Source: Sphingobacteriaceae bacterium
Lineage (GTDB): Bacteria; Bacteroidota; Bacteroidia; Sphingobacteriales; Sphingobacteriaceae
DNA: 64,000 bases
Direction of reading: 5' to 3'
Assembly (NCBI GenBank): GCA_947458875.1
Contig: CANGZD010000002.1
Span: 1-64,000, forward strand
A program made the position numbers and the translations under genes. This document shows, piece after piece, positions 1 to 64,000 of the stretch (within the stretch, counting starts at the first letter, position 1; the number at the start of each line of letters is the position of its first letter). The notes under the pieces are model-generated. The model ran no database searches. It saw only the letters and a program-made list of their open reading frames with translations, and was not told the origin of the DNA.

Positions 1-54
1 TCATGTGGCTAAAATAACAATATGAAAACGATAAATATGTATTTTTGATTCGAT

Positions 55-1299
55 TTGAAAGTTCTGCATCTCAATACTTACGAAAATAATGGCGGTGCCG
101 GCCGGGCATCAGCCCGTTTGGTGAAAGCCCTCCGTTCACAAGGTGTTGCAGCAGAATTATGGGTTAATTACACTTTCGAAAAGGAAAGCAAAGTATTTAG
201 TTTTTCAAGTGGATTTTTAGCAAAATATCTTACCGCGTTTCAGATCGTGGCCGAACGGCTTTTAACACAACTTTCACTCAAGCCAGAAAAAACACCTTTC
301 AGTATTCCATATTTTGGCAGGAATCTGGCGGATCATCCAGCACTTAAATCTGCTGATATTATCCATCTACACTGGATCAATCACGCTTTTATGCGTCCGG
401 TTGACTTGGCTAACTTGAAGAAACTGAACAAACCCCTGGTTTGGACTTTTCATGACAGTAATGCCTTTACCGGCGGCTGCCATGTTCGATATCACTGCAA
501 AAACTTTGAAGAGGAGTGTGGTAATTGCCCCCTCTTAAAATCTGCTGGCCCGAGGGATCTTTCACACCAAATTTGGCATTCCAAATTCATGGCCTACCAA
601 GGTTTAGACTTTCGCGTTGTGGCGCCCAGCCGCTGGATGGCCGAATCGGTGAAGCAGAGCAAACTTTTGGCCGACCGAAAGGTGCAACAGATTCCAAATA
701 CTTTGGATACCGAAGTTTTCAAACCCTACGACAAATTGGTTGCTAGAGAAGCTTTAGGCCTCGGCAAAGATCAATTTTTGATTTTGAGCGGATTTATGCC
801 TTCTAAAAATGATAAACACAAAGGGACTCCCTATCTCTTGGATGCCATGGCACAATTGTCAAAAAAAGATAATTGCAATTTATTGATTTTCGGGAATCGT
901 GATCAGCATACTATTCCCGATTTCCCGATAAAAACCAATTTTTTAGGGACTATTAACAAAGAGGAGCAATTGGCACTGGCCTATAGTGCTGCCGATGTGT
1001 TCATCAGTCCTTCGCTTGAAGACAATTTACCCAATACGGTGATGGAAAGTTTGGCCTGTGGTACGCCGGTAGTGGCATTTAAAACGGGCGGTATTCCAGA
1101 CATGGTACAGCATCAGTACAATGGTTATTTGGCTGAATACCAATCGGCTGCTGACCTGGCCATGGGTATTGACTGGGTGATGCATAACCCTGAACCTAAA
1201 AAATTAGGCCTGAATGCCCGAAATACTGTAGAAACACATTTTTCTGAAGCCGTTATTGCACAAAAGCATATTGAATTGTACCAATCTTTACTGAAATAA
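55..1299 (+). CDS. Glycosyltransferase family 4 (GT-B), TTG start
   Basis: ORF 414 aa; N-terminal MKVLHLNTYENNGGAGRA and C-terminal SPSLEDNLPNTVMESLACGTPVVAFKTGGIPDMV typical of GT4. Confidence 0.9.
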   Translation: MKVLHLNTYENNGGAGRASARLVKALRSQGVAAELWVNYTFEKESKVFSFSSGFLAKYLTAFQIVAERLLTQLSLKPEKTPFSIPYFGRNLADHPALKSADIIHLHWINHAFMRPVDLANLKKLNKPLVWTFHDSNAFTGGCHVRYHCKNFEEECGNCPLLKSAGPRDLSHQIWHSKFMAYQGLDFRVVAPSRWMAESVKQSKLLADRKVQQIPNTLDTEVFKPYDKLVAREALGLGKDQFLILSGFMPSKNDKHKGTPYLLDAMAQLSKKDNCNLLIFGNRDQHTIPDFPIKTNFLGTINKEEQLALAYSAADVFISPSLEDNLPNTVMESLACGTPVVAFKTGGIPDMVQHQYNGYLAEYQSAADLAMGIDWVMHNPEPKKLGLNARNTVETHFSEAVIAQKHIELYQSLLK

Positions 1300-1302
1300 A
1301 AC

Positions 1303-2055
1303 ATGTTCCAGCCGAAGCTAAGTGTCATTACCATCGTGTATAATAATGTTCGGGATATTGAACGGACCTTGCTTTCTGTGCTGAACCAAACTTATCCCAA
1401 TATCGAATATTTGGTCATTGATGGTGCTTCAACCGATGGCACTTTGGAGATTCTTAAAAAATATGAGTCAAGATTATCAAAACTGATAACTGAAAAAGAT
1501 CAAGGTATTTACGATGCCATGAATAAGGGCTTGGCTTTAGCTACAGGCGATTATGTATTGTTCATGAATTCGGGAGATGAATTGTATGCTCCTGAGACTG
1601 TTGAAAAAGTATTTTCTAGTGCTACAGATGCCGATATTTACTACGGTGAAACCGAAATGTATGATGAAAACTGGCAGAGTTTAGGCCGACGCAGACATCA
1701 GGCTCCTACAAAATTTAATTGGAAAAGCTTTCGTTTCGGGATGAGTGTGAGCCACCAGGCGATTTACATCCGGCGTAGTTTAACCGAAGCCTACGATCTG
1801 CAATACCAACTCAGCTCAGATATTGATTGGGTGATCAGGGCGGCTAAAAAAGCTGAAAAAATAGTAAGTGTGGAGGCTTATGTGGCTAAATATTTGGTGG
1901 GAGGCATGTCTAAAAAACGTCATCGCCAAAGTTTAAAAGAGCGATTTGTGATTTTCAGCAAACATTATGGATTCATACCTAATGTTTTAAATCATTTTGC
2001 GATGGCAGTCAAATTAATGAGCTATTATCTTAGAACAGGTAGAACTAACGATTAA
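1303..2055 (+). CDS. Glycosyltransferase family 2 (GT-A)
   Basis: ORF 250 aa; LSVITIVYNNVRDIERTLLSVLNQTYPNIEYLVIDGASTDGT. Confidence 0.92.
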   Translation: MFQPKLSVITIVYNNVRDIERTLLSVLNQTYPNIEYLVIDGASTDGTLEILKKYESRLSKLITEKDQGIYDAMNKGLALATGDYVLFMNSGDELYAPETVEKVFSSATDADIYYGETEMYDENWQSLGRRRHQAPTKFNWKSFRFGMSVSHQAIYIRRSLTEAYDLQYQLSSDIDWVIRAAKKAEKIVSVEAYVAKYLVGGMSKKRHRQSLKERFVIFSKHYGFIPNVLNHFAMAVKLMSYYLRTGRTND

Positions 2056-2060
2056 CGGAC

Positions 2061-3365
2061 TTATTCATTGATTAGGAAAAACTTACCTCCATTGTTTTTC
2101 CACCATATTTTTCGACCATTCATCCCTCTCAGATCTCCAAATAAACCATCTGCAACCACATCAATATCTCCATCATTATCATAGTCGAATAAGTGTATCC
2201 ATTTGATCCAGGCATTAGTTCCGCTACCGGTCGTAATGTCAAAATAAGCATTGGTAGCCTCCTTGAACTGGAGTTTATCGTTAAGAAATAGCCTAAGGCC
2301 ATACCCGTTATACCCCGATTTATTGCTCATGGTCAAGACGTCAGTTTGTCCATCCTTGTTGAAGTCGAAAAAGGCAATATCCATTAATTCCAATCCTGCC
2401 TCGATGGGTAAATTAATCGCATCATTCCGATTAAATTCACCATTTACTTGGGGAATGAGCAAAAGCTTGTTCTGACCACCCAGTAATAAATCCAGTTTCC
2501 CATCTTTAGTCATATCAAAGAGCTCAACCGTATAATAATTATCATCGGAGGTATTGAAATTCTTAAAAATCTGATTGGATAGTATAAATTGCTGTCCGCC
2601 CTGATTGAGGTAGGCTGTCGGATGTATGGGGATGACCATACTGCCGCCTGAATAGGCTACAATATCGATGAATCCATCGTTGTTAATATCTCCGGTGGCC
2701 CCTCCATGAAAATATCCAATATCCTCTCGAAGATTCTGATAGCGTTTCTCTTTTACGTGAAAAATGCCGATGGCATCTCCCGGGAAGGGGGGACCGTCAT
2801 ATCCGGATGAAAAAAGTACCAATTCGGGTGTGTTATCATTATTGAGGTCTGTTACTACATTTTTTCTTACTTGTACAAGCCCAACCTGCAAGTCGTATAC
2901 TTTAGGATCTTTTTCGTACTCAGAAAATAAATGTAATCCGGGGGCATTGGTAGGCCAGGGGTTTTTCCAATAATAGGCCCAGAGATCCTTAAGTCCGTCC
3001 CCGGTTAAATCTGTATAAATATAGGCTCCTAAATCGTTCCAGTAATAACTCTTGCTTGCAGACCAGGTGTTCGTCGTTGACCTGTTATAGGGCACCAAAT
3101 CACCGTTAGGTTTGAACTCAAAGCCCCAGTAAAGCGAGTTTTGAACTTCAAATATCCGATCAAAAGACTTATTGGTGGTAAACCAGGAGGTAGTCTTGTT
3201 AATTGCTGTAACCGAATCAAGTCGATTGACCCTGAAATTGGGGTTTATACTATCTTTTTTTGTTTCTTTAATTTCATTATCGGGCTCAAGCTGTGCAGTA
3301 TTCTCTTTCTTACAAGAAAGAAAAGAAAAGCAGCATATAGCCAGCAGTGCAAGGATCTTTTGCAT
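2061..3365 (-). CDS. FG-GAP/VCBS repeat-containing lipoprotein
   Basis: Lipobox-like FSFLSCKK; repeated D-x-[DN]-x-[DN]-G-x-x-D motifs (DLTGDGLKD, DINNDGFID, DFNKDGQTD, DYDNDGDID). Confidence 0.82.
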   Translation of the reverse strand: MQKILALLAICCFSFLSCKKENTAQLEPDNEIKETKKDSINPNFRVNRLDSVTAINKTTSWFTTNKSFDRIFEVQNSLYWGFEFKPNGDLVPYNRSTTNTWSASKSYYWNDLGAYIYTDLTGDGLKDLWAYYWKNPWPTNAPGLHLFSEYEKDPKVYDLQVGLVQVRKNVVTDLNNDNTPELVLFSSGYDGPPFPGDAIGIFHVKEKRYQNLREDIGYFHGGATGDINNDGFIDIVAYSGGSMVIPIHPTAYLNQGGQQFILSNQIFKNFNTSDDNYYTVELFDMTKDGKLDLLLGGQNKLLLIPQVNGEFNRNDAINLPIEAGLELMDIAFFDFNKDGQTDVLTMSNKSGYNGYGLRLFLNDKLQFKEATNAYFDITTGSGTNAWIKWIHLFDYDNDGDIDVVADGLFGDLRGMNGRKIWWKNNGGKFFLINE

Positions 3366-3376
3366 GCTCAGTAGAA

Positions 3377-5830
3377 TTAGGCTTCTTCTTTCTGCTCCTT
3401 AAACACTGCAAAGCCCAAGCCTGCGATCAGTAAAATAGAAGCCAGCAATGATATCTTCTCACCGGTGTAGTAAGAGGCTGGCTCAAATTTGAACTCCAGT
3501 TTGTGATTGCCACCTGGCAAAGCCGCTGCTCTCAAAATATAATTTGCACGAAAATGAGGGATTTCTTCACCGTCAACATAGGCTTTCCAACCTTTATCGT
3601 ACCAAATTTCGGAGAATACGGCCACCATGTCTTTGCCGGTAGAGTATTCGTAAGTTAAATGGTCAGGGCGGTAATTAACCAATTTGATGTTCCCATTTGG
3701 ATCGAAGCCTACTTTTTTATTGTCTATTAATGACTTGAATTCATCGCCCACAAAAGCTTCATTTCTTGGATCGAAGCTGCTGATGGCAGTCATTTCCTCG
3801 TCGGCATCTTTCACAAAAGTTACATTGGATACGAACCAGACATTACCACAAGCTGTACCACGGTTCTGCATTTTTTGTGACTGGCTTTGCGGATCGTTCA
3901 AAATCACATACTTGGTATTCAACATATCGAGCACATCTTCATTGATGGCATTGTTAAACTGCTTGTCAAGCACTTCTTGGTAACGCTTCAGTTTGGCTGC
4001 ATGATAACCCCCCACCGTTTTGTGGAAATAGGAGGCATTGGCACTCGAAAATGTAGGAATACTGAGATCCAGAATACGGTAACCCAAACTAGTGTCTTTT
4101 AAAATGAATTGATCTACCGCTCTTGGTTCAAATTGTTGTTTTAAAACCGCTGATTCAACAAAATTCTCATTATTTAAATAACGGCGATCCACGCTCCACA
4201 AATCAACCAGAATGGCAATACCCAAAAACAGGATAGCTAGGTTCTGATTCAGTTTATTTTTCATCAAGGCCCAGATTAAACCGGCTGCAATTAATACGAA
4301 TATCAGTGATCGGAATGCATCAGTTCTGGCCATGCTGATACGGTCTTTAACTAGACTTTGTGCGATAGACTCAGCAAAATTCCGGTCCCCACCCGTTACC
4401 TGACTCAATTGTTCGATTAAACCCGCATGCGCTGAAGATGTAAAACTGAAGAACAAATCAGGTAAAGCCAGTAAAAACACAATCAATCCGGCCGTGATAT
4501 AGAGGGAATAAAGGAATTTTTGAAATAACTTTTGTTGATTTTCTTTCGATTCTGTCAATTCTTTAACCGCCAGTACCGCCAGTAGCGGGAATAAAAATCC
4601 GGCGATTACCAAGATGGATTCTACGGCTCTGAATTTATTGTAAAGTGGGAAATAGTCGAAGAATAGATCCGAAACCAATGGCCAGTTTTTACCAAACGAT
4701 AAAAGCAGACTCAACAAGGTGGCAGAAACGATCCACCATTTCATTCGTCCTTGTACAATAAAAAGCCCTAAAACAAATAGAAAACAGATGACAGCACCGA
4801 AATAATAAGGACCCGAAGTAAATGGTTTTTCTCCCCAATAAGTTGGTAATTGTTTGGCAAAACCAACAGCCTGTTCACTGGGCACCCCTTTAGAGCTGAG
4901 TAGTTTCACTACTTCCGATTTTTCATCTAACTGACTAGTGCCACCACCGTAAAAATTGGGGATTAAGAAAGTGATATTTTCACCCACACCTTGGCTCCAC
5001 TGGTAGGCATATTCTTTATCTAAACCATTTGATGGCTGAGTTTTGCTATAGGTTAAATTCGATTTCCCACGAATTGATTCTTGTCCGTACTCATAGGTAG
5101 TCCATAACATGGCTGCATTTACTGCAACAGCGATCAATACCGAGCCGGCCAAATAAATTGCTGGCTGATAAAGGCTTTTTAGATTTTTATTTTTAATAGC
5201 ATGGTAGATTTCAATCCCCACGAAAATCAACAAAGCGATGAACAGGTAGTAAGTCATCTGAATATGGTTGGCTCTGATCTCCAATGCCAGTGCCAGTGCC
5301 GTAATCGCCGCTCCTATCCAATACCTTCCGCGAAGCGTTAATAAAACACCTGCCAAAATGGGCGCAAAAAAAGCGATAGCCAGCGCCTTGTTGCTATGGC
5401 CCGCTTCGATGATGATGAAATTGTAAGATGAAAATGCAAAGGCAATGGCTCCTGCGGCAGCCAGCCAAGGTTTCACCCTCAGTACATTAAACAGCAGGTA
5501 GGCTCCCAATAGGTATAAGAGCACCGTATCTATCGGATTGGGGAAAATTGTTTTAAGGAAAGAGATGATATAAGTGGTTACGTTATAAGGATACTGTACC
5601 CAGATTTGGTAAGCAGGCATCCCGCCAAACATGGAGTTCGTCCACAGAGGAGCTTTGCCATCCAGGGCCTTGAAATCCATAATTTCTTTCTGCATGGCTT
5701 GAGCCTGCAATACATCGTTTTGGAGCAAGCCTTTTCCTTGTAGTGCCGGACTGAAATAGACCAGACAAAGGGTGATAAAAATTCCGATAACGATCAGATG
5801 GGTGGCATTGCGTTTGAACCAGTTATTCAT
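3377..5830 (-). CDS. YfhO family multi-pass membrane protein
   Basis: 817 aa, many TM segments, C-terminal YDKGWKAYVDGEEIPHFRANYILRAAALPGGNHKLEFKFEP typical of YfhO proteins. Confidence 0.85.
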   Translation of the reverse strand: MNNWFKRNATHLIVIGIFITLCLVYFSPALQGKGLLQNDVLQAQAMQKEIMDFKALDGKAPLWTNSMFGGMPAYQIWVQYPYNVTTYIISFLKTIFPNPIDTVLLYLLGAYLLFNVLRVKPWLAAAGAIAFAFSSYNFIIIEAGHSNKALAIAFFAPILAGVLLTLRGRYWIGAAITALALALEIRANHIQMTYYLFIALLIFVGIEIYHAIKNKNLKSLYQPAIYLAGSVLIAVAVNAAMLWTTYEYGQESIRGKSNLTYSKTQPSNGLDKEYAYQWSQGVGENITFLIPNFYGGGTSQLDEKSEVVKLLSSKGVPSEQAVGFAKQLPTYWGEKPFTSGPYYFGAVICFLFVLGLFIVQGRMKWWIVSATLLSLLLSFGKNWPLVSDLFFDYFPLYNKFRAVESILVIAGFLFPLLAVLAVKELTESKENQQKLFQKFLYSLYITAGLIVFLLALPDLFFSFTSSAHAGLIEQLSQVTGGDRNFAESIAQSLVKDRISMARTDAFRSLIFVLIAAGLIWALMKNKLNQNLAILFLGIAILVDLWSVDRRYLNNENFVESAVLKQQFEPRAVDQFILKDTSLGYRILDLSIPTFSSANASYFHKTVGGYHAAKLKRYQEVLDKQFNNAINEDVLDMLNTKYVILNDPQSQSQKMQNRGTACGNVWFVSNVTFVKDADEEMTAISSFDPRNEAFVGDEFKSLIDNKKVGFDPNGNIKLVNYRPDHLTYEYSTGKDMVAVFSEIWYDKGWKAYVDGEEIPHFRANYILRAAALPGGNHKLEFKFEPASYYTGEKISLLASILLIAGLGFAVFKEQKEEA

Positions 5831-5909
5831 GCTTTTCTACTTTATGAATTCCAAAAATAGAAAAAAGCATAAATTAAAGCCTGCTTATCTGTGCTTTAAT
5901 AGAAGATCA

Positions 5910-6164
5910 TCACTTGATCTCTTCAAAATCAACAAATTCTCCGGCCTGCTCAGCTTTTTTGCTTTTTCTCTTGGGTGGTACGTGGTCTACCTGAATACTC
6001 CCTTCTTTTCTGCTGGATTCTCGTGGAGGAGCGTAAGCCTCCTGTGCCTTCTTTTGCATTTTTTTAATCAGTTGTTTGAATAAAAGAGGTAAAAAAAGAC
6101 GTAATAAAACACGTAGAATCCAAATGACCAGAATGAAGTAAAGTAGGAATTGAATGAGCCCCAT
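5910..6164 (-). CDS. DUF4834-like small membrane protein
   Basis: 84 aa; N-terminal TM plus basic tail; family assignment by resemblance. Confidence 0.55.
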   Translation of the reverse strand: MGLIQFLLYFILVIWILRVLLRLFLPLLFKQLIKKMQKKAQEAYAPPRESSRKEGSIQVDHVPPKRKSKKAEQAGEFVDFEEIK

Positions 6165-6219
6165 AGTATGGATTTTGCAACAAATTTAGATGAAATTATT
6201 CAGTTCGCTTTTAGTCAAA

Positions 6220-6426
6220 TTAAAAATCATCTTCTTGAATAATCTCCACCACCCGGCCAATCTGCCCATCTTCCAAACGAACTTTTATTCCCCTGCTATG
6301 AAAGCCAGCGCTGGTAAGTAAATTTTTTACAATCCCTCGTGTACGATTGCCGCTTCTTTGGTCTTTTTTAAGGATGATGTCAACCAATAAACCCGGAAAG
6401 ACATCTTTTCGATTTTGTCCGTTCAT
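6220..6426 (-). CDS. YwbE family protein
   Basis: 68 aa; MNGQNRKDVFPGLLVDIILKKDQRSGNRTRGIVKNLLTS. Confidence 0.8.
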   Translation of the reverse strand: MNGQNRKDVFPGLLVDIILKKDQRSGNRTRGIVKNLLTSAGFHSRGIKVRLEDGQIGRVVEIIQEDDF

Positions 6427-8460
6427 TTAAACTCCTTCCTTATCCTTAAGAATACTTTCCAGAGCAAACATTTCGTCACGCAGCTTGGCTGCTAATAAGA
6501 AATCCATGTCCTTAGCGGCTGTATTCATTTCCTTTTTGGTTTTCTCTATCGCTTTCTGCAATTCCGGTTTACTCATGTACTGTACAATCGGATCGGCTGC
6601 TACGCTGGCGGCATGGTCTTGCTCAATGTAGGCTTTTGGTGCACCACCTTTAAAATCGAGCACAGAAGTTTGTTCCAAAATGGCTTCTTTCGATTTACCC
6701 ACTGTTTTAGGAGTGATGCCATGCTGCATGTTGTAGGCAATTTGCTTCTCCCGGCGCCGATTGGTTTCATCAATCGTAATTTTCATACTCTTGGTGATGC
6801 TATCTGCATACATGATCACTTTACCACGGTCGTTACGGGCTGCTCGCCCAATGGTTTGAATCAAGGAGCGCTCCGAACGTAAAAATCCTTCTTTATCTGC
6901 ATCTAAAATAGCCACCAAGGACACTTCGGGTAGGTCTAAGCCCTCTCGCAATAAGTTGATACCCACCAACACATCAAATTCACCTAAACGCAAGCCACGG
7001 AGAATTTCTACCCGCTCCAAAGTTTTCACCTCTGAGTGAATATAGCGTACCCTGATGCCGAGTTTAGTCATGTATTTGGTCAATTCCTCGGCCATGCGCT
7101 TGGTGAGGGTGGTCACTAAAATTCGGTCGCCCAGTTTGACGGTTTTATCTACTTCATCCAGTAAATCATCTACCTGATTAATGACTGGTCGTACTTCTAT
7201 CACCGGATCCAATAAACCGGTGGGCCTGATCACCTGTTCTACCACTATACCCTCGGTTTTTTCCAGTTCATAATCGCCGGGTGTGGCACTTACATAAATG
7301 GTTTGCGGAGCCAAACTTTCAAACTCATTGAAATTAAGCGGTCGGTTGTCTAATGCTGCAGGCAGGCGGAAGCCATATTCCACCAAAGAGAGTTTGCGAG
7401 AACGGTCGCCGCCATACATGGCACGAATTTGAGGCACAGTTACATGGCTCTCATCAATCACCATTAAATAATCATCAGGAAAGTAATCGAGCAAACAGAA
7501 GGGGCGCATACCGGGTTTTCGCCCGTCAAAAAAGCGGGAATAATTTTCAATGCCGCTGCAGTAGCCCAATTCACGCATCATCTCCAGATCATAGCTCACC
7601 CGTTCTTCCAAGCGTTTTGCCTCTAAATGCCGCTGGTCTGCCAGCAACTGATTTTTTCTGGTTTCCATTTCCTCTCCAATTTCCCACATAATTTGCGTCA
7701 TCCGGTCTTTGGGTGTAACGAACAAATTGGCAGGAAATAAAGCCAAATGAGTCGTTTTTTCGAGGGTTTTTCCCGAAACAGGGTCAATGCTACTCAGCTC
7801 TTCAATATCGTCTCCAAAAAATGAAACTCGATAGGCAAAATCCAGATAGGCCGGATAAATATCTACTGTATCTCCCTTCACCCTGAAGGTTCCCCGCTTA
7901 AAATCGGTGGTGGTACGCGAATATAAAATCTCTACCAATCGATGTAAAAAGGCGTTGCGGCTGATGCGGGTGCCCACTGCAAAACGAAAAATGGAGTTGG
8001 CAAAATCATCCGGATTCCCCATACCATAAATACAGGAGACAGAGGAAACTACGATTAGGTCCCTCCTTCCGGACATGAGCGCAGAAGTCGTTCGAAGGCG
8101 TAATTTTTCGATCTCTTCGTTGATGGAAAGATCTTTTTCGATATAAGTATTGCTGGAAGGGATATAAGCCTCCGGCTGATAATAGTCGTAGTAAGAAACA
8201 AAGTAGTTGACAGAATTTTCAGGAAAAAACTGTTTGAATTCACCATAAAGTTGTGCAGCCAGCGTTTTATTATGACTCAGGATGAGCGTAGGTTTTTGGG
8301 TTTGCTGGATGACATTGGCAATGCTGAAGGTTTTTCCCGATCCGGTGACACCCAGGAGCGTTTGGTAATGCTCCTGTTGACGAACACCCTCAACCAATTG
8401 CTTGATGGCTTCGGGCTGATCGCCCGTAGGTAAGTAATCGGAAGTGAGTTTAAATTCCAT
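6427..8460 (-). CDS. uvrB: Excinuclease ABC subunit UvrB
   Basis: 677 aa; GDQPEAIKQLVEG, LLGVTGSGKTF, YYDYYQPEAYIPSSNTYIEKD, C-terminal UVR motif. Confidence 0.98.
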   Translation of the reverse strand: MEFKLTSDYLPTGDQPEAIKQLVEGVRQQEHYQTLLGVTGSGKTFSIANVIQQTQKPTLILSHNKTLAAQLYGEFKQFFPENSVNYFVSYYDYYQPEAYIPSSNTYIEKDLSINEEIEKLRLRTTSALMSGRRDLIVVSSVSCIYGMGNPDDFANSIFRFAVGTRISRNAFLHRLVEILYSRTTTDFKRGTFRVKGDTVDIYPAYLDFAYRVSFFGDDIEELSSIDPVSGKTLEKTTHLALFPANLFVTPKDRMTQIMWEIGEEMETRKNQLLADQRHLEAKRLEERVSYDLEMMRELGYCSGIENYSRFFDGRKPGMRPFCLLDYFPDDYLMVIDESHVTVPQIRAMYGGDRSRKLSLVEYGFRLPAALDNRPLNFNEFESLAPQTIYVSATPGDYELEKTEGIVVEQVIRPTGLLDPVIEVRPVINQVDDLLDEVDKTVKLGDRILVTTLTKRMAEELTKYMTKLGIRVRYIHSEVKTLERVEILRGLRLGEFDVLVGINLLREGLDLPEVSLVAILDADKEGFLRSERSLIQTIGRAARNDRGKVIMYADSITKSMKITIDETNRRREKQIAYNMQHGITPKTVGKSKEAILEQTSVLDFKGGAPKAYIEQDHAASVAADPIVQYMSKPELQKAIEKTKKEMNTAAKDMDFLLAAKLRDEMFALESILKDKEGV

Positions 8461-8520
8461 CAGGTGTAAAGATACAACGCGTTTTAACAGATTAAGTCCA
8501 ATAAAATTGTAAATTTAGCT

Positions 8521-9165
8521 ATGCCCTTTATTTTGACTCAGCAGCCCTCCATTGGGAATCATTTTTTAGCCGAATTACGTGATGCGCAAATTCAGCAAGA
8601 CAGTATGCGTTTCCGAAAAAATTTGGAACGCTTGGGAGAGATCTTCGCCTATGAAGTCAGCAAAACTTTAGGTTTTAGCCATAGCGATATTGAAACTCCT
8701 CTGGGTACGGCTACCACACCTTTGTTGAACGAAATGCCTGTTTTGGCAACTATTTTGCGTGCCGGTTTGCCACTTCACCAGGGCTTACTCAATTTTTTTG
8801 ATGGGGCAGACTCCGCTTTCATTGGGGCATTCCGTAAAACGCATAAGACCGGAAAATTTACCATTGAATTGAAATATTTTACCGCTCCCAGTTTGAATGG
8901 CAGAACCTTGATCTTGGCCGATCCGATGATGGCCACCGGGCAGAGTATGGTGCTTTGTTGCAAGGAATTGATGCGTCAGTATAAAATAAAAGACCTGCAC
9001 ATCGTGTCAGTTATTGCCAGCACCGAGGGTTTGGCTCATGTGCAGGCGCACCTGCCCCAGGCGAAAATTTGGTTGGGCGACTTGGATGATGAGCTCACTT
9101 CCAAATCATACATTGTTCCCGGTTTGGGCGATGCCGGTGATTTAGCCTTTGGAGAAAAGGTTTAA
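8521..9165 (+). CDS. upp: Uracil phosphoribosyltransferase
   Basis: 214 aa; PRPP-binding LILADPMMATGQSM; ATILRAGLPLHQG. Confidence 0.93.
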   Translation: MPFILTQQPSIGNHFLAELRDAQIQQDSMRFRKNLERLGEIFAYEVSKTLGFSHSDIETPLGTATTPLLNEMPVLATILRAGLPLHQGLLNFFDGADSAFIGAFRKTHKTGKFTIELKYFTAPSLNGRTLILADPMMATGQSMVLCCKELMRQYKIKDLHIVSVIASTEGLAHVQAHLPQAKIWLGDLDDELTSKSYIVPGLGDAGDLAFGEKV

Positions 9166-9187
9166 TTGTGCAGCTTTGTAAGCTCGC

Positions 9188-9880
9188 ATGAAGTACAAAC
9201 ATTTATTTTTTGATCTCGACCATACCATTTGGGATTTCGACCGAAATGCAGAAGAAACGCTGCATGAACTGTATCATACCTATCGATTAAAAAACCTCGG
9301 AATCCATTCGCCCGACGAGTTCATTGAAACTTATACCCAGAATAATCATCAGCTATGGGCCGACTATCACCTGGGTAAAATATCAAAAGAGGAGTTGAGA
9401 GAAACTCGATTCAGTAAAACTTTCCTGGATATGGGTTTGCATCCCGATCTCATACCGCATCAATTTGAAGATGATTACGTGCGGATCTGTCCAACCAAAA
9501 CCAATCTTTTTCCTGAAGCACATGAAACCCTGGCCTATCTTCAGGACAAATATATATTGCACATCATTTCGAATGGTTTCAAAGAATCCACCGAAATGAA
9601 AATTGAACTGACCGATTTAGCTAAGTATTTCGGAAACATCTTTATTTCTGAAGTGATCGGTTTCAATAAGCCCGATGCTGCTATTTTCCAGCATGCTTTA
9701 GGACAGGCTGAAGCTGAAATACATCAAAGTTTGATGATTGGCGACAGCCTGGAAGCAGATGTACGTGGCGCTTTGAGTTTTGGTATGGATGCGATTTATT
9801 TCAATCCGGATAAAAAAGAAAAACCGGAAGACATACCTCAGCAAATTCATCACCTTAGTGAATTAAAACAATTACTATGA
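9188..9880 (+). CDS. YjjG family noncanonical pyrimidine nucleotidase (HAD superfamily)
   Basis: 230 aa; HAD motif FFDLDHTIWDFD; GDSLEADVRGA. Confidence 0.88.
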   Translation: MKYKHLFFDLDHTIWDFDRNAEETLHELYHTYRLKNLGIHSPDEFIETYTQNNHQLWADYHLGKISKEELRETRFSKTFLDMGLHPDLIPHQFEDDYVRICPTKTNLFPEAHETLAYLQDKYILHIISNGFKESTEMKIELTDLAKYFGNIFISEVIGFNKPDAAIFQHALGQAEAEIHQSLMIGDSLEADVRGALSFGMDAIYFNPDKKEKPEDIPQQIHHLSELKQLL

Positions 9881-10404
9881 GCATTGAGCAAATGGTTGCC
9901 CAAACCTTCAAGATCATTGATCGTTATGAGCAATTTTTAACACAGGTTACAGAACAGGATTTTCAAGTTAATCCCACAGTAGGGGTCTGGTCTTATTCAG
10001 AAGTCATTTCACATATTTTCACAGCTAACCATGCGTGTTTAATCGCCATTCAGAATTGTGTCCAGGGGAAGGCAATTGAGTCAAGAGAGCCTGCCAGCAT
10101 CTCTGGTCGCTTGATCTTATTTTTTGGAATTTTTCCCCCGGTTAAGATTAAAGCACCTGAACGCATTGCAGCGATGGTTAAGAAAATTACAAAGGAGGAG
10201 GCGCAGATTGAACTGCAAAAATTCAGGGAAAATTTGATGGAATTGCTCCCGAAAATGGAACAAGCTTCGCCTACTCAAAAGGCCAAGCATCCCCGATTGG
10301 GACTTTTTAATGTACGCCAATGGCTGCGATTCATTCAAATTCATACGCTACATCATGAAAAGCAGCTTTATCGGGTTAAAGGCATGCTCGAAAAATCTCG
10401 ATAA
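9877..10404 (+). CDS. DinB family / putative metal-dependent hydrolase-like protein
   Basis: 175 aa; conserved spaced His (HIFTANHA; IHTLHHEKQL). Confidence 0.7.
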   Translation: MSIEQMVAQTFKIIDRYEQFLTQVTEQDFQVNPTVGVWSYSEVISHIFTANHACLIAIQNCVQGKAIESREPASISGRLILFFGIFPPVKIKAPERIAAMVKKITKEEAQIELQKFRENLMELLPKMEQASPTQKAKHPRLGLFNVRQWLRFIQIHTLHHEKQLYRVKGMLEKSR

Positions 10405-10468
10405 CTTCATCTAAGCTTAACTATTTGTTCACATTCAGCAGCTTTCTTTGCTGAAAAGAATAATATTG

Positions 10469-10591
10469 ATGTTAAGTGATTTAGCCCCTTTTGTTTTTGC
10501 GAGTTTATTGCTGTTGGTGGTCGGTTTTTGGTTCAGTCCGTATGAACTTAAAATGGAGGAGCACGACGACGAGGAAATCTTGTTTTTATAG
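10469..10591 (+). CDS. Candidate small single-TM protein (40 aa), not in the ORF track
   Basis: ATG..TAG reading MLSDLAPFVFASLLLLVVGFWFSPYELKMEEHDDEEILFL; hydrophobic helix then acidic tail; fills the DinB–DUF6427 gap. Confidence 0.4.
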   Translation: MLSDLAPFVFASLLLLVVGFWFSPYELKMEEHDDEEILFL

Positions 10592-10652
10592 ATTTTTCAT
10601 CCGGCCTTTCGCAGAAATTATCTTATAATTGTTTTGATCTTCGTATCCACAT

Positions 10653-11636
10653 ATGATCAAACAATTCAGGACTTTCCATCCTTTTAATATACCGCTGCTT
10701 ATACTTGGCGCATTGTTTTTGCGCTTTGTTCTTTGGGATGAATCCCCTGCTGCTGATCTTTCATTTCATCAACTATATCAGCATTTGTTGCTGGATCATC
10801 CCCCTTCTCTACAATTGGGCGGAGGAACTCATTTTATGCTTAGTGTGAGTATCCTGATTGTTCAGGCAATCTGGTTCAATACGATTGTAAACACCCATAA
10901 TTTGATAGGGAAAGCGAGCTTTTTACCTGCCTTGTTATTTATCATCTGTGCCAATCTGATTGACTCATTTGTTTATTTTGGGCCGGTACAGGTACTCAAT
11001 TTTTTTGTCATCTGGCTCTTGAACCAATTCTTTAAAATGTATCGGGTTCAGGAAATCAGACCCTTGATTTACAATGCCGGGATGATTGTTGCATCAGGTG
11101 CCATCATTTACACCCCTTTCATTTTAATGATGCCACTCATCTGGATCAGCCTGCTGATTTTCAGACCATTCAATTGGAGAGAATGGATACTTGGCCCCTT
11201 AGGCTTCCTCACAGTTTTCTTCTTTCTGGTTTTTTATTATTACTGGAATGATGCACTTGCAGCCATTCAATCAGCCTGGATCCATCCTGACAACCTTGCT
11301 CCAATTAAAACTTTCAATTATTGGATCCTATTACCTTTAGGTATAGTGAGCATATTAAGTTTCATTCAATTGAGAATGAATTTTTTCAAAAGTGTGGTAC
11401 ACATCCGAAAATCTTATCAGTTATTGTTCATGTTCTTTTTAATGGCTTTACTTTCTGCCAGTCCGAACTTAGGGGCATCGAGCAATCATTATTTATTGGC
11501 AGCAGCACCTCTGGCAGTCTTGTTCTCTTATTACTTCATGCATGCCGCTAAAAGATGGGTTTATGAAGGTGTTTTTTTCTTGTTGCTGGCCTCTATTTTG
11601 ATTTTTGAGTTCTTCCCGGGCTTTAACTTTTTTTAA
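10653..11636 (+). CDS. DUF6427-like multi-pass membrane protein
   Basis: 327 aa hydrophobic ORF directly upstream of purQ; family by resemblance. Confidence 0.6.
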   Translation: MIKQFRTFHPFNIPLLILGALFLRFVLWDESPAADLSFHQLYQHLLLDHPPSLQLGGGTHFMLSVSILIVQAIWFNTIVNTHNLIGKASFLPALLFIICANLIDSFVYFGPVQVLNFFVIWLLNQFFKMYRVQEIRPLIYNAGMIVASGAIIYTPFILMMPLIWISLLIFRPFNWREWILGPLGFLTVFFFLVFYYYWNDALAAIQSAWIHPDNLAPIKTFNYWILLPLGIVSILSFIQLRMNFFKSVVHIRKSYQLLFMFFLMALLSASPNLGASSNHYLLAAAPLAVLFSYYFMHAAKRWVYEGVFFLLLASILIFEFFPGFNFF

Positions 11637-11681
11637 CAGATCCGGCCTCCGAAAATTCACCAAATTCAATAGATTTGTAAT

Positions 11682-12374
11682 ATGAAATTTGGTGTAGTTA
11701 CCTTCCCCGGATCCAATTGTGATCAGGACATGATCGATGTGCTGAGCAATATCATGGGTCAACAAGTAGAAAATTTATGGCATAAAAATCACGACCTCAA
11801 AGGGGTAGATATGGTGATTTTACCCGGCGGATTTTCTTACGGCGATTATCTTCGTTCCGGTGCCATCGCTCGTTTTTCGCCTGTAATGCAAGAGGTAATT
11901 GCTTTTGCGAAAAAGGGAGGTTATGTAATGGGCATCTGCAACGGATTTCAAATTCTTACCGAAGCCGGTTTGGTTCCCGGAGCTTTACTGCACAACCGGA
12001 ACCGTAAATTCATTTGTAAGAACATTTATCTCAAACCAGAAACTAATAACAGTTTGGTAAGTGCCGAACTCGGTTTAAATAAGGCGCTCAAAATTCCGAT
12101 TGCCCACGGGGAAGGCAATTATTTTGCTAAACCAGAGGTGCTGCAAGCAATGAGGGACCAAGATCAGATCTTGTTCCGTTATTGCGATGAGCATGCACAA
12201 GTAACTGAGGCGGCCAACCCCAATGGATCAATCGACAATATCGCTGGGGTTTGTAATGAAGGTAGGAATGTATTTGGCATGATGCCCCACCCTGAAAGAG
12301 CTGCCGATCCGGTATTAGCCAACCAGGATGGTTTGGGAATTTTTGAATCTATTTTAAAAATGGCCCTGGCCTAA
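11682..12374 (+). CDS. purQ: Phosphoribosylformylglycinamidine synthase subunit PurQ
   Basis: 230 aa; KFGVVTFPGSNCDQD, GGFSYGDYLRSGAIA, GICNGFQ, MMPHPERA. Confidence 0.96.
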   Translation: MKFGVVTFPGSNCDQDMIDVLSNIMGQQVENLWHKNHDLKGVDMVILPGGFSYGDYLRSGAIARFSPVMQEVIAFAKKGGYVMGICNGFQILTEAGLVPGALLHNRNRKFICKNIYLKPETNNSLVSAELGLNKALKIPIAHGEGNYFAKPEVLQAMRDQDQILFRYCDEHAQVTEAANPNGSIDNIAGVCNEGRNVFGMMPHPERAADPVLANQDGLGIFESILKMALA

Positions 12375-12378
12375 GCCC

Positions 12379-13125
12379 GTGAATAACCTGGTCATCGATA
12401 TCGGGAACTCAGGTCTCAAGTTGGCGATTTTTCATCAACGTAAACTGGTCCACAAACTACATCTTCAGCAAATAGACCTCCATCAAATCCGGCAGCTCGT
12501 TGATGATTATGGAGTTGAAAATAGCCTGATCTCATCCGTTAGTCAAGACGCGGAAGAATTAACAAACTTGCTCAAAACCATTACTGTATGTCAGTGTTTT
12601 TCATCCCGTACGGCATTGCCTTTGATCAATCAATATAAAAGTCCCGAAACATTGGGTTCAGATCGTCTGGCCGGCCTCATGGGAGCCCGCTATTTATATC
12701 CGCACAAGCCAGTTTTGGTGGTAGATGCCGGCACCTGTATTACTTATGACTTGATTGATGAGAAAAGTAGGTACGAAGGCGGCAGCATCAGCCCGGGAAT
12801 TCATATGCGGTTAAAGGCCCTGCACCATTTTACCGGTAAACTTCCTTTGGTTGATTTTGAATCCGATTTTGAAGATTTAATAGGCAGAGATACCCGTCAA
12901 TCTATATTGTCGGGAGTGATCAATGGCGTGTTGGCCGAAGCGGAAGGTTTTATCCAAAAATATAGTCAGCGACACACTCATTTGCAGGTGATACTTTGTG
13001 GCGGAGATGCCCGTTTTTTTGATACTCGCCTTAAAAATAGCATCTTTGCCAACCATCTTTCTTGTGAACCCGATTTAGTGCTAGTAGGTTTGAATGAAGT
13101 TATCTATCATCAACATGATCAATAA
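12379..13125 (+). CDS. coaX: Type III pantothenate kinase (GTG start)
   Basis: 248 aa; NLVIDIGNSGLKLAIF, GSDRLAGLMGARYLYP, VVDAGTCITYDLID. Confidence 0.93.
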   Translation: MNNLVIDIGNSGLKLAIFHQRKLVHKLHLQQIDLHQIRQLVDDYGVENSLISSVSQDAEELTNLLKTITVCQCFSSRTALPLINQYKSPETLGSDRLAGLMGARYLYPHKPVLVVDAGTCITYDLIDEKSRYEGGSISPGIHMRLKALHHFTGKLPLVDFESDFEDLIGRDTRQSILSGVINGVLAEAEGFIQKYSQRHTHLQVILCGGDARFFDTRLKNSIFANHLSCEPDLVLVGLNEVIYHQHDQ

Positions 13126-14407
13126 AATTAAATATATCGCTGTATGCCTCATTTTACTTCTTGCGGTAAAAGTGCATGCACAAAATACCACCAATTCACC
13201 CTACAGTCAATTCGGTTTAGGTGATATCAAACCCGCATTAATTGCTCAAAATATCGGTATGGGTGGCCTGGCTATGGGTATTCGTAAAGCAGGAGGCTAC
13301 AATAATATTAACGTGGCCAATCCGGCAGCTTACAGTGTGATCAACCTAAGTACCTTTGATATTGGCGCTACCATGGATTTTAGAACACTCAGTAAATCGA
13401 GTATGTCTGAAAGAACTACCAATGGTACACTGAGTCATTTATTGATCGCTGTTCCGGTCAATCCTAAATCGGCACTTAGTTTTGGTTTAATGCCCTATTC
13501 CGATCTGGGCTATCAATATCGCACCCACAAAGTATTAGACAATGTGAAAGTAGACCAGGTTTACGCAGGTGAAGGAGGTTTATCGAGAGCGCATTTGGGC
13601 TATGGTTATCAGGTGACCAAAAAATTAAGTTTAGGGTTCAATATGGCCTACATCTTTGGAAATTTGAAGAATAAACAATCCACTGAATTTCCGGAAGATA
13701 TAACAGCCCTGAGTTCCAGAAACCAAGCAGAAAAGAGCGTTGGAGGATTAAATTTGCAATACGGGATTCAATATGTGGTAAATCCGGAAGGAAAGAATGT
13801 GTTGACCATCGGTTACTCAGGCACCAATTCGTCGAAATTAAACACCAAGGGCTCTATGACGAGCTTCCGCTACAGCTATGATGCTATCAATCAGACTGAA
13901 TCGGCTCCAATTGATACCATCTACTTCGATCCGGAGGTGGCATCAAATGTGCGTATTCCGCAAACACACAGTATTGGATTTGCCTTCGAAAGAGCTAATA
14001 AATGGGTAATGGGTGCTGATTTTACCTATAGCAGGTGGTCTCAATTTAGTGAAGGCGGCGTGAATGCCGGTTTAAATGATAGTTTTGGTATTGCCGTAGG
14101 GGGTCAATACACCCCAGATTATACAGCCGTTTCTAACTATTTTAAATTGATCGACTACAGTTTGGGGGTCAGATTCAATAAAACTTATATCAAGGTACAG
14201 GATCAGCAGATCAATCAAACAGCTCTTTGTTTCGGCTTAGGCTTGCCTTTGCCCTCCAACCGCACCGCTTTTTATAAAATCAATTTTGCTGCAGAGTGGG
14301 GTAAGCGAGGGACGTTATCAAATAACTTGGTCCGTGAGAACTACCTGAATCTGCGTTTGGGCTTTACGCTCAACGACCGGTGGTTCATCAAACCTAAATA
14401 CGACTAA
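13115..14407 (+). CDS. Outer-membrane beta-barrel protein
   Basis: Signal peptide INKIKYIAVCLILLLAVKVHAQ, aromatic C-terminus; start moved from 13094 to the ATG at 13115 just before the signal peptide. Confidence 0.8.
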   Translation: MINKIKYIAVCLILLLAVKVHAQNTTNSPYSQFGLGDIKPALIAQNIGMGGLAMGIRKAGGYNNINVANPAAYSVINLSTFDIGATMDFRTLSKSSMSERTTNGTLSHLLIAVPVNPKSALSFGLMPYSDLGYQYRTHKVLDNVKVDQVYAGEGGLSRAHLGYGYQVTKKLSLGFNMAYIFGNLKNKQSTEFPEDITALSSRNQAEKSVGGLNLQYGIQYVVNPEGKNVLTIGYSGTNSSKLNTKGSMTSFRYSYDAINQTESAPIDTIYFDPEVASNVRIPQTHSIGFAFERANKWVMGADFTYSRWSQFSEGGVNAGLNDSFGIAVGGQYTPDYTAVSNYFKLIDYSLGVRFNKTYIKVQDQQINQTALCFGLGLPLPSNRTAFYKINFAAEWGKRGTLSNNLVRENYLNLRLGFTLNDRWFIKPKYD

Positions 14408-14424
14408 CCTTAGAAGTATACGGA

Positions 14425-14973
14425 ATGAAAGTCCGTTTCATTTACTTGAGCCTGTTTTCTTTAGGTATTTTCTTGATCACTTCTTGTGAGAATGATCTAA
14501 GGGAGGTGGAACGCATCGCATCGCAAAAATCACACATTCCAATGGATCGTACCACAGGGTTAGAGCTCATTTACAGCGATGGTGCTGTGGTCAAAGCCAA
14601 ATTAATTACACCAGAATTGCTTCATTTCAAAACGAATGCTCCTTACTATGAGATGAAAAAAGGGGTCACCATTATTTTTTTAGATGCCAATCAGCAGGAA
14701 TCAAGCAGGGTGGTGGCCGATTATGCCATTCGTCGTGAAAATGAAAAAAATATGGAACTCCGGAACAATGTAGTGGTCACCACCCGAGAAGGCAAGACCT
14801 TTAAATCGGATGAACTGATTTGGGATGAAAATTTACGCCGATTCTATTCTAACAAAACGGTAGCCATCAAAACAGTCTCACAAACTATATTCGGAACCAA
14901 ATTTTGGGCCAATGAAGATTTCAGCTATTATGAAATAGAACAGTCTACCGGCAATTTTAATGTAGGTCAATAA
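14425..14973 (+). CDS. lptC: LPS export ABC transporter periplasmic protein LptC
   Basis: 182 aa; lipobox LITSCEND; GKTFKSDELIWDENLRRFYSNKTV. Confidence 0.85.
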   Translation: MKVRFIYLSLFSLGIFLITSCENDLREVERIASQKSHIPMDRTTGLELIYSDGAVVKAKLITPELLHFKTNAPYYEMKKGVTIIFLDANQQESSRVVADYAIRRENEKNMELRNNVVVTTREGKTFKSDELIWDENLRRFYSNKTVAIKTVSQTIFGTKFWANEDFSYYEIEQSTGNFNVGQ

Positions 14974-15065
14974 TCATAAGTTTTTAGCGCTGAATCACAA
15001 TTTTATACCAATTTTTCTGAAAATTTGTATCTTGCGCCTCTTTTGAAGAAACTAAAGCTAATCAT

Positions 15066-17177
15066 ATGGGAATAATGGGTTTCCTGCGAAATAGAGCAGG
15101 TGTTATCATTGTCAGTTTAATAGGACTTTCTATCGTTGCTTTTTTAATCAGCGATGCCGTTCGTTTGGGTAGTCCATTTTGGAGTGCCAGCAATAATCAA
15201 GTTGGTGAAGTAGCAGGAGAAACGATTGACATTCAATCGTTCAATGCTAAAGTGGAAGAAAACACCAATAATTTTAAGCAACAAATGGGGCAATCCTCAT
15301 TGAGTGCTCAAATGATGGCTTATGTGGTAGAAAATACCTGGAATCAAACAGTTTCTAAGATTTTACTCGAAAAAGAATTGAATTTGCTCGGCTTGCAAGT
15401 CGGCAAAACAGAGCTGAATGACATGATCAGTGGCAAAAATCCTGATCCACAGGTTTTACAAGCCTTTGGTAACCCGCAGACTGGCCAAATCAATCGTGAT
15501 CAGTTGAATCAGTTTTTAAATAATATTGAGAAAGAAGATGCTGCAAGCCCAATGCGTCAGCAATGGGGCAATTTTTTACTTAACCTTACTCAAAATCGTT
15601 TGAGCGAGAAATATTTCAATCTCGTAAAAAACAGTTTATACGTTACTACTTTAGAAGCCCGTGAAGATTACCAACAGCGTAACAAACTGGCCAGCTTCAA
15701 ATACTTAAGTTTGGATTATACTTCTATCCCCGATCAACAAATTAAGTTGACAGACGAAGATTTCCAAGATTACTACGAAAAGAATAAATATCGTTTTAAC
15801 AATAAGGTTGAAACCCGCAGTTTCGAATATGTGGTGTTTGATGCCAAGCCATCTAAAGCAGATTCAGCAGAAATCAATGCGAAGATTGTTAAGCTGACCA
15901 ATGATTTCAGAGTAAGTGCCAACGATTCTTTATTTGTAAGTATTAACTCTGATACCAAAACACCAATTGCTTACGTACGTAAAGGCCAATTGGAGCCCGC
16001 TTTAGACTCTGCCGTATTCAAAGCAGCTGCAGGAACCTTGTTAGGCCCAATATTTACCGGTACTTCTTACAAACTGGCCAAAGTGTTGGATGTAAAAGTG
16101 GGTCCGGATTCAGTTTCGGCCAGCCATATTTTAATTAACCCTGCAACAGAGGGTGGTTTAGACAAGGCAAAAGCGAAAGCAGACTCTATTCGTAACCTGA
16201 TTGCCAAAGGTGCAAGCTTTGCAGTATTGGCCAAGCAGTTTGGTACCGATGGAAGTAAAGACAAAGGCGGCGATTTAGGAACTTTTGGAAGAGGCGCCAT
16301 GGTGCCTGCTTTTGAAAACGCAGTTTTCAACGGTAAAACCGGTGACCTAAAAGTAATTTCTACCCAATTTGGAGTACATGTGATTAAGATCAATGCTCAA
16401 AAAGGATCTTCTAAAGTGGTTAAAGTTGCTTTAGTAGACAAATCACTGAGTAGCAGCAGTAAAACTCAACAAGCGGCATATGCCAAAGCTTCGGCCTTCT
16501 TAAATAAAGCAAGTGATGCTAAAACCTTTGATGAATTAGTTAAGCAGTCGGGCTATAAAAAACTTATTGCACAAGATGTAGTAGGAACTCAAGCTGATCT
16601 TGCTGGTTTAGAAAATCCCCGCGAAATCATCCGTTGGGCTTATCGTGCCGATCTTGGTGATGTGTCTGATCAGGTTTTTGAAACAGGCGATCAATTTGTG
16701 ATCGCGAAGCTTAGTGATGTGAAAGAGAAAGGAACACTTTCTTTAGATCAAGTGAAAAAAGAAATTGAGCCACAGGTATTCAAAGAGGTTAAAGCCAAGC
16801 GTTTGGAAGAAAAATTGAATCAAGCCTTGGCTGGAGCGTCCAGCTTAGAGCAAGTGGCTCAAAAACTAGGCAAATCAGTTATGCCTGTTGAAAATCTGGT
16901 TTTTGCTAATCCTATTTTACCAGGTATTGGTCAAGAGAACAAACTGGTGGGTGCTATCTTTGGAGCACAGCCCGCAAAAATATCTAAAGCTATCAGAGGA
17001 GAAAGCGGCGTGTATGCTTTTGTGGTGAACGGATTTTCAAATCCTGCTCCGCTGTTAAATCCTGCTAAACAAAAACAACAATTGGTGCAGTATCTTTACC
17101 AACGTGGTGCGGGTGCGGCCTTTGGGGTTTTGCGTGATCAGGCTGATGTCAAAGATTACCGCGTAAAATTCTTTTAA
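15066..17177 (+). CDS. SurA/PpiD-type peptidylprolyl isomerase, membrane-anchored
   Basis: 703 aa; N-terminal TM; parvulin ASHILI...GASFAVLAKQFGTDGSKDKGGDLGTFGRGAMVPAFE. Confidence 0.92.
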   Translation: MGIMGFLRNRAGVIIVSLIGLSIVAFLISDAVRLGSPFWSASNNQVGEVAGETIDIQSFNAKVEENTNNFKQQMGQSSLSAQMMAYVVENTWNQTVSKILLEKELNLLGLQVGKTELNDMISGKNPDPQVLQAFGNPQTGQINRDQLNQFLNNIEKEDAASPMRQQWGNFLLNLTQNRLSEKYFNLVKNSLYVTTLEAREDYQQRNKLASFKYLSLDYTSIPDQQIKLTDEDFQDYYEKNKYRFNNKVETRSFEYVVFDAKPSKADSAEINAKIVKLTNDFRVSANDSLFVSINSDTKTPIAYVRKGQLEPALDSAVFKAAAGTLLGPIFTGTSYKLAKVLDVKVGPDSVSASHILINPATEGGLDKAKAKADSIRNLIAKGASFAVLAKQFGTDGSKDKGGDLGTFGRGAMVPAFENAVFNGKTGDLKVISTQFGVHVIKINAQKGSSKVVKVALVDKSLSSSSKTQQAAYAKASAFLNKASDAKTFDELVKQSGYKKLIAQDVVGTQADLAGLENPREIIRWAYRADLGDVSDQVFETGDQFVIAKLSDVKEKGTLSLDQVKKEIEPQVFKEVKAKRLEEKLNQALAGASSLEQVAQKLGKSVMPVENLVFANPILPGIGQENKLVGAIFGAQPAKISKAIRGESGVYAFVVNGFSNPAPLLNPAKQKQQLVQYLYQRGAGAAFGVLRDQADVKDYRVKFF

Positions 17178-17214
17178 GAAGCTTATTTCTTAACTTTATA
17201 TCCGGAAAGATGTT

Positions 17215-17763
17215 ATGTCTTTCCGGATTTTTTATTTTTCAGCTATGGACCTCGATTTAAATCTCAGAAATAAAGTTGCTGAAAGCGGCATTGTGAGTGT
17301 GGATCTGTCTACATTTTATCCAACAGGTGAACGTATACTGTACGATATCAAGGATAACCTGTTTCAGGGATTGATCTTACGTGAAAAAGATTTCAGAGAA
17401 TTTGTAAAGTTGCACCATTGGGCAGCATACCAAGGTAAACACGTAGCTATTTATTGCAGTGCCGATGCCATTGTGCCTACTTGGGCATATATGTTACTGG
17501 CTACCAAATTAAGTCCTTATGCAGCAAGTATTGTTTTCGGCGATTTGAATTTACTCGAAACAGTCTTGTTTGATAGGGCCCTCGCCAGTTTAGATCTGGA
17601 AAGCTATCGCGACCAAAGGGTCGTGGTGAAAGGTTGTGGTGAGATCCCGGTCCCCGATTCGGCGTATGTAAGCCTGGCAGCTAAGTTAGTTAGTGTGGCA
17701 AAAAGTGTGATGTATGGAGAGCCCTGTTCCACTGTGCCGCTCTTTAAAAAGAAAGATGTATAA
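17215..17763 (+). CDS. DUF2480 family protein
   Basis: 182 aa; family by resemblance (VDLSTFYPTGERILYDIKDNLFQGLILREKDFR). Confidence 0.75.
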   Translation: MSFRIFYFSAMDLDLNLRNKVAESGIVSVDLSTFYPTGERILYDIKDNLFQGLILREKDFREFVKLHHWAAYQGKHVAIYCSADAIVPTWAYMLLATKLSPYAASIVFGDLNLLETVLFDRALASLDLESYRDQRVVVKGCGEIPVPDSAYVSLAAKLVSVAKSVMYGEPCSTVPLFKKKDV

Positions 17764-17773
17764 ATTCATCAAC

Positions 17774-18556
17774 ATGAAAAAGCTCTTTTTTTTTCTTCTC
17801 CTGCTATGCAATTTGTCCGCAGTTCAAGCGCAAGAATTAAAGAATACTGCCGAAGTTGCCTTTCACCCCGGAGAGGAGCTCATCTATAAACTCAGGTACG
17901 GCATTTTTACCGCTGCAGAAGCAAAGTTAAGAATCCTTGATACCGATCTTAAGTTTGACGATCGACCGGTATTTCATCTCATAGCCGAGGGTAGAACTTC
18001 GGGCACCTTTGATATCTTTCATCGGGTGAGAAACAGATACGATTCTTACATCGATCGAAAGGAATTAACACCTTATCTCTACACCGAAAACATACACGAG
18101 TCGAGTTACCGCAGAAATGATAAGGCCCGCTTTTACCAAGAGCAGCAAAAAGTAGTCTCTAACAAAGGCACCTTCAAAGGCCCTGCTCAAACTTTTGATG
18201 TGATATCAGCCTATTATTTTGCCCGCAGCATCGATATCTCTAAAATTAAAATAGGAGATAAATTATCCATGTCTTATTTCCTGAGCGATGGCATCTCTCA
18301 GTTAGAAATAGAATATTTAGGTAAAGAAGTGGTGAGAACAGCTTTGGGTAAATTCAACTGTTTAAAATTCAGTCCTTCCATCCAACCTGGGCGCATCTTC
18401 AGGAAAGATAGTAGGTTATACCTTTGGATTACCGACGATGGCAACCGTATTCCGGTAAAAGCTCATGTTGAAGTGTTGGTGGGTTCCATCACCATGGAAT
18501 TGGTCAATGCGAAAGGGCTTAAATATCCGTTGGCTGCTAAAAAAGTAAAACCATGA
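17774..18556 (+). CDS. DUF3108 domain-containing secreted protein
   Basis: Signal peptide MKKLFFFLLLLCNLSAVQAQ; FHPGEELIYKLRYG; start moved from 17714 to 17774. Confidence 0.8.
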   Translation: MKKLFFFLLLLCNLSAVQAQELKNTAEVAFHPGEELIYKLRYGIFTAAEAKLRILDTDLKFDDRPVFHLIAEGRTSGTFDIFHRVRNRYDSYIDRKELTPYLYTENIHESSYRRNDKARFYQEQQKVVSNKGTFKGPAQTFDVISAYYFARSIDISKIKIGDKLSMSYFLSDGISQLEIEYLGKEVVRTALGKFNCLKFSPSIQPGRIFRKDSRLYLWITDDGNRIPVKAHVEVLVGSITMELVNAKGLKYPLAAKKVKP

Positions 18557-19119
18557 TCGAAGTAGGCCATGTCTTGGTCCATGAAGACCTCATTTCTGAG
18601 CAATTTGTGTGCAATTTAAATGCTTGTAAGGGGGCATGTTGTATTGAAGGTGATGCTGGTGCGCCTCTTGAAAATGCAGAAAAAGCTATTTTGGAAGAAG
18701 TCTACCCAATGGTAAAACCCCTGATGACCGCTAAGGGAATAGAGACTGTTGAAGCCGAAGGTGTTTATGTGAAAGATTTTGAGGGTGATTACACCACTCC
18801 TTGTGTAGATCAACACAAGGAATGTGCTTATGTAATTTGGGAAAACGGCATCACTAAATGTGCCATTGAGAAAGCCTATGAAATGGGAATGGTGAAGTGG
18901 AAGAAGCCGCTGTCTTGCCATTTATATCCCATCCGCATCACTTCCTATCCGGAGTTTGATGTATTGCATTACGATCGCTGGTCTATTTGTAGTGCAGCTT
19001 GCTCGCATGGAGCCGAGTTAAAAGTACCTGTTTATCAGTTCCTCAAAGAGCCTCTTATCAGGAAATACGGGGAGGCCTGGTTTGCTGAATTAGAGGAAAA
19101 GGTGCAAGCATCTCTGTAG
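18553..19119 (+). CDS. DUF3109 family protein (Cys-rich)
   Basis: 188 aa; NLNACKGACCIEGDAGAPLE, CHLYPIRI. Confidence 0.88.
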   Translation: MIEVGHVLVHEDLISEQFVCNLNACKGACCIEGDAGAPLENAEKAILEEVYPMVKPLMTAKGIETVEAEGVYVKDFEGDYTTPCVDQHKECAYVIWENGITKCAIEKAYEMGMVKWKKPLSCHLYPIRITSYPEFDVLHYDRWSICSAACSHGAELKVPVYQFLKEPLIRKYGEAWFAELEEKVQASL

Positions 19120-19159
19120 AAATTCTTATTTTTAACCATCAACCTATTAAATCCACTAA

Positions 19160-20026
19160 ATGAAAGGAATTATACTTGCCGGCGGTTCCGGTACCCGTTT
19201 ACATCCCTTAACCTTGGCGGTAAGCAAGCAATTGATGCCTGTTTACGATAAGCCGATGATCTATTATCCGCTTTCTACGCTCATGCAGGCAGGCATAAAC
19301 GAAATTCTGGTAATTTCTACCCCGCATGATTTGCCCCATTTTAAAAAGTTATTGGGTAGTGGCCAACAATTAGGGTGTAAATTTTCTTATGCCGTTCAGG
19401 AGGTTCCCAACGGATTGGCACAGGCCTTTGTGATTGGTGCCGATTTTATTGGTAATGATGATGTGGCCTTGATTTTAGGCGATAATATTTTTTATGGTGA
19501 TGGGATGGATCGCCTGATGCAGGAATCGACCAAGCCCGATGGCGGTATGGTGTTTGCCTATCCGGTTTCTGATCCGGAGCGTTATGGTGTAGTTGAGTTC
19601 GATGCCCAACAGCGGGCCATATCAATTGAAGAGAAACCCGCCACCCCTAAATCGAATTATGCAGTACCGGGTTTATATTTTTATGATAATTCGGTAGTAG
19701 AAATTGCTAAAAACATCCAACCATCTGCTCGTGGCGAATATGAAATTACCGATGTGAATAAAACCTATTTGGCCCAGGGCAAACTAAAGGTGGCGGTTTT
19801 GAGTCGTGGTACAGCCTGGCTCGATACCGGTACTTTCAACTCCCTTATGCAGGCCGGACAGTTTGTGCAGGTGATAGAAGAACGTCAGGGCTTAAAAATA
19901 GGTTGTATTGAAGAAATAGCCTATCGAATGGGCTTCATCAGCAAAGAAGAATTAAAAGCCATTGCCGAACCATTGGTTAAAAGTGGTTATGGACAATATT
20001 TACTCAGAATCATTCATCAAAGTTGA
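19160..20026 (+). CDS. rfbA: Glucose-1-phosphate thymidylyltransferase
   Basis: 288 aa; [41 protein letters not shown]. Confidence 0.98.
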
Positions 20027-20056
20027 TGGGAGATATTTAATAGTTAAATTTTAAGA

Positions 20057-21193
20057 ATGAAGGTTGCATTAATAACGGGAATTACAGGTCAGGATGGAGC
20101 ATATTTGGCAGAATTTCTGCTGAAGAAAGGTTATTTTGTTCATGGATTGAAAAGAAGAAGTTCTTCCTTCAATACCGAGCGGATAGACCACCTTTACCAA
20201 GACCCCCATGAAGAACATTTGCACTTTAAACTGCATTACGGCGATTTAACTGATTCTACTAATCTCATACGTATTATCCAGGAGACGCAGCCGGATGAGA
20301 TTTATAACCTGGCGGCGATGAGCCACGTAAAAGTGAGTTTCGATACTCCCGAATACACCGCTAATGCAGATGGGGTGGGAACACTTAGAATCCTGGAAGC
20401 AGTTCGTTTGCTCGGGATGACGAAAAAAACCAAGATCTACCAGGCCTCCACTTCAGAGCTTTATGGATTGGTGCAGGCGGTCCCTCAAAGTGAAACAACA
20501 CCTTTCTACCCACGCTCACCTTATGGCGTGGCTAAGTTATACGCTTATTGGATTACGGTAAACTATCGTGAAGCCTACGATATGTATGCCTGCAATGGCA
20601 TCTTGTTCAACCATGAGAGTCCCATCCGTGGCGAAACCTTCGTAACCCGTAAAATTACCCGTGCAGCCGCAAAAATTGCTTTGGGTCTGCAAAGCACCTT
20701 GTTTTTGGGCAACCTGTCTGCACAACGCGACTGGGGACATGCCAAAGATTATGTGGAGGCCATGTGGCTCATTTTACAGCAAGAAAAGCCTGAGGACTAT
20801 GTGATTGCAACCGGTGTGACCACTACGGTGAGAGACTTTGTGAAGCTAGCTTTCGAAGAGTTGGGTATTGAAATTGAATTCAGTGGCAAAGCGGAGAACG
20901 AAAAAGGAGTGATCATTAACGTGAATGAAGCTCGTTGCCAAGAATTGGGCATCAATCCGGATCAGCTGAAACTGGGCACCACCGTAGTGAAAGTGGATCC
21001 TAAATATTATCGCCCTACCGAAGTAGACCTGTTATTGGGTGACCCTACAAAAGCCAATAAACAATTGGGATGGACGCCAAAGTACGACCTGCCTGCCTTG
21101 GTACAAGACATGGTGATTGCCGATCTGCATCTAATGAAGAAAGATGAATTTCTGAAGCAGGGAGGCTATAGAACCAATAATTATTTCGAATAG
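20057..21193 (+). CDS. gmd: GDP-mannose 4,6-dehydratase
   Basis: 378 aa; [51 protein letters not shown]. Confidence 0.98.
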
Positions 21194-21196
21194 CGG

Positions 21197-21871
21197 TTAG
21201 TTGTCTTTTACGCAACGTGCCGGGAACCCGACGCCATCCGTTACGGAAGTGAACTGTAACTTTCCATTATTACTGCCCATTGTATATAAAGATACAGCAT
21301 CTGCTATTTCTTGTGTTGAGGAGAAATAGAAGCCAACCACATAAGTATATCCGAAGCCTGAAGAGCTTGTTACTCCATTGGGTAGCGCTGTAAATCCACT
21401 TTGATTTGTCGCTGCTGTATTGGGGCTTGCCCAATGAGTTGTCCCTTTTTCTTTCAGTTTTCCACCAGCTACATCAAGCCCACCGAGTGTTTGCGCTAAA
21501 AGTTCCCAATCTTCATTGGTGGGGATATGCCAACCTTGAGGTGCCAGCTTACCGCTGTATACCGCTTTACTATTATAAAATGCGCCCCAGGGCTTCTTTT
21601 CATTTATATCGTAGTTAAACCAACAAAAACCAGGTGTTTGCGTGGCTCCCCACTCAACTTTATCATTTATTTCATTTAATGCTGTGCCATCATTGAGCCT
21701 AGTAGTCCTCAAATTCTCAGCCATCCAGGTCTGCGTGCCAATCTTAACAGTTTTATAAACATTGCCGTCAATATCTGTTACAGTGCCGGTTTGCAGCCTA
21801 TCTTTTTTACAAGACAGGCTCAGTAAAATCAAAATGGCAAATAGAATATGGTTTACAAAAGTGGTTTTCAT
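21197..21871 (-). CDS. FISUMP (Fibrobacter succinogenes major paralogous domain) lipoprotein
   Basis: Lipobox LLSLSCKK; TVKIGTQTWMAENLRT, GWHIPTNEDWELL, GFPARCVKD; start trimmed from 21898 to MKTTF. Confidence 0.85.
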   Translation of the reverse strand: MKTTFVNHILFAILILLSLSCKKDRLQTGTVTDIDGNVYKTVKIGTQTWMAENLRTTRLNDGTALNEINDKVEWGATQTPGFCWFNYDINEKKPWGAFYNSKAVYSGKLAPQGWHIPTNEDWELLAQTLGGLDVAGGKLKEKGTTHWASPNTAATNQSGFTALPNGVTSSSGFGYTYVVGFYFSSTQEIADAVSLYTMGSNNGKLQFTSVTDGVGFPARCVKDN

Positions 21872-22011
21872 TAGGATATGATAGTTAAATTGTAACAATA
21901 TCTAATTTACTTAGCCAAATTGTTTTCTATTCATTTTTCCGACAGATTGCCATTTTTGAGTGACGAATGGTAGGTTTTTTAGACGTTTAGATGTAAAAAT
22001 GCCAAGATCGA

Positions 22012-22065
22012 AAGAACGAACTCCTAAAGCAGGGAGGCTATAGAACCAATAATTATTTTGATTAA
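22012..22065 (+). pseudogene. Detached C-terminal remnant of a second gmd allele
   Basis: Reads [17 protein letters not shown] versus real gmd tail [17 protein letters not shown]; contains a 32 bp perfect direct repeat of 21155-21186 at 22027-22058. Confidence 0.8.
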
Positions 22066-22091
22066 TCTTCTTTTTTGGATAGAATAGATCA

Positions 22092-22116
22092 AACCCGGCT
22101 TTGCGCCGGGTTTTTT
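22092..22116 (+). terminator. Rho-independent-type terminator
   Basis: AACCCGGC-TTTGC-GCCGGGTT followed by T run. Confidence 0.85.
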
Positions 22117-22168
22117 GATTATTTTATAATATAAATTAACTAATTAAAAATAAGTACCTTATTATTAC

Positions 22169-22184
22169 TAACTATTAATAGTTA
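22169..22184. repeat. 16 bp perfect palindrome TAACTATTAATAGTTA
   Basis: Sequence equals its reverse complement; in AT-rich spacer. Confidence 0.8.
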
Positions 22185-22310
22185 TATTATTCTATAAATA
22201 AACCCGATTTCAGCTAATACCGGCCAAGAGCTGAATGCCTACAGCCGTATGAGTGGAAAGCGGGACTCAAGTTGATAAAAAATACAGGTTTGGCTTTTTT
22301 AAAAAAAAGC

Positions 22311-24239
22311 TTAGGAAGCCATGGTTTGTGTAGCACGGCTATGGGCCATCTCTTTCACTTTTTGTTGAATAGCTGCTGCATCGTAACCACATTCAGCCCA
22401 TAACTCTGGCTGTTCTCCATGTTCGATTACCTGATCGGGAATACCAAGCCTGATCACCCTGGCAGTGTAATAATTTTCGGCCATGAATTCGATCACGGCA
22501 GATCCCATACCTCCCTGAATGCAACCATCTTCTACCGTAATTACGTTTTTGAATTTGGAGAAAACTTCATGGAGTAATTGTTCGTCAATGGGTTTGGCAA
22601 AGCGCATATCGTAATGCGCCGGATAGATTCCTTCGGCATTCAATTCCTGGCAAGCTTTTGTTACTTCGTTACCGATATGGCCGATACTTAGAATAGCCAC
22701 TTCTTCACCGTCACAAATTTTTCTGCCTTTGCCAACAGAAATAGCTTTAAACGGGCGTTTCCAGTCGGGCATCACCCCATTACCTCTCGGATAGCGGATG
22801 GAAAAAGGTCCCATATTTTCTTGCTGGGCAGTGTACATCAGGTTGCGCAGTTCTTCTTCATTCATCGGGGCCGAAACCACCATGTTCGGGATACAGCGCA
22901 TGTAGGCCAAGTCATAAGCACCATGGTGCGTAGGTCCATCGGCTCCGGCTACGCCACCCCGATCTAAACAGAAAACCACATTGAGTTTTTGTATGGCTAC
23001 GTCGTGGATCACCTGATCATAGGCTCGTTGCATGAAGCTGGAATAGATATTGCAGAATGGGACCATTCCCTGCGTAGCCAAACCGGCAGAAAAAGTAACG
23101 GCATGTTGCTCGGCAATACCTACGTCGAATGCCCTTTTGGGCATGGCTTTCATCATGATGTTTAATGAGCAGCCGGAAGGCATGGCAGGCGTAATACCCA
23201 TGATTTTATCATTTTTTTCAGCCAGCTCTACGATCGTATGTCCAAAAACATCCTGGTATTTTGGCGGCTGCGGTTTGTCAGAAACCGATTTTTTGATTTC
23301 GCCGGTTATTTTATCAAATAAGCCGGGCGCATGCCATTTTGTTTGATCCTGCTCTGCCAAAGCATAGCCTTTGCCTTTAACAGTTACGCAATGCAGCAAT
23401 TTAGGACCCGGAATATTTTTTAGATCGTTGAGCACTTTTACTAGGTGTTTTACATCGTGACCGTCTATTGGTCCGAAATACCTGAAATTGAGTGCTTCGA
23501 AGAAATTGCTTTTTTTGAGGAGTGTTCCTTTGATGCTCTTCTCGATCTTCTTAACCAACTCATGAGCGTTAGGCCCCAAGCTGGAAAGTTTATTTAAAAC
23601 CAATGAAACATCATCTCGGAAGCGATTATATGTTTTAGAGGTGGTAATGTCTGTGAGGTATTCTTTCAGTGCGCCAACATTTGGATCGATGGACATGCAA
23701 TTATCATTGAGAATAACCAAGAGGTTAGAATTCTCAATACCGGCATGATTGAGTGCCTCAAAAGCCAAGCCCGCTGTCATGGCGCCGTCGCCAATTACGG
23801 CCACATGTTGGCGTTCAGTATTGCCTTGGTATTGCGAAGCAACAGCCATTCCAAGAGCTGCAGAAATAGAAGTTGAGGAGTGCCCCACACCAAAGGTATC
23901 GTACTCACTTTCAGATCTTTTTGGGAAACCACTGATCCCCTTATATATACGGTTGGTATGGAAGTTTTTGCGTCTTCCGGTCAATATTTTATGACCGTAA
24001 GCCTGATGGCCTACATCCCAAACCAATTGGTCATCGGGGGTATTGAGTACATAATGTAAAGCTACGCTGAGTTCTACTACGCCTAAACTGGCGCCAAAAT
24101 GACCGCCATTAACTGAAACTACATCAATGATGTATTGACGTAACTCCTGGCAGATCTGCTCCAGCTCGCTTTCATTAAATTTTTTTAAGTCAGCGGGCAG
24201 GTTGATCCTCTCTAATAGTTCACCGGCTTTAATTTCCAT
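22311..24239 (-). CDS. dxs: 1-deoxy-D-xylulose-5-phosphate synthase
   Basis: 642 aa; VVSVNGGHFGASLGVVELSVALHYV, GDGAMTAGLAFEALN, DGPTHHGAYDLAYMR. Confidence 0.98.
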   Translation of the reverse strand: MEIKAGELLERINLPADLKKFNESELEQICQELRQYIIDVVSVNGGHFGASLGVVELSVALHYVLNTPDDQLVWDVGHQAYGHKILTGRRKNFHTNRIYKGISGFPKRSESEYDTFGVGHSSTSISAALGMAVASQYQGNTERQHVAVIGDGAMTAGLAFEALNHAGIENSNLLVILNDNCMSIDPNVGALKEYLTDITTSKTYNRFRDDVSLVLNKLSSLGPNAHELVKKIEKSIKGTLLKKSNFFEALNFRYFGPIDGHDVKHLVKVLNDLKNIPGPKLLHCVTVKGKGYALAEQDQTKWHAPGLFDKITGEIKKSVSDKPQPPKYQDVFGHTIVELAEKNDKIMGITPAMPSGCSLNIMMKAMPKRAFDVGIAEQHAVTFSAGLATQGMVPFCNIYSSFMQRAYDQVIHDVAIQKLNVVFCLDRGGVAGADGPTHHGAYDLAYMRCIPNMVVSAPMNEEELRNLMYTAQQENMGPFSIRYPRGNGVMPDWKRPFKAISVGKGRKICDGEEVAILSIGHIGNEVTKACQELNAEGIYPAHYDMRFAKPIDEQLLHEVFSKFKNVITVEDGCIQGGMGSAVIEFMAENYYTARVIRLGIPDQVIEHGEQPELWAECGYDAAAIQQKVKEMAHSRATQTMAS

Positions 24240-24359
24240 TTAGTATAGATGTTCAAAAAGTGTTGGAACACAAATTAAGCAAATTTGCGCCTAATAATCT
24301 TACAATTTAAATATTTTGCTCGTAAAACTTATTAATTGACTTAATTTTGTTTCAACCTT

Positions 24360-25112
24360 ATGCAGGCTTCAGAAAATTTTGAAATCAGGCTTCCCAAATT
24401 TGAGGGTCCTTTCGATTTGTTGTTATTTTTCATCGAGAGGGACGAGCTGGATATTTACGATATTCCCATTGCCAAGATAACCGACGATTTTCTGAATTAT
24501 ATCCACCAGCTCAATGCCATGAATATGGAAGTTGCCAGTGAATTTATTTACGTGGCTGCCACCTTGATGCGAATTAAGGCAAAGATGCTACTACCCCGAC
24601 AGGAATTAGATGAGGAGGGCAATGAAATAGATCATCGTAAAGATCTGGTTCAGAAACTCTTGGACTACAAGCGTTTTAAATTGGTGACGGAAGAACTGAA
24701 ACTGTTGGAAGAGGAGCGCTCATTGAAAGAAAAGCGGGGGCACTTATCTTTTGATTTGCAGCAAATTAGTGAGCAATATGCACAACCGGGGGAAGAATTG
24801 GCCAGCGTCGATTTGTATAAATTGATGCTCACTTATGAGCGGATCATGAACAAGTACGACATCCGGTCTAAGGAAGTGAAACATACGGTGGTTCAGTATC
24901 CTTATACCATCGAAGGGCAGAAAAAAGTGATTATGGATTTGTTGGCACTCAATCAGCAGTTAGATTTCGATTACCTGAAGAAACAGTCAGAAAACAAGGT
25001 ACATTTCGTTTATAATTTTTTGGCCCTGCTCGAAATGCTTCAACAGCAATTGGTATCGATACAAACCGGTTTGGGTTTTAATAATTTTTGGGTGGAAGCC
25101 AAATCGGCCTGA
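24360..25112 (+). CDS. scpA: Segregation and condensation protein A
   Basis: 250 aa; LPKFEGPFDLLLFFIERDELDIYDIPIAKITDDFLNYI. Confidence 0.93.
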   Translation: MQASENFEIRLPKFEGPFDLLLFFIERDELDIYDIPIAKITDDFLNYIHQLNAMNMEVASEFIYVAATLMRIKAKMLLPRQELDEEGNEIDHRKDLVQKLLDYKRFKLVTEELKLLEEERSLKEKRGHLSFDLQQISEQYAQPGEELASVDLYKLMLTYERIMNKYDIRSKEVKHTVVQYPYTIEGQKKVIMDLLALNQQLDFDYLKKQSENKVHFVYNFLALLEMLQQQLVSIQTGLGFNNFWVEAKSA

Positions 25113-25188
25113 GCCCGATTTCCTCAAATTTTTCTGCGGCTCATTAGATTAAATATGTATTTTTAAGCCACCTATTTATAAAGATTTC

Positions 25189-26463
25189 ATGAAGAGAGAT
25201 AAACTCATTTTTCAACTGATTGAAGAAGAATTACAGCGTCAGGAGACGGGTATTGAACTGATCGCTTCCGAAAATTTTGTTAGTCCGCAAGTGATGGAAG
25301 CCGCCGGTTCGGTTTTGACAAATAAATACGCGGAAGGCTTACCCGGTAAAAGGTATTACGGCGGCTGTGAGGTGGTAGATGAAATTGAAAACATTGCCAT
25401 TGACAGAGCCAAAGAATTGTTCAACGCTGCCTGGGCAAATGTGCAGCCACATTCGGGTGCACAGGCTAATGCAGCTATATTTCTGGCACTATTGAAACCC
25501 GGCGATAAGATTTTGGGATTCGACCTCTCTCATGGTGGCCATCTCACCCATGGTTCTCCGGTAAATTTTTCGGGTAAATTATACCAACCCTTCTTCTACG
25601 GGGTAAAGCCAGATACCGGCTTAATTGATTATGAACAGCTCGAAAAGGTAGCGCTAAAGGAAAAACCAAAACTGATCATTTGTGGGGCTTCGGCTTACTC
25701 AAGAGAATGGGATTATGCGTTTATCCGTAATGTAGCCGACCAAATAGGGGCGCTGGTTTTGGCTGATATTTCGCATCCTTCGGGTTTAATTGCCCGCGGC
25801 TTGCTCAACGATCCGCTTCCGCACTGCCACGTGGTGAGTACCACTACGCATAAAACTTTACGTGGCCCTCGTGGTGGGATGATCATGATGGGAAAAGATT
25901 TTGAAAATCCTTTCGGTTTAACCACTCCAAAAGGGGAGATCAAAATGATGTCTTCTCTCTTAGATGGTGCCGTTTTCCCGGGTACCCAGGGCGGTCCGCT
26001 TGAGCACATCATTGCTGCCAAAGCCATTGCTTTTGGCGAAGCGCTGAGTGATAGCTACATGAAATACATCATCCAGGTAAAGAAAAATGCGGCGGCCATG
26101 GCTGCTGCCCTCATGGAGAGAAATTATCAGATCATTTCAGGTGGAACTGATAATCATTTGATGTTGCTCGATTTGCGAAATAAAAATATCAGTGGTAAGG
26201 CTGCCGAAGCAGCTTTGGGCGAGGCAGGTATTACGGTGAACAAGAACATGGTACCTTACGATGATAAATCTCCATTTGTTACTTCAGGTATCCGCTTAGG
26301 AACGGCGGCAATTACCACACGTGGTTTGAAAGAGAAACACATGGAATTGATTGTTGATCTGATTGACCAAGCCCTCGTACAAGCGGAGAATACCAAAAAA
26401 CTTCACAAAATCCATCAGCAGGTTTCTGAGCTGATGTCCAAATATCCGCTTTATAAAGCTTAA
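25189..26463 (+). CDS. glyA: Serine hydroxymethyltransferase
   Basis: 424 aa; [43 protein letters not shown]. Confidence 0.98.
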
Positions 26464-26475
26464 TCATTTAAACAC

Positions 26476-26502
26476 AAAAGAGCCGGAAATACCGGCTCTT
26501 TT
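26476..26502 (+). terminator. Terminator hairpin downstream of glyA, potentially bidirectional
   Basis: AAAAGAGCCGG-AAATA-CCGGCTCTTTT perfect inverted repeat between convergent genes. Confidence 0.88.
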
Positions 26503-26604
26503 GCTTTCTAAAAATTAACGCATACGTTAGGATTATTTGGGAGAAATCTAACGCAATCCTTTATACGTTAGAATGCTGACTCGGGTTACAATTATTTTCA
26601 ATTT

Positions 26605-27297
26605 TTATTCGGCGTAAGCCAAAGCAGCTATACTGAGCGTTATTTTAGCTTTTTCTTGTAAACAAAGGGCACAGGCTTCGATGGTGGAGCCGGTAGTGAT
26701 CACGTCATCAATCAGCAGAATATGTTTTCCCTCGAGCTCTTCCGGTTGATGGATGGAAAAAGCTTCCTGCATGTTCTCGTATCTCGAAAACCTAGTCTTC
26801 TTTGTCTGACTTTCGGTATGTAGATTTCTATTTAAATGGGTGGTTGACAAGTCTACCTGAAGGACCTTACTGAGCCCTTTAGCAATCGCTTCACTTTGAT
26901 TATAACCCCTCATTTTGAACTTTTTAGGATGTAGCGGTACAGGTATGATGAGATCGGGTTTAATAAAACTTCCAGATTGCGACAATTCGTAGCCATACAA
27001 TTCTCCCAATCTTATCCCCAGCTGTTCCCTTTTTCGGTATTTAATTTGATGTAGAAGTGCTTGTACCCGACCGCCCTTTTTGAAGTGGAGGTATGCCCCT
27101 GCCTGAAAAAATGGAATCCTGCCCCAAAATTGCCTGGCCACCTTGTTGTTCGGATAGGCATGAAAGGCGGTTAAAGGGAGTTTGTAAATGCAGGAAGTAC
27201 AGATTTCCGCTTCGCCCTTGAACAAACTTTTGGCACAAGCACCGCACAATTCTGGGAAAAATAAGGCCAGAAAATCACTAAAATATTCTTTGAACAT
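26605..27297 (-). CDS. comF: ComF family phosphoribosyltransferase
   Basis: 230 aa; N-terminal Cys pairs (CGAC, CTSC); KMRGYNQSEAIAKGLS; LIDDVITTGSTIEAC. Confidence 0.92.
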   Translation of the reverse strand: MFKEYFSDFLALFFPELCGACAKSLFKGEAEICTSCIYKLPLTAFHAYPNNKVARQFWGRIPFFQAGAYLHFKKGGRVQALLHQIKYRKREQLGIRLGELYGYELSQSGSFIKPDLIIPVPLHPKKFKMRGYNQSEAIAKGLSKVLQVDLSTTHLNRNLHTESQTKKTRFSRYENMQEAFSIHQPEELEGKHILLIDDVITTGSTIEACALCLQEKAKITLSIAALAYAE

Positions 27298-27338
27298 AGT
27301 CGGATACCTTCTATGCTTATAACACGAAATGGTGAGAA

Positions 27339-28385
27339 TTATTGTTTTTTAACTGCTAGCTGGCCGCAGGCTGCATCGATGTCTTTCCCGCGGCTGCGTC
27401 TGATATTGGTGATGATGCCTTTGCTCCGGAGGAAATCGGCAAAGACTTCTATTTTATCGATAGCGGCATTTTGGAAAGCAGCAAAAGAAATCGGGTTGTA
27501 CTCGATGATGTTTACTTTGCAGGGAACGTGTTTGCAGAACCGTGCCAGTTCTTCTGCATCCGAAAGCTCATCATTAAAATCATTGAAAACGATATACTCA
27601 TAAGTTACCGGATTCTTTGTCTTGGTATAATAGTATTTCAATGCTTCGGCCAAAGCCTTTAGGCTGTTCTGCTCATTGATGGGCATGATCTCGTTTCTTT
27701 TCTGATCATTAGCCGCATGCAATGAAAGCGCCAGGTTAAACTTCACGCCATCATCGCCCAGTTTTTTGATCATTTTTGCAATACCCGCAGTAGAAACCGT
27801 AATGCGCTTGTACGACATATTCAGTCCATCTTCGGCCGTAATACGTTCAATGGATTTCAACACATTCGCATAATTGAGCAAAGGCTCGCCCATGCCCATG
27901 TAAACAATATTGCTAAGTGGCAATTGGTAGTTTTCTTCTGCCTGACGGGAAATCAAAACCACCTGATCAAAGATTTCATCTGCATTGAGGTTGCGCTTGC
28001 GGTCCATGTATCCCGTAGCGCAAAATTTACAGGTTAAACTGCAGCCTACTTGCGAACTAACACAGGCGGTCATCCGTTCGGGGGTAGGAATGAGTACGCC
28101 CTCAATTAGGTTCTCATCGTACAGCCTGAATGAGTTTTTGATGGTCCCATCGGCACTAAATTGAGAATCATCAATGCGGATATGATTAATTTGATATTGT
28201 TCTTTTAACTTTTCCCTGAGCGCTTTTGGCAGATTGCTCATCTCATCAAATTGCGTACAGGCCTTGGCCCAAAGCCAGTCGTATACCTGTTTAGCCCTGA
28301 ATGCAGGTTCACCCATTGCCTTAAAATGCTCGCTCAGGGTCTCGGGAGACAGGCTTCTGATATCTATTTTTGCTGGTTCTGCCAT
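27339..28385 (-). CDS. rlmN: 23S rRNA (adenine(2503)-C(2))-methyltransferase RlmN
   Basis: 348 aa; CVSSQVGCSLTCKFCATG radical SAM motif; NIVYMGMGEPLLNY; RGKDIDAACGQL. Confidence 0.97.
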   Translation of the reverse strand: MAEPAKIDIRSLSPETLSEHFKAMGEPAFRAKQVYDWLWAKACTQFDEMSNLPKALREKLKEQYQINHIRIDDSQFSADGTIKNSFRLYDENLIEGVLIPTPERMTACVSSQVGCSLTCKFCATGYMDRKRNLNADEIFDQVVLISRQAEENYQLPLSNIVYMGMGEPLLNYANVLKSIERITAEDGLNMSYKRITVSTAGIAKMIKKLGDDGVKFNLALSLHAANDQKRNEIMPINEQNSLKALAEALKYYYTKTKNPVTYEYIVFNDFNDELSDAEELARFCKHVPCKVNIIEYNPISFAAFQNAAIDKIEVFADFLRSKGIITNIRRSRGKDIDAACGQLAVKKQ

Positions 28386-28551
28386 GAGGAGACAAACTTA
28401 TCCAATTTTTAAAAATTAACTCTATAAAATAATTTTTATAGTTTAAACGAAACAATTTTCTATTATTTTTGATTATATGTTATTATTCCACACCATTCTT
28501 TTAGCGACTGCGACACCTAAGCACGAGTGATGATGTGATAGCTTGAAGATT

Positions 28552-29727
28552 ATGCCGAACTATTTCTCTGCTGATTATGTTTTCCCGGTGAGTGCTAAAC
28601 CTATTCCCAATGGGGTAGTTGCTATTAGTTCACATGGTGAAATTTTAGGTGTTTACGAAAAAGATCATCCTGATCTAAAAAATCAGTCTATCGAAAAACA
28701 CAAAGGGATTCTCGTTCCCGGGTTTGTGAATAGCCACTGCCACCTGGAACTCTCTCATTTAAAAGGAAAAGTCCAACCGAACATGGGCTTAATTGAATTT
28801 ATTAAATGTGTTTTAGGCCTTAAACAATTTGACCAGGATGAAGTTTTGGCGGCCATGGAAGCTGCCGACGAGGAAATGCAGAAGAATGGGATTGTAGCAG
28901 TGGGCGATATTTCTAATCATATCCTATCCAAATCTGTTAAGGAGAAGAGTAAACTGTACTATCATACTTTTATTGAATTGATTGGGATCAATCCCGCTGT
29001 CGCGAAAGAGGTATTTCAAAAGGGTTTAAAATTGAAGGAGGAATTTGCACCCTTGCCCAATTCCATCACTCCGCATGCGCCCTATTCAGTGAGCAAAGAA
29101 TTGATCAAGGAGATTGCTCATTTCGCCATCAAAGCAGAAAATATCATCAGTATCCATAACCAAGAAAGTGAAGAGGAAAACAAATTTTTTAGGTATCGAA
29201 CTGGAAAATTTTTAGACCTATACGAATTTTTGAAGCAAGATATCAGCTTTTTTAAGCCGCAAGCTCGAAATTCACTTCAAACATTCACCCCATCCTTCCC
29301 TGAAAATCAACGCATTCTACTGGTGCACAATACCTATACCAGCCTGAAGGATCTGTATTTTGTAAAACGTTTCAATCGCGATGTATACTGGTGTTTCTGT
29401 CCCAAGGCCAACCTATACATAGAAAATCGCTTGCCTAAGGTAGATTTATTCCTACCTCAGGATTTCCACCTTACGATTGGTACCGACAGCTATGCTTCCA
29501 ATGAGGGGCTTTGTGTTTTATCAGAATTGAAGGTGTTACATGAACATTTCCCCAAATTAGCCTTCAGTGAAACCATCCGTTGGGCTACCCTCAACGGTGC
29601 CAAATTTCTGGGTATCGATAAAACCTTTGGAAGTTTAGAAAAAGGTAAAAAACCCGGTTTGAATCTCATCACTTACACAAACTATCTTGAACTGACTCGT
29701 AATTCTGGTGTTAAAAAATTAATATAA
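28552..29727 (+). CDS. Amidohydrolase family protein; aminofutalosine deaminase-like possible
   Basis: NSHCHLELSHLKG, TPHAPYSVS, IHNQES, GTDSYASN; start set at ATG 28552 rather than TTG 28543. Confidence 0.82.
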   Translation: MPNYFSADYVFPVSAKPIPNGVVAISSHGEILGVYEKDHPDLKNQSIEKHKGILVPGFVNSHCHLELSHLKGKVQPNMGLIEFIKCVLGLKQFDQDEVLAAMEAADEEMQKNGIVAVGDISNHILSKSVKEKSKLYYHTFIELIGINPAVAKEVFQKGLKLKEEFAPLPNSITPHAPYSVSKELIKEIAHFAIKAENIISIHNQESEEENKFFRYRTGKFLDLYEFLKQDISFFKPQARNSLQTFTPSFPENQRILLVHNTYTSLKDLYFVKRFNRDVYWCFCPKANLYIENRLPKVDLFLPQDFHLTIGTDSYASNEGLCVLSELKVLHEHFPKLAFSETIRWATLNGAKFLGIDKTFGSLEKGKKPGLNLITYTNYLELTRNSGVKKLI

Positions 29728-29773
29728 GCACACAATATTTGTGCATTTGGACTGAAAGCGTCAAATTAGACAG

Positions 29774-30718
29774 ATGAATTCAGTCCAAAAGCTTTTTGGA
29801 ATCAAATATCCGATCATACAAGCAGGCATGGTTTGGTGCAGTGGCTGGCGTTTGGCAGCAGCAGTTTCAAACGCCGGTGGCTTGGGAATTATTGGGGCCG
29901 GTTCAATGTATCCGGAAGTTTTAAGAGAACACATCCGGAAATGTAAACAGGCTACCCAGCAGCCTTTTGGTGTCAATATTCCACTTCTGTATCCTGATAT
30001 AGATCAGTTAATGGAAATTTTAGTGTCGGAAGTGATAAAAATTGTCTTCACTTCTGCCGGTAATCCGGCAACCTGGACTCCCTTTTTAAAAGAGAAAGGG
30101 ATGACGGTGGTACATGTGGTAGCCAACACCAAATTCGCCACGAAAGCGGCAGAGAGCGGTGTAGATGCCATTGTAGCCGAGGGATTTGAGGCCGGTGGCC
30201 ATAACGGCAGGGAAGAAACCACTACTTTGTGTTTGGTACCTATGCTCAAAGAAGTGGTGACCTTACCTATTATTGCTGCCGGAGGTATTGCCAGCGGTAA
30301 ATCTATGCTGGCGGCAATTGCCTTAGGAGCAGATGGTGTGCAAATTGGTTCCCGGTTTGCAGTGGCCGAGGAATCATCAGCTCATGAAAACTTCAAAAAA
30401 GCCATTTTAGATGCCAAAGAAGGCGATACCAAGTTGCGTTTAAAATCGTTAGTGCCGGTACGTTTACTCGAAAATGAATTCGCTCTCAAAGTGGCCGAAG
30501 CTGAGCAGGCTGGTGCCAGTAGGACTGAATTAGCGGCTTTATTGGGAAGAGCCAGGGCCAAAAAGGGGATGTTTGAAGGTGACATGCAAGAAGGAGAATT
30601 AGAAATCGGGCAGGTATCAGCCATGTTAGACCGTGTACAACCGGCTGCAGAAATTCTCAGCGAAATATGGACAGAATTTTTACTTGAAAAACAACGATTA
30701 GCGGATTTAAACTTTTAG
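29774..30718 (+). CDS. NAD(P)H-dependent flavin oxidoreductase (nitronate monooxygenase / FabK-like)
   Basis: 314 aa; YPIIQAGMVWCSGWRLAAAVSNAGGLGIIGAG; EGFEAGGHNG; AAGGIASGKSM. Confidence 0.9.
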   Translation: MNSVQKLFGIKYPIIQAGMVWCSGWRLAAAVSNAGGLGIIGAGSMYPEVLREHIRKCKQATQQPFGVNIPLLYPDIDQLMEILVSEVIKIVFTSAGNPATWTPFLKEKGMTVVHVVANTKFATKAAESGVDAIVAEGFEAGGHNGREETTTLCLVPMLKEVVTLPIIAAGGIASGKSMLAAIALGADGVQIGSRFAVAEESSAHENFKKAILDAKEGDTKLRLKSLVPVRLLENEFALKVAEAEQAGASRTELAALLGRARAKKGMFEGDMQEGELEIGQVSAMLDRVQPAAEILSEIWTEFLLEKQRLADLNF

Positions 30719-30720
30719 AG

Positions 30721-31005
30721 ATGAAACACCTCCAAGTTAGTGTTTATGGAAAGGTTCAGGGTGTTTTTTTTAGGGCCAGTACCAAAGCCGTGGCCGATGT
30801 GCTCGGTGTAAAGGGCCTGGTGATAAATCAGCCCGACGGTAGCGTTTACATAGAAGCGGAAGGTGATGATTTTTCATTGGAAGAGTTTCTTGATTTTTGT
30901 AAACACGGACCGGAAAAAGCCCAAGTGGAAAAAGTAGTGATCAATGAAGCTGAACCGAAAAACTATCGTAATTTTGAAATAAAGAAAAAGTTAGTCAGCC
31001 CCTAA
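30721..31005 (+). CDS. Acylphosphatase
   Basis: 94 aa; VYGKVQGVFFRASTKAVADVLGVKGLV. Confidence 0.93.
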   Translation: MKHLQVSVYGKVQGVFFRASTKAVADVLGVKGLVINQPDGSVYIEAEGDDFSLEEFLDFCKHGPEKAQVEKVVINEAEPKNYRNFEIKKKLVSP

Positions 31006-31023
31006 ATCCTTTAGCTTAAGCCC

Positions 31024-32532
31024 TTGTCTACAGCCAGAAAATTTGCCGGTCAAACAGCTATTTACGGAATCAGTACTGTGGTTTCGAGGGTGCTCAATTT
31101 TTTTCTTACCCCGCTTTATGTAAGGGTTTATCCGGCTAAAGCTTATGGTATTTTTACTACGATGTACAGTTGGGCATCATTATTAAATGCCTTGCTTTCT
31201 TTTGGTATGGAAACCACTTTTTTCCGATATCTACATAAGTATGAAAATGATCGCGAAAAAGTATATCAAAACACTTTTTTCAGTATTGCTCTGCTGGCAT
31301 TTTCATTCTTTCTTTTTGCATTCTGGTTTGTAGATGATATCGCCCAGTGGATGCAACGTGATCAAGTTGTCTATCAACCCGATTACGCTTCATACGTAAA
31401 GTTTTTCATTTATATTTTGGTGATTGATGCTCTTACCGTCATCCCTTTTGCCAAGTTGAGGGCCGAGGGCCGATCTTTGCGTTATGCCGGACTTAAGTCT
31501 TTGAATGTTTTCTTATTCATCATCTTCAACCTGTTTTTCATATTTGGAATACCTTATATCCTTAAAAATAATCTGATAGGTGCCGAAATTTTTAGCACCT
31601 GGTATCGGCCATCATGGGTGGGATACGTTTTCATTTCAAATTTGATTGCCAGTGGTATTACTTTTTTATTGCTGAGCCCAGAACTTGCTAAATTACGTTG
31701 GCAAATAGATACTACTTTACTCAGGGAAATGTTCAGTTATAGTTGGCCGGTATTGATTGCGAACATTTCCTTTATCATCAATGAAAATATTGATAAGATC
31801 CTAATCGGGCGCTTACTGCCTGTGAGCATCAGTCAGCAGGAAGTAGGCATTTACGGAGCCTCCTGCAAACTGGCCATATTCTTAAGCATTTTTATTCAGG
31901 CATTTCGTTTAGGTGCCGAACCTTTCTTTTTTTCGCATGCCAAAAAAGAACAAGCCCGGCAGACCTATGCAAAAATTATGCATTATTTCGTCATTGCCGT
32001 TTGCTTGATCTGTATGGGCTTGGTAGCGAATTTGGAGATCCTCAAATACTTCATCCGCGGAAATGCAGATCAGCAGCAATTGTATTGGTCGGGATTACAG
32101 GTGGTGCCTATTTTGCTCTTTGCCTACATCAGTTTGGGTATTTACATGAATCTCTCCATCTGGTATAAACTTTCAGATCAAACCCGTTTCGGATTATACA
32201 TTTCGGCGGTTGGAGCCCTACTCACCATTGGCTTAAACATTTGGCTGGTTCCTCATTACAGTTACCTTGCTTCTGCTTGGATTACCTTATTGGCCTATGC
32301 CACCATGATGCTGCTTTCTTACTGGCTGGGGCAAAAAAATTACCCTATTCCCTATCCTGTAAAACGTATCGTCGTTTATCTATTGCTCACAGCTTTGATG
32401 GTATTCAGCTCTTTTTATTTATTTAAATCCGACCTGCTTGTAGGTAACATATTATTTGCTCTATTTGTAATAGGAACTTTAATGGTTGAACAAAAGGGGA
32501 TTAGGCAATTATTAAAGCTTAATAAACAATGA
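31024..32532 (+). CDS. Polysaccharide flippase / oligosaccharide exporter (MATE/Wzx-like)
   Basis: 502 aa, multi-[32 protein letters not shown]. Confidence 0.88.
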
Positions 32533-32969
32533 CGGTCAAAATCATCAACAAATCGCACCATACCTTGCCAGCTTACGAAACTGCATCGTCTGCCGGTATG
32601 GATTTGAAAGCTTTTGTGGCATCAACCGTCATGCTGAAACCCATGGAGCGTCAATTGATTCCGACGGGAATTTACCTGGAATTACCTGTAGGTTATGAAG
32701 CCCAAATCAGGCCTCGGAGTGGCTTAGCCTTAAAATTTGGTGTAACGGTACTCAATACGCCGGGTACCATCGACGCCGACTACCGAGGGGAAATTAAAAT
32801 CCTCCTAATCAATTTTTCAGATAGCGATTTTTTAATTCAAGACGGTGACCGAATCGCCCAAATGATTATTGCCAAGCATGAAAAGGTAGACTGGGAAGAA
32901 GTAGAGGTATTGACCGAAACGCAAAGAGGAGCTGGTGGTTATGGCCATACCGGTGTATCCAAAAATTAA
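32529..32969 (+). CDS. dut: dUTP diphosphatase
   Basis: 146 aa; [48 protein letters not shown]. Confidence 0.97.
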
Positions 32970-32974
32970 GAAAG

Positions 32975-33760
32975 ATGAAATTTTTGAAACCAATTATTTG
33001 TTATCAGTTGCTTTTTGCAGTCCTGCTGTTCACTGTAACTTCCTGCAAAACCAAGAAAATCCTCCCTCAGGCAGATAATAGTGCCCTGGAAAGAGGTAAT
33101 GCCGAAAAGCTGGCTGCCATCAAACAAGCCCAAGTCGATTTCTACACATTCTCAATCAAGGCCAAGGCCGAACTTAATTTAGATGGCAATAACAATGAGG
33201 TGAACATCAATATCAGGATGCAGAAAGATAAAAAAATCTGGATCTCTGTAACTGCATTGGCCGGGCTGGAAGCCGCAAGGGTACTCATTACTCCTGATAG
33301 CATCCATGTATTAAATCGCTTGGAGAGCATCTATTTAAAAAAGCCCTTCAGTTTTATTCACGAGTACACCAATCCGCAAATCAATTTTCAAACAGTGCAA
33401 GCTATTTTGCTGGCTAACCCCATAGCGGAAGCCATGGTGCAAAAGCCCGAATTTAGCATGCAAAATGAGCAGCTCACCTTATCGGGGATTTCTTCCAGTC
33501 TTACCTATCAATTTCAATTCAACGATATTTTTAGGGTTTCCAGTACCTCATTGAAAGATACCCTGAATGCCCAGCAGTTAGAAGTAAAATACAGCGACTA
33601 TTACACGGAGACATCCAGCCTGGTTCCTCACTTATTGAAATTGCAGTCTCAAGCAGGCAGTAAATCCATCAAAGCGGAGATGAGGTACAGTAAAATTGAG
33701 AAAGATATTTCGATCGATTTCCCCTTTAGTGTTCCCAAAAGATTTTCAGTGAAAAGGTAA
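32975..33760 (+). CDS. DUF4292-like lipoprotein
   Basis: 261 aa; lipobox FTVTSCKTK; located between dut and EnvC-like gene. Confidence 0.75.
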   Translation: MKFLKPIICYQLLFAVLLFTVTSCKTKKILPQADNSALERGNAEKLAAIKQAQVDFYTFSIKAKAELNLDGNNNEVNINIRMQKDKKIWISVTALAGLEAARVLITPDSIHVLNRLESIYLKKPFSFIHEYTNPQINFQTVQAILLANPIAEAMVQKPEFSMQNEQLTLSGISSSLTYQFQFNDIFRVSSTSLKDTLNAQQLEVKYSDYYTETSSLVPHLLKLQSQAGSKSIKAEMRYSKIEKDISIDFPFSVPKRFSVKR

Positions 33761-33779
33761 TTTTAGATACATTTGCGCA

Positions 33780-35024
33780 ATGAGGTGGCTAATACTTGTT
33801 TTGTTTCTTTCTTTCACTGCTACAGCTTTTGGGCAAAGCAGTGCCGAACTCAAACGCCGCAAAGAGGCCTTGAGTCGTGAGATTGAAGAACTGAACCGTA
33901 CCCTCAACAAAACCTCCAGCAATAAATCTTTATCCCTGAAACAAATCAGGGCTTTGAATGCCAAAATCAGGCTCAGGGAGCAAAAAATAAGAACCATCAA
34001 TTCAGAGATCAACCTGCTCGACAATAAAATTTCTGAGAATACGCAAACTTTAATCAAATTGCAGTCTGATCTTAATCAGCTGAAAAAGGAATATGCCGAA
34101 ATGATGCGATTTGCACAACGCAATCAGGGGGCTTACAGCAAGTTGATGTTCATTTTTGCGTCCGAAAACTTTAATCAGGCTTTTAAAAGAGTGAAATACC
34201 TGCAGCAATTTACCAATTACCGTAAAAAGCAAGCAGGGTACATACAAAGCACACAGCGTGATTTGAATCAGCAAATTGCTCAGCTTGATAAAAACAAGAA
34301 AGAAAAAACCTACCTCTTAAATGACGAGCAAAAAGAGAAGCAAACACTCGGTAAAGAGAAAAATAAACAAACCCAGGTATTAAGCGGGCTAACCAAGCAA
34401 GAAAAGCAACTCAAACAAGAATTGAGTAAAAAACAAAGAGAGTCCATTCAGCTAAACAGGGCGCTTCAAGCAGCTATTGCCCGTGAAATTGAGGCCGAAC
34501 GGAGAAAGGCCGAAGATGAAGCCACTAAAACAGAAGCCAGAACAGGAGTGGCTGCCAAGCCCGTAGCCAAAGGCTCCAGTATTTTGTCGGCAACTCCCGA
34601 ATCAGCCAAGCTTTCTGCCGATTTTTTGGGTAATCGTGGCCGCTTGCCTTGGCCGGTAGCCAACGGCAACATCAGCGAAGGTTTTGGCCGCCACAGTTAT
34701 GGTGCCAATGTAACCATTCAAAACAATGGTGTGGACATTCAAACTGCCCCTGGATCGGCTGTGAGAGCTGTTTTTGGTGGAGAAGTGAGAAAGGTATTTA
34801 TGCCGCCGGGTACTTCTACTTATGTGGTGATGATCCGTCATGGAGAGTATTTTACCGCTTATTCCAACCTCAAATCGGTGAGCGTATCGGCGGGGCAAAA
34901 AGTGAGTCTGAAGCAAACAATTGGTACCGTAGCAACTGATCCAACGGATGGCAGTACCGAGGTGCATTTTGAGCTTTGGAAAGGCGGTACCCCTCAAAAT
35001 CCTACAGGATGGTTGGCTAATTAA
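33780..35024 (+). CDS. EnvC-like murein hydrolase activator / M23 peptidoglycan peptidase
   Basis: 414 aa; long coiled coil; NNGVDIQTAPGSAVRAVFGGEV; GSTEVHFELWKGGTPQNPTGWL. Confidence 0.92.
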   Translation: MRWLILVLFLSFTATAFGQSSAELKRRKEALSREIEELNRTLNKTSSNKSLSLKQIRALNAKIRLREQKIRTINSEINLLDNKISENTQTLIKLQSDLNQLKKEYAEMMRFAQRNQGAYSKLMFIFASENFNQAFKRVKYLQQFTNYRKKQAGYIQSTQRDLNQQIAQLDKNKKEKTYLLNDEQKEKQTLGKEKNKQTQVLSGLTKQEKQLKQELSKKQRESIQLNRALQAAIAREIEAERRKAEDEATKTEARTGVAAKPVAKGSSILSATPESAKLSADFLGNRGRLPWPVANGNISEGFGRHSYGANVTIQNNGVDIQTAPGSAVRAVFGGEVRKVFMPPGTSTYVVMIRHGEYFTAYSNLKSVSVSAGQKVSLKQTIGTVATDPTDGSTEVHFELWKGGTPQNPTGWLAN

Positions 35025-35073
35025 AGCCTGTCTTCCATCAAAAAATCTTATATTTGCACCATAGTTTAAACTG

Positions 35074-35346
35074 ATGCAAAGTTACGTGTTCTTATTCCTC
35101 AACATTGGCACTCCAGAATTAATGATTATTCTGCTGGCCATTCTATTGTTGTTTGGTGGGAATAAGTTGCCCGAACTTGCTCGTGGTTTAGGGAAGGGGA
35201 TTCGAGAGTTTAAAGACGCTTCAGAAAATGTGAAACGCGAAATTCATCGCAACATGAATGAAGTGAAACAAAACATAGAGGAATCAGCTCAGGATTTAAA
35301 TCCAGACGCCGCTCCCAAGCAACAAGATCAATCATCCTTAAAATAA
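35074..35346 (+). CDS. tatA: Sec-independent translocase TatA/TatB family
   Basis: 90 aa; GTPELMIILLAILLLFGGNKLPELARGLGKGIREFK. Confidence 0.93.
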   Translation: MQSYVFLFLNIGTPELMIILLAILLLFGGNKLPELARGLGKGIREFKDASENVKREIHRNMNEVKQNIEESAQDLNPDAAPKQQDQSSLK

Positions 35347-35352
35347 GATATT

Positions 35353-35544
35353 ATGTTCAATTCGATATTTTTAATCGGTTTAGGTACCCCAGAGTTAATC
35401 GCTATATTGCTGGTTGTATTATTACTTTTTGGTGGTAGAAAAATTCCTGAATTAATGCGTGGCCTGGGTAAAGGCGTTAAAGAATTCAAAGACGCAAAAG
35501 ACGGAGCCACCGAGGCTGCCGAAAAGGAAGAAAAATCTAAATAA
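35353..35544 (+). CDS. tatA: Sec-independent translocase TatA family, second tandem copy
   Basis: 63 aa; [38 protein letters not shown]. Confidence 0.93.
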
Positions 35545-35637
35545 TTTATTGGGGAGCATGTAAATTTCTCCCTTAGCTTTTATCCCCAAACGTGTTGGAG
35601 ATCCAGCCATTTTAATCTGATCAAACAATTGAATTAG

Positions 35638-36786
35638 ATGAAAAAAGCATTGGTATTTATTGCGGTATTAAGTTTGCAGGTAAGCATATTGCTTGCAAGT
35701 ACGCGGGAGCACTCCAATTTCGCTCTGGCGAAGCCTTTAGCGACAGATTCGCTAAATACAAGGGTTAAAACGTCAGATAAATACCGCTCAGATTCTATCA
35801 AACAAGCGATTGCTACCACCAGAAATGCTCCTGTACAAAGCTTCATCGATGTTTTACTCAAACGTAAAGAACAGGTGGGTAAATTATTGGGCTTGTCTAA
35901 CTACTATTTCCCGGTTTATGAGCGGGTGCTCAAAGAGTTCGGTCTGCCCGAAGAGCTCAAATTTTTATCCGTCATTGAATCGGCTTTAAACCCGCATGCT
36001 GTTTCTAGGGTGGGGGCCACGGGTCCATGGCAATTTATGGCACCTACCGCCAAGGCTTACGGACTAAAAATTAACCAAGAGGTTGACGAACGTAAAGATC
36101 CGGTGCAGGCCAGTAAGGCTGCCGCTGCCTATTTGAGAGATGCCTTTGACCAATACGGCGATTGGCTCCTGGCCATTGCCTCTTACAATTGCGGAAGGGG
36201 TGCCGTTAGTCGAGCCATTGCAAAAGCCGGTGGCAAAGCCGATTTTTGGGAGATCAGCCGTTTTTTACCAGCAGAAACCCGAAATTATGTGCCTAAGTTT
36301 CTGGCCACCGCCTACATCATGGGGAATTATCGACAGTTTGATATCAACCCCTTAGCTCCAGCATTTAATACCTTAACAGATGTGATCGATGTTATCAAAC
36401 CCGTATCACTGGCAGCAGTTGCACGGGCCACAGGAATCGATCTACACCAACTTATTTTACTGAACCCATCCTATAAAAAATTAACTATCAACGGATCTGC
36501 CGAAGCACCCAAGCCGCTGGTTATTCCAGCAAATAGTAATCCCGATTATTTTGCACTTTATCAGGTCTTGAATGGGAATACCTCTAATAATTTTGTTGCC
36601 TCTCAAAAAAATAATAGCCAGTCATCTACTTCTAAAACTATTTATCATATTGTAAAACGGGGAGACAACCTGAGTAGCATTGCCAAAAAATTTAAGGGAG
36701 TAACCGTAAACCAAATCAAGACCTGGAATAAACTACGCAGTACGCAGTTGCAGGTGGGTAAGCGTTTGATCATTCACCAGGAATAG
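35638..36786 (+). CDS. MltD-like lytic transglycosylase with C-terminal LysM
   Basis: 382 aa; FLSVIESALNPHAVSRVGATGPWQFMAPTAKAYGL; YHIVKRGDNLSSIAKKF. Confidence 0.93.
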   Translation: MKKALVFIAVLSLQVSILLASTREHSNFALAKPLATDSLNTRVKTSDKYRSDSIKQAIATTRNAPVQSFIDVLLKRKEQVGKLLGLSNYYFPVYERVLKEFGLPEELKFLSVIESALNPHAVSRVGATGPWQFMAPTAKAYGLKINQEVDERKDPVQASKAAAAYLRDAFDQYGDWLLAIASYNCGRGAVSRAIAKAGGKADFWEISRFLPAETRNYVPKFLATAYIMGNYRQFDINPLAPAFNTLTDVIDVIKPVSLAAVARATGIDLHQLILLNPSYKKLTINGSAEAPKPLVIPANSNPDYFALYQVLNGNTSNNFVASQKNNSQSSTSKTIYHIVKRGDNLSSIAKKFKGVTVNQIKTWNKLRSTQLQVGKRLIIHQE

Positions 36787-36871
36787 TTTTCGTTGGAACG
36801 AGTCGGGTATTTAAACCCATTCTTCCCGAAAAGAATTGTAATTTTGAATCCGCTCAATAATTATAGCATAC

Positions 36872-39199
36872 ATGAGTAAAAACAACCGCAAGCAAGACGC
36901 ATTAGATTACCATGCCCTGGGTCGTCCGGGTAAAATACAAGTATTACCTACCAAACCAACCAATTCCCAACGCGATTTGGCTTTGGCCTACTCCCCCGGG
37001 GTGGCTGAGCCTTGTTTGAGGATTGCTGAAAATACTGAAGACGTTTACAAATACACTGCAAAGGGTAACCTCGTAGCGGTTATTAGTAACGGTACTGCTG
37101 TTTTAGGCTTGGGCGATATTGGTCCGGAAGCCGGAAAGCCAGTGATGGAAGGAAAAGGAATCCTCTTCAAGATTTTTGCGGATATTGATGTTTTCGATTT
37201 AGAGTTGGATACCAAAAATGTAGACGATTTTGTAAAAATCGTGAAAGCCTTGGAACCTACATTCGGAGGTGTCAATCTGGAAGATATCAAAGCTCCTGAA
37301 TGTTTCGAAATTGAGCGTCGTTTAAAGGAGGAATTAAACATTCCGATCATGCACGATGATCAGCATGGTACGGCCATCATTTCGTCGGCTGCATTGCTCA
37401 ATGCTTGCGAATTGCAGAAGAAGAAGATTGATAAAGTTAAAATTGTGGTGAATGGGGCAGGTGCAGCGGCTATTTCATGTTCTCGTTTGTACGTGAGCTT
37501 AGGAGCCAAAAAGGAAAATATTGTGATGATCGATCGTACAGGTGTGATCAATCAGAGCCGTCAGAATTTAGATGCCACCAAAGCAGAATTTGCTACCAGT
37601 CGTAAAATTGATACCCTGGAAGAAGCCATCAGAGATGCTGATGTGTTTATTGGTTTATCATCTGCCGATGTATTGAGTCCGGCGATGCTCAAAACTATGG
37701 CCAAAAACCCGATCGTTTTCGCCATGGCAAATCCCGATCCAGAAATTGCTTACAATTTGGCAATTAAGACCCGTAAAGATGTGTTGATGGCCACCGGCCG
37801 TTCTGATTATCCCAACCAGGTGAACAACGTGCTGGGTTTCCCTTATATCTTCAGGGGCGCCCTCGATGTGAGAGCCACCACCATTAACGAAGAAATGAAG
37901 ATTGCTGCGGTTAAAGCGATTGCAGACCTGGCCAAAAAGCCGGTTCCAGAAGCAGTTAACCTGGCTTACAATACCAAAAATTTAAAATTCGGTAAAGATT
38001 ATATCATCCCTAAACCTTTAGATTTCAGGTTAATCACTGCGGTTTCTCCAGCAGTAGCTAAAGCCGCCATGGATTCTGGGGTAGCCCGTTACCCGATTAA
38101 AGACTGGGATGCCTACCGCGAAGAATTAAAACTCCGCTTGGGAATGGATGATGCCTTGATGAGAGCCATCACCAATAAGGCTAAAATTGACCCGAAACGA
38201 GTAGTTTTTGCGGAAGCCGACAACTACAAAATCTTAAAGGCAGCCCAAATTGTTAAAGAAGAAGGCATTGCGATCCCGATTTTATTAGGTAAAAAACAAA
38301 AAATTGAAGAGATCATTGAGGAGAATGAATTAGACCTTGAAGGGGTAAGCATCATTGATCCAATGGAAGAAGTCGAATTGACGCAGCAATTTGCCAATTA
38401 CCTTTTTGAGCAGCGCCAACGACGTGGCATCACTCTTTACGAAGCTAAGAAGTTGATGCGGGATCGTAACTATTTTGGTGCATGCATGGTTCAATTTGGC
38501 CAGGCAGATGCCCTGATCTCCGGATTGACCAAAAACTATATCCAAACCATTCGTCCTGCTTTGCAGGTGATTGGTACAGAGCCCGGGGTGAACCGTGTGG
38601 CAGGCATGTATATGATGTTAACTAACAAAGGACCGGTGTTTTTTGGAGATACCACGGTTAATGTGGATCCAAGCGTTCAGGAGTTGGTAGATATCACTGT
38701 GTTGATTGACCGATCGGTGAAGAAATTCAATATCCATCCGCGGATTGCCATGCTCTCCTATTCAAATTTTGGTTCTAATGAAGGACCAATACCTGAAAAG
38801 ACCCGTGAGGCAGTTAGAATACTTCATGAAAAGTATCCTGATATAGTGGTAGACGGTGAAATGCAAGCGAATTTTGCCATGAATGCCGATTTAATGAAAG
38901 ATAATTTCCCTTTCAGTACGCTCAATGGCCAGCCGGCCAACACCTTGGTTTTCCCGAATTTAGAATCAGGAAACATCGCCTACAAATTGATTCAGGAATT
39001 GGGTGAGGCAGAAGCAATTGGACCCATCCTTTTAGGTTTAAATAAGCCGGTTCATATTTTGCAGCTGGGTAGTTCGGTGAGAGAGATCGTTAACATGGTG
39101 ACCATTGCCGTGGTGGATGCACAGTCAAAAGCAGAAGTCAATTTGGTGAAGGCGGGTCTCAAGGGGATTATTAACCGCATTCGTAAAACCAATCGTTAA
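36872..39199 (+). CDS. maeB: NADP-dependent malic enzyme fused to phosphotransacetylase-like domain
   Basis: 775 aa; [24 protein letters not shown]-terminal PTA-like domain. Confidence 0.96.
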
Positions 39200-39202
39200 T
39201 TC

Positions 39203-39787
39203 ATGTACGCCTACATCGACGGTAAACTCACTTTTAAATGCCCCACTTATGTGGTGATAGAAGCCGGTGGTGTAGGCTATCATATTCATATTTCTTTGAA
39301 TACCTTCTCGTTGATCCAGGATCAGGAGCGTTGTAAATTATACACCTGGCTGCATGTAAAGGAAGATGCCCATACCTTGTACGGCTTTGCCGATGAGGGA
39401 GAGCGGCGTTTATTCCTTCATTTGATTTCGGTTTCGGGTATTGGCCCAAATACCGGCCGAATGATGCTTTCTTCCATCACGCCTCAAGAAATACAGCAGG
39501 CCATTGTTAATGGAGATGTTCCTTTGATACAAAGAATTAAAGGAATTGGACCAAAATCAGCACAGCGACTCATCCTCGAGTTGCAGGATAAACTGAAACG
39601 TGAGGGTTACGATTCCCTCATTTCTGTACCTAAAAACCATACTGTTAAAGACGAAGCCTTGTCGGCCTTGATCATGCTCGGATTTGCAAAAAATGCTGCC
39701 GAAAAAGCCCTTGATCAGGCAATAAATCAAGCAAATGGCAGTTTAACTGTTGAAGCTTTGATAAAGGTTGCTTTAAAAAGCTTATAA
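39203..39787 (+). CDS. ruvA: Holliday junction branch migration protein RuvA
   Basis: 194 aa; MYAYIDGKL, LHVKEDAHTLYGFADEGERRLF, SVSGIGPNTG. Confidence 0.96.
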   Translation: MYAYIDGKLTFKCPTYVVIEAGGVGYHIHISLNTFSLIQDQERCKLYTWLHVKEDAHTLYGFADEGERRLFLHLISVSGIGPNTGRMMLSSITPQEIQQAIVNGDVPLIQRIKGIGPKSAQRLILELQDKLKREGYDSLISVPKNHTVKDEALSALIMLGFAKNAAEKALDQAINQANGSLTVEALIKVALKSL

Positions 39788-39811
39788 TTACTAAAACTAT
39801 TTAACTATAAA

Positions 39812-42800
39812 TTGAAGAAGACAGCAGCGGTTTTCTTATTTCTTTTTTTGGCAATTTTTGGAATAGGCCAGCATGCGCTCCATGCCCAAATTGAAGTTGA
39901 CATAATAGACACGCTGAGTCTTAGCTATCCTTTCAAGGATTTTAAATCACTCAGTTTTAAAAAACCTTTAGGAATCAGTTTGCCTAACCCGGCGAATATC
40001 AAACGTTCTATCGAATTCAATCCCCTGAGCCGTCAATATGTGATCCAGGAAAAAGTAGGGGATCGTTTTTTCAGGCAGCCACAATACTTTACCATCAAGG
40101 ATTACCAGCGTTTCGTAAATCAGCAGATCACCCAAAAGCATTGGCGAGAACTGGCCGATCTTCCCATTGCCGAAGCCCGTCAGCCCGGGTTTATACCGGC
40201 AGTAAGGGTTAACAGTAAATCCTTTGAACGTATTTTTGGAGGATCTACCATCGAAGTCCGACCTCAGGGTTCGGCAGAGCTCACCTTGGCGGGCCGCATC
40301 AACCGAAATGAGAATCCCCTCTTTAATGAACGCCAGCGTACACAGGGGAATTTCGATTTCAACCAGCGGATCCAAATGAATTTGGTCGGACAAGTGGGTA
40401 CAAAATTGAAAATAAGCACCAATTACAATACCGAAGCCCAATTTGATTTTGAAAATCAGGTGAAACTGGATTATACCGGTAATGAAGATGAGATCATCAG
40501 AAAGATTGAGGCCGGTAATGTGAGCCTTCCTTTAAACTCTTCTTTAATTACTGGCAGTCAGGCTTTGTTTGGCTTGAAAACCCAGTTGCAATTCGGGCGA
40601 TTGAATGTGACCTCTGTTTTTTCACAGCAGAAATCACAATCCAAAGAAATTACGATTTCCAATGGAGCTCAGCAAAATGAATTCCGCATCCTGGCAGATA
40701 GCTATGAGGCCAACAGGCATTTCTTTTTGGCAAAGTACTTCCGCGACAATTATAATCAGGCACTGAAGAAGTTGCCACTGATCAGCTCTACCATCAACAT
40801 CACAAAAATTGAAGTGTGGATTACCAACCGGGCAAATAATAATACCGATTCCCGGGATATTTTGGCTTTGTTAGATCTGGGAGAGCATCAACCTTATAAT
40901 ACTCCCAAGATTCAGGGGGGTGGGGCATACTCCCTTGCTCCCGCAGCTTTTAAGGCGCCCGGATTTACTCAACAGTCTAACAATTTACTCGACCTTTTGG
41001 AGCAAAATCCAGAAATCAGACTAACCAATTCGAATAAAATTTTCGATTTTTATTCGGGTATAGCCGACATTCCCCCTACGGATAACTATGCAAAGTTAAC
41101 TTATGCCCGCAGGCTCACCGAACGAGAGTATACGCTCAATCCCTTACTGGGTTATATATCATTGAACAGTGCCCTGAATGCCGATGAAGTATTGGCCGTG
41201 GCCTACCGTTATACTGTAAATGGGGTGGAATACCAGGTGGGAGAGTTTTCTACCGATATTCCGGTAAATAATAGTACGCCCAATGTACTCTTCGTTAAAC
41301 TCCTTAAAAATGAAATCCTCAAGACCAAGGTTCCTGCCGGTCTGAACTCTACTTACAAGAGGTTTCCACTTTGGGATTTAATGATGAAAAACATTTATTA
41401 TTTGGGTGCTTATCAGATCGGCCGGAATGATTTCCGATTGAATATCTTTCGTTTAGATGAGGCAACCGGAATTGAAAAGCCACAGATGTTAGAGGGCGAA
41501 GACACCAAGGACAAGCTCTGGTTGCAGTTGACGGGCTTAGACCAGTTGAATCAACAAAACGATCGTAAGCCCGATGGTTTTTTTGATTTTATGGAGAACC
41601 TCACCATCGACCCGCTTAACGGACGGATCACTTTTCCCACCCTCGAACCTTTCGGGGTCGATCTACAGGCCCAGTTTAAACCAGGAGAACAGTCGCTTAT
41701 TGATAAATATGTTTACGATGCACTTTACAGTGCCACCAAACCCGATGCGCAGCAGTTCTTCCCAGAACTGAACCGTTATATTATTAAAGGTACTTATCAA
41801 TCTCAGGTGAGTTCTGAATTCCAGTTAAATGCCATCAATGTGCCTGAGGGCTCAGTACAAGTAATTGCGGGTAATTTGCCTTTACAGGAAGGAACTGATT
41901 TTACGATAGATTATAACATTGGTCGGGTGAGAATTTTGAACCAGGCTCTATTGAATTCTGGGCAGCCGATCCGCATCAAATTAGAAAATAATGAGCTGTT
42001 CGGTCTTCAGCAAAGATCACTTTTCGGATCACGGTTTGATTATGCCGTTAATAAGAACCTAAACGTGGGGGCTACCATTCTCAATCTCACCGAGCGTCCC
42101 CTTACTCAGAAGGTTAACATCGGAGAGGAACCGATATCGAATACCATTTGGGGCCTTGATGTAAATTATAATTCTTCTTCACGCTGGTTAACCAGAATGG
42201 TTGATAAGCTACCTCTAATCAATACCAAAGCAGAATCAAGCATTAATTTTAATGGGGAATACGCCAATTTTGTGCCGGGTCATCCTAGGGCGCTCAATTT
42301 TGCAGGTAATAGAAGCGGTACCAGTTATTTAGATGATTTTGAGGCTAGCCGATCGCTCATCGATCTAAAAAGTGCCATCACTTGGCAAATTTCGGGTACA
42401 CCCCAATTATTTAACATCGATTATAATAGTAATGGGCTGGACTATGGATTCAACCGGGCTCGATTGGCTTGGTATAACATCGATCCTATTTTCTACAACA
42501 GGAGCGGTTTAGGTACACCAGAAGATATTAAACTTAATGCTAACGAATTATCGAATCATTATTCGAGAGAAGTGCTGGAGCGGGAGGTATTCCCCTACAA
42601 AGATTCACCTACCGGTCAGCCTTTGTTTTTGAATACCCTCAATATGGCCTTTTATCCGAACATCAGGGGCCCTTATAACTTTACCACCACCGGGATCGAT
42701 TTGAATGGTAATTTATTAGATCCAAAAAAGCGCTGGGGTGGCATGTTCAGACGAATAGATAATAATGATTTTGAGGCCCTGAATATTGAATTCATCGAAT

Positions 42801-45800
42801 TGTGGATGCTAGACCCCTTCATCTATAAACCCAATTCACAAGGAGGTGATCTGTATTTTAACCTCGGAAATATTTCGGAGGATATCCTGAAAGACGGAAG
42901 AAAATCGCTGGAAAACGGATTGCCTACCGATGGAGACATCAACAAGACAGAAACCACTATTTGGGGAAAGGTGCCCAAATTGCAACCGGTTATACAGGCT
43001 TTTGATAATAATCCGGATGCCAGAAAATTGCAGGACATCGGGATTGATGGTTTAAGTACAGAAGAAGAAAAAAACCCGGCGGCATTTGATGGCTTTATCA
43101 GTAAAGTAACCCCTCAGCTCAATGCCGCTGCCGCTACGGCCATCAGTCAGGATCCCGCTTCCGATGATTATCAATATTTCAGAGGAAAACAATTTGATAA
43201 CGCTGGTACTCCAATCTTAAAGCGCTATGAGCGTTACAATGGAACCGAAGGCAACTCCAAAACACCTGCTCAATCGCTTGCCGAAACCGGACTTGAAAAT
43301 ACGGCTGCTACCCCCTTGCCCGATGGGGAAGATGTGAACCGGGACAATAACACCTCTAAAACAGATGAATATTTTGAGTATAAATTGTCTATCAGACCAC
43401 AAGATCTGGAAATCGGTAAAAATCATATCACCGACATTGTTAAAACAACAGTTAAATTAGCCAATGGCAAACAGGAATCCGTACGTTGGATACAGTTCAG
43501 GATACCGCTGGCCACCGCTTATGAACCCAAGCCAAATAATCCGCAAGATTTTAAATCCATCAGGTTCATGCGGGCATTCATGACCAACTTTGCCGATACG
43601 GCCATTTTGCGTTTCGCCAAACTGCAATTGGTTCGGGGCGAATGGCGGCGATATAATCCGGAAAAAAATCCGGCCAAGTCTATTGTTGATCCGAGTATCA
43701 TCAATCCTGTAGCCGATGATTTTGACCTGGAAGTGAGTGCGGTAAACATTGAAGAAAATGGTAAACGAAGTCCCATTCCTTATGTAACGCCGCCCGGCAT
43801 TCTACGAGAACTTGACTTTAGCGGTTTTAATGGCAATACCCGTCAAAACGAACAATCTTTATCGGTAAAAGTAAAGAGCCTAAAAGATGGTTATGGACAG
43901 GCGGCCTTCAGAACCACCTTTAATGATTTTCGTTCTTACCGTCGCATGGAAATGTTTATTCATGCCGAAAGTTCAGCCCAGGATGCTACGCTAAAAGATA
44001 AAGACATCAATGCCTTTATTCGGATTGGAAGTGATAACCAAGACAATTATTACGAATACAGCATACCCTTAAAAATTACTTCACCCGGAACTTCAGATCC
44101 ATCGGCGATTTGGCCTGATCAGAATAGAATGGAAGTATCGCTTATACAGCTACAAGAGGCCAAGGCTGCCAGAAATAAAGCAATTTCAGATGGCAATTTC
44201 CCGTCCAGCAGCATGCCCTTTATTTATCCCGTTCCGGGGACAGAAAATACGATTACCGTGAAGGGGCATCCAGATATGAGTAAGGTGAGGGTGTTCATGT
44301 TAGGGGTATTCAATCCGCTCAAAAAACCACTCAATCCTTTGGGTGATGATGGTTTAGAGAAATCGGTAGAGGTATGGTTCAACGAATTGCGCTTAACCGA
44401 ATTTGATCAGCGTGGTGGCTGGGCTGCCACCGCTAGGATGAATGCTAAATTGGCCGATTTTGCCGATGTGAGTGTTTCGGGGAGCAGGAGTACCAATGGT
44501 TTCGGTTCATTGGAGCGTCGGGTGAGTGAACGTAACAGAAGTGATAATACCCTGTTTGATGTTTCTTCCAGCATTGAGGCCGGCAAATTATTCCCACAAC
44601 GGAGTGGAATTAAAATACCGATGTTCGTTAATTTCTCCAGCCAGGTAAATACCCCGATGTTCGATCCTCGTTCGCCCGACCTGGAGTTGAACAGTGTGCT
44701 GAAAAACAGCAACAAGACCGAGCAGCAGGAGGTTTTAAACGTGGTTCAAGATTATACCACCCGTAAAAGCATCAATTTTACCAATGTGCGTAAAATAAAA
44801 ACCAATCCCGACAGTAAAGCTCAGCCTTGGGACATCGAGAACTGGAGTGCCACGTATGCTTTCACCGAATACCGCCATCGCGATTTTATCAATGAGCAAA
44901 ACATTCAGAAAACTTACAGGGCGGCACTGGCATACAATTATGCCGGTCAACCCAAAGTTTACACGCCTTTTGCCAAGATCATTAAAAACAATACGCTGGC
45001 ACTGTTCAAAGAGTTTAATTTTAGCTTGTTACCTTCTGTTCTCAATTTTCGGATAGATGTAGACCGTTTGTACTCAGAAAACACCCTGAGGAACAATGAC
45101 CCCAACAATTTTATACCGCTACAAACCTTTAATAAAAACTTCCAGATGAATCGCATCTATGGCATCAGCTGGAATTTGACCAAATCCATGCAGCTGGATT
45201 TTAATGCTACTAATTATGCATTGATCGATGAACCGGAAGGCAGGATCAATGGTTTGAAACGAGATACGATTTGGCAAAATTTAATGCGCTTGGGCCGAAC
45301 AACCGATTATGGCCACACCCTGAACATAACTTACAACCTCCCCATTAATAAACTGCCGGGATTAAGTTGGGTAAATATCACCACCCGCTACGGAACTACT
45401 TTTAATTGGAAAACAGAACCACTAGCCACTCTGCGTGATCCAGATGTTAATTTAGGAAACAGCATTCAAAACACTCGGGTGATTCAGCTGAACCCCAGCC
45501 TGAATCTTGCTTCTTTTTACAACCAATTCAAATTTATCAGAAAATTAAGTGCTGGCGATCAGCAAAAAGGTTGGGCTAAAGCCTTGATTAATACCCTCGC
45601 CGGACTCAAAAATTTAGGTGGAGCTTATACCCGAACAGAAGGTATTTTTATGCCCGGATATTTGCCAAAGACCACTGCTTTTGGACAAGATTTTGATGCC
45701 GGTGCCCCCGGATGGGACTTCTTGTTTGGTAGTCAGCGTGATATTCGGGTAAGGGCGATCAATAATTCTTGGATCAGTAACGATCCGCTCATTAACCAAC

Positions 45801-46912
45801 TTTATGTAACTGGTTTGAAAGAAGACCTCAACCTCAGAGGGAGTTTAGAAATTATCAAAGATTTAAGGATTGAACTCACGGCACTCAAAAGTCGCAACTT
45901 CAATTATTCTACTACTTTTAAATTTGTCCCGCAATCAAATAGTTTCGAAAACTTAAATCCCATCACCACCGGCGATTATAGCATTTCCTTCTTTAGTTTG
46001 AAGACGTCCTTTAAAAATAATACGGAGGTATTTCGTCAATTTGAGTCAAATAGAGCGGTGGTTTCTCAGCGTTTAGGAGCCCTCAACCCCAATTCGGTGG
46101 GGCAGCTGGATGGTTTTGCCAATGGCTACGGGAAAAATTCGCAGGATGTGGTGATGTCTGCATTCCTGGCAGCCTTCAGCGGTAAAAGTCCGCAGCAAAT
46201 CAGCCTCAATTCATTTCCAAGAATCCCGGCACCCAATTGGCGCTTGAATTATAATGGCCTCAACAAAATCCCAATCTTAAGCGATTTGTTTTCTTCTATC
46301 GATATCAATCATGCCTACCGTTCGGTATATAATATTAACGGCTTTAATACTTTAGCCCGTTATGAAGAAAAAGATGGTTTTGTAAACATTAAAGATGCTG
46401 TGGGTAATTTCCTGCCTCGTTATCAGTTCAATCAGGTCACATTGCTGGAGCAGTTTGTACCTTTCATAGGGCTCGATATGCGCTTTAAGAATAACATGAC
46501 CAGCAATTTTGAATACCGAAAATCCCGAACCATGAGTTTGAGTCTAGCCAATAGTCAGCTGGCGCTTCAAACCGATGATGCCCTGGTTTTTGGTCTGGGC
46601 TATAGGACCACTCAATTCCGTTTCCCTTTTGGTTTGTTCAGCAGTTTAAAGATGAATAATGATTTGAATTTCAAATTAGACTTTGCCATCAACGACCGCA
46701 AAACAGTGATTTACCGTGCCGATGTGGGCGATCCAGAAGTTTCATCAGGTGCAAAAAACATCACTTACCGCCCATCTGTAGATTATGTTTTGAATCAGCG
46801 TTTCAATTTGAGGTTGTTTTACGATGGCAATATCACCAAACCTTATACTTCTCAAAGCTTCAACACCTCATTTAGTAATTTTGGTGCAAGTTTGCGCTTT
46901 ACCATTCAATAA
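39812..46912 (+). CDS. sprA: Cell surface protein SprA (type IX secretion translocon / gliding)
   Basis: 2366 aa; signal peptide, NRSGTSYLDDFEASRSLIDL, C-terminal beta barrel; position between ruvA and gcvH. Confidence 0.95.
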   Translation: MKKTAAVFLFLFLAIFGIGQHALHAQIEVDIIDTLSLSYPFKDFKSLSFKKPLGISLPNPANIKRSIEFNPLSRQYVIQEKVGDRFFRQPQYFTIKDYQRFVNQQITQKHWRELADLPIAEARQPGFIPAVRVNSKSFERIFGGSTIEVRPQGSAELTLAGRINRNENPLFNERQRTQGNFDFNQRIQMNLVGQVGTKLKISTNYNTEAQFDFENQVKLDYTGNEDEIIRKIEAGNVSLPLNSSLITGSQALFGLKTQLQFGRLNVTSVFSQQKSQSKEITISNGAQQNEFRILADSYEANRHFFLAKYFRDNYNQALKKLPLISSTINITKIEVWITNRANNNTDSRDILALLDLGEHQPYNTPKIQGGGAYSLAPAAFKAPGFTQQSNNLLDLLEQNPEIRLTNSNKIFDFYSGIADIPPTDNYAKLTYARRLTEREYTLNPLLGYISLNSALNADEVLAVAYRYTVNGVEYQVGEFSTDIPVNNSTPNVLFVKLLKNEILKTKVPAGLNSTYKRFPLWDLMMKNIYYLGAYQIGRNDFRLNIFRLDEATGIEKPQMLEGEDTKDKLWLQLTGLDQLNQQNDRKPDGFFDFMENLTIDPLNGRITFPTLEPFGVDLQAQFKPGEQSLIDKYVYDALYSATKPDAQQFFPELNRYIIKGTYQSQVSSEFQLNAINVPEGSVQVIAGNLPLQEGTDFTIDYNIGRVRILNQALLNSGQPIRIKLENNELFGLQQRSLFGSRFDYAVNKNLNVGATILNLTERPLTQKVNIGEEPISNTIWGLDVNYNSSSRWLTRMVDKLPLINTKAESSINFNGEYANFVPGHPRALNFAGNRSGTSYLDDFEASRSLIDLKSAITWQISGTPQLFNIDYNSNGLDYGFNRARLAWYNIDPIFYNRSGLGTPEDIKLNANELSNHYSREVLEREVFPYKDSPTGQPLFLNTLNMAFYPNIRGPYNFTTTGIDLNGNLLDPKKRWGGMFRRIDNNDFEALNIEFIELWMLDPFIYKPNSQGGDLYFNLGNISEDILKDGRKSLENGLPTDGDINKTETTIWGKVPKLQPVIQAFDNNPDARKLQDIGIDGLSTEEEKNPAAFDGFISKVTPQLNAAAATAISQDPASDDYQYFRGKQFDNAGTPILKRYERYNGTEGNSKTPAQSLAETGLENTAATPLPDGEDVNRDNNTSKTDEYFEYKLSIRPQDLEIGKNHITDIVKTTVKLANGKQESVRWIQFRIPLATAYEPKPNNPQDFKSIRFMRAFMTNFADTAILRFAKLQLVRGEWRRYNPEKNPAKSIVDPSIINPVADDFDLEVSAVNIEENGKRSPIPYVTPPGILRELDFSGFNGNTRQNEQSLSVKVKSLKDGYGQAAFRTTFNDFRSYRRMEMFIHAESSAQDATLKDKDINAFIRIGSDNQDNYYEYSIPLKITSPGTSDPSAIWPDQNRMEVSLIQLQEAKAARNKAISDGNFPSSSMPFIYPVPGTENTITVKGHPDMSKVRVFMLGVFNPLKKPLNPLGDDGLEKSVEVWFNELRLTEFDQRGGWAATARMNAKLADFADVSVSGSRSTNGFGSLERRVSERNRSDNTLFDVSSSIEAGKLFPQRSGIKIPMFVNFSSQVNTPMFDPRSPDLELNSVLKNSNKTEQQEVLNVVQDYTTRKSINFTNVRKIKTNPDSKAQPWDIENWSATYAFTEYRHRDFINEQNIQKTYRAALAYNYAGQPKVYTPFAKIIKNNTLALFKEFNFSLLPSVLNFRIDVDRLYSENTLRNNDPNNFIPLQTFNKNFQMNRIYGISWNLTKSMQLDFNATNYALIDEPEGRINGLKRDTIWQNLMRLGRTTDYGHTLNITYNLPINKLPGLSWVNITTRYGTTFNWKTEPLATLRDPDVNLGNSIQNTRVIQLNPSLNLASFYNQFKFIRKLSAGDQQKGWAKALINTLAGLKNLGGAYTRTEGIFMPGYLPKTTAFGQDFDAGAPGWDFLFGSQRDIRVRAINNSWISNDPLINQLYVTGLKEDLNLRGSLEIIKDLRIELTALKSRNFNYSTTFKFVPQSNSFENLNPITTGDYSISFFSLKTSFKNNTEVFRQFESNRAVVSQRLGALNPNSVGQLDGFANGYGKNSQDVVMSAFLAAFSGKSPQQISLNSFPRIPAPNWRLNYNGLNKIPILSDLFSSIDINHAYRSVYNINGFNTLARYEEKDGFVNIKDAVGNFLPRYQFNQVTLLEQFVPFIGLDMRFKNNMTSNFEYRKSRTMSLSLANSQLALQTDDALVFGLGYRTTQFRFPFGLFSSLKMNNDLNFKLDFAINDRKTVIYRADVGDPEVSSGAKNITYRPSVDYVLNQRFNLRLFYDGNITKPYTSQSFNTSFSNFGASLRFTIQ

Positions 46913-46963
46913 TATCGTTGCGACTTTAAACAGATTAAGCTATTTTTGAGCAAACGTAATTTT

Positions 46964-47344
46964 ATGAACTTCCCATCCGAACTTAAATATACCACCGACC
47001 ACGAATGGATCCGTGTGGAAGGCAATCACGCTTTTGTTGGCATTACCGATTTTGCACAAAGAGAATTGGGCGATATCGTTTACATCGATATCAACACAAT
47101 TGGTAAAAATGTAGCTAAAGAAGCAGTTTTTGGAACCGTTGAAGCAGTTAAAACAGTATCAGACTTGTTCATGCCGGTTAGCGGTACTGTGGTTGAATTC
47201 AACAAAAAGCTCGATACCAATCCGGAATTGGTCAATCAAGATCCTTATGGCGATGGCTGGATGGTAAAGATCGAATTAAGCAATGCTGCTGAAGCCGATC
47301 AACTGCTTTCTGCTGCCGACTATGCTGCACAAGTAGGAGCTTAA
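46964..47344 (+). CDS. gcvH: Glycine cleavage system H protein
   Basis: [34 protein letters not shown]; start moved to ATG 46964 because the called TTG lies inside a -7 box. Confidence 0.96.
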
Positions 47345-47751
47345 TGCTGAAAACCATTCGATATCAATACCTGGCCATTATCTGGTCTTTGCTGATATTG
47401 ATCTTATGTAACTTGCCTGCCCAAGACCTGCCCGATTCGAGCAGATTTTTCGAAGGCTTTGATAAGCTGGCTCATACCGGCTTTTTCTTTGTACTTACGG
47501 TGCTTTTATTTTATGGCAAAATCAGTCAGCAGAACAGTTATAGCTATCGATTATTGACCATCATTAAAATTCTATTAATCAGTTCGGCATTGGGGGCGCT
47601 GATTGAATGGATGCAATGGCAATGGTTCACCTACCGTTCGGCCGAATGGTGGGATTTCATCTGCGATTTGATCGGCGTGGGCATGGGTGTGTTCAGCTAT
47701 GTTTTTCTGCATCGCTTCCGCTTACAAGAAAACAAGCAGGAAATACGTTAA
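47344..47751 (+). CDS. VanZ family protein
   Basis: 135 aa; multi-TM; FDKLAHTGFFFVLTVLLFY, ALIEWMQWQW. Confidence 0.87.
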   Translation: MLKTIRYQYLAIIWSLLILILCNLPAQDLPDSSRFFEGFDKLAHTGFFFVLTVLLFYGKISQQNSYSYRLLTIIKILLISSALGALIEWMQWQWFTYRSAEWWDFICDLIGVGMGVFSYVFLHRFRLQENKQEIR

Positions 47752-47787
47752 ATTTTGACAATACATCCATTTATCCAACTCTTCTTA

Positions 47788-47819
47788 TTTGGATTTAATT
47801 TAAATAAGAGCTACTTTTG
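47788..47819 (+). promoter_or_regulatory. Bacteroidetes-type promoter of feoAB
   Basis: TTTG (47788-47791), 20 nt spacer, TAcTTTTG (47812-47819), 11 nt before GTG. Confidence 0.6.
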
Positions 47820-47830
47820 AGACCTAAACT

Positions 47831-48061
47831 GTGAAAAAAGTGAAAACTAAGTTATCGCAATTAGCCCCGGGAGAATCTGGCATCATCAAAGAATTTACTG
47901 ACCTCGAAATGTCTGTAAAATTAATGGAAATGGGCTGTTTACCTGGCGAAGCCATCCAGGTAGAAAGAATAGCTCCCTTGGGTGATCCTATCGCGGTAAA
48001 TATCTCCGGATATCAGTTGAGTCTTCGTAAAAAAGAGGCGTCTACCATCATCTTACAATAA
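47831..48061 (+). CDS. feoA: Ferrous iron transport protein A
   Basis: 76 aa; KLMEMGCLPGEAIQVERIAPLGDPIAV; upstream of feoB. Confidence 0.92.
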   Translation: MKKVKTKLSQLAPGESGIIKEFTDLEMSVKLMEMGCLPGEAIQVERIAPLGDPIAVNISGYQLSLRKKEASTIILQ

Positions 48062-48069
48062 CACACTCC

Positions 48070-50187
48070 GTGAAAGCAAATTTGAAAGTGGCACTTGTTG
48101 GTAATCCCAACACAGGTAAATCGACACTTTTCAATTCTTTAACCGGACTCAATCAGAAAATAGGCAATTTCCCGGGCGTTACGGTCGATAAAAAGACCGG
48201 ACAAACCAAGCTCAATGCCGCTCAGGAGGCCATGGTCATCGATTTGCCTGGAGCCTACAGCTTGTATCCAAAAAGTAAAGATGAGGGCATTGTACTCGAT
48301 GTTTTGGTCGATCCAAATAATCCGGCACATCCCGATTTAGTGGTATTTATTGCAGATGCCACTAACCTGAAACGCAATTTATTGCTCTATACTCAGGTGG
48401 CCGATTTGAAGATCCCCGTCATTATTGCCTTAAACATGATGGATCTGGCCAAACGTTCGGGTATTCAGGTGAAGGTAGATGAGCTGGCCGCCAAATTGGG
48501 TATACGCATCGTTCCGATCTCGGCTCGCAGCGGAGCTGGCATTGATGATCTTAAGCAGGCTATTGCTGACGCAAATGCCATTCCCCTTCAGACAGATGTA
48601 TTGGATGTAAACGAATTGGCACCGGCGGGTATGGTGGAGCGGGTTCAAGCCCAATTTAAATTGGCTAATCCTTATACAGCCCTGCAATACCTTCATCACT
48701 ATCAACAGCTTTCTTTTTTAGAGGCCCGGCAAACGGAGAGTTTGGCACAAGAGGTACAGCAGTCAGACTTTAATTCTCAACAGTTGCAGGCTCGTGAAAC
48801 GATTGCCCGTTATCAGTTTATCAACGAAGTTTTATTTGATACGGTAAGCAGCCCGGATAATCCCATTCAGGAAAGCTACAGCAACCGCATCGATCATGTT
48901 TTAACCCATAAAATATGGGGCTTTGCCATTTTCATGGCCGTATTGTTCATCATTTTCCAGTCCATTTATGCCTGGTCTGAGTACCCGATGAGTCTCATTG
49001 AATCGCTGTTCATTTGGTTGGTGAATGCGGTGCACGATTATTTGCCTGCCGGAGCCCTTACCAATTTATTGGCCGATGGTATTTTGGCCGGATTGAGCGG
49101 CGTGCTGGTCTTTATTCCTCAAATTGCCATTTTATTTGCTTTCATTGCGGTTTTAGAAGATACGGGTTACATGGCCCGAGTGACCTTTATGATGGATCGC
49201 ATTATGCGAAAGGTAGGCCTGAACGGCAAATCGGTGGTGCCTATTATTGGCGGACTGGCTTGTGCGGTGCCTTCCATTATGAGTGCCCGTAACATCGAAA
49301 ACTGGAAAGACCGGATCATCACCATCATGGTAACGCCTTTGGTTAGCTGTTCGGCTCGTTTGCCCATTTATACCTTATTAATTGCATTGGTGGTACCTGA
49401 TGAACGCATGTTTGGTTTGTTCAACCTGCAGGGACTTGCACTCATGGGCATGTATTTGCTAAGTATGTTGAGTGCGGTGTTGGTGGCTTGGGTGATGAAG
49501 TATTTGATCAAGGCTCGTGAACGCGGCTATTTTATCATGGAACTACCGGTATACCGGATGCCTCGTTGGAACAATGTGGCTTTAACCGTGTACGAAAAGG
49601 TGAAGGCATTTGTACTGGAGGCCGGGAAGGTGATCATTGCCATTTCTGTTATTTTATGGGTATTAGCTTCTTATGGTCCTCCGGCTAAATTTAAAGCCAT
49701 AGATCAACAATTTGCATCACCTGCCTATACTGCAAAGTATTCGGCAGAACAAATTACTCAACTCAAGGCATCGGCTAAGCTCGAAAACTCCTTTGCAGGT
49801 ATCCTGGGCAAAAGCATTGAGCCTGTTATTAAACCCCTGGGTTTCGACTGGAAAATTGGGATTGCCCTCATTACTTCTTTTGCGGCTCGTGAGGTTTTTG
49901 TGGGTACCATGGCTACTCTTTACAGTGTGGAAGGTGATGCCAGTCGCATGGATTCGGTGAAGGAGAAAATGGCCGAGGCTCGAAATCCGGAAACGGGGGA
50001 GCTGGTGTTTACCCTGCCGGTGGCTTTTTCTCTAATGATTTTTTATGCTTACGCCATGCAATGTATGAGTACGCTTGCGGTGGTGTATCGTGAAACTAAA
50101 AGCTGGAAATGGCCTATTACGCAGTTTGTGTATATGACGGCCATGGCCTATTTAGCGAGCTTATTGGTGTATCAGTTTCTGAAATAA
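48070..50187 (+). CDS. feoB: Ferrous iron transport protein B
   Basis: 705 aa; ALVGNPNTGKSTLFNSLTG, G-domain plus Gate TM domains. Confidence 0.97.
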   Translation: MKANLKVALVGNPNTGKSTLFNSLTGLNQKIGNFPGVTVDKKTGQTKLNAAQEAMVIDLPGAYSLYPKSKDEGIVLDVLVDPNNPAHPDLVVFIADATNLKRNLLLYTQVADLKIPVIIALNMMDLAKRSGIQVKVDELAAKLGIRIVPISARSGAGIDDLKQAIADANAIPLQTDVLDVNELAPAGMVERVQAQFKLANPYTALQYLHHYQQLSFLEARQTESLAQEVQQSDFNSQQLQARETIARYQFINEVLFDTVSSPDNPIQESYSNRIDHVLTHKIWGFAIFMAVLFIIFQSIYAWSEYPMSLIESLFIWLVNAVHDYLPAGALTNLLADGILAGLSGVLVFIPQIAILFAFIAVLEDTGYMARVTFMMDRIMRKVGLNGKSVVPIIGGLACAVPSIMSARNIENWKDRIITIMVTPLVSCSARLPIYTLLIALVVPDERMFGLFNLQGLALMGMYLLSMLSAVLVAWVMKYLIKARERGYFIMELPVYRMPRWNNVALTVYEKVKAFVLEAGKVIIAISVILWVLASYGPPAKFKAIDQQFASPAYTAKYSAEQITQLKASAKLENSFAGILGKSIEPVIKPLGFDWKIGIALITSFAAREVFVGTMATLYSVEGDASRMDSVKEKMAEARNPETGELVFTLPVAFSLMIFYAYAMQCMSTLAVVYRETKSWKWPITQFVYMTAMAYLASLLVYQFLK

Positions 50188-50202
50188 TCACGATATTTCA
50201 TC

Positions 50203-50814
50203 GTGGATAAAATCAAGGTATTAGAAAATTATCTCCCCCCTGCATCGGCTCCGCTCATTGCTCGCTGGATCGATCATTTTCAGTGCGATTTTAAAATTTC
50301 CAAGGCCCGTAATACCAAGTATGGCGATTACCGCCCTCCGCATGCCGGACAGGGACACCGTATCTCCATTAATTATGATCTAAATCCGTATGCTTTTCTG
50401 GTGACTACTGTTCACGAATTTGCTCATTTGTTAACCTGGAATGAGCATCAGCGCAAAGCCAAGCCTCATGGTACAGAATGGAAAGCCAATTTTAAGCGGA
50501 TGATGCGGCCTTTTTTTGAGCAGGAGGTTTTTCCAATGGATATAAAAAAAGCCATCATACGGTATTTAGAAAACCCTGCCGCCAGCAGCTGCACCGATCA
50601 CAATCTTTTCAAAACTTTAAAAAAGTACGACGAAACCCCGGATCATTTGGTTTTGGTAGAATCTCTGCCATTGGGTAGTGTATTTAAAATGAAAGACGGA
50701 CGGGTGTTCAGGAAAGAGGCCAAGATCAGGAAGCGTTTTCGTTGCACAGAGCTGGCCAGTGGCCGACTGTATCTGTTTAATCCGCTCGCAGAGGTGGAAT
50801 TGCTCCCTGCTTAA
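50203..50814 (+). CDS. SprT-like zinc metalloprotease domain protein
   Basis: 203 aa; HEFAHLLTWNEHQRKAKPHGTEWKANFK. Confidence 0.85.
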   Translation: MDKIKVLENYLPPASAPLIARWIDHFQCDFKISKARNTKYGDYRPPHAGQGHRISINYDLNPYAFLVTTVHEFAHLLTWNEHQRKAKPHGTEWKANFKRMMRPFFEQEVFPMDIKKAIIRYLENPAASSCTDHNLFKTLKKYDETPDHLVLVESLPLGSVFKMKDGRVFRKEAKIRKRFRCTELASGRLYLFNPLAEVELLPA

Positions 50815-50860
50815 CGTCTTTCATGCTGCATGTAATGAGACATCTTGTTGGATGGTATAA

Positions 50861-50891
50861 AGATCCTTCGCTTTGCTCAGTATGACAATGA
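50861..50891. repeat. Short sequence resembling the widespread GATCCTTCGCTnnGCTCAGnATGACA dispersed element
   Basis: agatccttcgctttgctcagtatgacaatga; reverse translation gives HCHTEQSEGSL, like the recurring spurious HPERSEGS/VILSEAKDL peptides. Confidence 0.6.
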
Positions 50892-50900
50892 TTTAGTGAA

Positions 50901-51130
50901 GTGCTAATTGTTGTGCATACGTCCAACTTTGCCTTGGATAAGTCTAATTGCGTCGTGGTAAACTGCTCTTGCGCCGTGATGAAGTCTTACTGCGTCGTGG
51001 TAAACTGCTCTTGCGCCGTGATGAAGTGCAACTTTGTCTTGGATAAGTCTTGCTGCGTCGTGGTGAAGTTCTATTGCGCTGTGGTAAAGTGCTCTTGCGC
51101 CATGGTGAGGTCTAACTGCGCCGTGCATAC
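50901..51130. repeat. Degenerate tandem array of 21-nt units (about 11 copies)
   Basis: Units such as gtctaattgcgtcgtggtaaa / ctgctcttgcgccgtgatgaa / gtcttactgcgtcgtggtaaa; two near-cassette repeats of 42 nt; open in frame on both strands. Confidence 0.93.
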
Positions 51131-51142
51131 GAGCGTATGGGC

Positions 51143-53119
51143 TTAGTAGGCCAGTAACTTTTGCATGCAATCTGCTAAACGGCTTTTCGCCAAAAACCGA
51201 TCTTCCAGGGCTTTACTCATCGGGATGGCGGTATCGAGGCTGGCGCAGCGCATCACCGGGGCATCCAGGCTTTCGAAAGCATGTTCGGCAATATAAGCAC
51301 TCAGTTCCGCTCCAAAACCATTGGTGAGCGTGTCTTCATGCAGGATGATTACTCTCCCCGTTTTGTGTACAGTCTGCAGTACCGCTCCGGTATCCCAGGG
51401 TTGCAGGCTTCTTAAATCGAGCAGATCGGCACTTATTTCAGGATGTTGGTCTAAATATTCCATTGCCCAGTGTACGCCCAGTCCGTAAGTGATGATGCTC
51501 ACTTGTTCTCCTTTTCTGAGCAAACGTGCTTTCCCGATTTCGGTAGTGTAGTAATCGTCGAAAATAGGTTCTGAAATACCCCGGTATAAGAATTTATGCT
51601 CAAAATATAATACCGGATTAGGATCTTCAATGGCCGAAAGTAATAAGCCTTTGGCATCGGAAGGGAAGGCGGGGTACACTACTTTTAAACCTGGGGTTTT
51701 GGTGAACCAGGCCTCGTTACTTTGTGAGTGGAAGGGACCGGCACCGGTGCCTGCACCCGTAGGCATGCGCACGACTACATCGGCTTGCTGGCCCCAACGG
51801 TAATGTGTTTTTGCGAGGTTATTGACGATCTGGTTGAATCCGCAGGTAACGAAATCGGCAAACTGCATCTCCATGATGGCCTTGTACCCGTTAATTGAGA
51901 GGCCTAAAGCTGCGCCTACAATGGCCGATTCGCAAATGGGCGTATTCCGTACCCGTTCTTTTCCAAATTCTTCTACAAAGCCCTGTGTAATTTTAAAGGC
52001 ACCGCCATATTCGGCAATATCTTGCCCCATGATCACCAATTCAGGGAACTTTTGCATGCCTGCTCGTAGCCCATCGCTGATGGCATCTATGTAACGTTTC
52101 TCGGTTTGAGTTCCACTAGCATGGATAACGGGTGCCGTTCTGGGTGCGTACATGTCATCAAGTTCCAATTTTTCATCCGGCGCCACATCGGGCATGGCAA
52201 AAACAGCTTCTACATCCTGTTCTATTTCTTGTTTAAATTGAGCTTTTATGGATGCAATCTCGTGTTCGTCGATGATGCATTCTTCTAAAAGATATGCTTC
52301 GAAGTTTTTCAGCGGGTCTTTTTGCTCCCACAGATCAAACAGTTCCTGGGGGACGTATTTGGTGCCGGAGGCTTCTTCGTGACCACGCATGCGGAAGGTT
52401 TTACATTCTACTAATACCGGCCTTGGGTTTTTCCGAAGGTCTTCGGCTAGTTCATGGATGGTATGGTACACTTCAAGTATATTGTTTCCATCAATCAGGC
52501 GCCCTTCCATGCCGTAGCCCTTGGCCCTATCGACGAGGTTTTCGCAACGGTATTGCTCATTGGTAGGGGTAGATAGGCCGTAGCCATTGTTTTCTATGAG
52601 GAAAATGACCGGTAAATCCCATACGGCCGCTACATTGAGTGCCTCATGAAAATCGCCTTCGCTGGTAGCGCCTTCGCCGGTATAAACTAAGGTTACTTTT
52701 TCTTCTTTTCGGAGTTTATCGGCCAGGGCAATGCCATCTGCCAGGGCCATTTGAGGGCCGAGGTGGGAGATCATGCCAATAATCTTATGGTCTTGCGTGC
52801 CGAAATGGAAGGAGCGGTCGCGGCCTTTGGTGAAACCGGCAGCCTTACCTTGCCATTGTGCCATCAAGCGGCTAAGCGGGATATCACGAGAGGTAAATAC
52901 ACCGAGGTTGCGGTGCATAGGCAAGATGTATTCATCTTTATGGAGCGCAAGCGTACTGCCTACCGCAATGGCTTCCTGACCAATTCCAGAAAACCATTTG
53001 CCAATTCTTCCCTGACGCAAGAGGATGAGCATTTTTTCCTCAATCATGCGTGGTTTGAGGAGCTGCTTGTAGAATTGCAGCAGTTGCTGGTCGTCTAAGT
53101 GCTTGCGGTCGAACTGCAT
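51143..53119 (-). CDS. Alpha-ketoacid dehydrogenase E1, fused alpha+beta subunits
   Basis: 658 aa; TPP motif YTGEGATSEGDFHEALNVAAVWDLPVIFLIENNGYGLST followed by E1-beta half MGQDIAEYGGAFKIT. Confidence 0.93.
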   Translation of the reverse strand: MQFDRKHLDDQQLLQFYKQLLKPRMIEEKMLILLRQGRIGKWFSGIGQEAIAVGSTLALHKDEYILPMHRNLGVFTSRDIPLSRLMAQWQGKAAGFTKGRDRSFHFGTQDHKIIGMISHLGPQMALADGIALADKLRKEEKVTLVYTGEGATSEGDFHEALNVAAVWDLPVIFLIENNGYGLSTPTNEQYRCENLVDRAKGYGMEGRLIDGNNILEVYHTIHELAEDLRKNPRPVLVECKTFRMRGHEEASGTKYVPQELFDLWEQKDPLKNFEAYLLEECIIDEHEIASIKAQFKQEIEQDVEAVFAMPDVAPDEKLELDDMYAPRTAPVIHASGTQTEKRYIDAISDGLRAGMQKFPELVIMGQDIAEYGGAFKITQGFVEEFGKERVRNTPICESAIVGAALGLSINGYKAIMEMQFADFVTCGFNQIVNNLAKTHYRWGQQADVVVRMPTGAGTGAGPFHSQSNEAWFTKTPGLKVVYPAFPSDAKGLLLSAIEDPNPVLYFEHKFLYRGISEPIFDDYYTTEIGKARLLRKGEQVSIITYGLGVHWAMEYLDQHPEISADLLDLRSLQPWDTGAVLQTVHKTGRVIILHEDTLTNGFGAELSAYIAEHAFESLDAPVMRCASLDTAIPMSKALEDRFLAKSRLADCMQKLLAY

Positions 53120-53153
53120 TTGTTTTTCTTTGGCGTGTGGGGGTAGGTTTGGT

Positions 53154-54542
53154 TTAGGAGTTTTTGTTTTCTTGCTCAGCCAACCATTGTTTACTGAAAG
53201 ATTGGGAAGCCACCTCCGGCAAATTTCGATGCGTGCCCCAGCCTTTGCTGAAAAACTTTTGCATGATTTTATTCTTCCACTTTCCGCTTAACCAATCCAT
53301 GGTTTTGCGTTTGAGCATTCCTTTTTTCCAGGCAAACCAGGCCCAGCCTTCTATTTTATTATTCAGCCCCTCTTTTACGGCATCTCTGCGATTTAGGAGC
53401 AGCATTTTGTGTATATCGATTTTTACCGGACATACCTCCGTACATTTCCCGCAGAGGCTCGAAGCATAACTCAAATGTTTGAATTCTTCCATACCCTGCA
53501 TGTGCGGGGTAATTACCGAGCCGATAGGACCGCTGTAAGTAGTTTCGTAGGTATGCCCTCCAATGTTTTTATATATAGGGCAGGCATTTAAACAAGCTCC
53601 ACAGCGGATACAGTATAGTCCCTGACGTTGGTCTTTTTGAGCGAGTAAATCGCTGCGACCGTTGTCTAACAGAATCACATACATCTCTTCCGGACCATCG
53701 GTTTCATGGTGTTGTTTGGGGCCGCCCAGGATGGTATTGTAAACAGTTAGGTTTTGTCCGGTGCCATGGCTTGACAGCAGCGGCCAGAACAGGTCGAGGT
53801 CGGCCATGGAGGGGATCATTTTTTCGATACCCACCACCGCGATGTGTATTTTGGGGAAGGTGGTGGTTAGCCGGGTATTACCTTCATTTTCTGTAACCGC
53901 AATGCTGCCCGAATCGGCGATGAGGAAATTAGCACCTGTAATGCCCACATCCGCTTGGGTATATTTTTGACGAAGCAATTCCCGGGCCTTCTGTGTGAGC
54001 TGTTCAGGAGTAGCATCTATCGCGGTACCAAATTTTTCATGAAACAACTGTGCAATGTCTTCCTTGCTCAGGTGCATGGCGGGGGTAACAATGTGATAGG
54101 GTTTTTGCCCGAGTAATTGCACAATGTATTCGCCCAAATCGCTTTCAAGGGTTTCAATCTGATTTTTCTCGAGAAATTCATTGAGGTGAATTTCTTCGGT
54201 GGCCATGGATTTTGATTTGATAACCGATTTGGCGCCAGCTCTTTTTATGATCTGTAAAATTTCTTGTCTTGCTTCTTCGGCATCGTTGGCCCAAATCACT
54301 TTACCGCCCTTGCGTTGGAAATTGGCTTCAAACTCCGGCAATAGTTTGTCGAGGTTTTCCATTACTTTCCACTTGATGACATGGGCTTTTTTCTTACCGG
54401 TTTCGAGGTTGGCAAATTTGGAGAGTCCTCTGGCCACCGCGGCATCGTATTTACCAATATTGTAATTGATAATTTTCCGATGCCCTAAATCAAAGGCTTT
54501 TTCTGCACTTTTTTCAATGAAGGAGGCTGCCGGCATTGTCAT
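53154..54542 (-). CDS. LutB/LldF-type iron-sulfur protein
   Basis: 462 aa; CIRCGACLNACPIYKNIGGHTY, CGKCTEVCPVKIDIHKM. Confidence 0.93.
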   Translation of the reverse strand: MTMPAASFIEKSAEKAFDLGHRKIINYNIGKYDAAVARGLSKFANLETGKKKAHVIKWKVMENLDKLLPEFEANFQRKGGKVIWANDAEEARQEILQIIKRAGAKSVIKSKSMATEEIHLNEFLEKNQIETLESDLGEYIVQLLGQKPYHIVTPAMHLSKEDIAQLFHEKFGTAIDATPEQLTQKARELLRQKYTQADVGITGANFLIADSGSIAVTENEGNTRLTTTFPKIHIAVVGIEKMIPSMADLDLFWPLLSSHGTGQNLTVYNTILGGPKQHHETDGPEEMYVILLDNGRSDLLAQKDQRQGLYCIRCGACLNACPIYKNIGGHTYETTYSGPIGSVITPHMQGMEEFKHLSYASSLCGKCTEVCPVKIDIHKMLLLNRRDAVKEGLNNKIEGWAWFAWKKGMLKRKTMDWLSGKWKNKIMQKFFSKGWGTHRNLPEVASQSFSKQWLAEQENKNS

Positions 54543-54578
54543 GCAACGAATTTAGGAAAAAGACTGGCAAATGAATAC

Positions 54579-54606
54579 AAAAAAGCCCCCGGAAAATCCG
54601 GAGGCT
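54579..54606 (-). terminator. Terminator of the M28 peptidase gene (minus strand)
   Basis: Minus strand AGCCTCCGG-ATTTT-CCGGGGGCT-TTTTT (one mismatch/wobble). Confidence 0.8.
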
Positions 54607-54629
54607 GAATGATTATTTTTTAATGACGA

Positions 54630-56210
54630 TTAGCGGTCGGCAGGGAAGTCATTTTTTACGTCTACCACCGGAGCTTTATCGCGGTTTACCAAATCCCATC
54701 CGGTGTAAAATACGAGTCTTGCACGTTTGGTTAAAGCCTCGAAATTGATCTTGCCAATTTCATCGCTGGCTTTGTGGTAATCTTCGTGTACACCATTAAA
54801 ATAGAACACAATTGGAATACCGTGTTTGGCGAAGTTGTAATGATCAGAGCGGTAGTAAATACGCTCCGGATCGTTTGGATCATTGTATTTGTAATCAAAG
54901 TTGAGGCGGGTGTAAGTTGCATTTACATACTCGCTGATCTTGTGCAGATCGGTGCTCAGTTTATCAGAACCAATCACATAAATATAATCCGGGTTATCTT
55001 TGTGAGCCTCATCTACACGGCCAATCATATCGATATTCAAATTGGCGACGGTTTTATTGAGCGGGAAAACAGGGTTGTCAGAGTACCACTCAGAACCCAA
55101 TAATCCTTTTTCTTCCCCTACCACCGTAAGGAACAAGATACTGCGACGTGGTCCATTACCTTCTGCTTTTGCTTTTACAAAGGCTTCTGCAATTTCCAAT
55201 ACGCCGGTTGTTCCAGAACCATCATCATCGGCACCATTGTGGATCTTATCTGCACCTTCTCCGTGTACACCCACGTGGTCGTAGTGCGCACTGATTACGA
55301 TGATCTCATCTTTCAAGTCTGAACCTTCCAGGAAACCTAACACGTTTTCAGCTTTAACCGGCGTTACATTTGAAACGATATTGGCTACCATAGCGGTTTT
55401 GATGGTTTTGCTATCTGGTTTACCAGCTGCAGCAATTTTAGCTGTTAAGTCCGTAATGCTGCTTTTCGATTTGGCAAGCATTGCATTGGCCACTGCTGCG
55501 GAAACGGTAATTACCGGAGCTTGACTTGGCTGGTTCGCTTTGTCTAAAACCATTCGGGCATTTTTAAGGTAAGCACCCATGCGCTTCAGGGTGTTTTCCA
55601 TATCTGGATTGAACATGATGATCAATGCCGGATTTTTGCTTTGCAGGTTGCGCATACGCTTGTTGCTATTCCATGAAGAAGCTTTCTCTGTTCCGGTGAT
55701 GATGGATTTGCCATTCACAAATGGTTCTTTCTGTGCAGAGAACAAAACAACCTTCCCTTTCAGATCTAAACCTGCCAATTCGTTGAATTTTTCATCTTCA
55801 ATACCATAGCCAACAAAAACAATTTCTTTTGCTTCTTTGTTAGTGTTGACTTTAGAGGTAGAAGCATAGAAGTCTTTAAAGTTTTCAAAGCTTTGTTTAC
55901 CTACTTTCAGTGTAGAGTTGCCTGGGGCAATTTCATTGAGTCCTACTTTTTGAAAATAAGAACCGTTCACCGGTGCTTTTAGGCCTAAACTCTTGAAATG
56001 TGCAGCAATGTATTCTGCCGCTTTCCACGCACCCGATTTGCCGGTTTCTCTGCCTTCATAATCATCAGAAGCTAAAATAGACAAGTGCTTGTAAGCATCT
56101 TCTTTAGTAATACTGCTCCCGTACTTAAGAGCAGTTTTATCCTGGGCCATGCCACTACTGTTGAGCAACAGGGCGGCCGCAAGTATTAAAATGGAACCTT
56201 TGTGTTTCAT
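54630..56210 (-). CDS. M28 family zinc metallopeptidase, secreted
   Basis: Signal peptide MKHKGSILILAAALLLNSSGMAQ; SAHYDHVG, NGADDDGSGTTGVLEIAEAF; start trimmed from 56366. Confidence 0.92.
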   Translation of the reverse strand: MKHKGSILILAAALLLNSSGMAQDKTALKYGSSITKEDAYKHLSILASDDYEGRETGKSGAWKAAEYIAAHFKSLGLKAPVNGSYFQKVGLNEIAPGNSTLKVGKQSFENFKDFYASTSKVNTNKEAKEIVFVGYGIEDEKFNELAGLDLKGKVVLFSAQKEPFVNGKSIITGTEKASSWNSNKRMRNLQSKNPALIIMFNPDMENTLKRMGAYLKNARMVLDKANQPSQAPVITVSAAVANAMLAKSKSSITDLTAKIAAAGKPDSKTIKTAMVANIVSNVTPVKAENVLGFLEGSDLKDEIIVISAHYDHVGVHGEGADKIHNGADDDGSGTTGVLEIAEAFVKAKAEGNGPRRSILFLTVVGEEKGLLGSEWYSDNPVFPLNKTVANLNIDMIGRVDEAHKDNPDYIYVIGSDKLSTDLHKISEYVNATYTRLNFDYKYNDPNDPERIYYRSDHYNFAKHGIPIVFYFNGVHEDYHKASDEIGKINFEALTKRARLVFYTGWDLVNRDKAPVVDVKNDFPADR

Positions 56211-56235
56211 GTTTATGATTTTGGTTAAGATTGAT

Positions 56236-56673
56236 TTAACAAGAAATTTTATCGACCCGGTTTTGGTGTCTTCCACCTTCAAAATCGGTATTGAGGAACT
56301 TATCGGTAATTTGAAGTGCCAATTCTGGGGTAATAAAACGGGCCGGAATGCAAAGTACATTGGCATTATTGTGTGAACGGGCCAATCCGGCCAGCTCCTC
56401 GGTCCAACAAATGGCTGCTCTTATTCCCTGATGTTTGTTGGCGGCCATGGCTACTCCATTTGCACTGCCGCAAATGAGAATTCCGATGTCAAAATCGCCT
56501 TTTTCTACTGCTTCTGCCACCGGATGTGAAAAGTCAGGGTAGTCTACTGATTCGGTGCTGTAAGTGCCAAAGTCTTTCAGTTCATGATGATGGAGATGTT
56601 TGATTACCAGTGCTTTATAGTCAAAGCCTGCATGATCTGCACCAATAGCAATTCTGTGTTTCCAAGTCGACAT
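56236..56673 (-). CDS. rpiB: Ribose-5-phosphate isomerase B
   Basis: 145 aa; IAIGADHAGFDYK, DFGTYSTESVDYPDF, CGSANGVAMAANK. Confidence 0.95.
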   Translation of the reverse strand: MSTWKHRIAIGADHAGFDYKALVIKHLHHHELKDFGTYSTESVDYPDFSHPVAEAVEKGDFDIGILICGSANGVAMAANKHQGIRAAICWTEELAGLARSHNNANVLCIPARFITPELALQITDKFLNTDFEGGRHQNRVDKISC

Positions 56674-56731
56674 GAATCAAATGTATGATTTTCATGGAAA
56701 TTAAATCGTAAAATTTTGATGATAAACTTAC

Positions 56732-57601
56732 CTAATTGCGGTAGAACTCAATTTCTCTTTGCGCTCTTTTACGGGCTACTTTGCCCGATACGATGATACT
56801 GATTTCATAAAGTAAGAAGAGTGGTAAACTCACCGTAAACATGGTGAATAGGTCTGGAGTAGGGGTAACGATTGCGGCGATAATGAGGATGATGACCGTG
56901 GCATACCTACGACTGCTGCGCATAAACTGAGGGGTCATGATACCCAGCTTGGACAGTACATAGATAATGATGGGCAGTTCGAAAATGATCCCCGAACCCA
57001 AGGTGAGGGTAGCTATGGTAGAGAGATAGGAGTCGATGGTAATATTGTTCACAATGTATTCGCTCACCGTATAGTTAGCCAGAAAATTAACCGACAGTGG
57101 GGAGATGATGTAGTAACCGAATAAAATTCCCAAAACAAATAACATGCTGGCATAAAACACAAAACCACTCGCCGATTTGCGTTCATTTTCGTGCAAGGCT
57201 GGTTTTACGAAGCGCCAGATTTCCCAAAGCAAGTATGGGAAACCGAGTACAATACCCATGATCAATGAAGAATTCATTTGCAAGGTAAACTGGCCTGCCA
57301 TTTCGGTATTGATGATGTTAAAAGGAATTTCTTTGATGCAGAAATCGGCACCTAAACTGAACTTTTCGGCTAAAATGCACATCATCCTATAGGTCCAAAA
57401 GGAAGGATTTTTTGGCCCCATTACGATTTGATCAAAGATGATGTCGTAATAAACGAAAGCCAATGCGGTGATAGAAACAATCACGAGGGCAGATCGTACC
57501 AAGTGCATTCTCAGCGTAGCCAAGTGGCCAAAAAAGGACATCTCTTCTTCTAGATTTGCCCTCGATCTTTTGGGTTTGCTATTGGCCTGCTCTTCGCTCA
57601 T
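56732..57601 (-). CDS. tatC: Twin-arginine translocase subunit TatC
   Basis: 289 aa; MSFFGHLATLRMHLVRSALV; FELPIIIYVLSKLGI. Confidence 0.95.
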   Translation of the reverse strand: MSEEQANSKPKRSRANLEEEMSFFGHLATLRMHLVRSALVIVSITALAFVYYDIIFDQIVMGPKNPSFWTYRMMCILAEKFSLGADFCIKEIPFNIINTEMAGQFTLQMNSSLIMGIVLGFPYLLWEIWRFVKPALHENERKSASGFVFYASMLFVLGILFGYYIISPLSVNFLANYTVSEYIVNNITIDSYLSTIATLTLGSGIIFELPIIIYVLSKLGIMTPQFMRSSRRYATVIILIIAAIVTPTPDLFTMFTVSLPLFLLYEISIIVSGKVARKRAQREIEFYRN

Positions 57602-57607
57602 GTTTCC

Positions 57608-58948
57608 TTATTCCTTGATTTCGAAAGTCTCCATAAACTTGGTGGTGAATTCACCTTTCCTGAAGTTTGGATCTTTCATTAAACGCTGGTGAAAAGGAAT
57701 GGTAGTTTTAACGCCTTCGATCACGAATTCACTCAAAGCTCTTTCCATCTTATTGATCGCCTCTTCGCGGGTTTGCGCCACGCAGATCAACTTGGCGATC
57801 ATGGAATCGTAATTGGGTGGAATTTGGTAGCCGGCGTAAACGTGTGTATCAACCCGAACCCCATGGCCACCCGGTGAGTGGAAGTTTTTGATGACTCCAG
57901 GTGCCGGACGGAAACCGTTGAAAGGATCTTCGGCATTGATGCGGCATTCGATGGCAAACATTTCTGGTTCGTAATTTTTACCGGTGATGGGTTCCCCTGC
58001 AGCCACTTTGATCTGTTCTTTAATTAAATCGTAATTGATAACCTCTTCTGTAACCGGATGTTCTACCTGAATACGGGTGTTCATCTCCATGAAGTAGAAA
58101 TTACGGTGCTTATCTACCAAAAACTCAATGGTTCCGGCACCTTCATATTGTACCGCTTGAGCGCCTTTAATGGCTGCCTCACCCATTTTTTTACGCAATT
58201 CTGGAGTCATGAATGGAGAAGGTGATTCTTCTACCAATTTTTGGTGACGACGCTGGATAGAGCAATCGCGTTCTGAAAGGTGACAGGCCTTGCCAAACTG
58301 ATCACCCACAATTTGAATTTCTATATGTCGTGGATCTTCCACAAATTTTTCGAGGTAAATACCGTCGTTACCGAAAGCAGCGCCTGCTTCTTGACGGGCC
58401 GAATCCCAGGCTGGTTCAAATTCTTCATCTTTCCAAACAATCCGCATACCACGACCACCACCACCGGCAGTTGCTTTCAGGATGATGGGGTACCCGATTT
58501 CATTGGCGATTTTAATGCCTTCTTTTACATCGCTTACCAAACCGTCTGATCCCGGAATGGTAGGCACTCCGGCTTTTTTCATGGTTTCTTTGGCTGATGC
58601 TTTATCGCCCATGGCATTGATCTGCTCAGGAGTGGCACCAATAAACTTGATCCCGTAATCGCGGCAAATAGCCGAAAATTTAGCATTCTCAGATAAGAAT
58701 CCGTAACCGGGATGGATGGCATCTGCATTGGTTAGCTCTGCAGCTGAAATGATATTAGGAATACTTAAATAAGAATCTTTACTGGGTGGAGGGCCAATAC
58801 ATACTGCTTCATCAGCGAAACGGACATGTAAACTATCGCGATCGGCAGTTGAATAAACCGCAACGGTTTTAATACCCATTTCCTTGCAGGTACGAATGAT
58901 ACGTAAGGCAATTTCTCCGCGGTTGGCAATTAATATCTTTTTAAACAT
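57608..58948 (-). CDS. accC: Acetyl-CoA carboxylase biotin carboxylase subunit
   Basis: 446 aa; [54 protein letters not shown]. Confidence 0.98.
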
Positions 58949-58959
58949 GATATCTGATT

Positions 58960-59046
58960 AATCGATTTGTCGATTGGCCAATTTGTCGATTAGCTCATCT
59001 GCCAAATCAATTGACAAATCAGTCTATGGACACATTGACAAATTGA
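58960..59046. repeat. Cluster of direct and inverted short repeats in the accB–accC spacer
   Basis: ATTTGTCGATT at 58965 and 58981 (16 nt apart); AATTGACAAAT at 59009 and ATTGACAAATTG at 59034 in opposite sense. Confidence 0.75.
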
Positions 59047-59048
59047 AT

Positions 59049-59531
59049 TTAAACAGGTTCTACCAGGAATAATGGCTGGTCGTACTCAATAGGGCTGGCA
59101 TTATCTACTAAAACTTTCACAATTCGCCCAGAAACTTCGGCTTCAATTTCATTGAATAGTTTCATCGCCTCAACGATACATAATACCTGACCAGTTTTAA
59201 TTTCATCACCTACGTTTACAAACACCGGTTTATCGGGGCTTGATGAACGGTAGAAGGTGCCGATCATAGGCGATTTGATGGTAATGTATTTGCTGTCATC
59301 CGTTACCGGTGCTGCCGCCGGAGTAGCCGGAGCGGGTGCTGCCGGAACAGGGGCCGCTGCTTGTGGGGCCGGGGCTGCTACAGGAGCTGCTGCGGGAATA
59401 GTGGTATTTACTACGGTTGGCGCCTGATTGGTTTTTATGGTGATTTTGAAATCTTTTTCTTCAATCGAAACCTCATTTACACCTGATTTGTGTACGAATT
59501 TAATGAGTTCCTGAATTTGCTTGATATCCAT
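59049..59531 (-). CDS. accB: Acetyl-CoA carboxylase biotin carboxyl carrier protein
   Basis: 160 aa; Ala/Pro linker; [16 protein letters not shown] biotin site. Confidence 0.97.
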
Positions 59532-59600
59532 AGTTTTTCAATTCTAAAGTCAAAAGTAAAAATTAAAAATGGAATGGGTATTTATTTTACCTTTTGAATT

Positions 59601-60590
59601 TTAATAGGCCCATTTCAGGTAAACTGAGCCCCAGGTAAATCCGCCGCCAAAAGCTGCTAAAATCAAGGTATCGCCCTTTTTAAGCTGACTTTCCCATTCG
59701 GCTAAGCATAGAGGGATGGTTCCATTGGTGGTATTGCCATACTTCTCGATGTTTACCATCACTTTTTCAGGTCCTACACCCATGCGGTTTGCGGTGGCAT
59801 CAATGATTCTTTTATTGGCCTGATGCGGAACTAACCAAGCCACGTCATCGGCTGTTAATTGATTGCGTTCCATGATTTCGGCAGCTACATCGGCCATATT
59901 GGTTACGGCAAATTTAAAAACTGCTTGTCCTTCCTGGTAGGCAAAATGCTCACGGGCATCCACCGTTTCATGGCTCGCCGGTTTTGCAGAACCACCTGCC
60001 TTTTGATGCAGGTATACTCTACCCGATCCGTCGCTTTTTAAAATGGCATCTTTAATACCCACGTCTTCGGTTGTAGGTTCTAGCAACACGGCTCCACAGC
60101 CATCCCCAAATATGATGCAGGTTTGTCGGTCTTCGTAATCGATGATGGACGACATTTTATCGCCACCAACCACCAGAACTTTTTGGTGTTTACCTGACTC
60201 AATAAATTGTGATCCGGTGGTTAATCCGTAAATAAATCCCGAGCAGGCAGCATTCAAGTCAAATCCCCAGGCATTTTTCGCTCCAATTTTGTCGGCCAAG
60301 ATATTCGCGGTAGCCGGAAAAGGCATATCGGGGGTAGTGGTACAAAAAATAATGAGGTCAATTTCTTCCGGCTTAATGCCTCTTTTTTTCAATAAGCCTT
60401 CAACCGCCGGGACGGCCATATCGGAAGTACCTAATCCTTCACCTTTCAAGATGTGACGTTCTTTGATACCTGTACGGGTGGTAATCCACTCATCGTTGGT
60501 ATCTACCATGGTCTCTAACTCCTGGTTGGTAAGAATATACTCAGGAACATAGGAATTTACTGCAGTAATGGCAGCACGTAATTTTTGCAT
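59601..60590 (-). CDS. fabH: 3-oxoacyl-ACP synthase III
   Basis: 329 aa; [43 protein letters not shown]. Confidence 0.97.
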
Positions 60591-60602
60591 GATCAGGTTC
60601 GG

Positions 60603-61544
60603 TTATGAATTCAATGCGGTCTTGATCTTCTCAACCAGCTTTGATTCAATCATGGTTCTGGAAAGCAGCACCATATTTTTTATGGCTTCCGGACTCGAAA
60701 TCCCATGTCCGATAATTACCGGAGCGTTTACACCCAAAATCGGACTGCCTCCGTATTGTTCGTAATTAAAACGATCAAAGAATTCGTCTTTAAAGCCCTT
60801 TTTCAAGGTCAAAACGTAAAAGGTTTCGGCCAGCTTTAACATGACATTGCCAGTAAAGCCGTCGCACACAATCACATCGGCTTTATCGTTAAACAGGTCA
60901 CGTCCTTCCACGTTTCCAACAAAATTATATTGCTTTTCGGCTTTCATTAAAGGGTAGGCCCCCATGCTCAAGATATTCCCTTTTTCTTCCTCTTCTCCAA
61001 TGTTCATTAAGGCAACTTTTGGATGGCTGATTCCGTAAACACTTTCCGCAAAGATGCTGCCGAGTAATCCAAACTGAGCCAGCATTTCGGGTTTGCAGTC
61101 GGCATTGGCGCCAACATCGAGCAGAATTCCGAAACCACTTTTCAGTTTGGGCACATTGGTGGCGATGGCCGGGCGCAACACTCCTTCAATAGGTTTTACG
61201 CTGAACATAGAACCTACCAACATGGCGCCGGTATTTCCAGCCGAAGCAAAAGAATCAATTTTACCTTCTTTCAGGTACTGAAAACCAAGGCTGATGCTGG
61301 AATTGGGTTTTTGGGTAATGGCTTTGGTGGGGTGCTCGCCCATGCCGATTACCTCGGTGGCATGCACAAATTCAAAGCAGGATGGATCAATTTCATGCTC
61401 GGCCAGAAAAGGCAATGCCTGTTCTATATCGCCAAACAATACAATTTTTTGATCGGGGGATAAGACTTTTTGAGCTGCAATAGCTCCCAAAACGGCTGCT
61501 TTGGGAGCGTAATCTCCGCCCATGAAATCTAAGCCAATTTTCAT
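60603..61544 (-). CDS. plsX: Phosphate acyltransferase PlsX
   Basis: 313 aa; MKIGLDFMGGDYAPKAAVLGA; ASAGNTGAMLVGS. Confidence 0.97.
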   Translation of the reverse strand: MKIGLDFMGGDYAPKAAVLGAIAAQKVLSPDQKIVLFGDIEQALPFLAEHEIDPSCFEFVHATEVIGMGEHPTKAITQKPNSSISLGFQYLKEGKIDSFASAGNTGAMLVGSMFSVKPIEGVLRPAIATNVPKLKSGFGILLDVGANADCKPEMLAQFGLLGSIFAESVYGISHPKVALMNIGEEEEKGNILSMGAYPLMKAEKQYNFVGNVEGRDLFNDKADVIVCDGFTGNVMLKLAETFYVLTLKKGFKDEFFDRFNYEQYGGSPILGVNAPVIIGHGISSPEAIKNMVLLSRTMIESKLVEKIKTALNS

Positions 61545-61559
61545 TTCAGAAAATTAAAC

Positions 61560-61751
61560 TTAAGCGACGCTGGTATTTTCGATCACTAATTTACCTCTGT
61601 AATACAAGTTGCCGTCAACAGTGTAAGCACGGTGAGGTAAGTGAACAGCACCTGTAGTTTTGCAGGTAAATAAAGTTGGAGCCTCCGCTTTGTAGTGAGT
61701 TCTTCTTTTATCTCTTCTCGATTTCGAGATCTTCCGTTTTGGATGTGCCAT
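61560..61751 (-). CDS. rpmF: 50S ribosomal protein L32
   Basis: 63 aa; [22 protein letters not shown]; followed by plsX-fabH. Confidence 0.98.
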
Positions 61752-61764
61752 AGCTTCCTATTTG

Positions 61765-62304
61765 TTAATTCTTGTTTTTTATATTTTTCAGGGCTTCCCA
61801 ACGGGGGTCAGCCAAATCTTCATTTTCTTGTTCAGAAACCGAAAGGCTCTTCAGCTTTTCAATCATTTCCTGGTCGCACCATTGTGTATTCCCCTCTTCT
61901 TCGCAACGCTTAAAGAGCGGAACTGCCAGCATGATGTATTCGTAGATCAATCCCGATACATCCAGCTCATGTTCATTTCGGTTCAGCAGGATGATCTCTT
62001 CTGTATTGTCTTCCAGTAAGTCATCGTTACTAAATTTCACGATTTCCTGTTCGGTTAATTCCACTTTCGTGGGATATTCGGCCAAACACCAATCGCAAGA
62101 CTGAAAAATCTCACCTTTGATTTGGAAATTGAGGAGCATCATGGTCTCCTGTTTATCCAACTCCAGTGAAATCTGCAGTTTCCCGTTTTGAACCAGCGAA
62201 TATTCAAATTCCTTAAAAAACGATTCGTCAATGTCGAAATCGAATGGATGTTTACCGATTTTTAAGCCGGTAAATGGAATTCGGTATTGCTGTAAAGCTT
62301 TCAA
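61765..62304 (-). CDS. DUF177 (YceD-like) protein
   Basis: 179 aa; QSCDWCLAEYPTKVEL; immediately upstream of rpmF. Confidence 0.88.
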   Translation of the reverse strand: MKALQQYRIPFTGLKIGKHPFDFDIDESFFKEFEYSLVQNGKLQISLELDKQETMMLLNFQIKGEIFQSCDWCLAEYPTKVELTEQEIVKFSNDDLLEDNTEEIILLNRNEHELDVSGLIYEYIMLAVPLFKRCEEEGNTQWCDQEMIEKLKSLSVSEQENEDLADPRWEALKNIKNKN

Positions 62305-62373
62305 AGCACGACAATTAAGCCTGCAAATGTAGAGAAAATTTATTTAAGCGGGAAGTTTTTTTCAAATTGCTGT

Positions 62374-63429
62374 TTAGTCGCGATCTCTGGACAGTTTACT
62401 AAATTTCAGTGGATTGGCGGTTAATTCTGCAGTTTCGCGACGACTTTTTACAATATGAACAGCTGCGAATACCGCTTCGCGAAAAGATCCTGCATCGGCT
62501 TCGTTTTTTCCGGCAATATCATAAGCCGTCCCGTGATCGGGCGAAGTACGTACAATCGGTAAACCTGCGGTATAATTCACCCCGTTGTGGAAGGCCAATT
62601 GTTTAAAAGGGATCAATCCCTGGTCGTGGTACATAGCAAGAACGGCGTCAAACTGTTTCCAGCTCTGCTTAGCAAAAAAGCCATCGGCCGGGTAAGGCCC
62701 AAAAGCCAATAGCCCTTTTTTATTTGCCTCTTCCACCGCGGGTGCGATGATGGTTTGTTCTTCTTCGCCAATCAAACCTTCATCTCCGGCATGTGGATTT
62801 AATCCTAACACGGCAATTTTTGGTTTTTCAACCCAGAAATCGATTTTGAGCGATTGGTTAATCAGCTCCAGTTTTTTAAGGATCTTCTCTTTAGTAACTT
62901 TTTTGCTCACCTCGGCCACCGGGATATGTCCGGTTACGAGGCCTACCCGTAAATCTTCGCCCATGAGTAACATTAATGATTCATCGGCTCCGGCTTTTGC
63001 CTGTATGTATTCGGTATGACCAGCAAACTGGAAGTTTTCGCTTTGGATATTCTGCTTGTTGATGGGTGCAGTTACCAGGGCATCAATGTCGCCTGAGATT
63101 AAGTCATTTGTAGCTCTTTCGAGCGATAAGAAGGCGTACTTGCCACCAATTTCGGTCGATTGCCCCAATTCAATTTTTACATCTTCCTCCCAGCAATTGA
63201 TCATATTGGGTCTTCTGGGGTGCGCATCCGCCGCTTTGCTGATCACGTTAAAACTGAAATCATCAACCCCCAACGTTTTACGATGAAAAGAGGCCACTTT
63301 GGTATTTCCGTAAACAATTGGCGTACAATAATCGAGGATGCGCTTATCTAATAAGGTTTTGATAATCACTTCCAGCCCGATGCCGTTTACATCACCAATA
63401 GAAATACCAATTTTGACTTTATCACTCAT
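62374..63429 (-). CDS. pdxA: 4-hydroxythreonine-4-phosphate dehydrogenase
   Basis: KIGISIGDVNGIGLEVI, TAPINKQ, GHTEYIQAKAG, LNPHAGDEGLIG; start trimmed from 63462. Confidence 0.96.
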   Translation of the reverse strand: MSDKVKIGISIGDVNGIGLEVIIKTLLDKRILDYCTPIVYGNTKVASFHRKTLGVDDFSFNVISKAADAHPRRPNMINCWEEDVKIELGQSTEIGGKYAFLSLERATNDLISGDIDALVTAPINKQNIQSENFQFAGHTEYIQAKAGADESLMLLMGEDLRVGLVTGHIPVAEVSKKVTKEKILKKLELINQSLKIDFWVEKPKIAVLGLNPHAGDEGLIGEEEQTIIAPAVEEANKKGLLAFGPYPADGFFAKQSWKQFDAVLAMYHDQGLIPFKQLAFHNGVNYTAGLPIVRTSPDHGTAYDIAGKNEADAGSFREAVFAAVHIVKSRRETAELTANPLKFSKLSRDRD

Positions 63430-63515
63430 AATTTCCTGCAAAATAAGTAAAAGCGATGGCAATGCGCCAAATACTGCTTAAACTTTCCTTAATTTGTCTT
63501 CAAATTACCGATTCG

Positions 63516-64000
63516 ATGAGTTTGGTCAGAGCCAAGAAACATTTAGGTCAACACTTTTTAACCGACAAAAATATTGCCGAGAAGATTGTGAATAGCTTGC
63601 AGCTGACAGATCAATACCCGCAAGTGCTGGAGGTGGGGCCCGGAATGGGAATTCTTTCTGACTTTTTATTGCAAAAAACAGCCTTTGAGACTTGGCTCCT
63701 GGATATCGATAATGAATCGATAGATTTTTTAGCGAAGAAATATCCGCAGCTCCAAAATCGGCTAATTCATGGCGATTTTCTGGAACTTGATTTTGGCAAG
63801 TACTTTAAAGGCCCAATGGCGGTGATCGGAAACTTCCCCTACAATATTTCTTCGCAAATTTTGTTTAAAGTTTTAGATAATCGGCAGCAGGTAGTAGAGG
63901 TAGTGGGCATGTTTCAAAAAGAAGTGGCCGAGCGCTGTGCCGCCAAGCCGGGCAGCAAGGTATACGGTATTCTGAGTGTTTTTTTGCAGACTTATTATCA
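63516..64000 (+). CDS. rsmA: 16S rRNA (adenine(1518)-N(6)/adenine(1519)-N(6))-dimethyltransferase, truncated by window edge
   Basis: MSLVRAKKHLGQHFLTDKNIAEKIV; VLEVGPGMGILSDFL; GNFPYNISSQI. Confidence 0.95.
   Translation, partial: MSLVRAKKHLGQHFLTDKNIAEKIVNSLQLTDQYPQVLEVGPGMGILSDFLLQKTAFETWLLDIDNESIDFLAKKYPQLQNRLIHGDFLELDFGKYFKGPMAVIGNFPYNISSQILFKVLDNRQQVVEVVGMFQKEVAERCAAKPGSKVYGILSVFLQTYY

Follow-up and report, generated by a model that had tools for sequence, protein, structure and literature searches.

A family of non-coding intergenic arrays with a fixed 21-bp unit in a genus of freshwater Sphingobacteriales

Introduction

Intergenic minisatellites are generally regarded as neutral typing markers. 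Those of the VNTR/MIRU type, familiar from MLVA typing, consist of tandem intergenic units, show presence or absence and change by whole units, and the length of the unit usually varies from locus to locus. Plasmid iterons are direct repeats of about 20 - 22 bp that are spaced by helical turns and bound by protein. The BrickBuilt minisatellite/MITE of Porphyromonas gingivalis has a 23-nt unit with one consensus, together with a leader and a tail that have terminal inverted repeats (PMC4596501). A survey of satellites in prokaryotes indicated that dispersal or transposition of non-coding satellites is rare, and dispersed non-coding satellite families with long repeats are known from Leptospira interrogans and Methanocella conradii (PMC6749651).

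The DNA considered here (the window) is the first 64,000 nt of contig CANGZD010000002.1 of a Sphingobacteriaceae bacterium, whose assembly is 1.74 Mb in 43 contigs and 88% complete. An initial annotation of the letters alone drew attention to a 21-nt tandem array between two genes, and knew of no named family that covered it; the analysis reported here likewise found none.

The window array and its surroundings

The array occupies positions 50921-51130 (+ strand) and is made up of ten full 21-nt units with the consensus GTcctacTGCGcCGTGGTnAA, in perfect register and with zero indels. About 11 units had originally been claimed; the array itself is real, and the exact count is ten full units plus one degenerate unit at the left edge (50900-50920, +). 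This edge unit ends in GTGCATAC, as does the last unit, in keeping with the earlier remark that the same ending occurs at both ends, and the right edge, GAGCGTATGGGC (51131-51142, +), lies just past the last full unit. The array obtained TRF scores of 106, 188 and 195 at periods of 21, 42 and 63, with the other rows for the window far lower, and a lag scan of five shuffles of the window found no array. Self-identity was 0.68 at lag 42 compared to 0.60 at lag 21, because sub-types alternate to give a 42-nt super-period, and the two-unit cassette originally described is therefore genuine. The scattered differences between units were also borne out, the mean pairwise difference being 0.35. With its units of a length between about 10 and 100 nt lying head to tail inside a spacer, the array is an intergenic minisatellite.

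The neighbouring genes are convergent, as had been stated. On the left is a SprT-like gene (PF10263; 50203-50814, +) and on the right a gene of the 2-oxoacid dehydrogenase E1 type with Pfam matches to E1_dh and Transketolase (51143-53119, -), both directed toward the array, and the stop of the E1 gene is 12 nt past the last full unit. The sequence GAGCGTATG also terminates two arrays in a related genome (G001 C16 and G001 C18), and GGGCTTA is also found just before the E1 stop in another (G003). There was no inverted repeat of at least 12 nt within 50800-51200 and no promoter-like site in the region, and a single weak terminator-like match was located beyond the array, which led to rejection of a terminator or promoter within it. 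A TCCTTCGACAAGCTCAGGATGACA-type dispersed repeat is present in one copy at 50859-50893 (+), and repeats of this type abut several arrays in relatives. More generally, high-copy dispersed intergenic repeats (the TCCTTCGACAAGCTCAGGATGACA type and a GGCAGAACGATGCTTCTGCC...GGCCCGCCGTTCTGCCGGGCC type) cluster near arrays, as in the window and in G001 C12:1-7163, C16 and C17.

A number of other origins were considered and rejected. An origin in a plasmid or phage was discarded since plasmid and phage collections gave no match and viral contigs gave none, a heptanucleotide origin since the array has no lag-7 signal (0.21), and intrinsic curvature since a 10-11-nt periodicity is lacking. The array is not a CRISPR array, as its units abut with no spacers between them, nor does it resemble the repeat RNA of a type III toxin-antitoxin system, in which the repeats stand directly upstream of a toxin nuclease gene, since its neighbours are the SprT-like and E1 genes, both directed at it.

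Distribution within and beyond the genus

Six genomes of the genus were compared (G000 to G005, G000 being that of the window), all of them 1.0 - 1.8 Mb assemblies of freshwater Sphingobacteriales. Across these there are at least 22 intergenic non-coding arrays with a period of 21 or 42 nt, namely five in G000, eight in G001, one in G002, two in G003, five in G004 (two of them short) and one in G005, all lower bounds as the genomes were sampled in stretches. The five arrays in the window's own genome came from 764 kb sampled and all have the 21/42-nt period. Four of them, at C1:36.75k, C5:30.6k, C6:0.2k and C8:9.1k, were found by lag scan alone, run without a sequence model, and such scans also yielded arrays at C1:98k of G003 and at C2:92k of G004; others came from profile searches. 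The arrays found by lag scan have the same period and sequences other than the window type. Profile comparison distinguished the window type, a related ACTGYGSC type, a GGATGGCTGTTGCACCGCTTC type and a TGCGAA type, with a few arrays unplaced, and in one G004 array the window type turns into another type with the register kept. That the sequences differ but share a 21-base step suggests that the spacing itself matters.

Among 100 relatives, matches to the window array DNA were confined to genomes of its own genus, a three-unit profile gave zero matches in 145 other genomes of the family, and searches for two array classes yielded nothing outside the genus. When a degenerate two-unit pattern was searched against a GTDB-based collection only two lake MAGs matched, a 'Sphingobacteriales bacterium' from Lac Pavin and a 'Sphingobacterium thalpophilum', and the same pattern gave no match in viral contigs. 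The latter MAG (L121; CAMBMM010000001.1), a 1.7-Mb lake genome, groups with the small-genome genus and its title looks doubtful. No comparable non-coding array was found in approximately 740 kb sampled from other genera, where the closest case had a coherence of 0.51 and consisted of short A+T-rich motifs. The initial annotation would have been given up had the repeat been absent from all relatives and untranscribed, or devoid of conserved positions; relatives carry it, and columns are conserved. The window array belongs to a family of non-coding intergenic minisatellites that extends across the genus and in which the unit is fixed at 21 bp.

Inheritance, gain and loss at orthologous loci

In G003 the SprT/E1 spacer contains a degenerate relative of the window array that has the same right edge and a +1 insertion. 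The site is empty in G005, where the 3' ends of the two genes overlap, and in G001 an array of another class lies downstream of SprT beside a different neighbouring gene. The spacer between the M1-peptidase and amidase genes harbours arrays in G000, G005 and G003, whereas in G001 and G004 it measures no more than about 50 bp; the G000 and G005 arrays differ by one unit. Arrays are found upstream of umuD in G000 and G004 and are absent there in the other species read. There are two umuD homologues in G003 (C5:318-746 and C4:110263-110703) and one in each of the other matching genomes. The empty site in G005 indicates that arrays come and go, and this and the one-unit M1 difference make the number of units variable among related genomes. 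The suggestion that the array might be a mobile intergenic repeat therefore stands as regards dispersal through the genus, but a number of arrays have been passed on at fixed loci.

Genes near arrays were called from ORF length alone. On this basis convergent genes flank several arrays, and the majority of arrays are 3' of at least one gene, but no consistent strand or orientation of arrays relative to genes was found. A crude ORF picker scored the pairs around G001 C16 and C9a as divergent, but the ORF list for C16 shows a codirectional gene instead. In three species a conserved hairpin (AAGCCTCCCCGA...TCGGAGAGGCTTT) adjoins the M1/amidase array (L200:9034-9061 and the matching place in L225 and L226) and is probably a terminator common to both convergent genes. 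Between arrays and differing predicted lipoprotein genes in G001 and G004 (L006, L005, L008) there is a conserved stretch (TTTGACAGTTTGAGTCT...TTTTTGTTTGG), possibly a shared promoter region. A family of proteins of about 245 aa, one member of which has a weak Pfam match to DUF6261, has a 21-nt array 25 - 115 bp 3' of the gene in all four copies examined, from three genomes (L193:10905-11630, -; L164:1979-2746, -; L105:117-899, +; L106:7842-8573, +), a biased sample in that the copies came to notice because they flank arrays.

Conservation of register and of unit columns

An important consideration is how the arrays diverge once they are inherited. When the M1 spacers of G000 and G005 were aligned there were 126 substitutions in 336 array positions and no indel over 16 units, followed by a 21-nt gap corresponding to one unit, and core identity was 66% at one offset compared to approximately 25 - 30% at neighbouring offsets. 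Ordinary orthologous spacers had 10 gaps to 91 substitutions between G000 and G005 and 158 to 950 between G000 and G003, or about one indel per 6 - 9 substitutions overall, and relative to these the M1 arrays are deficient in indels (Fisher p = 2e-4 and 2e-8) in a test that set a single orthologous pair of arrays against a small baseline. A wrap-around alignment of 20 arrays covering 5250 nt and 1501 differences from consensus was nearly all without internal indels, a count that is biased as register was how the arrays were found.

The M1 substitutions are unevenly spread over the 21 columns of the unit (permutation p = 2e-4) and are rarest in the columns conserved within arrays (Spearman 0.51, p = 0.018), but two independent checks in which column conservation was taken from other arrays were both non-significant. 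The M1 arrays have diverged by 31% (gapped) or 37.5% (ungapped), against 44% at four-fold sites of the neighbouring amidase gene; divergence is near the synonymous rate and any constraint on sequence is therefore weak. Units inside single arrays differ by up to 58%, and no internal 10-11-nt periodicity was found in the arrays. In the M1 arrays, then, spacing has been conserved more strictly than sequence.

Interpretation and rival explanations

Our preferred reading, held tentatively and drawn from sequence comparison, is that register is constrained in this family of minisatellites, whose units are most likely phased DNA sites for a putative protein. Such a DNA-binding protein is proposed because it explains most simply how the step can be conserved when there is no reading frame to preserve. 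The 21-nt period would be kept since each unit would be a site lying two helical turns of DNA from the next, and the putative protein, of a nucleoid or regulatory type, would run along a single face of the spacer DNA. Point changes would be tolerated at non-contact positions, a 1-nt indel would put later sites out of phase and be removed, and slippage or unequal exchange would add new units 21 or 42 nt at a time. The reading draws on the period common to several classes, inheritance at orthologous loci, gain or loss of exactly one unit, a register maintained as the sequence drifts and the mild column constraint. Against it are the arrays missing from many orthologous sites (SprT/E1 in G005; M1 in G001 and G004), the +1 insertion in the G003 SprT array and the lack of a 10-11-nt periodicity, and one protein would need a loose specificity because the sequence classes differ. 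A protein-binding array, one of the possibilities raised at the outset, fits the conserved register and constrained columns best and falls short of proof. A broader version, which we consider rather unlikely, is a chromosomal site-array system in which selection would hold the 21-bp step as unit sequence turns over, so that arrays of unrelated sequence would share a role; they might, for instance, be tracks on which a nucleoid or regulatory protein assembles, one that responds to spacing more than to sequence.

The reading as phased protein sites is close in probability to a neutral one, itself quite possible, in which a replication or repair habit of the genus duplicates and deletes 21-nt steps and the arrays, dispersed together with other intergenic repeats, drift, the register lasting since slippage, which acts on entire units, eliminates small indels or exceeds them in number. 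Presence and absence at orthologous loci, including the empty site, the position of the G001 arrays among other dispersed repeats, the 42-nt super-periods (as a sign of ongoing unit exchange), the near-synonymous divergence and the inconsistent gene orientation are all consistent with neutrality. However, units that differ by up to 58% imply that exchange is too slow to erase substitutions, though indels are missing, the substitutions are uneven by column, and the 21-nt step would have no known mechanism. It is improbable that the arrays are, or recently were, short translated genes with 7-residue repeats. In its favour, a unit of 21 nt is seven codons, one or more frames are open in many arrays (a 134-aa ORF in G003, 102-127-aa ORFs in G000) and several classes have a frame in which a Cys recurs. 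The frames reported as open on both strands of the window array do exist as strings, a Cys-rich ORF of 81 aa with a GTG start (50901-51146, +) and a His-rich ORF of 88 aa with a TTG start that runs into the E1 gene (50904-51170, -). Both span the array and were judged not to be genes. Open frames in many arrays are explained by repetition of a stop-free unit, but in four arrays (G000 C1, G000 C8, G005 C7 and G003 SprT) every one of the six frames is interrupted by stops and, because these arrays still keep 21 nt, a reading frame does not explain the period. Variability in the Cys frame of the window array is 0.22, 0.43 and 0.39 by codon position, highest at position 2, start codons are inconsistent, and a single-sequence structure model of the 81-aa ORF had a mean pLDDT of 42. 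A protein-coding heptad repeat was therefore rejected, the expressed peptide that had been envisaged was not supported, and a coding role of the arrays is unlikely.

An active RNA transcribed from the array, such as a repeat-binding scaffold or a means of end formation between convergent genes, is if anything less probable than a peptide. The arrays between convergent genes and the 3' position of most would suit it, but folding of the window array, which had been recommended as a check, was no better than that of shuffles on either strand (z = -0.96 on +, z = +2.38 on -), an Rfam search of it gave no match, the M1 locus has its own separate conserved terminator hairpin, and orientation to genes is inconsistent; a structured RNA was rejected on the fold and Rfam results. 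The least probable explanation is a MITE-like mobile element of the BrickBuilt type, with the repeat array between a leader and a tail. Three arrays in relatives (G001 C16, G001 C18 and G004 C1:721k) have flanks in common on either side, as such an element would, but the window array has no surrounding inverted repeat, most other loci lack shared flanks and the tail repeats are found by themselves at many sites.

Comparison with known systems

A repeat family of a small, compact genome that keeps one exact period while its sequences and loci differ would count as direct evidence for possible selection on repeat spacing, and the genus provides a simple test case in its aligned orthologous arrays with and without units and its empty site. 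The nearest described kind is BrickBuilt of P. gingivalis, which is similarly found in the Bacteroidetes and is intergenic, with short imperfect units without spacers, many loci, variable unit number and some shared flanks (PMC4596501). The arrays described here differ in having a unit of exactly 21 rather than 23 nt, several classes of one period, no inverted repeats at the window locus, shared flanks at only three loci, all in relatives, and orthologous loci conserved between species. As with the satellites of L. interrogans and M. conradii, related non-coding satellites occur at several loci per genome, but here the unit is fixed at 21 nt over differing sequences. Unlike VNTR/MIRU loci, the period is 21 or 42 nt at every locus. 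The arrays are like plasmid iterons in being direct repeats of about 20 - 22 bp with helical-turn spacing, with binding here only putative, but no replication initiator gene is present at the window locus and the arrays are chromosomal, occupy many loci and are far more degenerate. In general kind the 21-nt family is a minisatellite, set apart by a period that is constant over its sequence classes.
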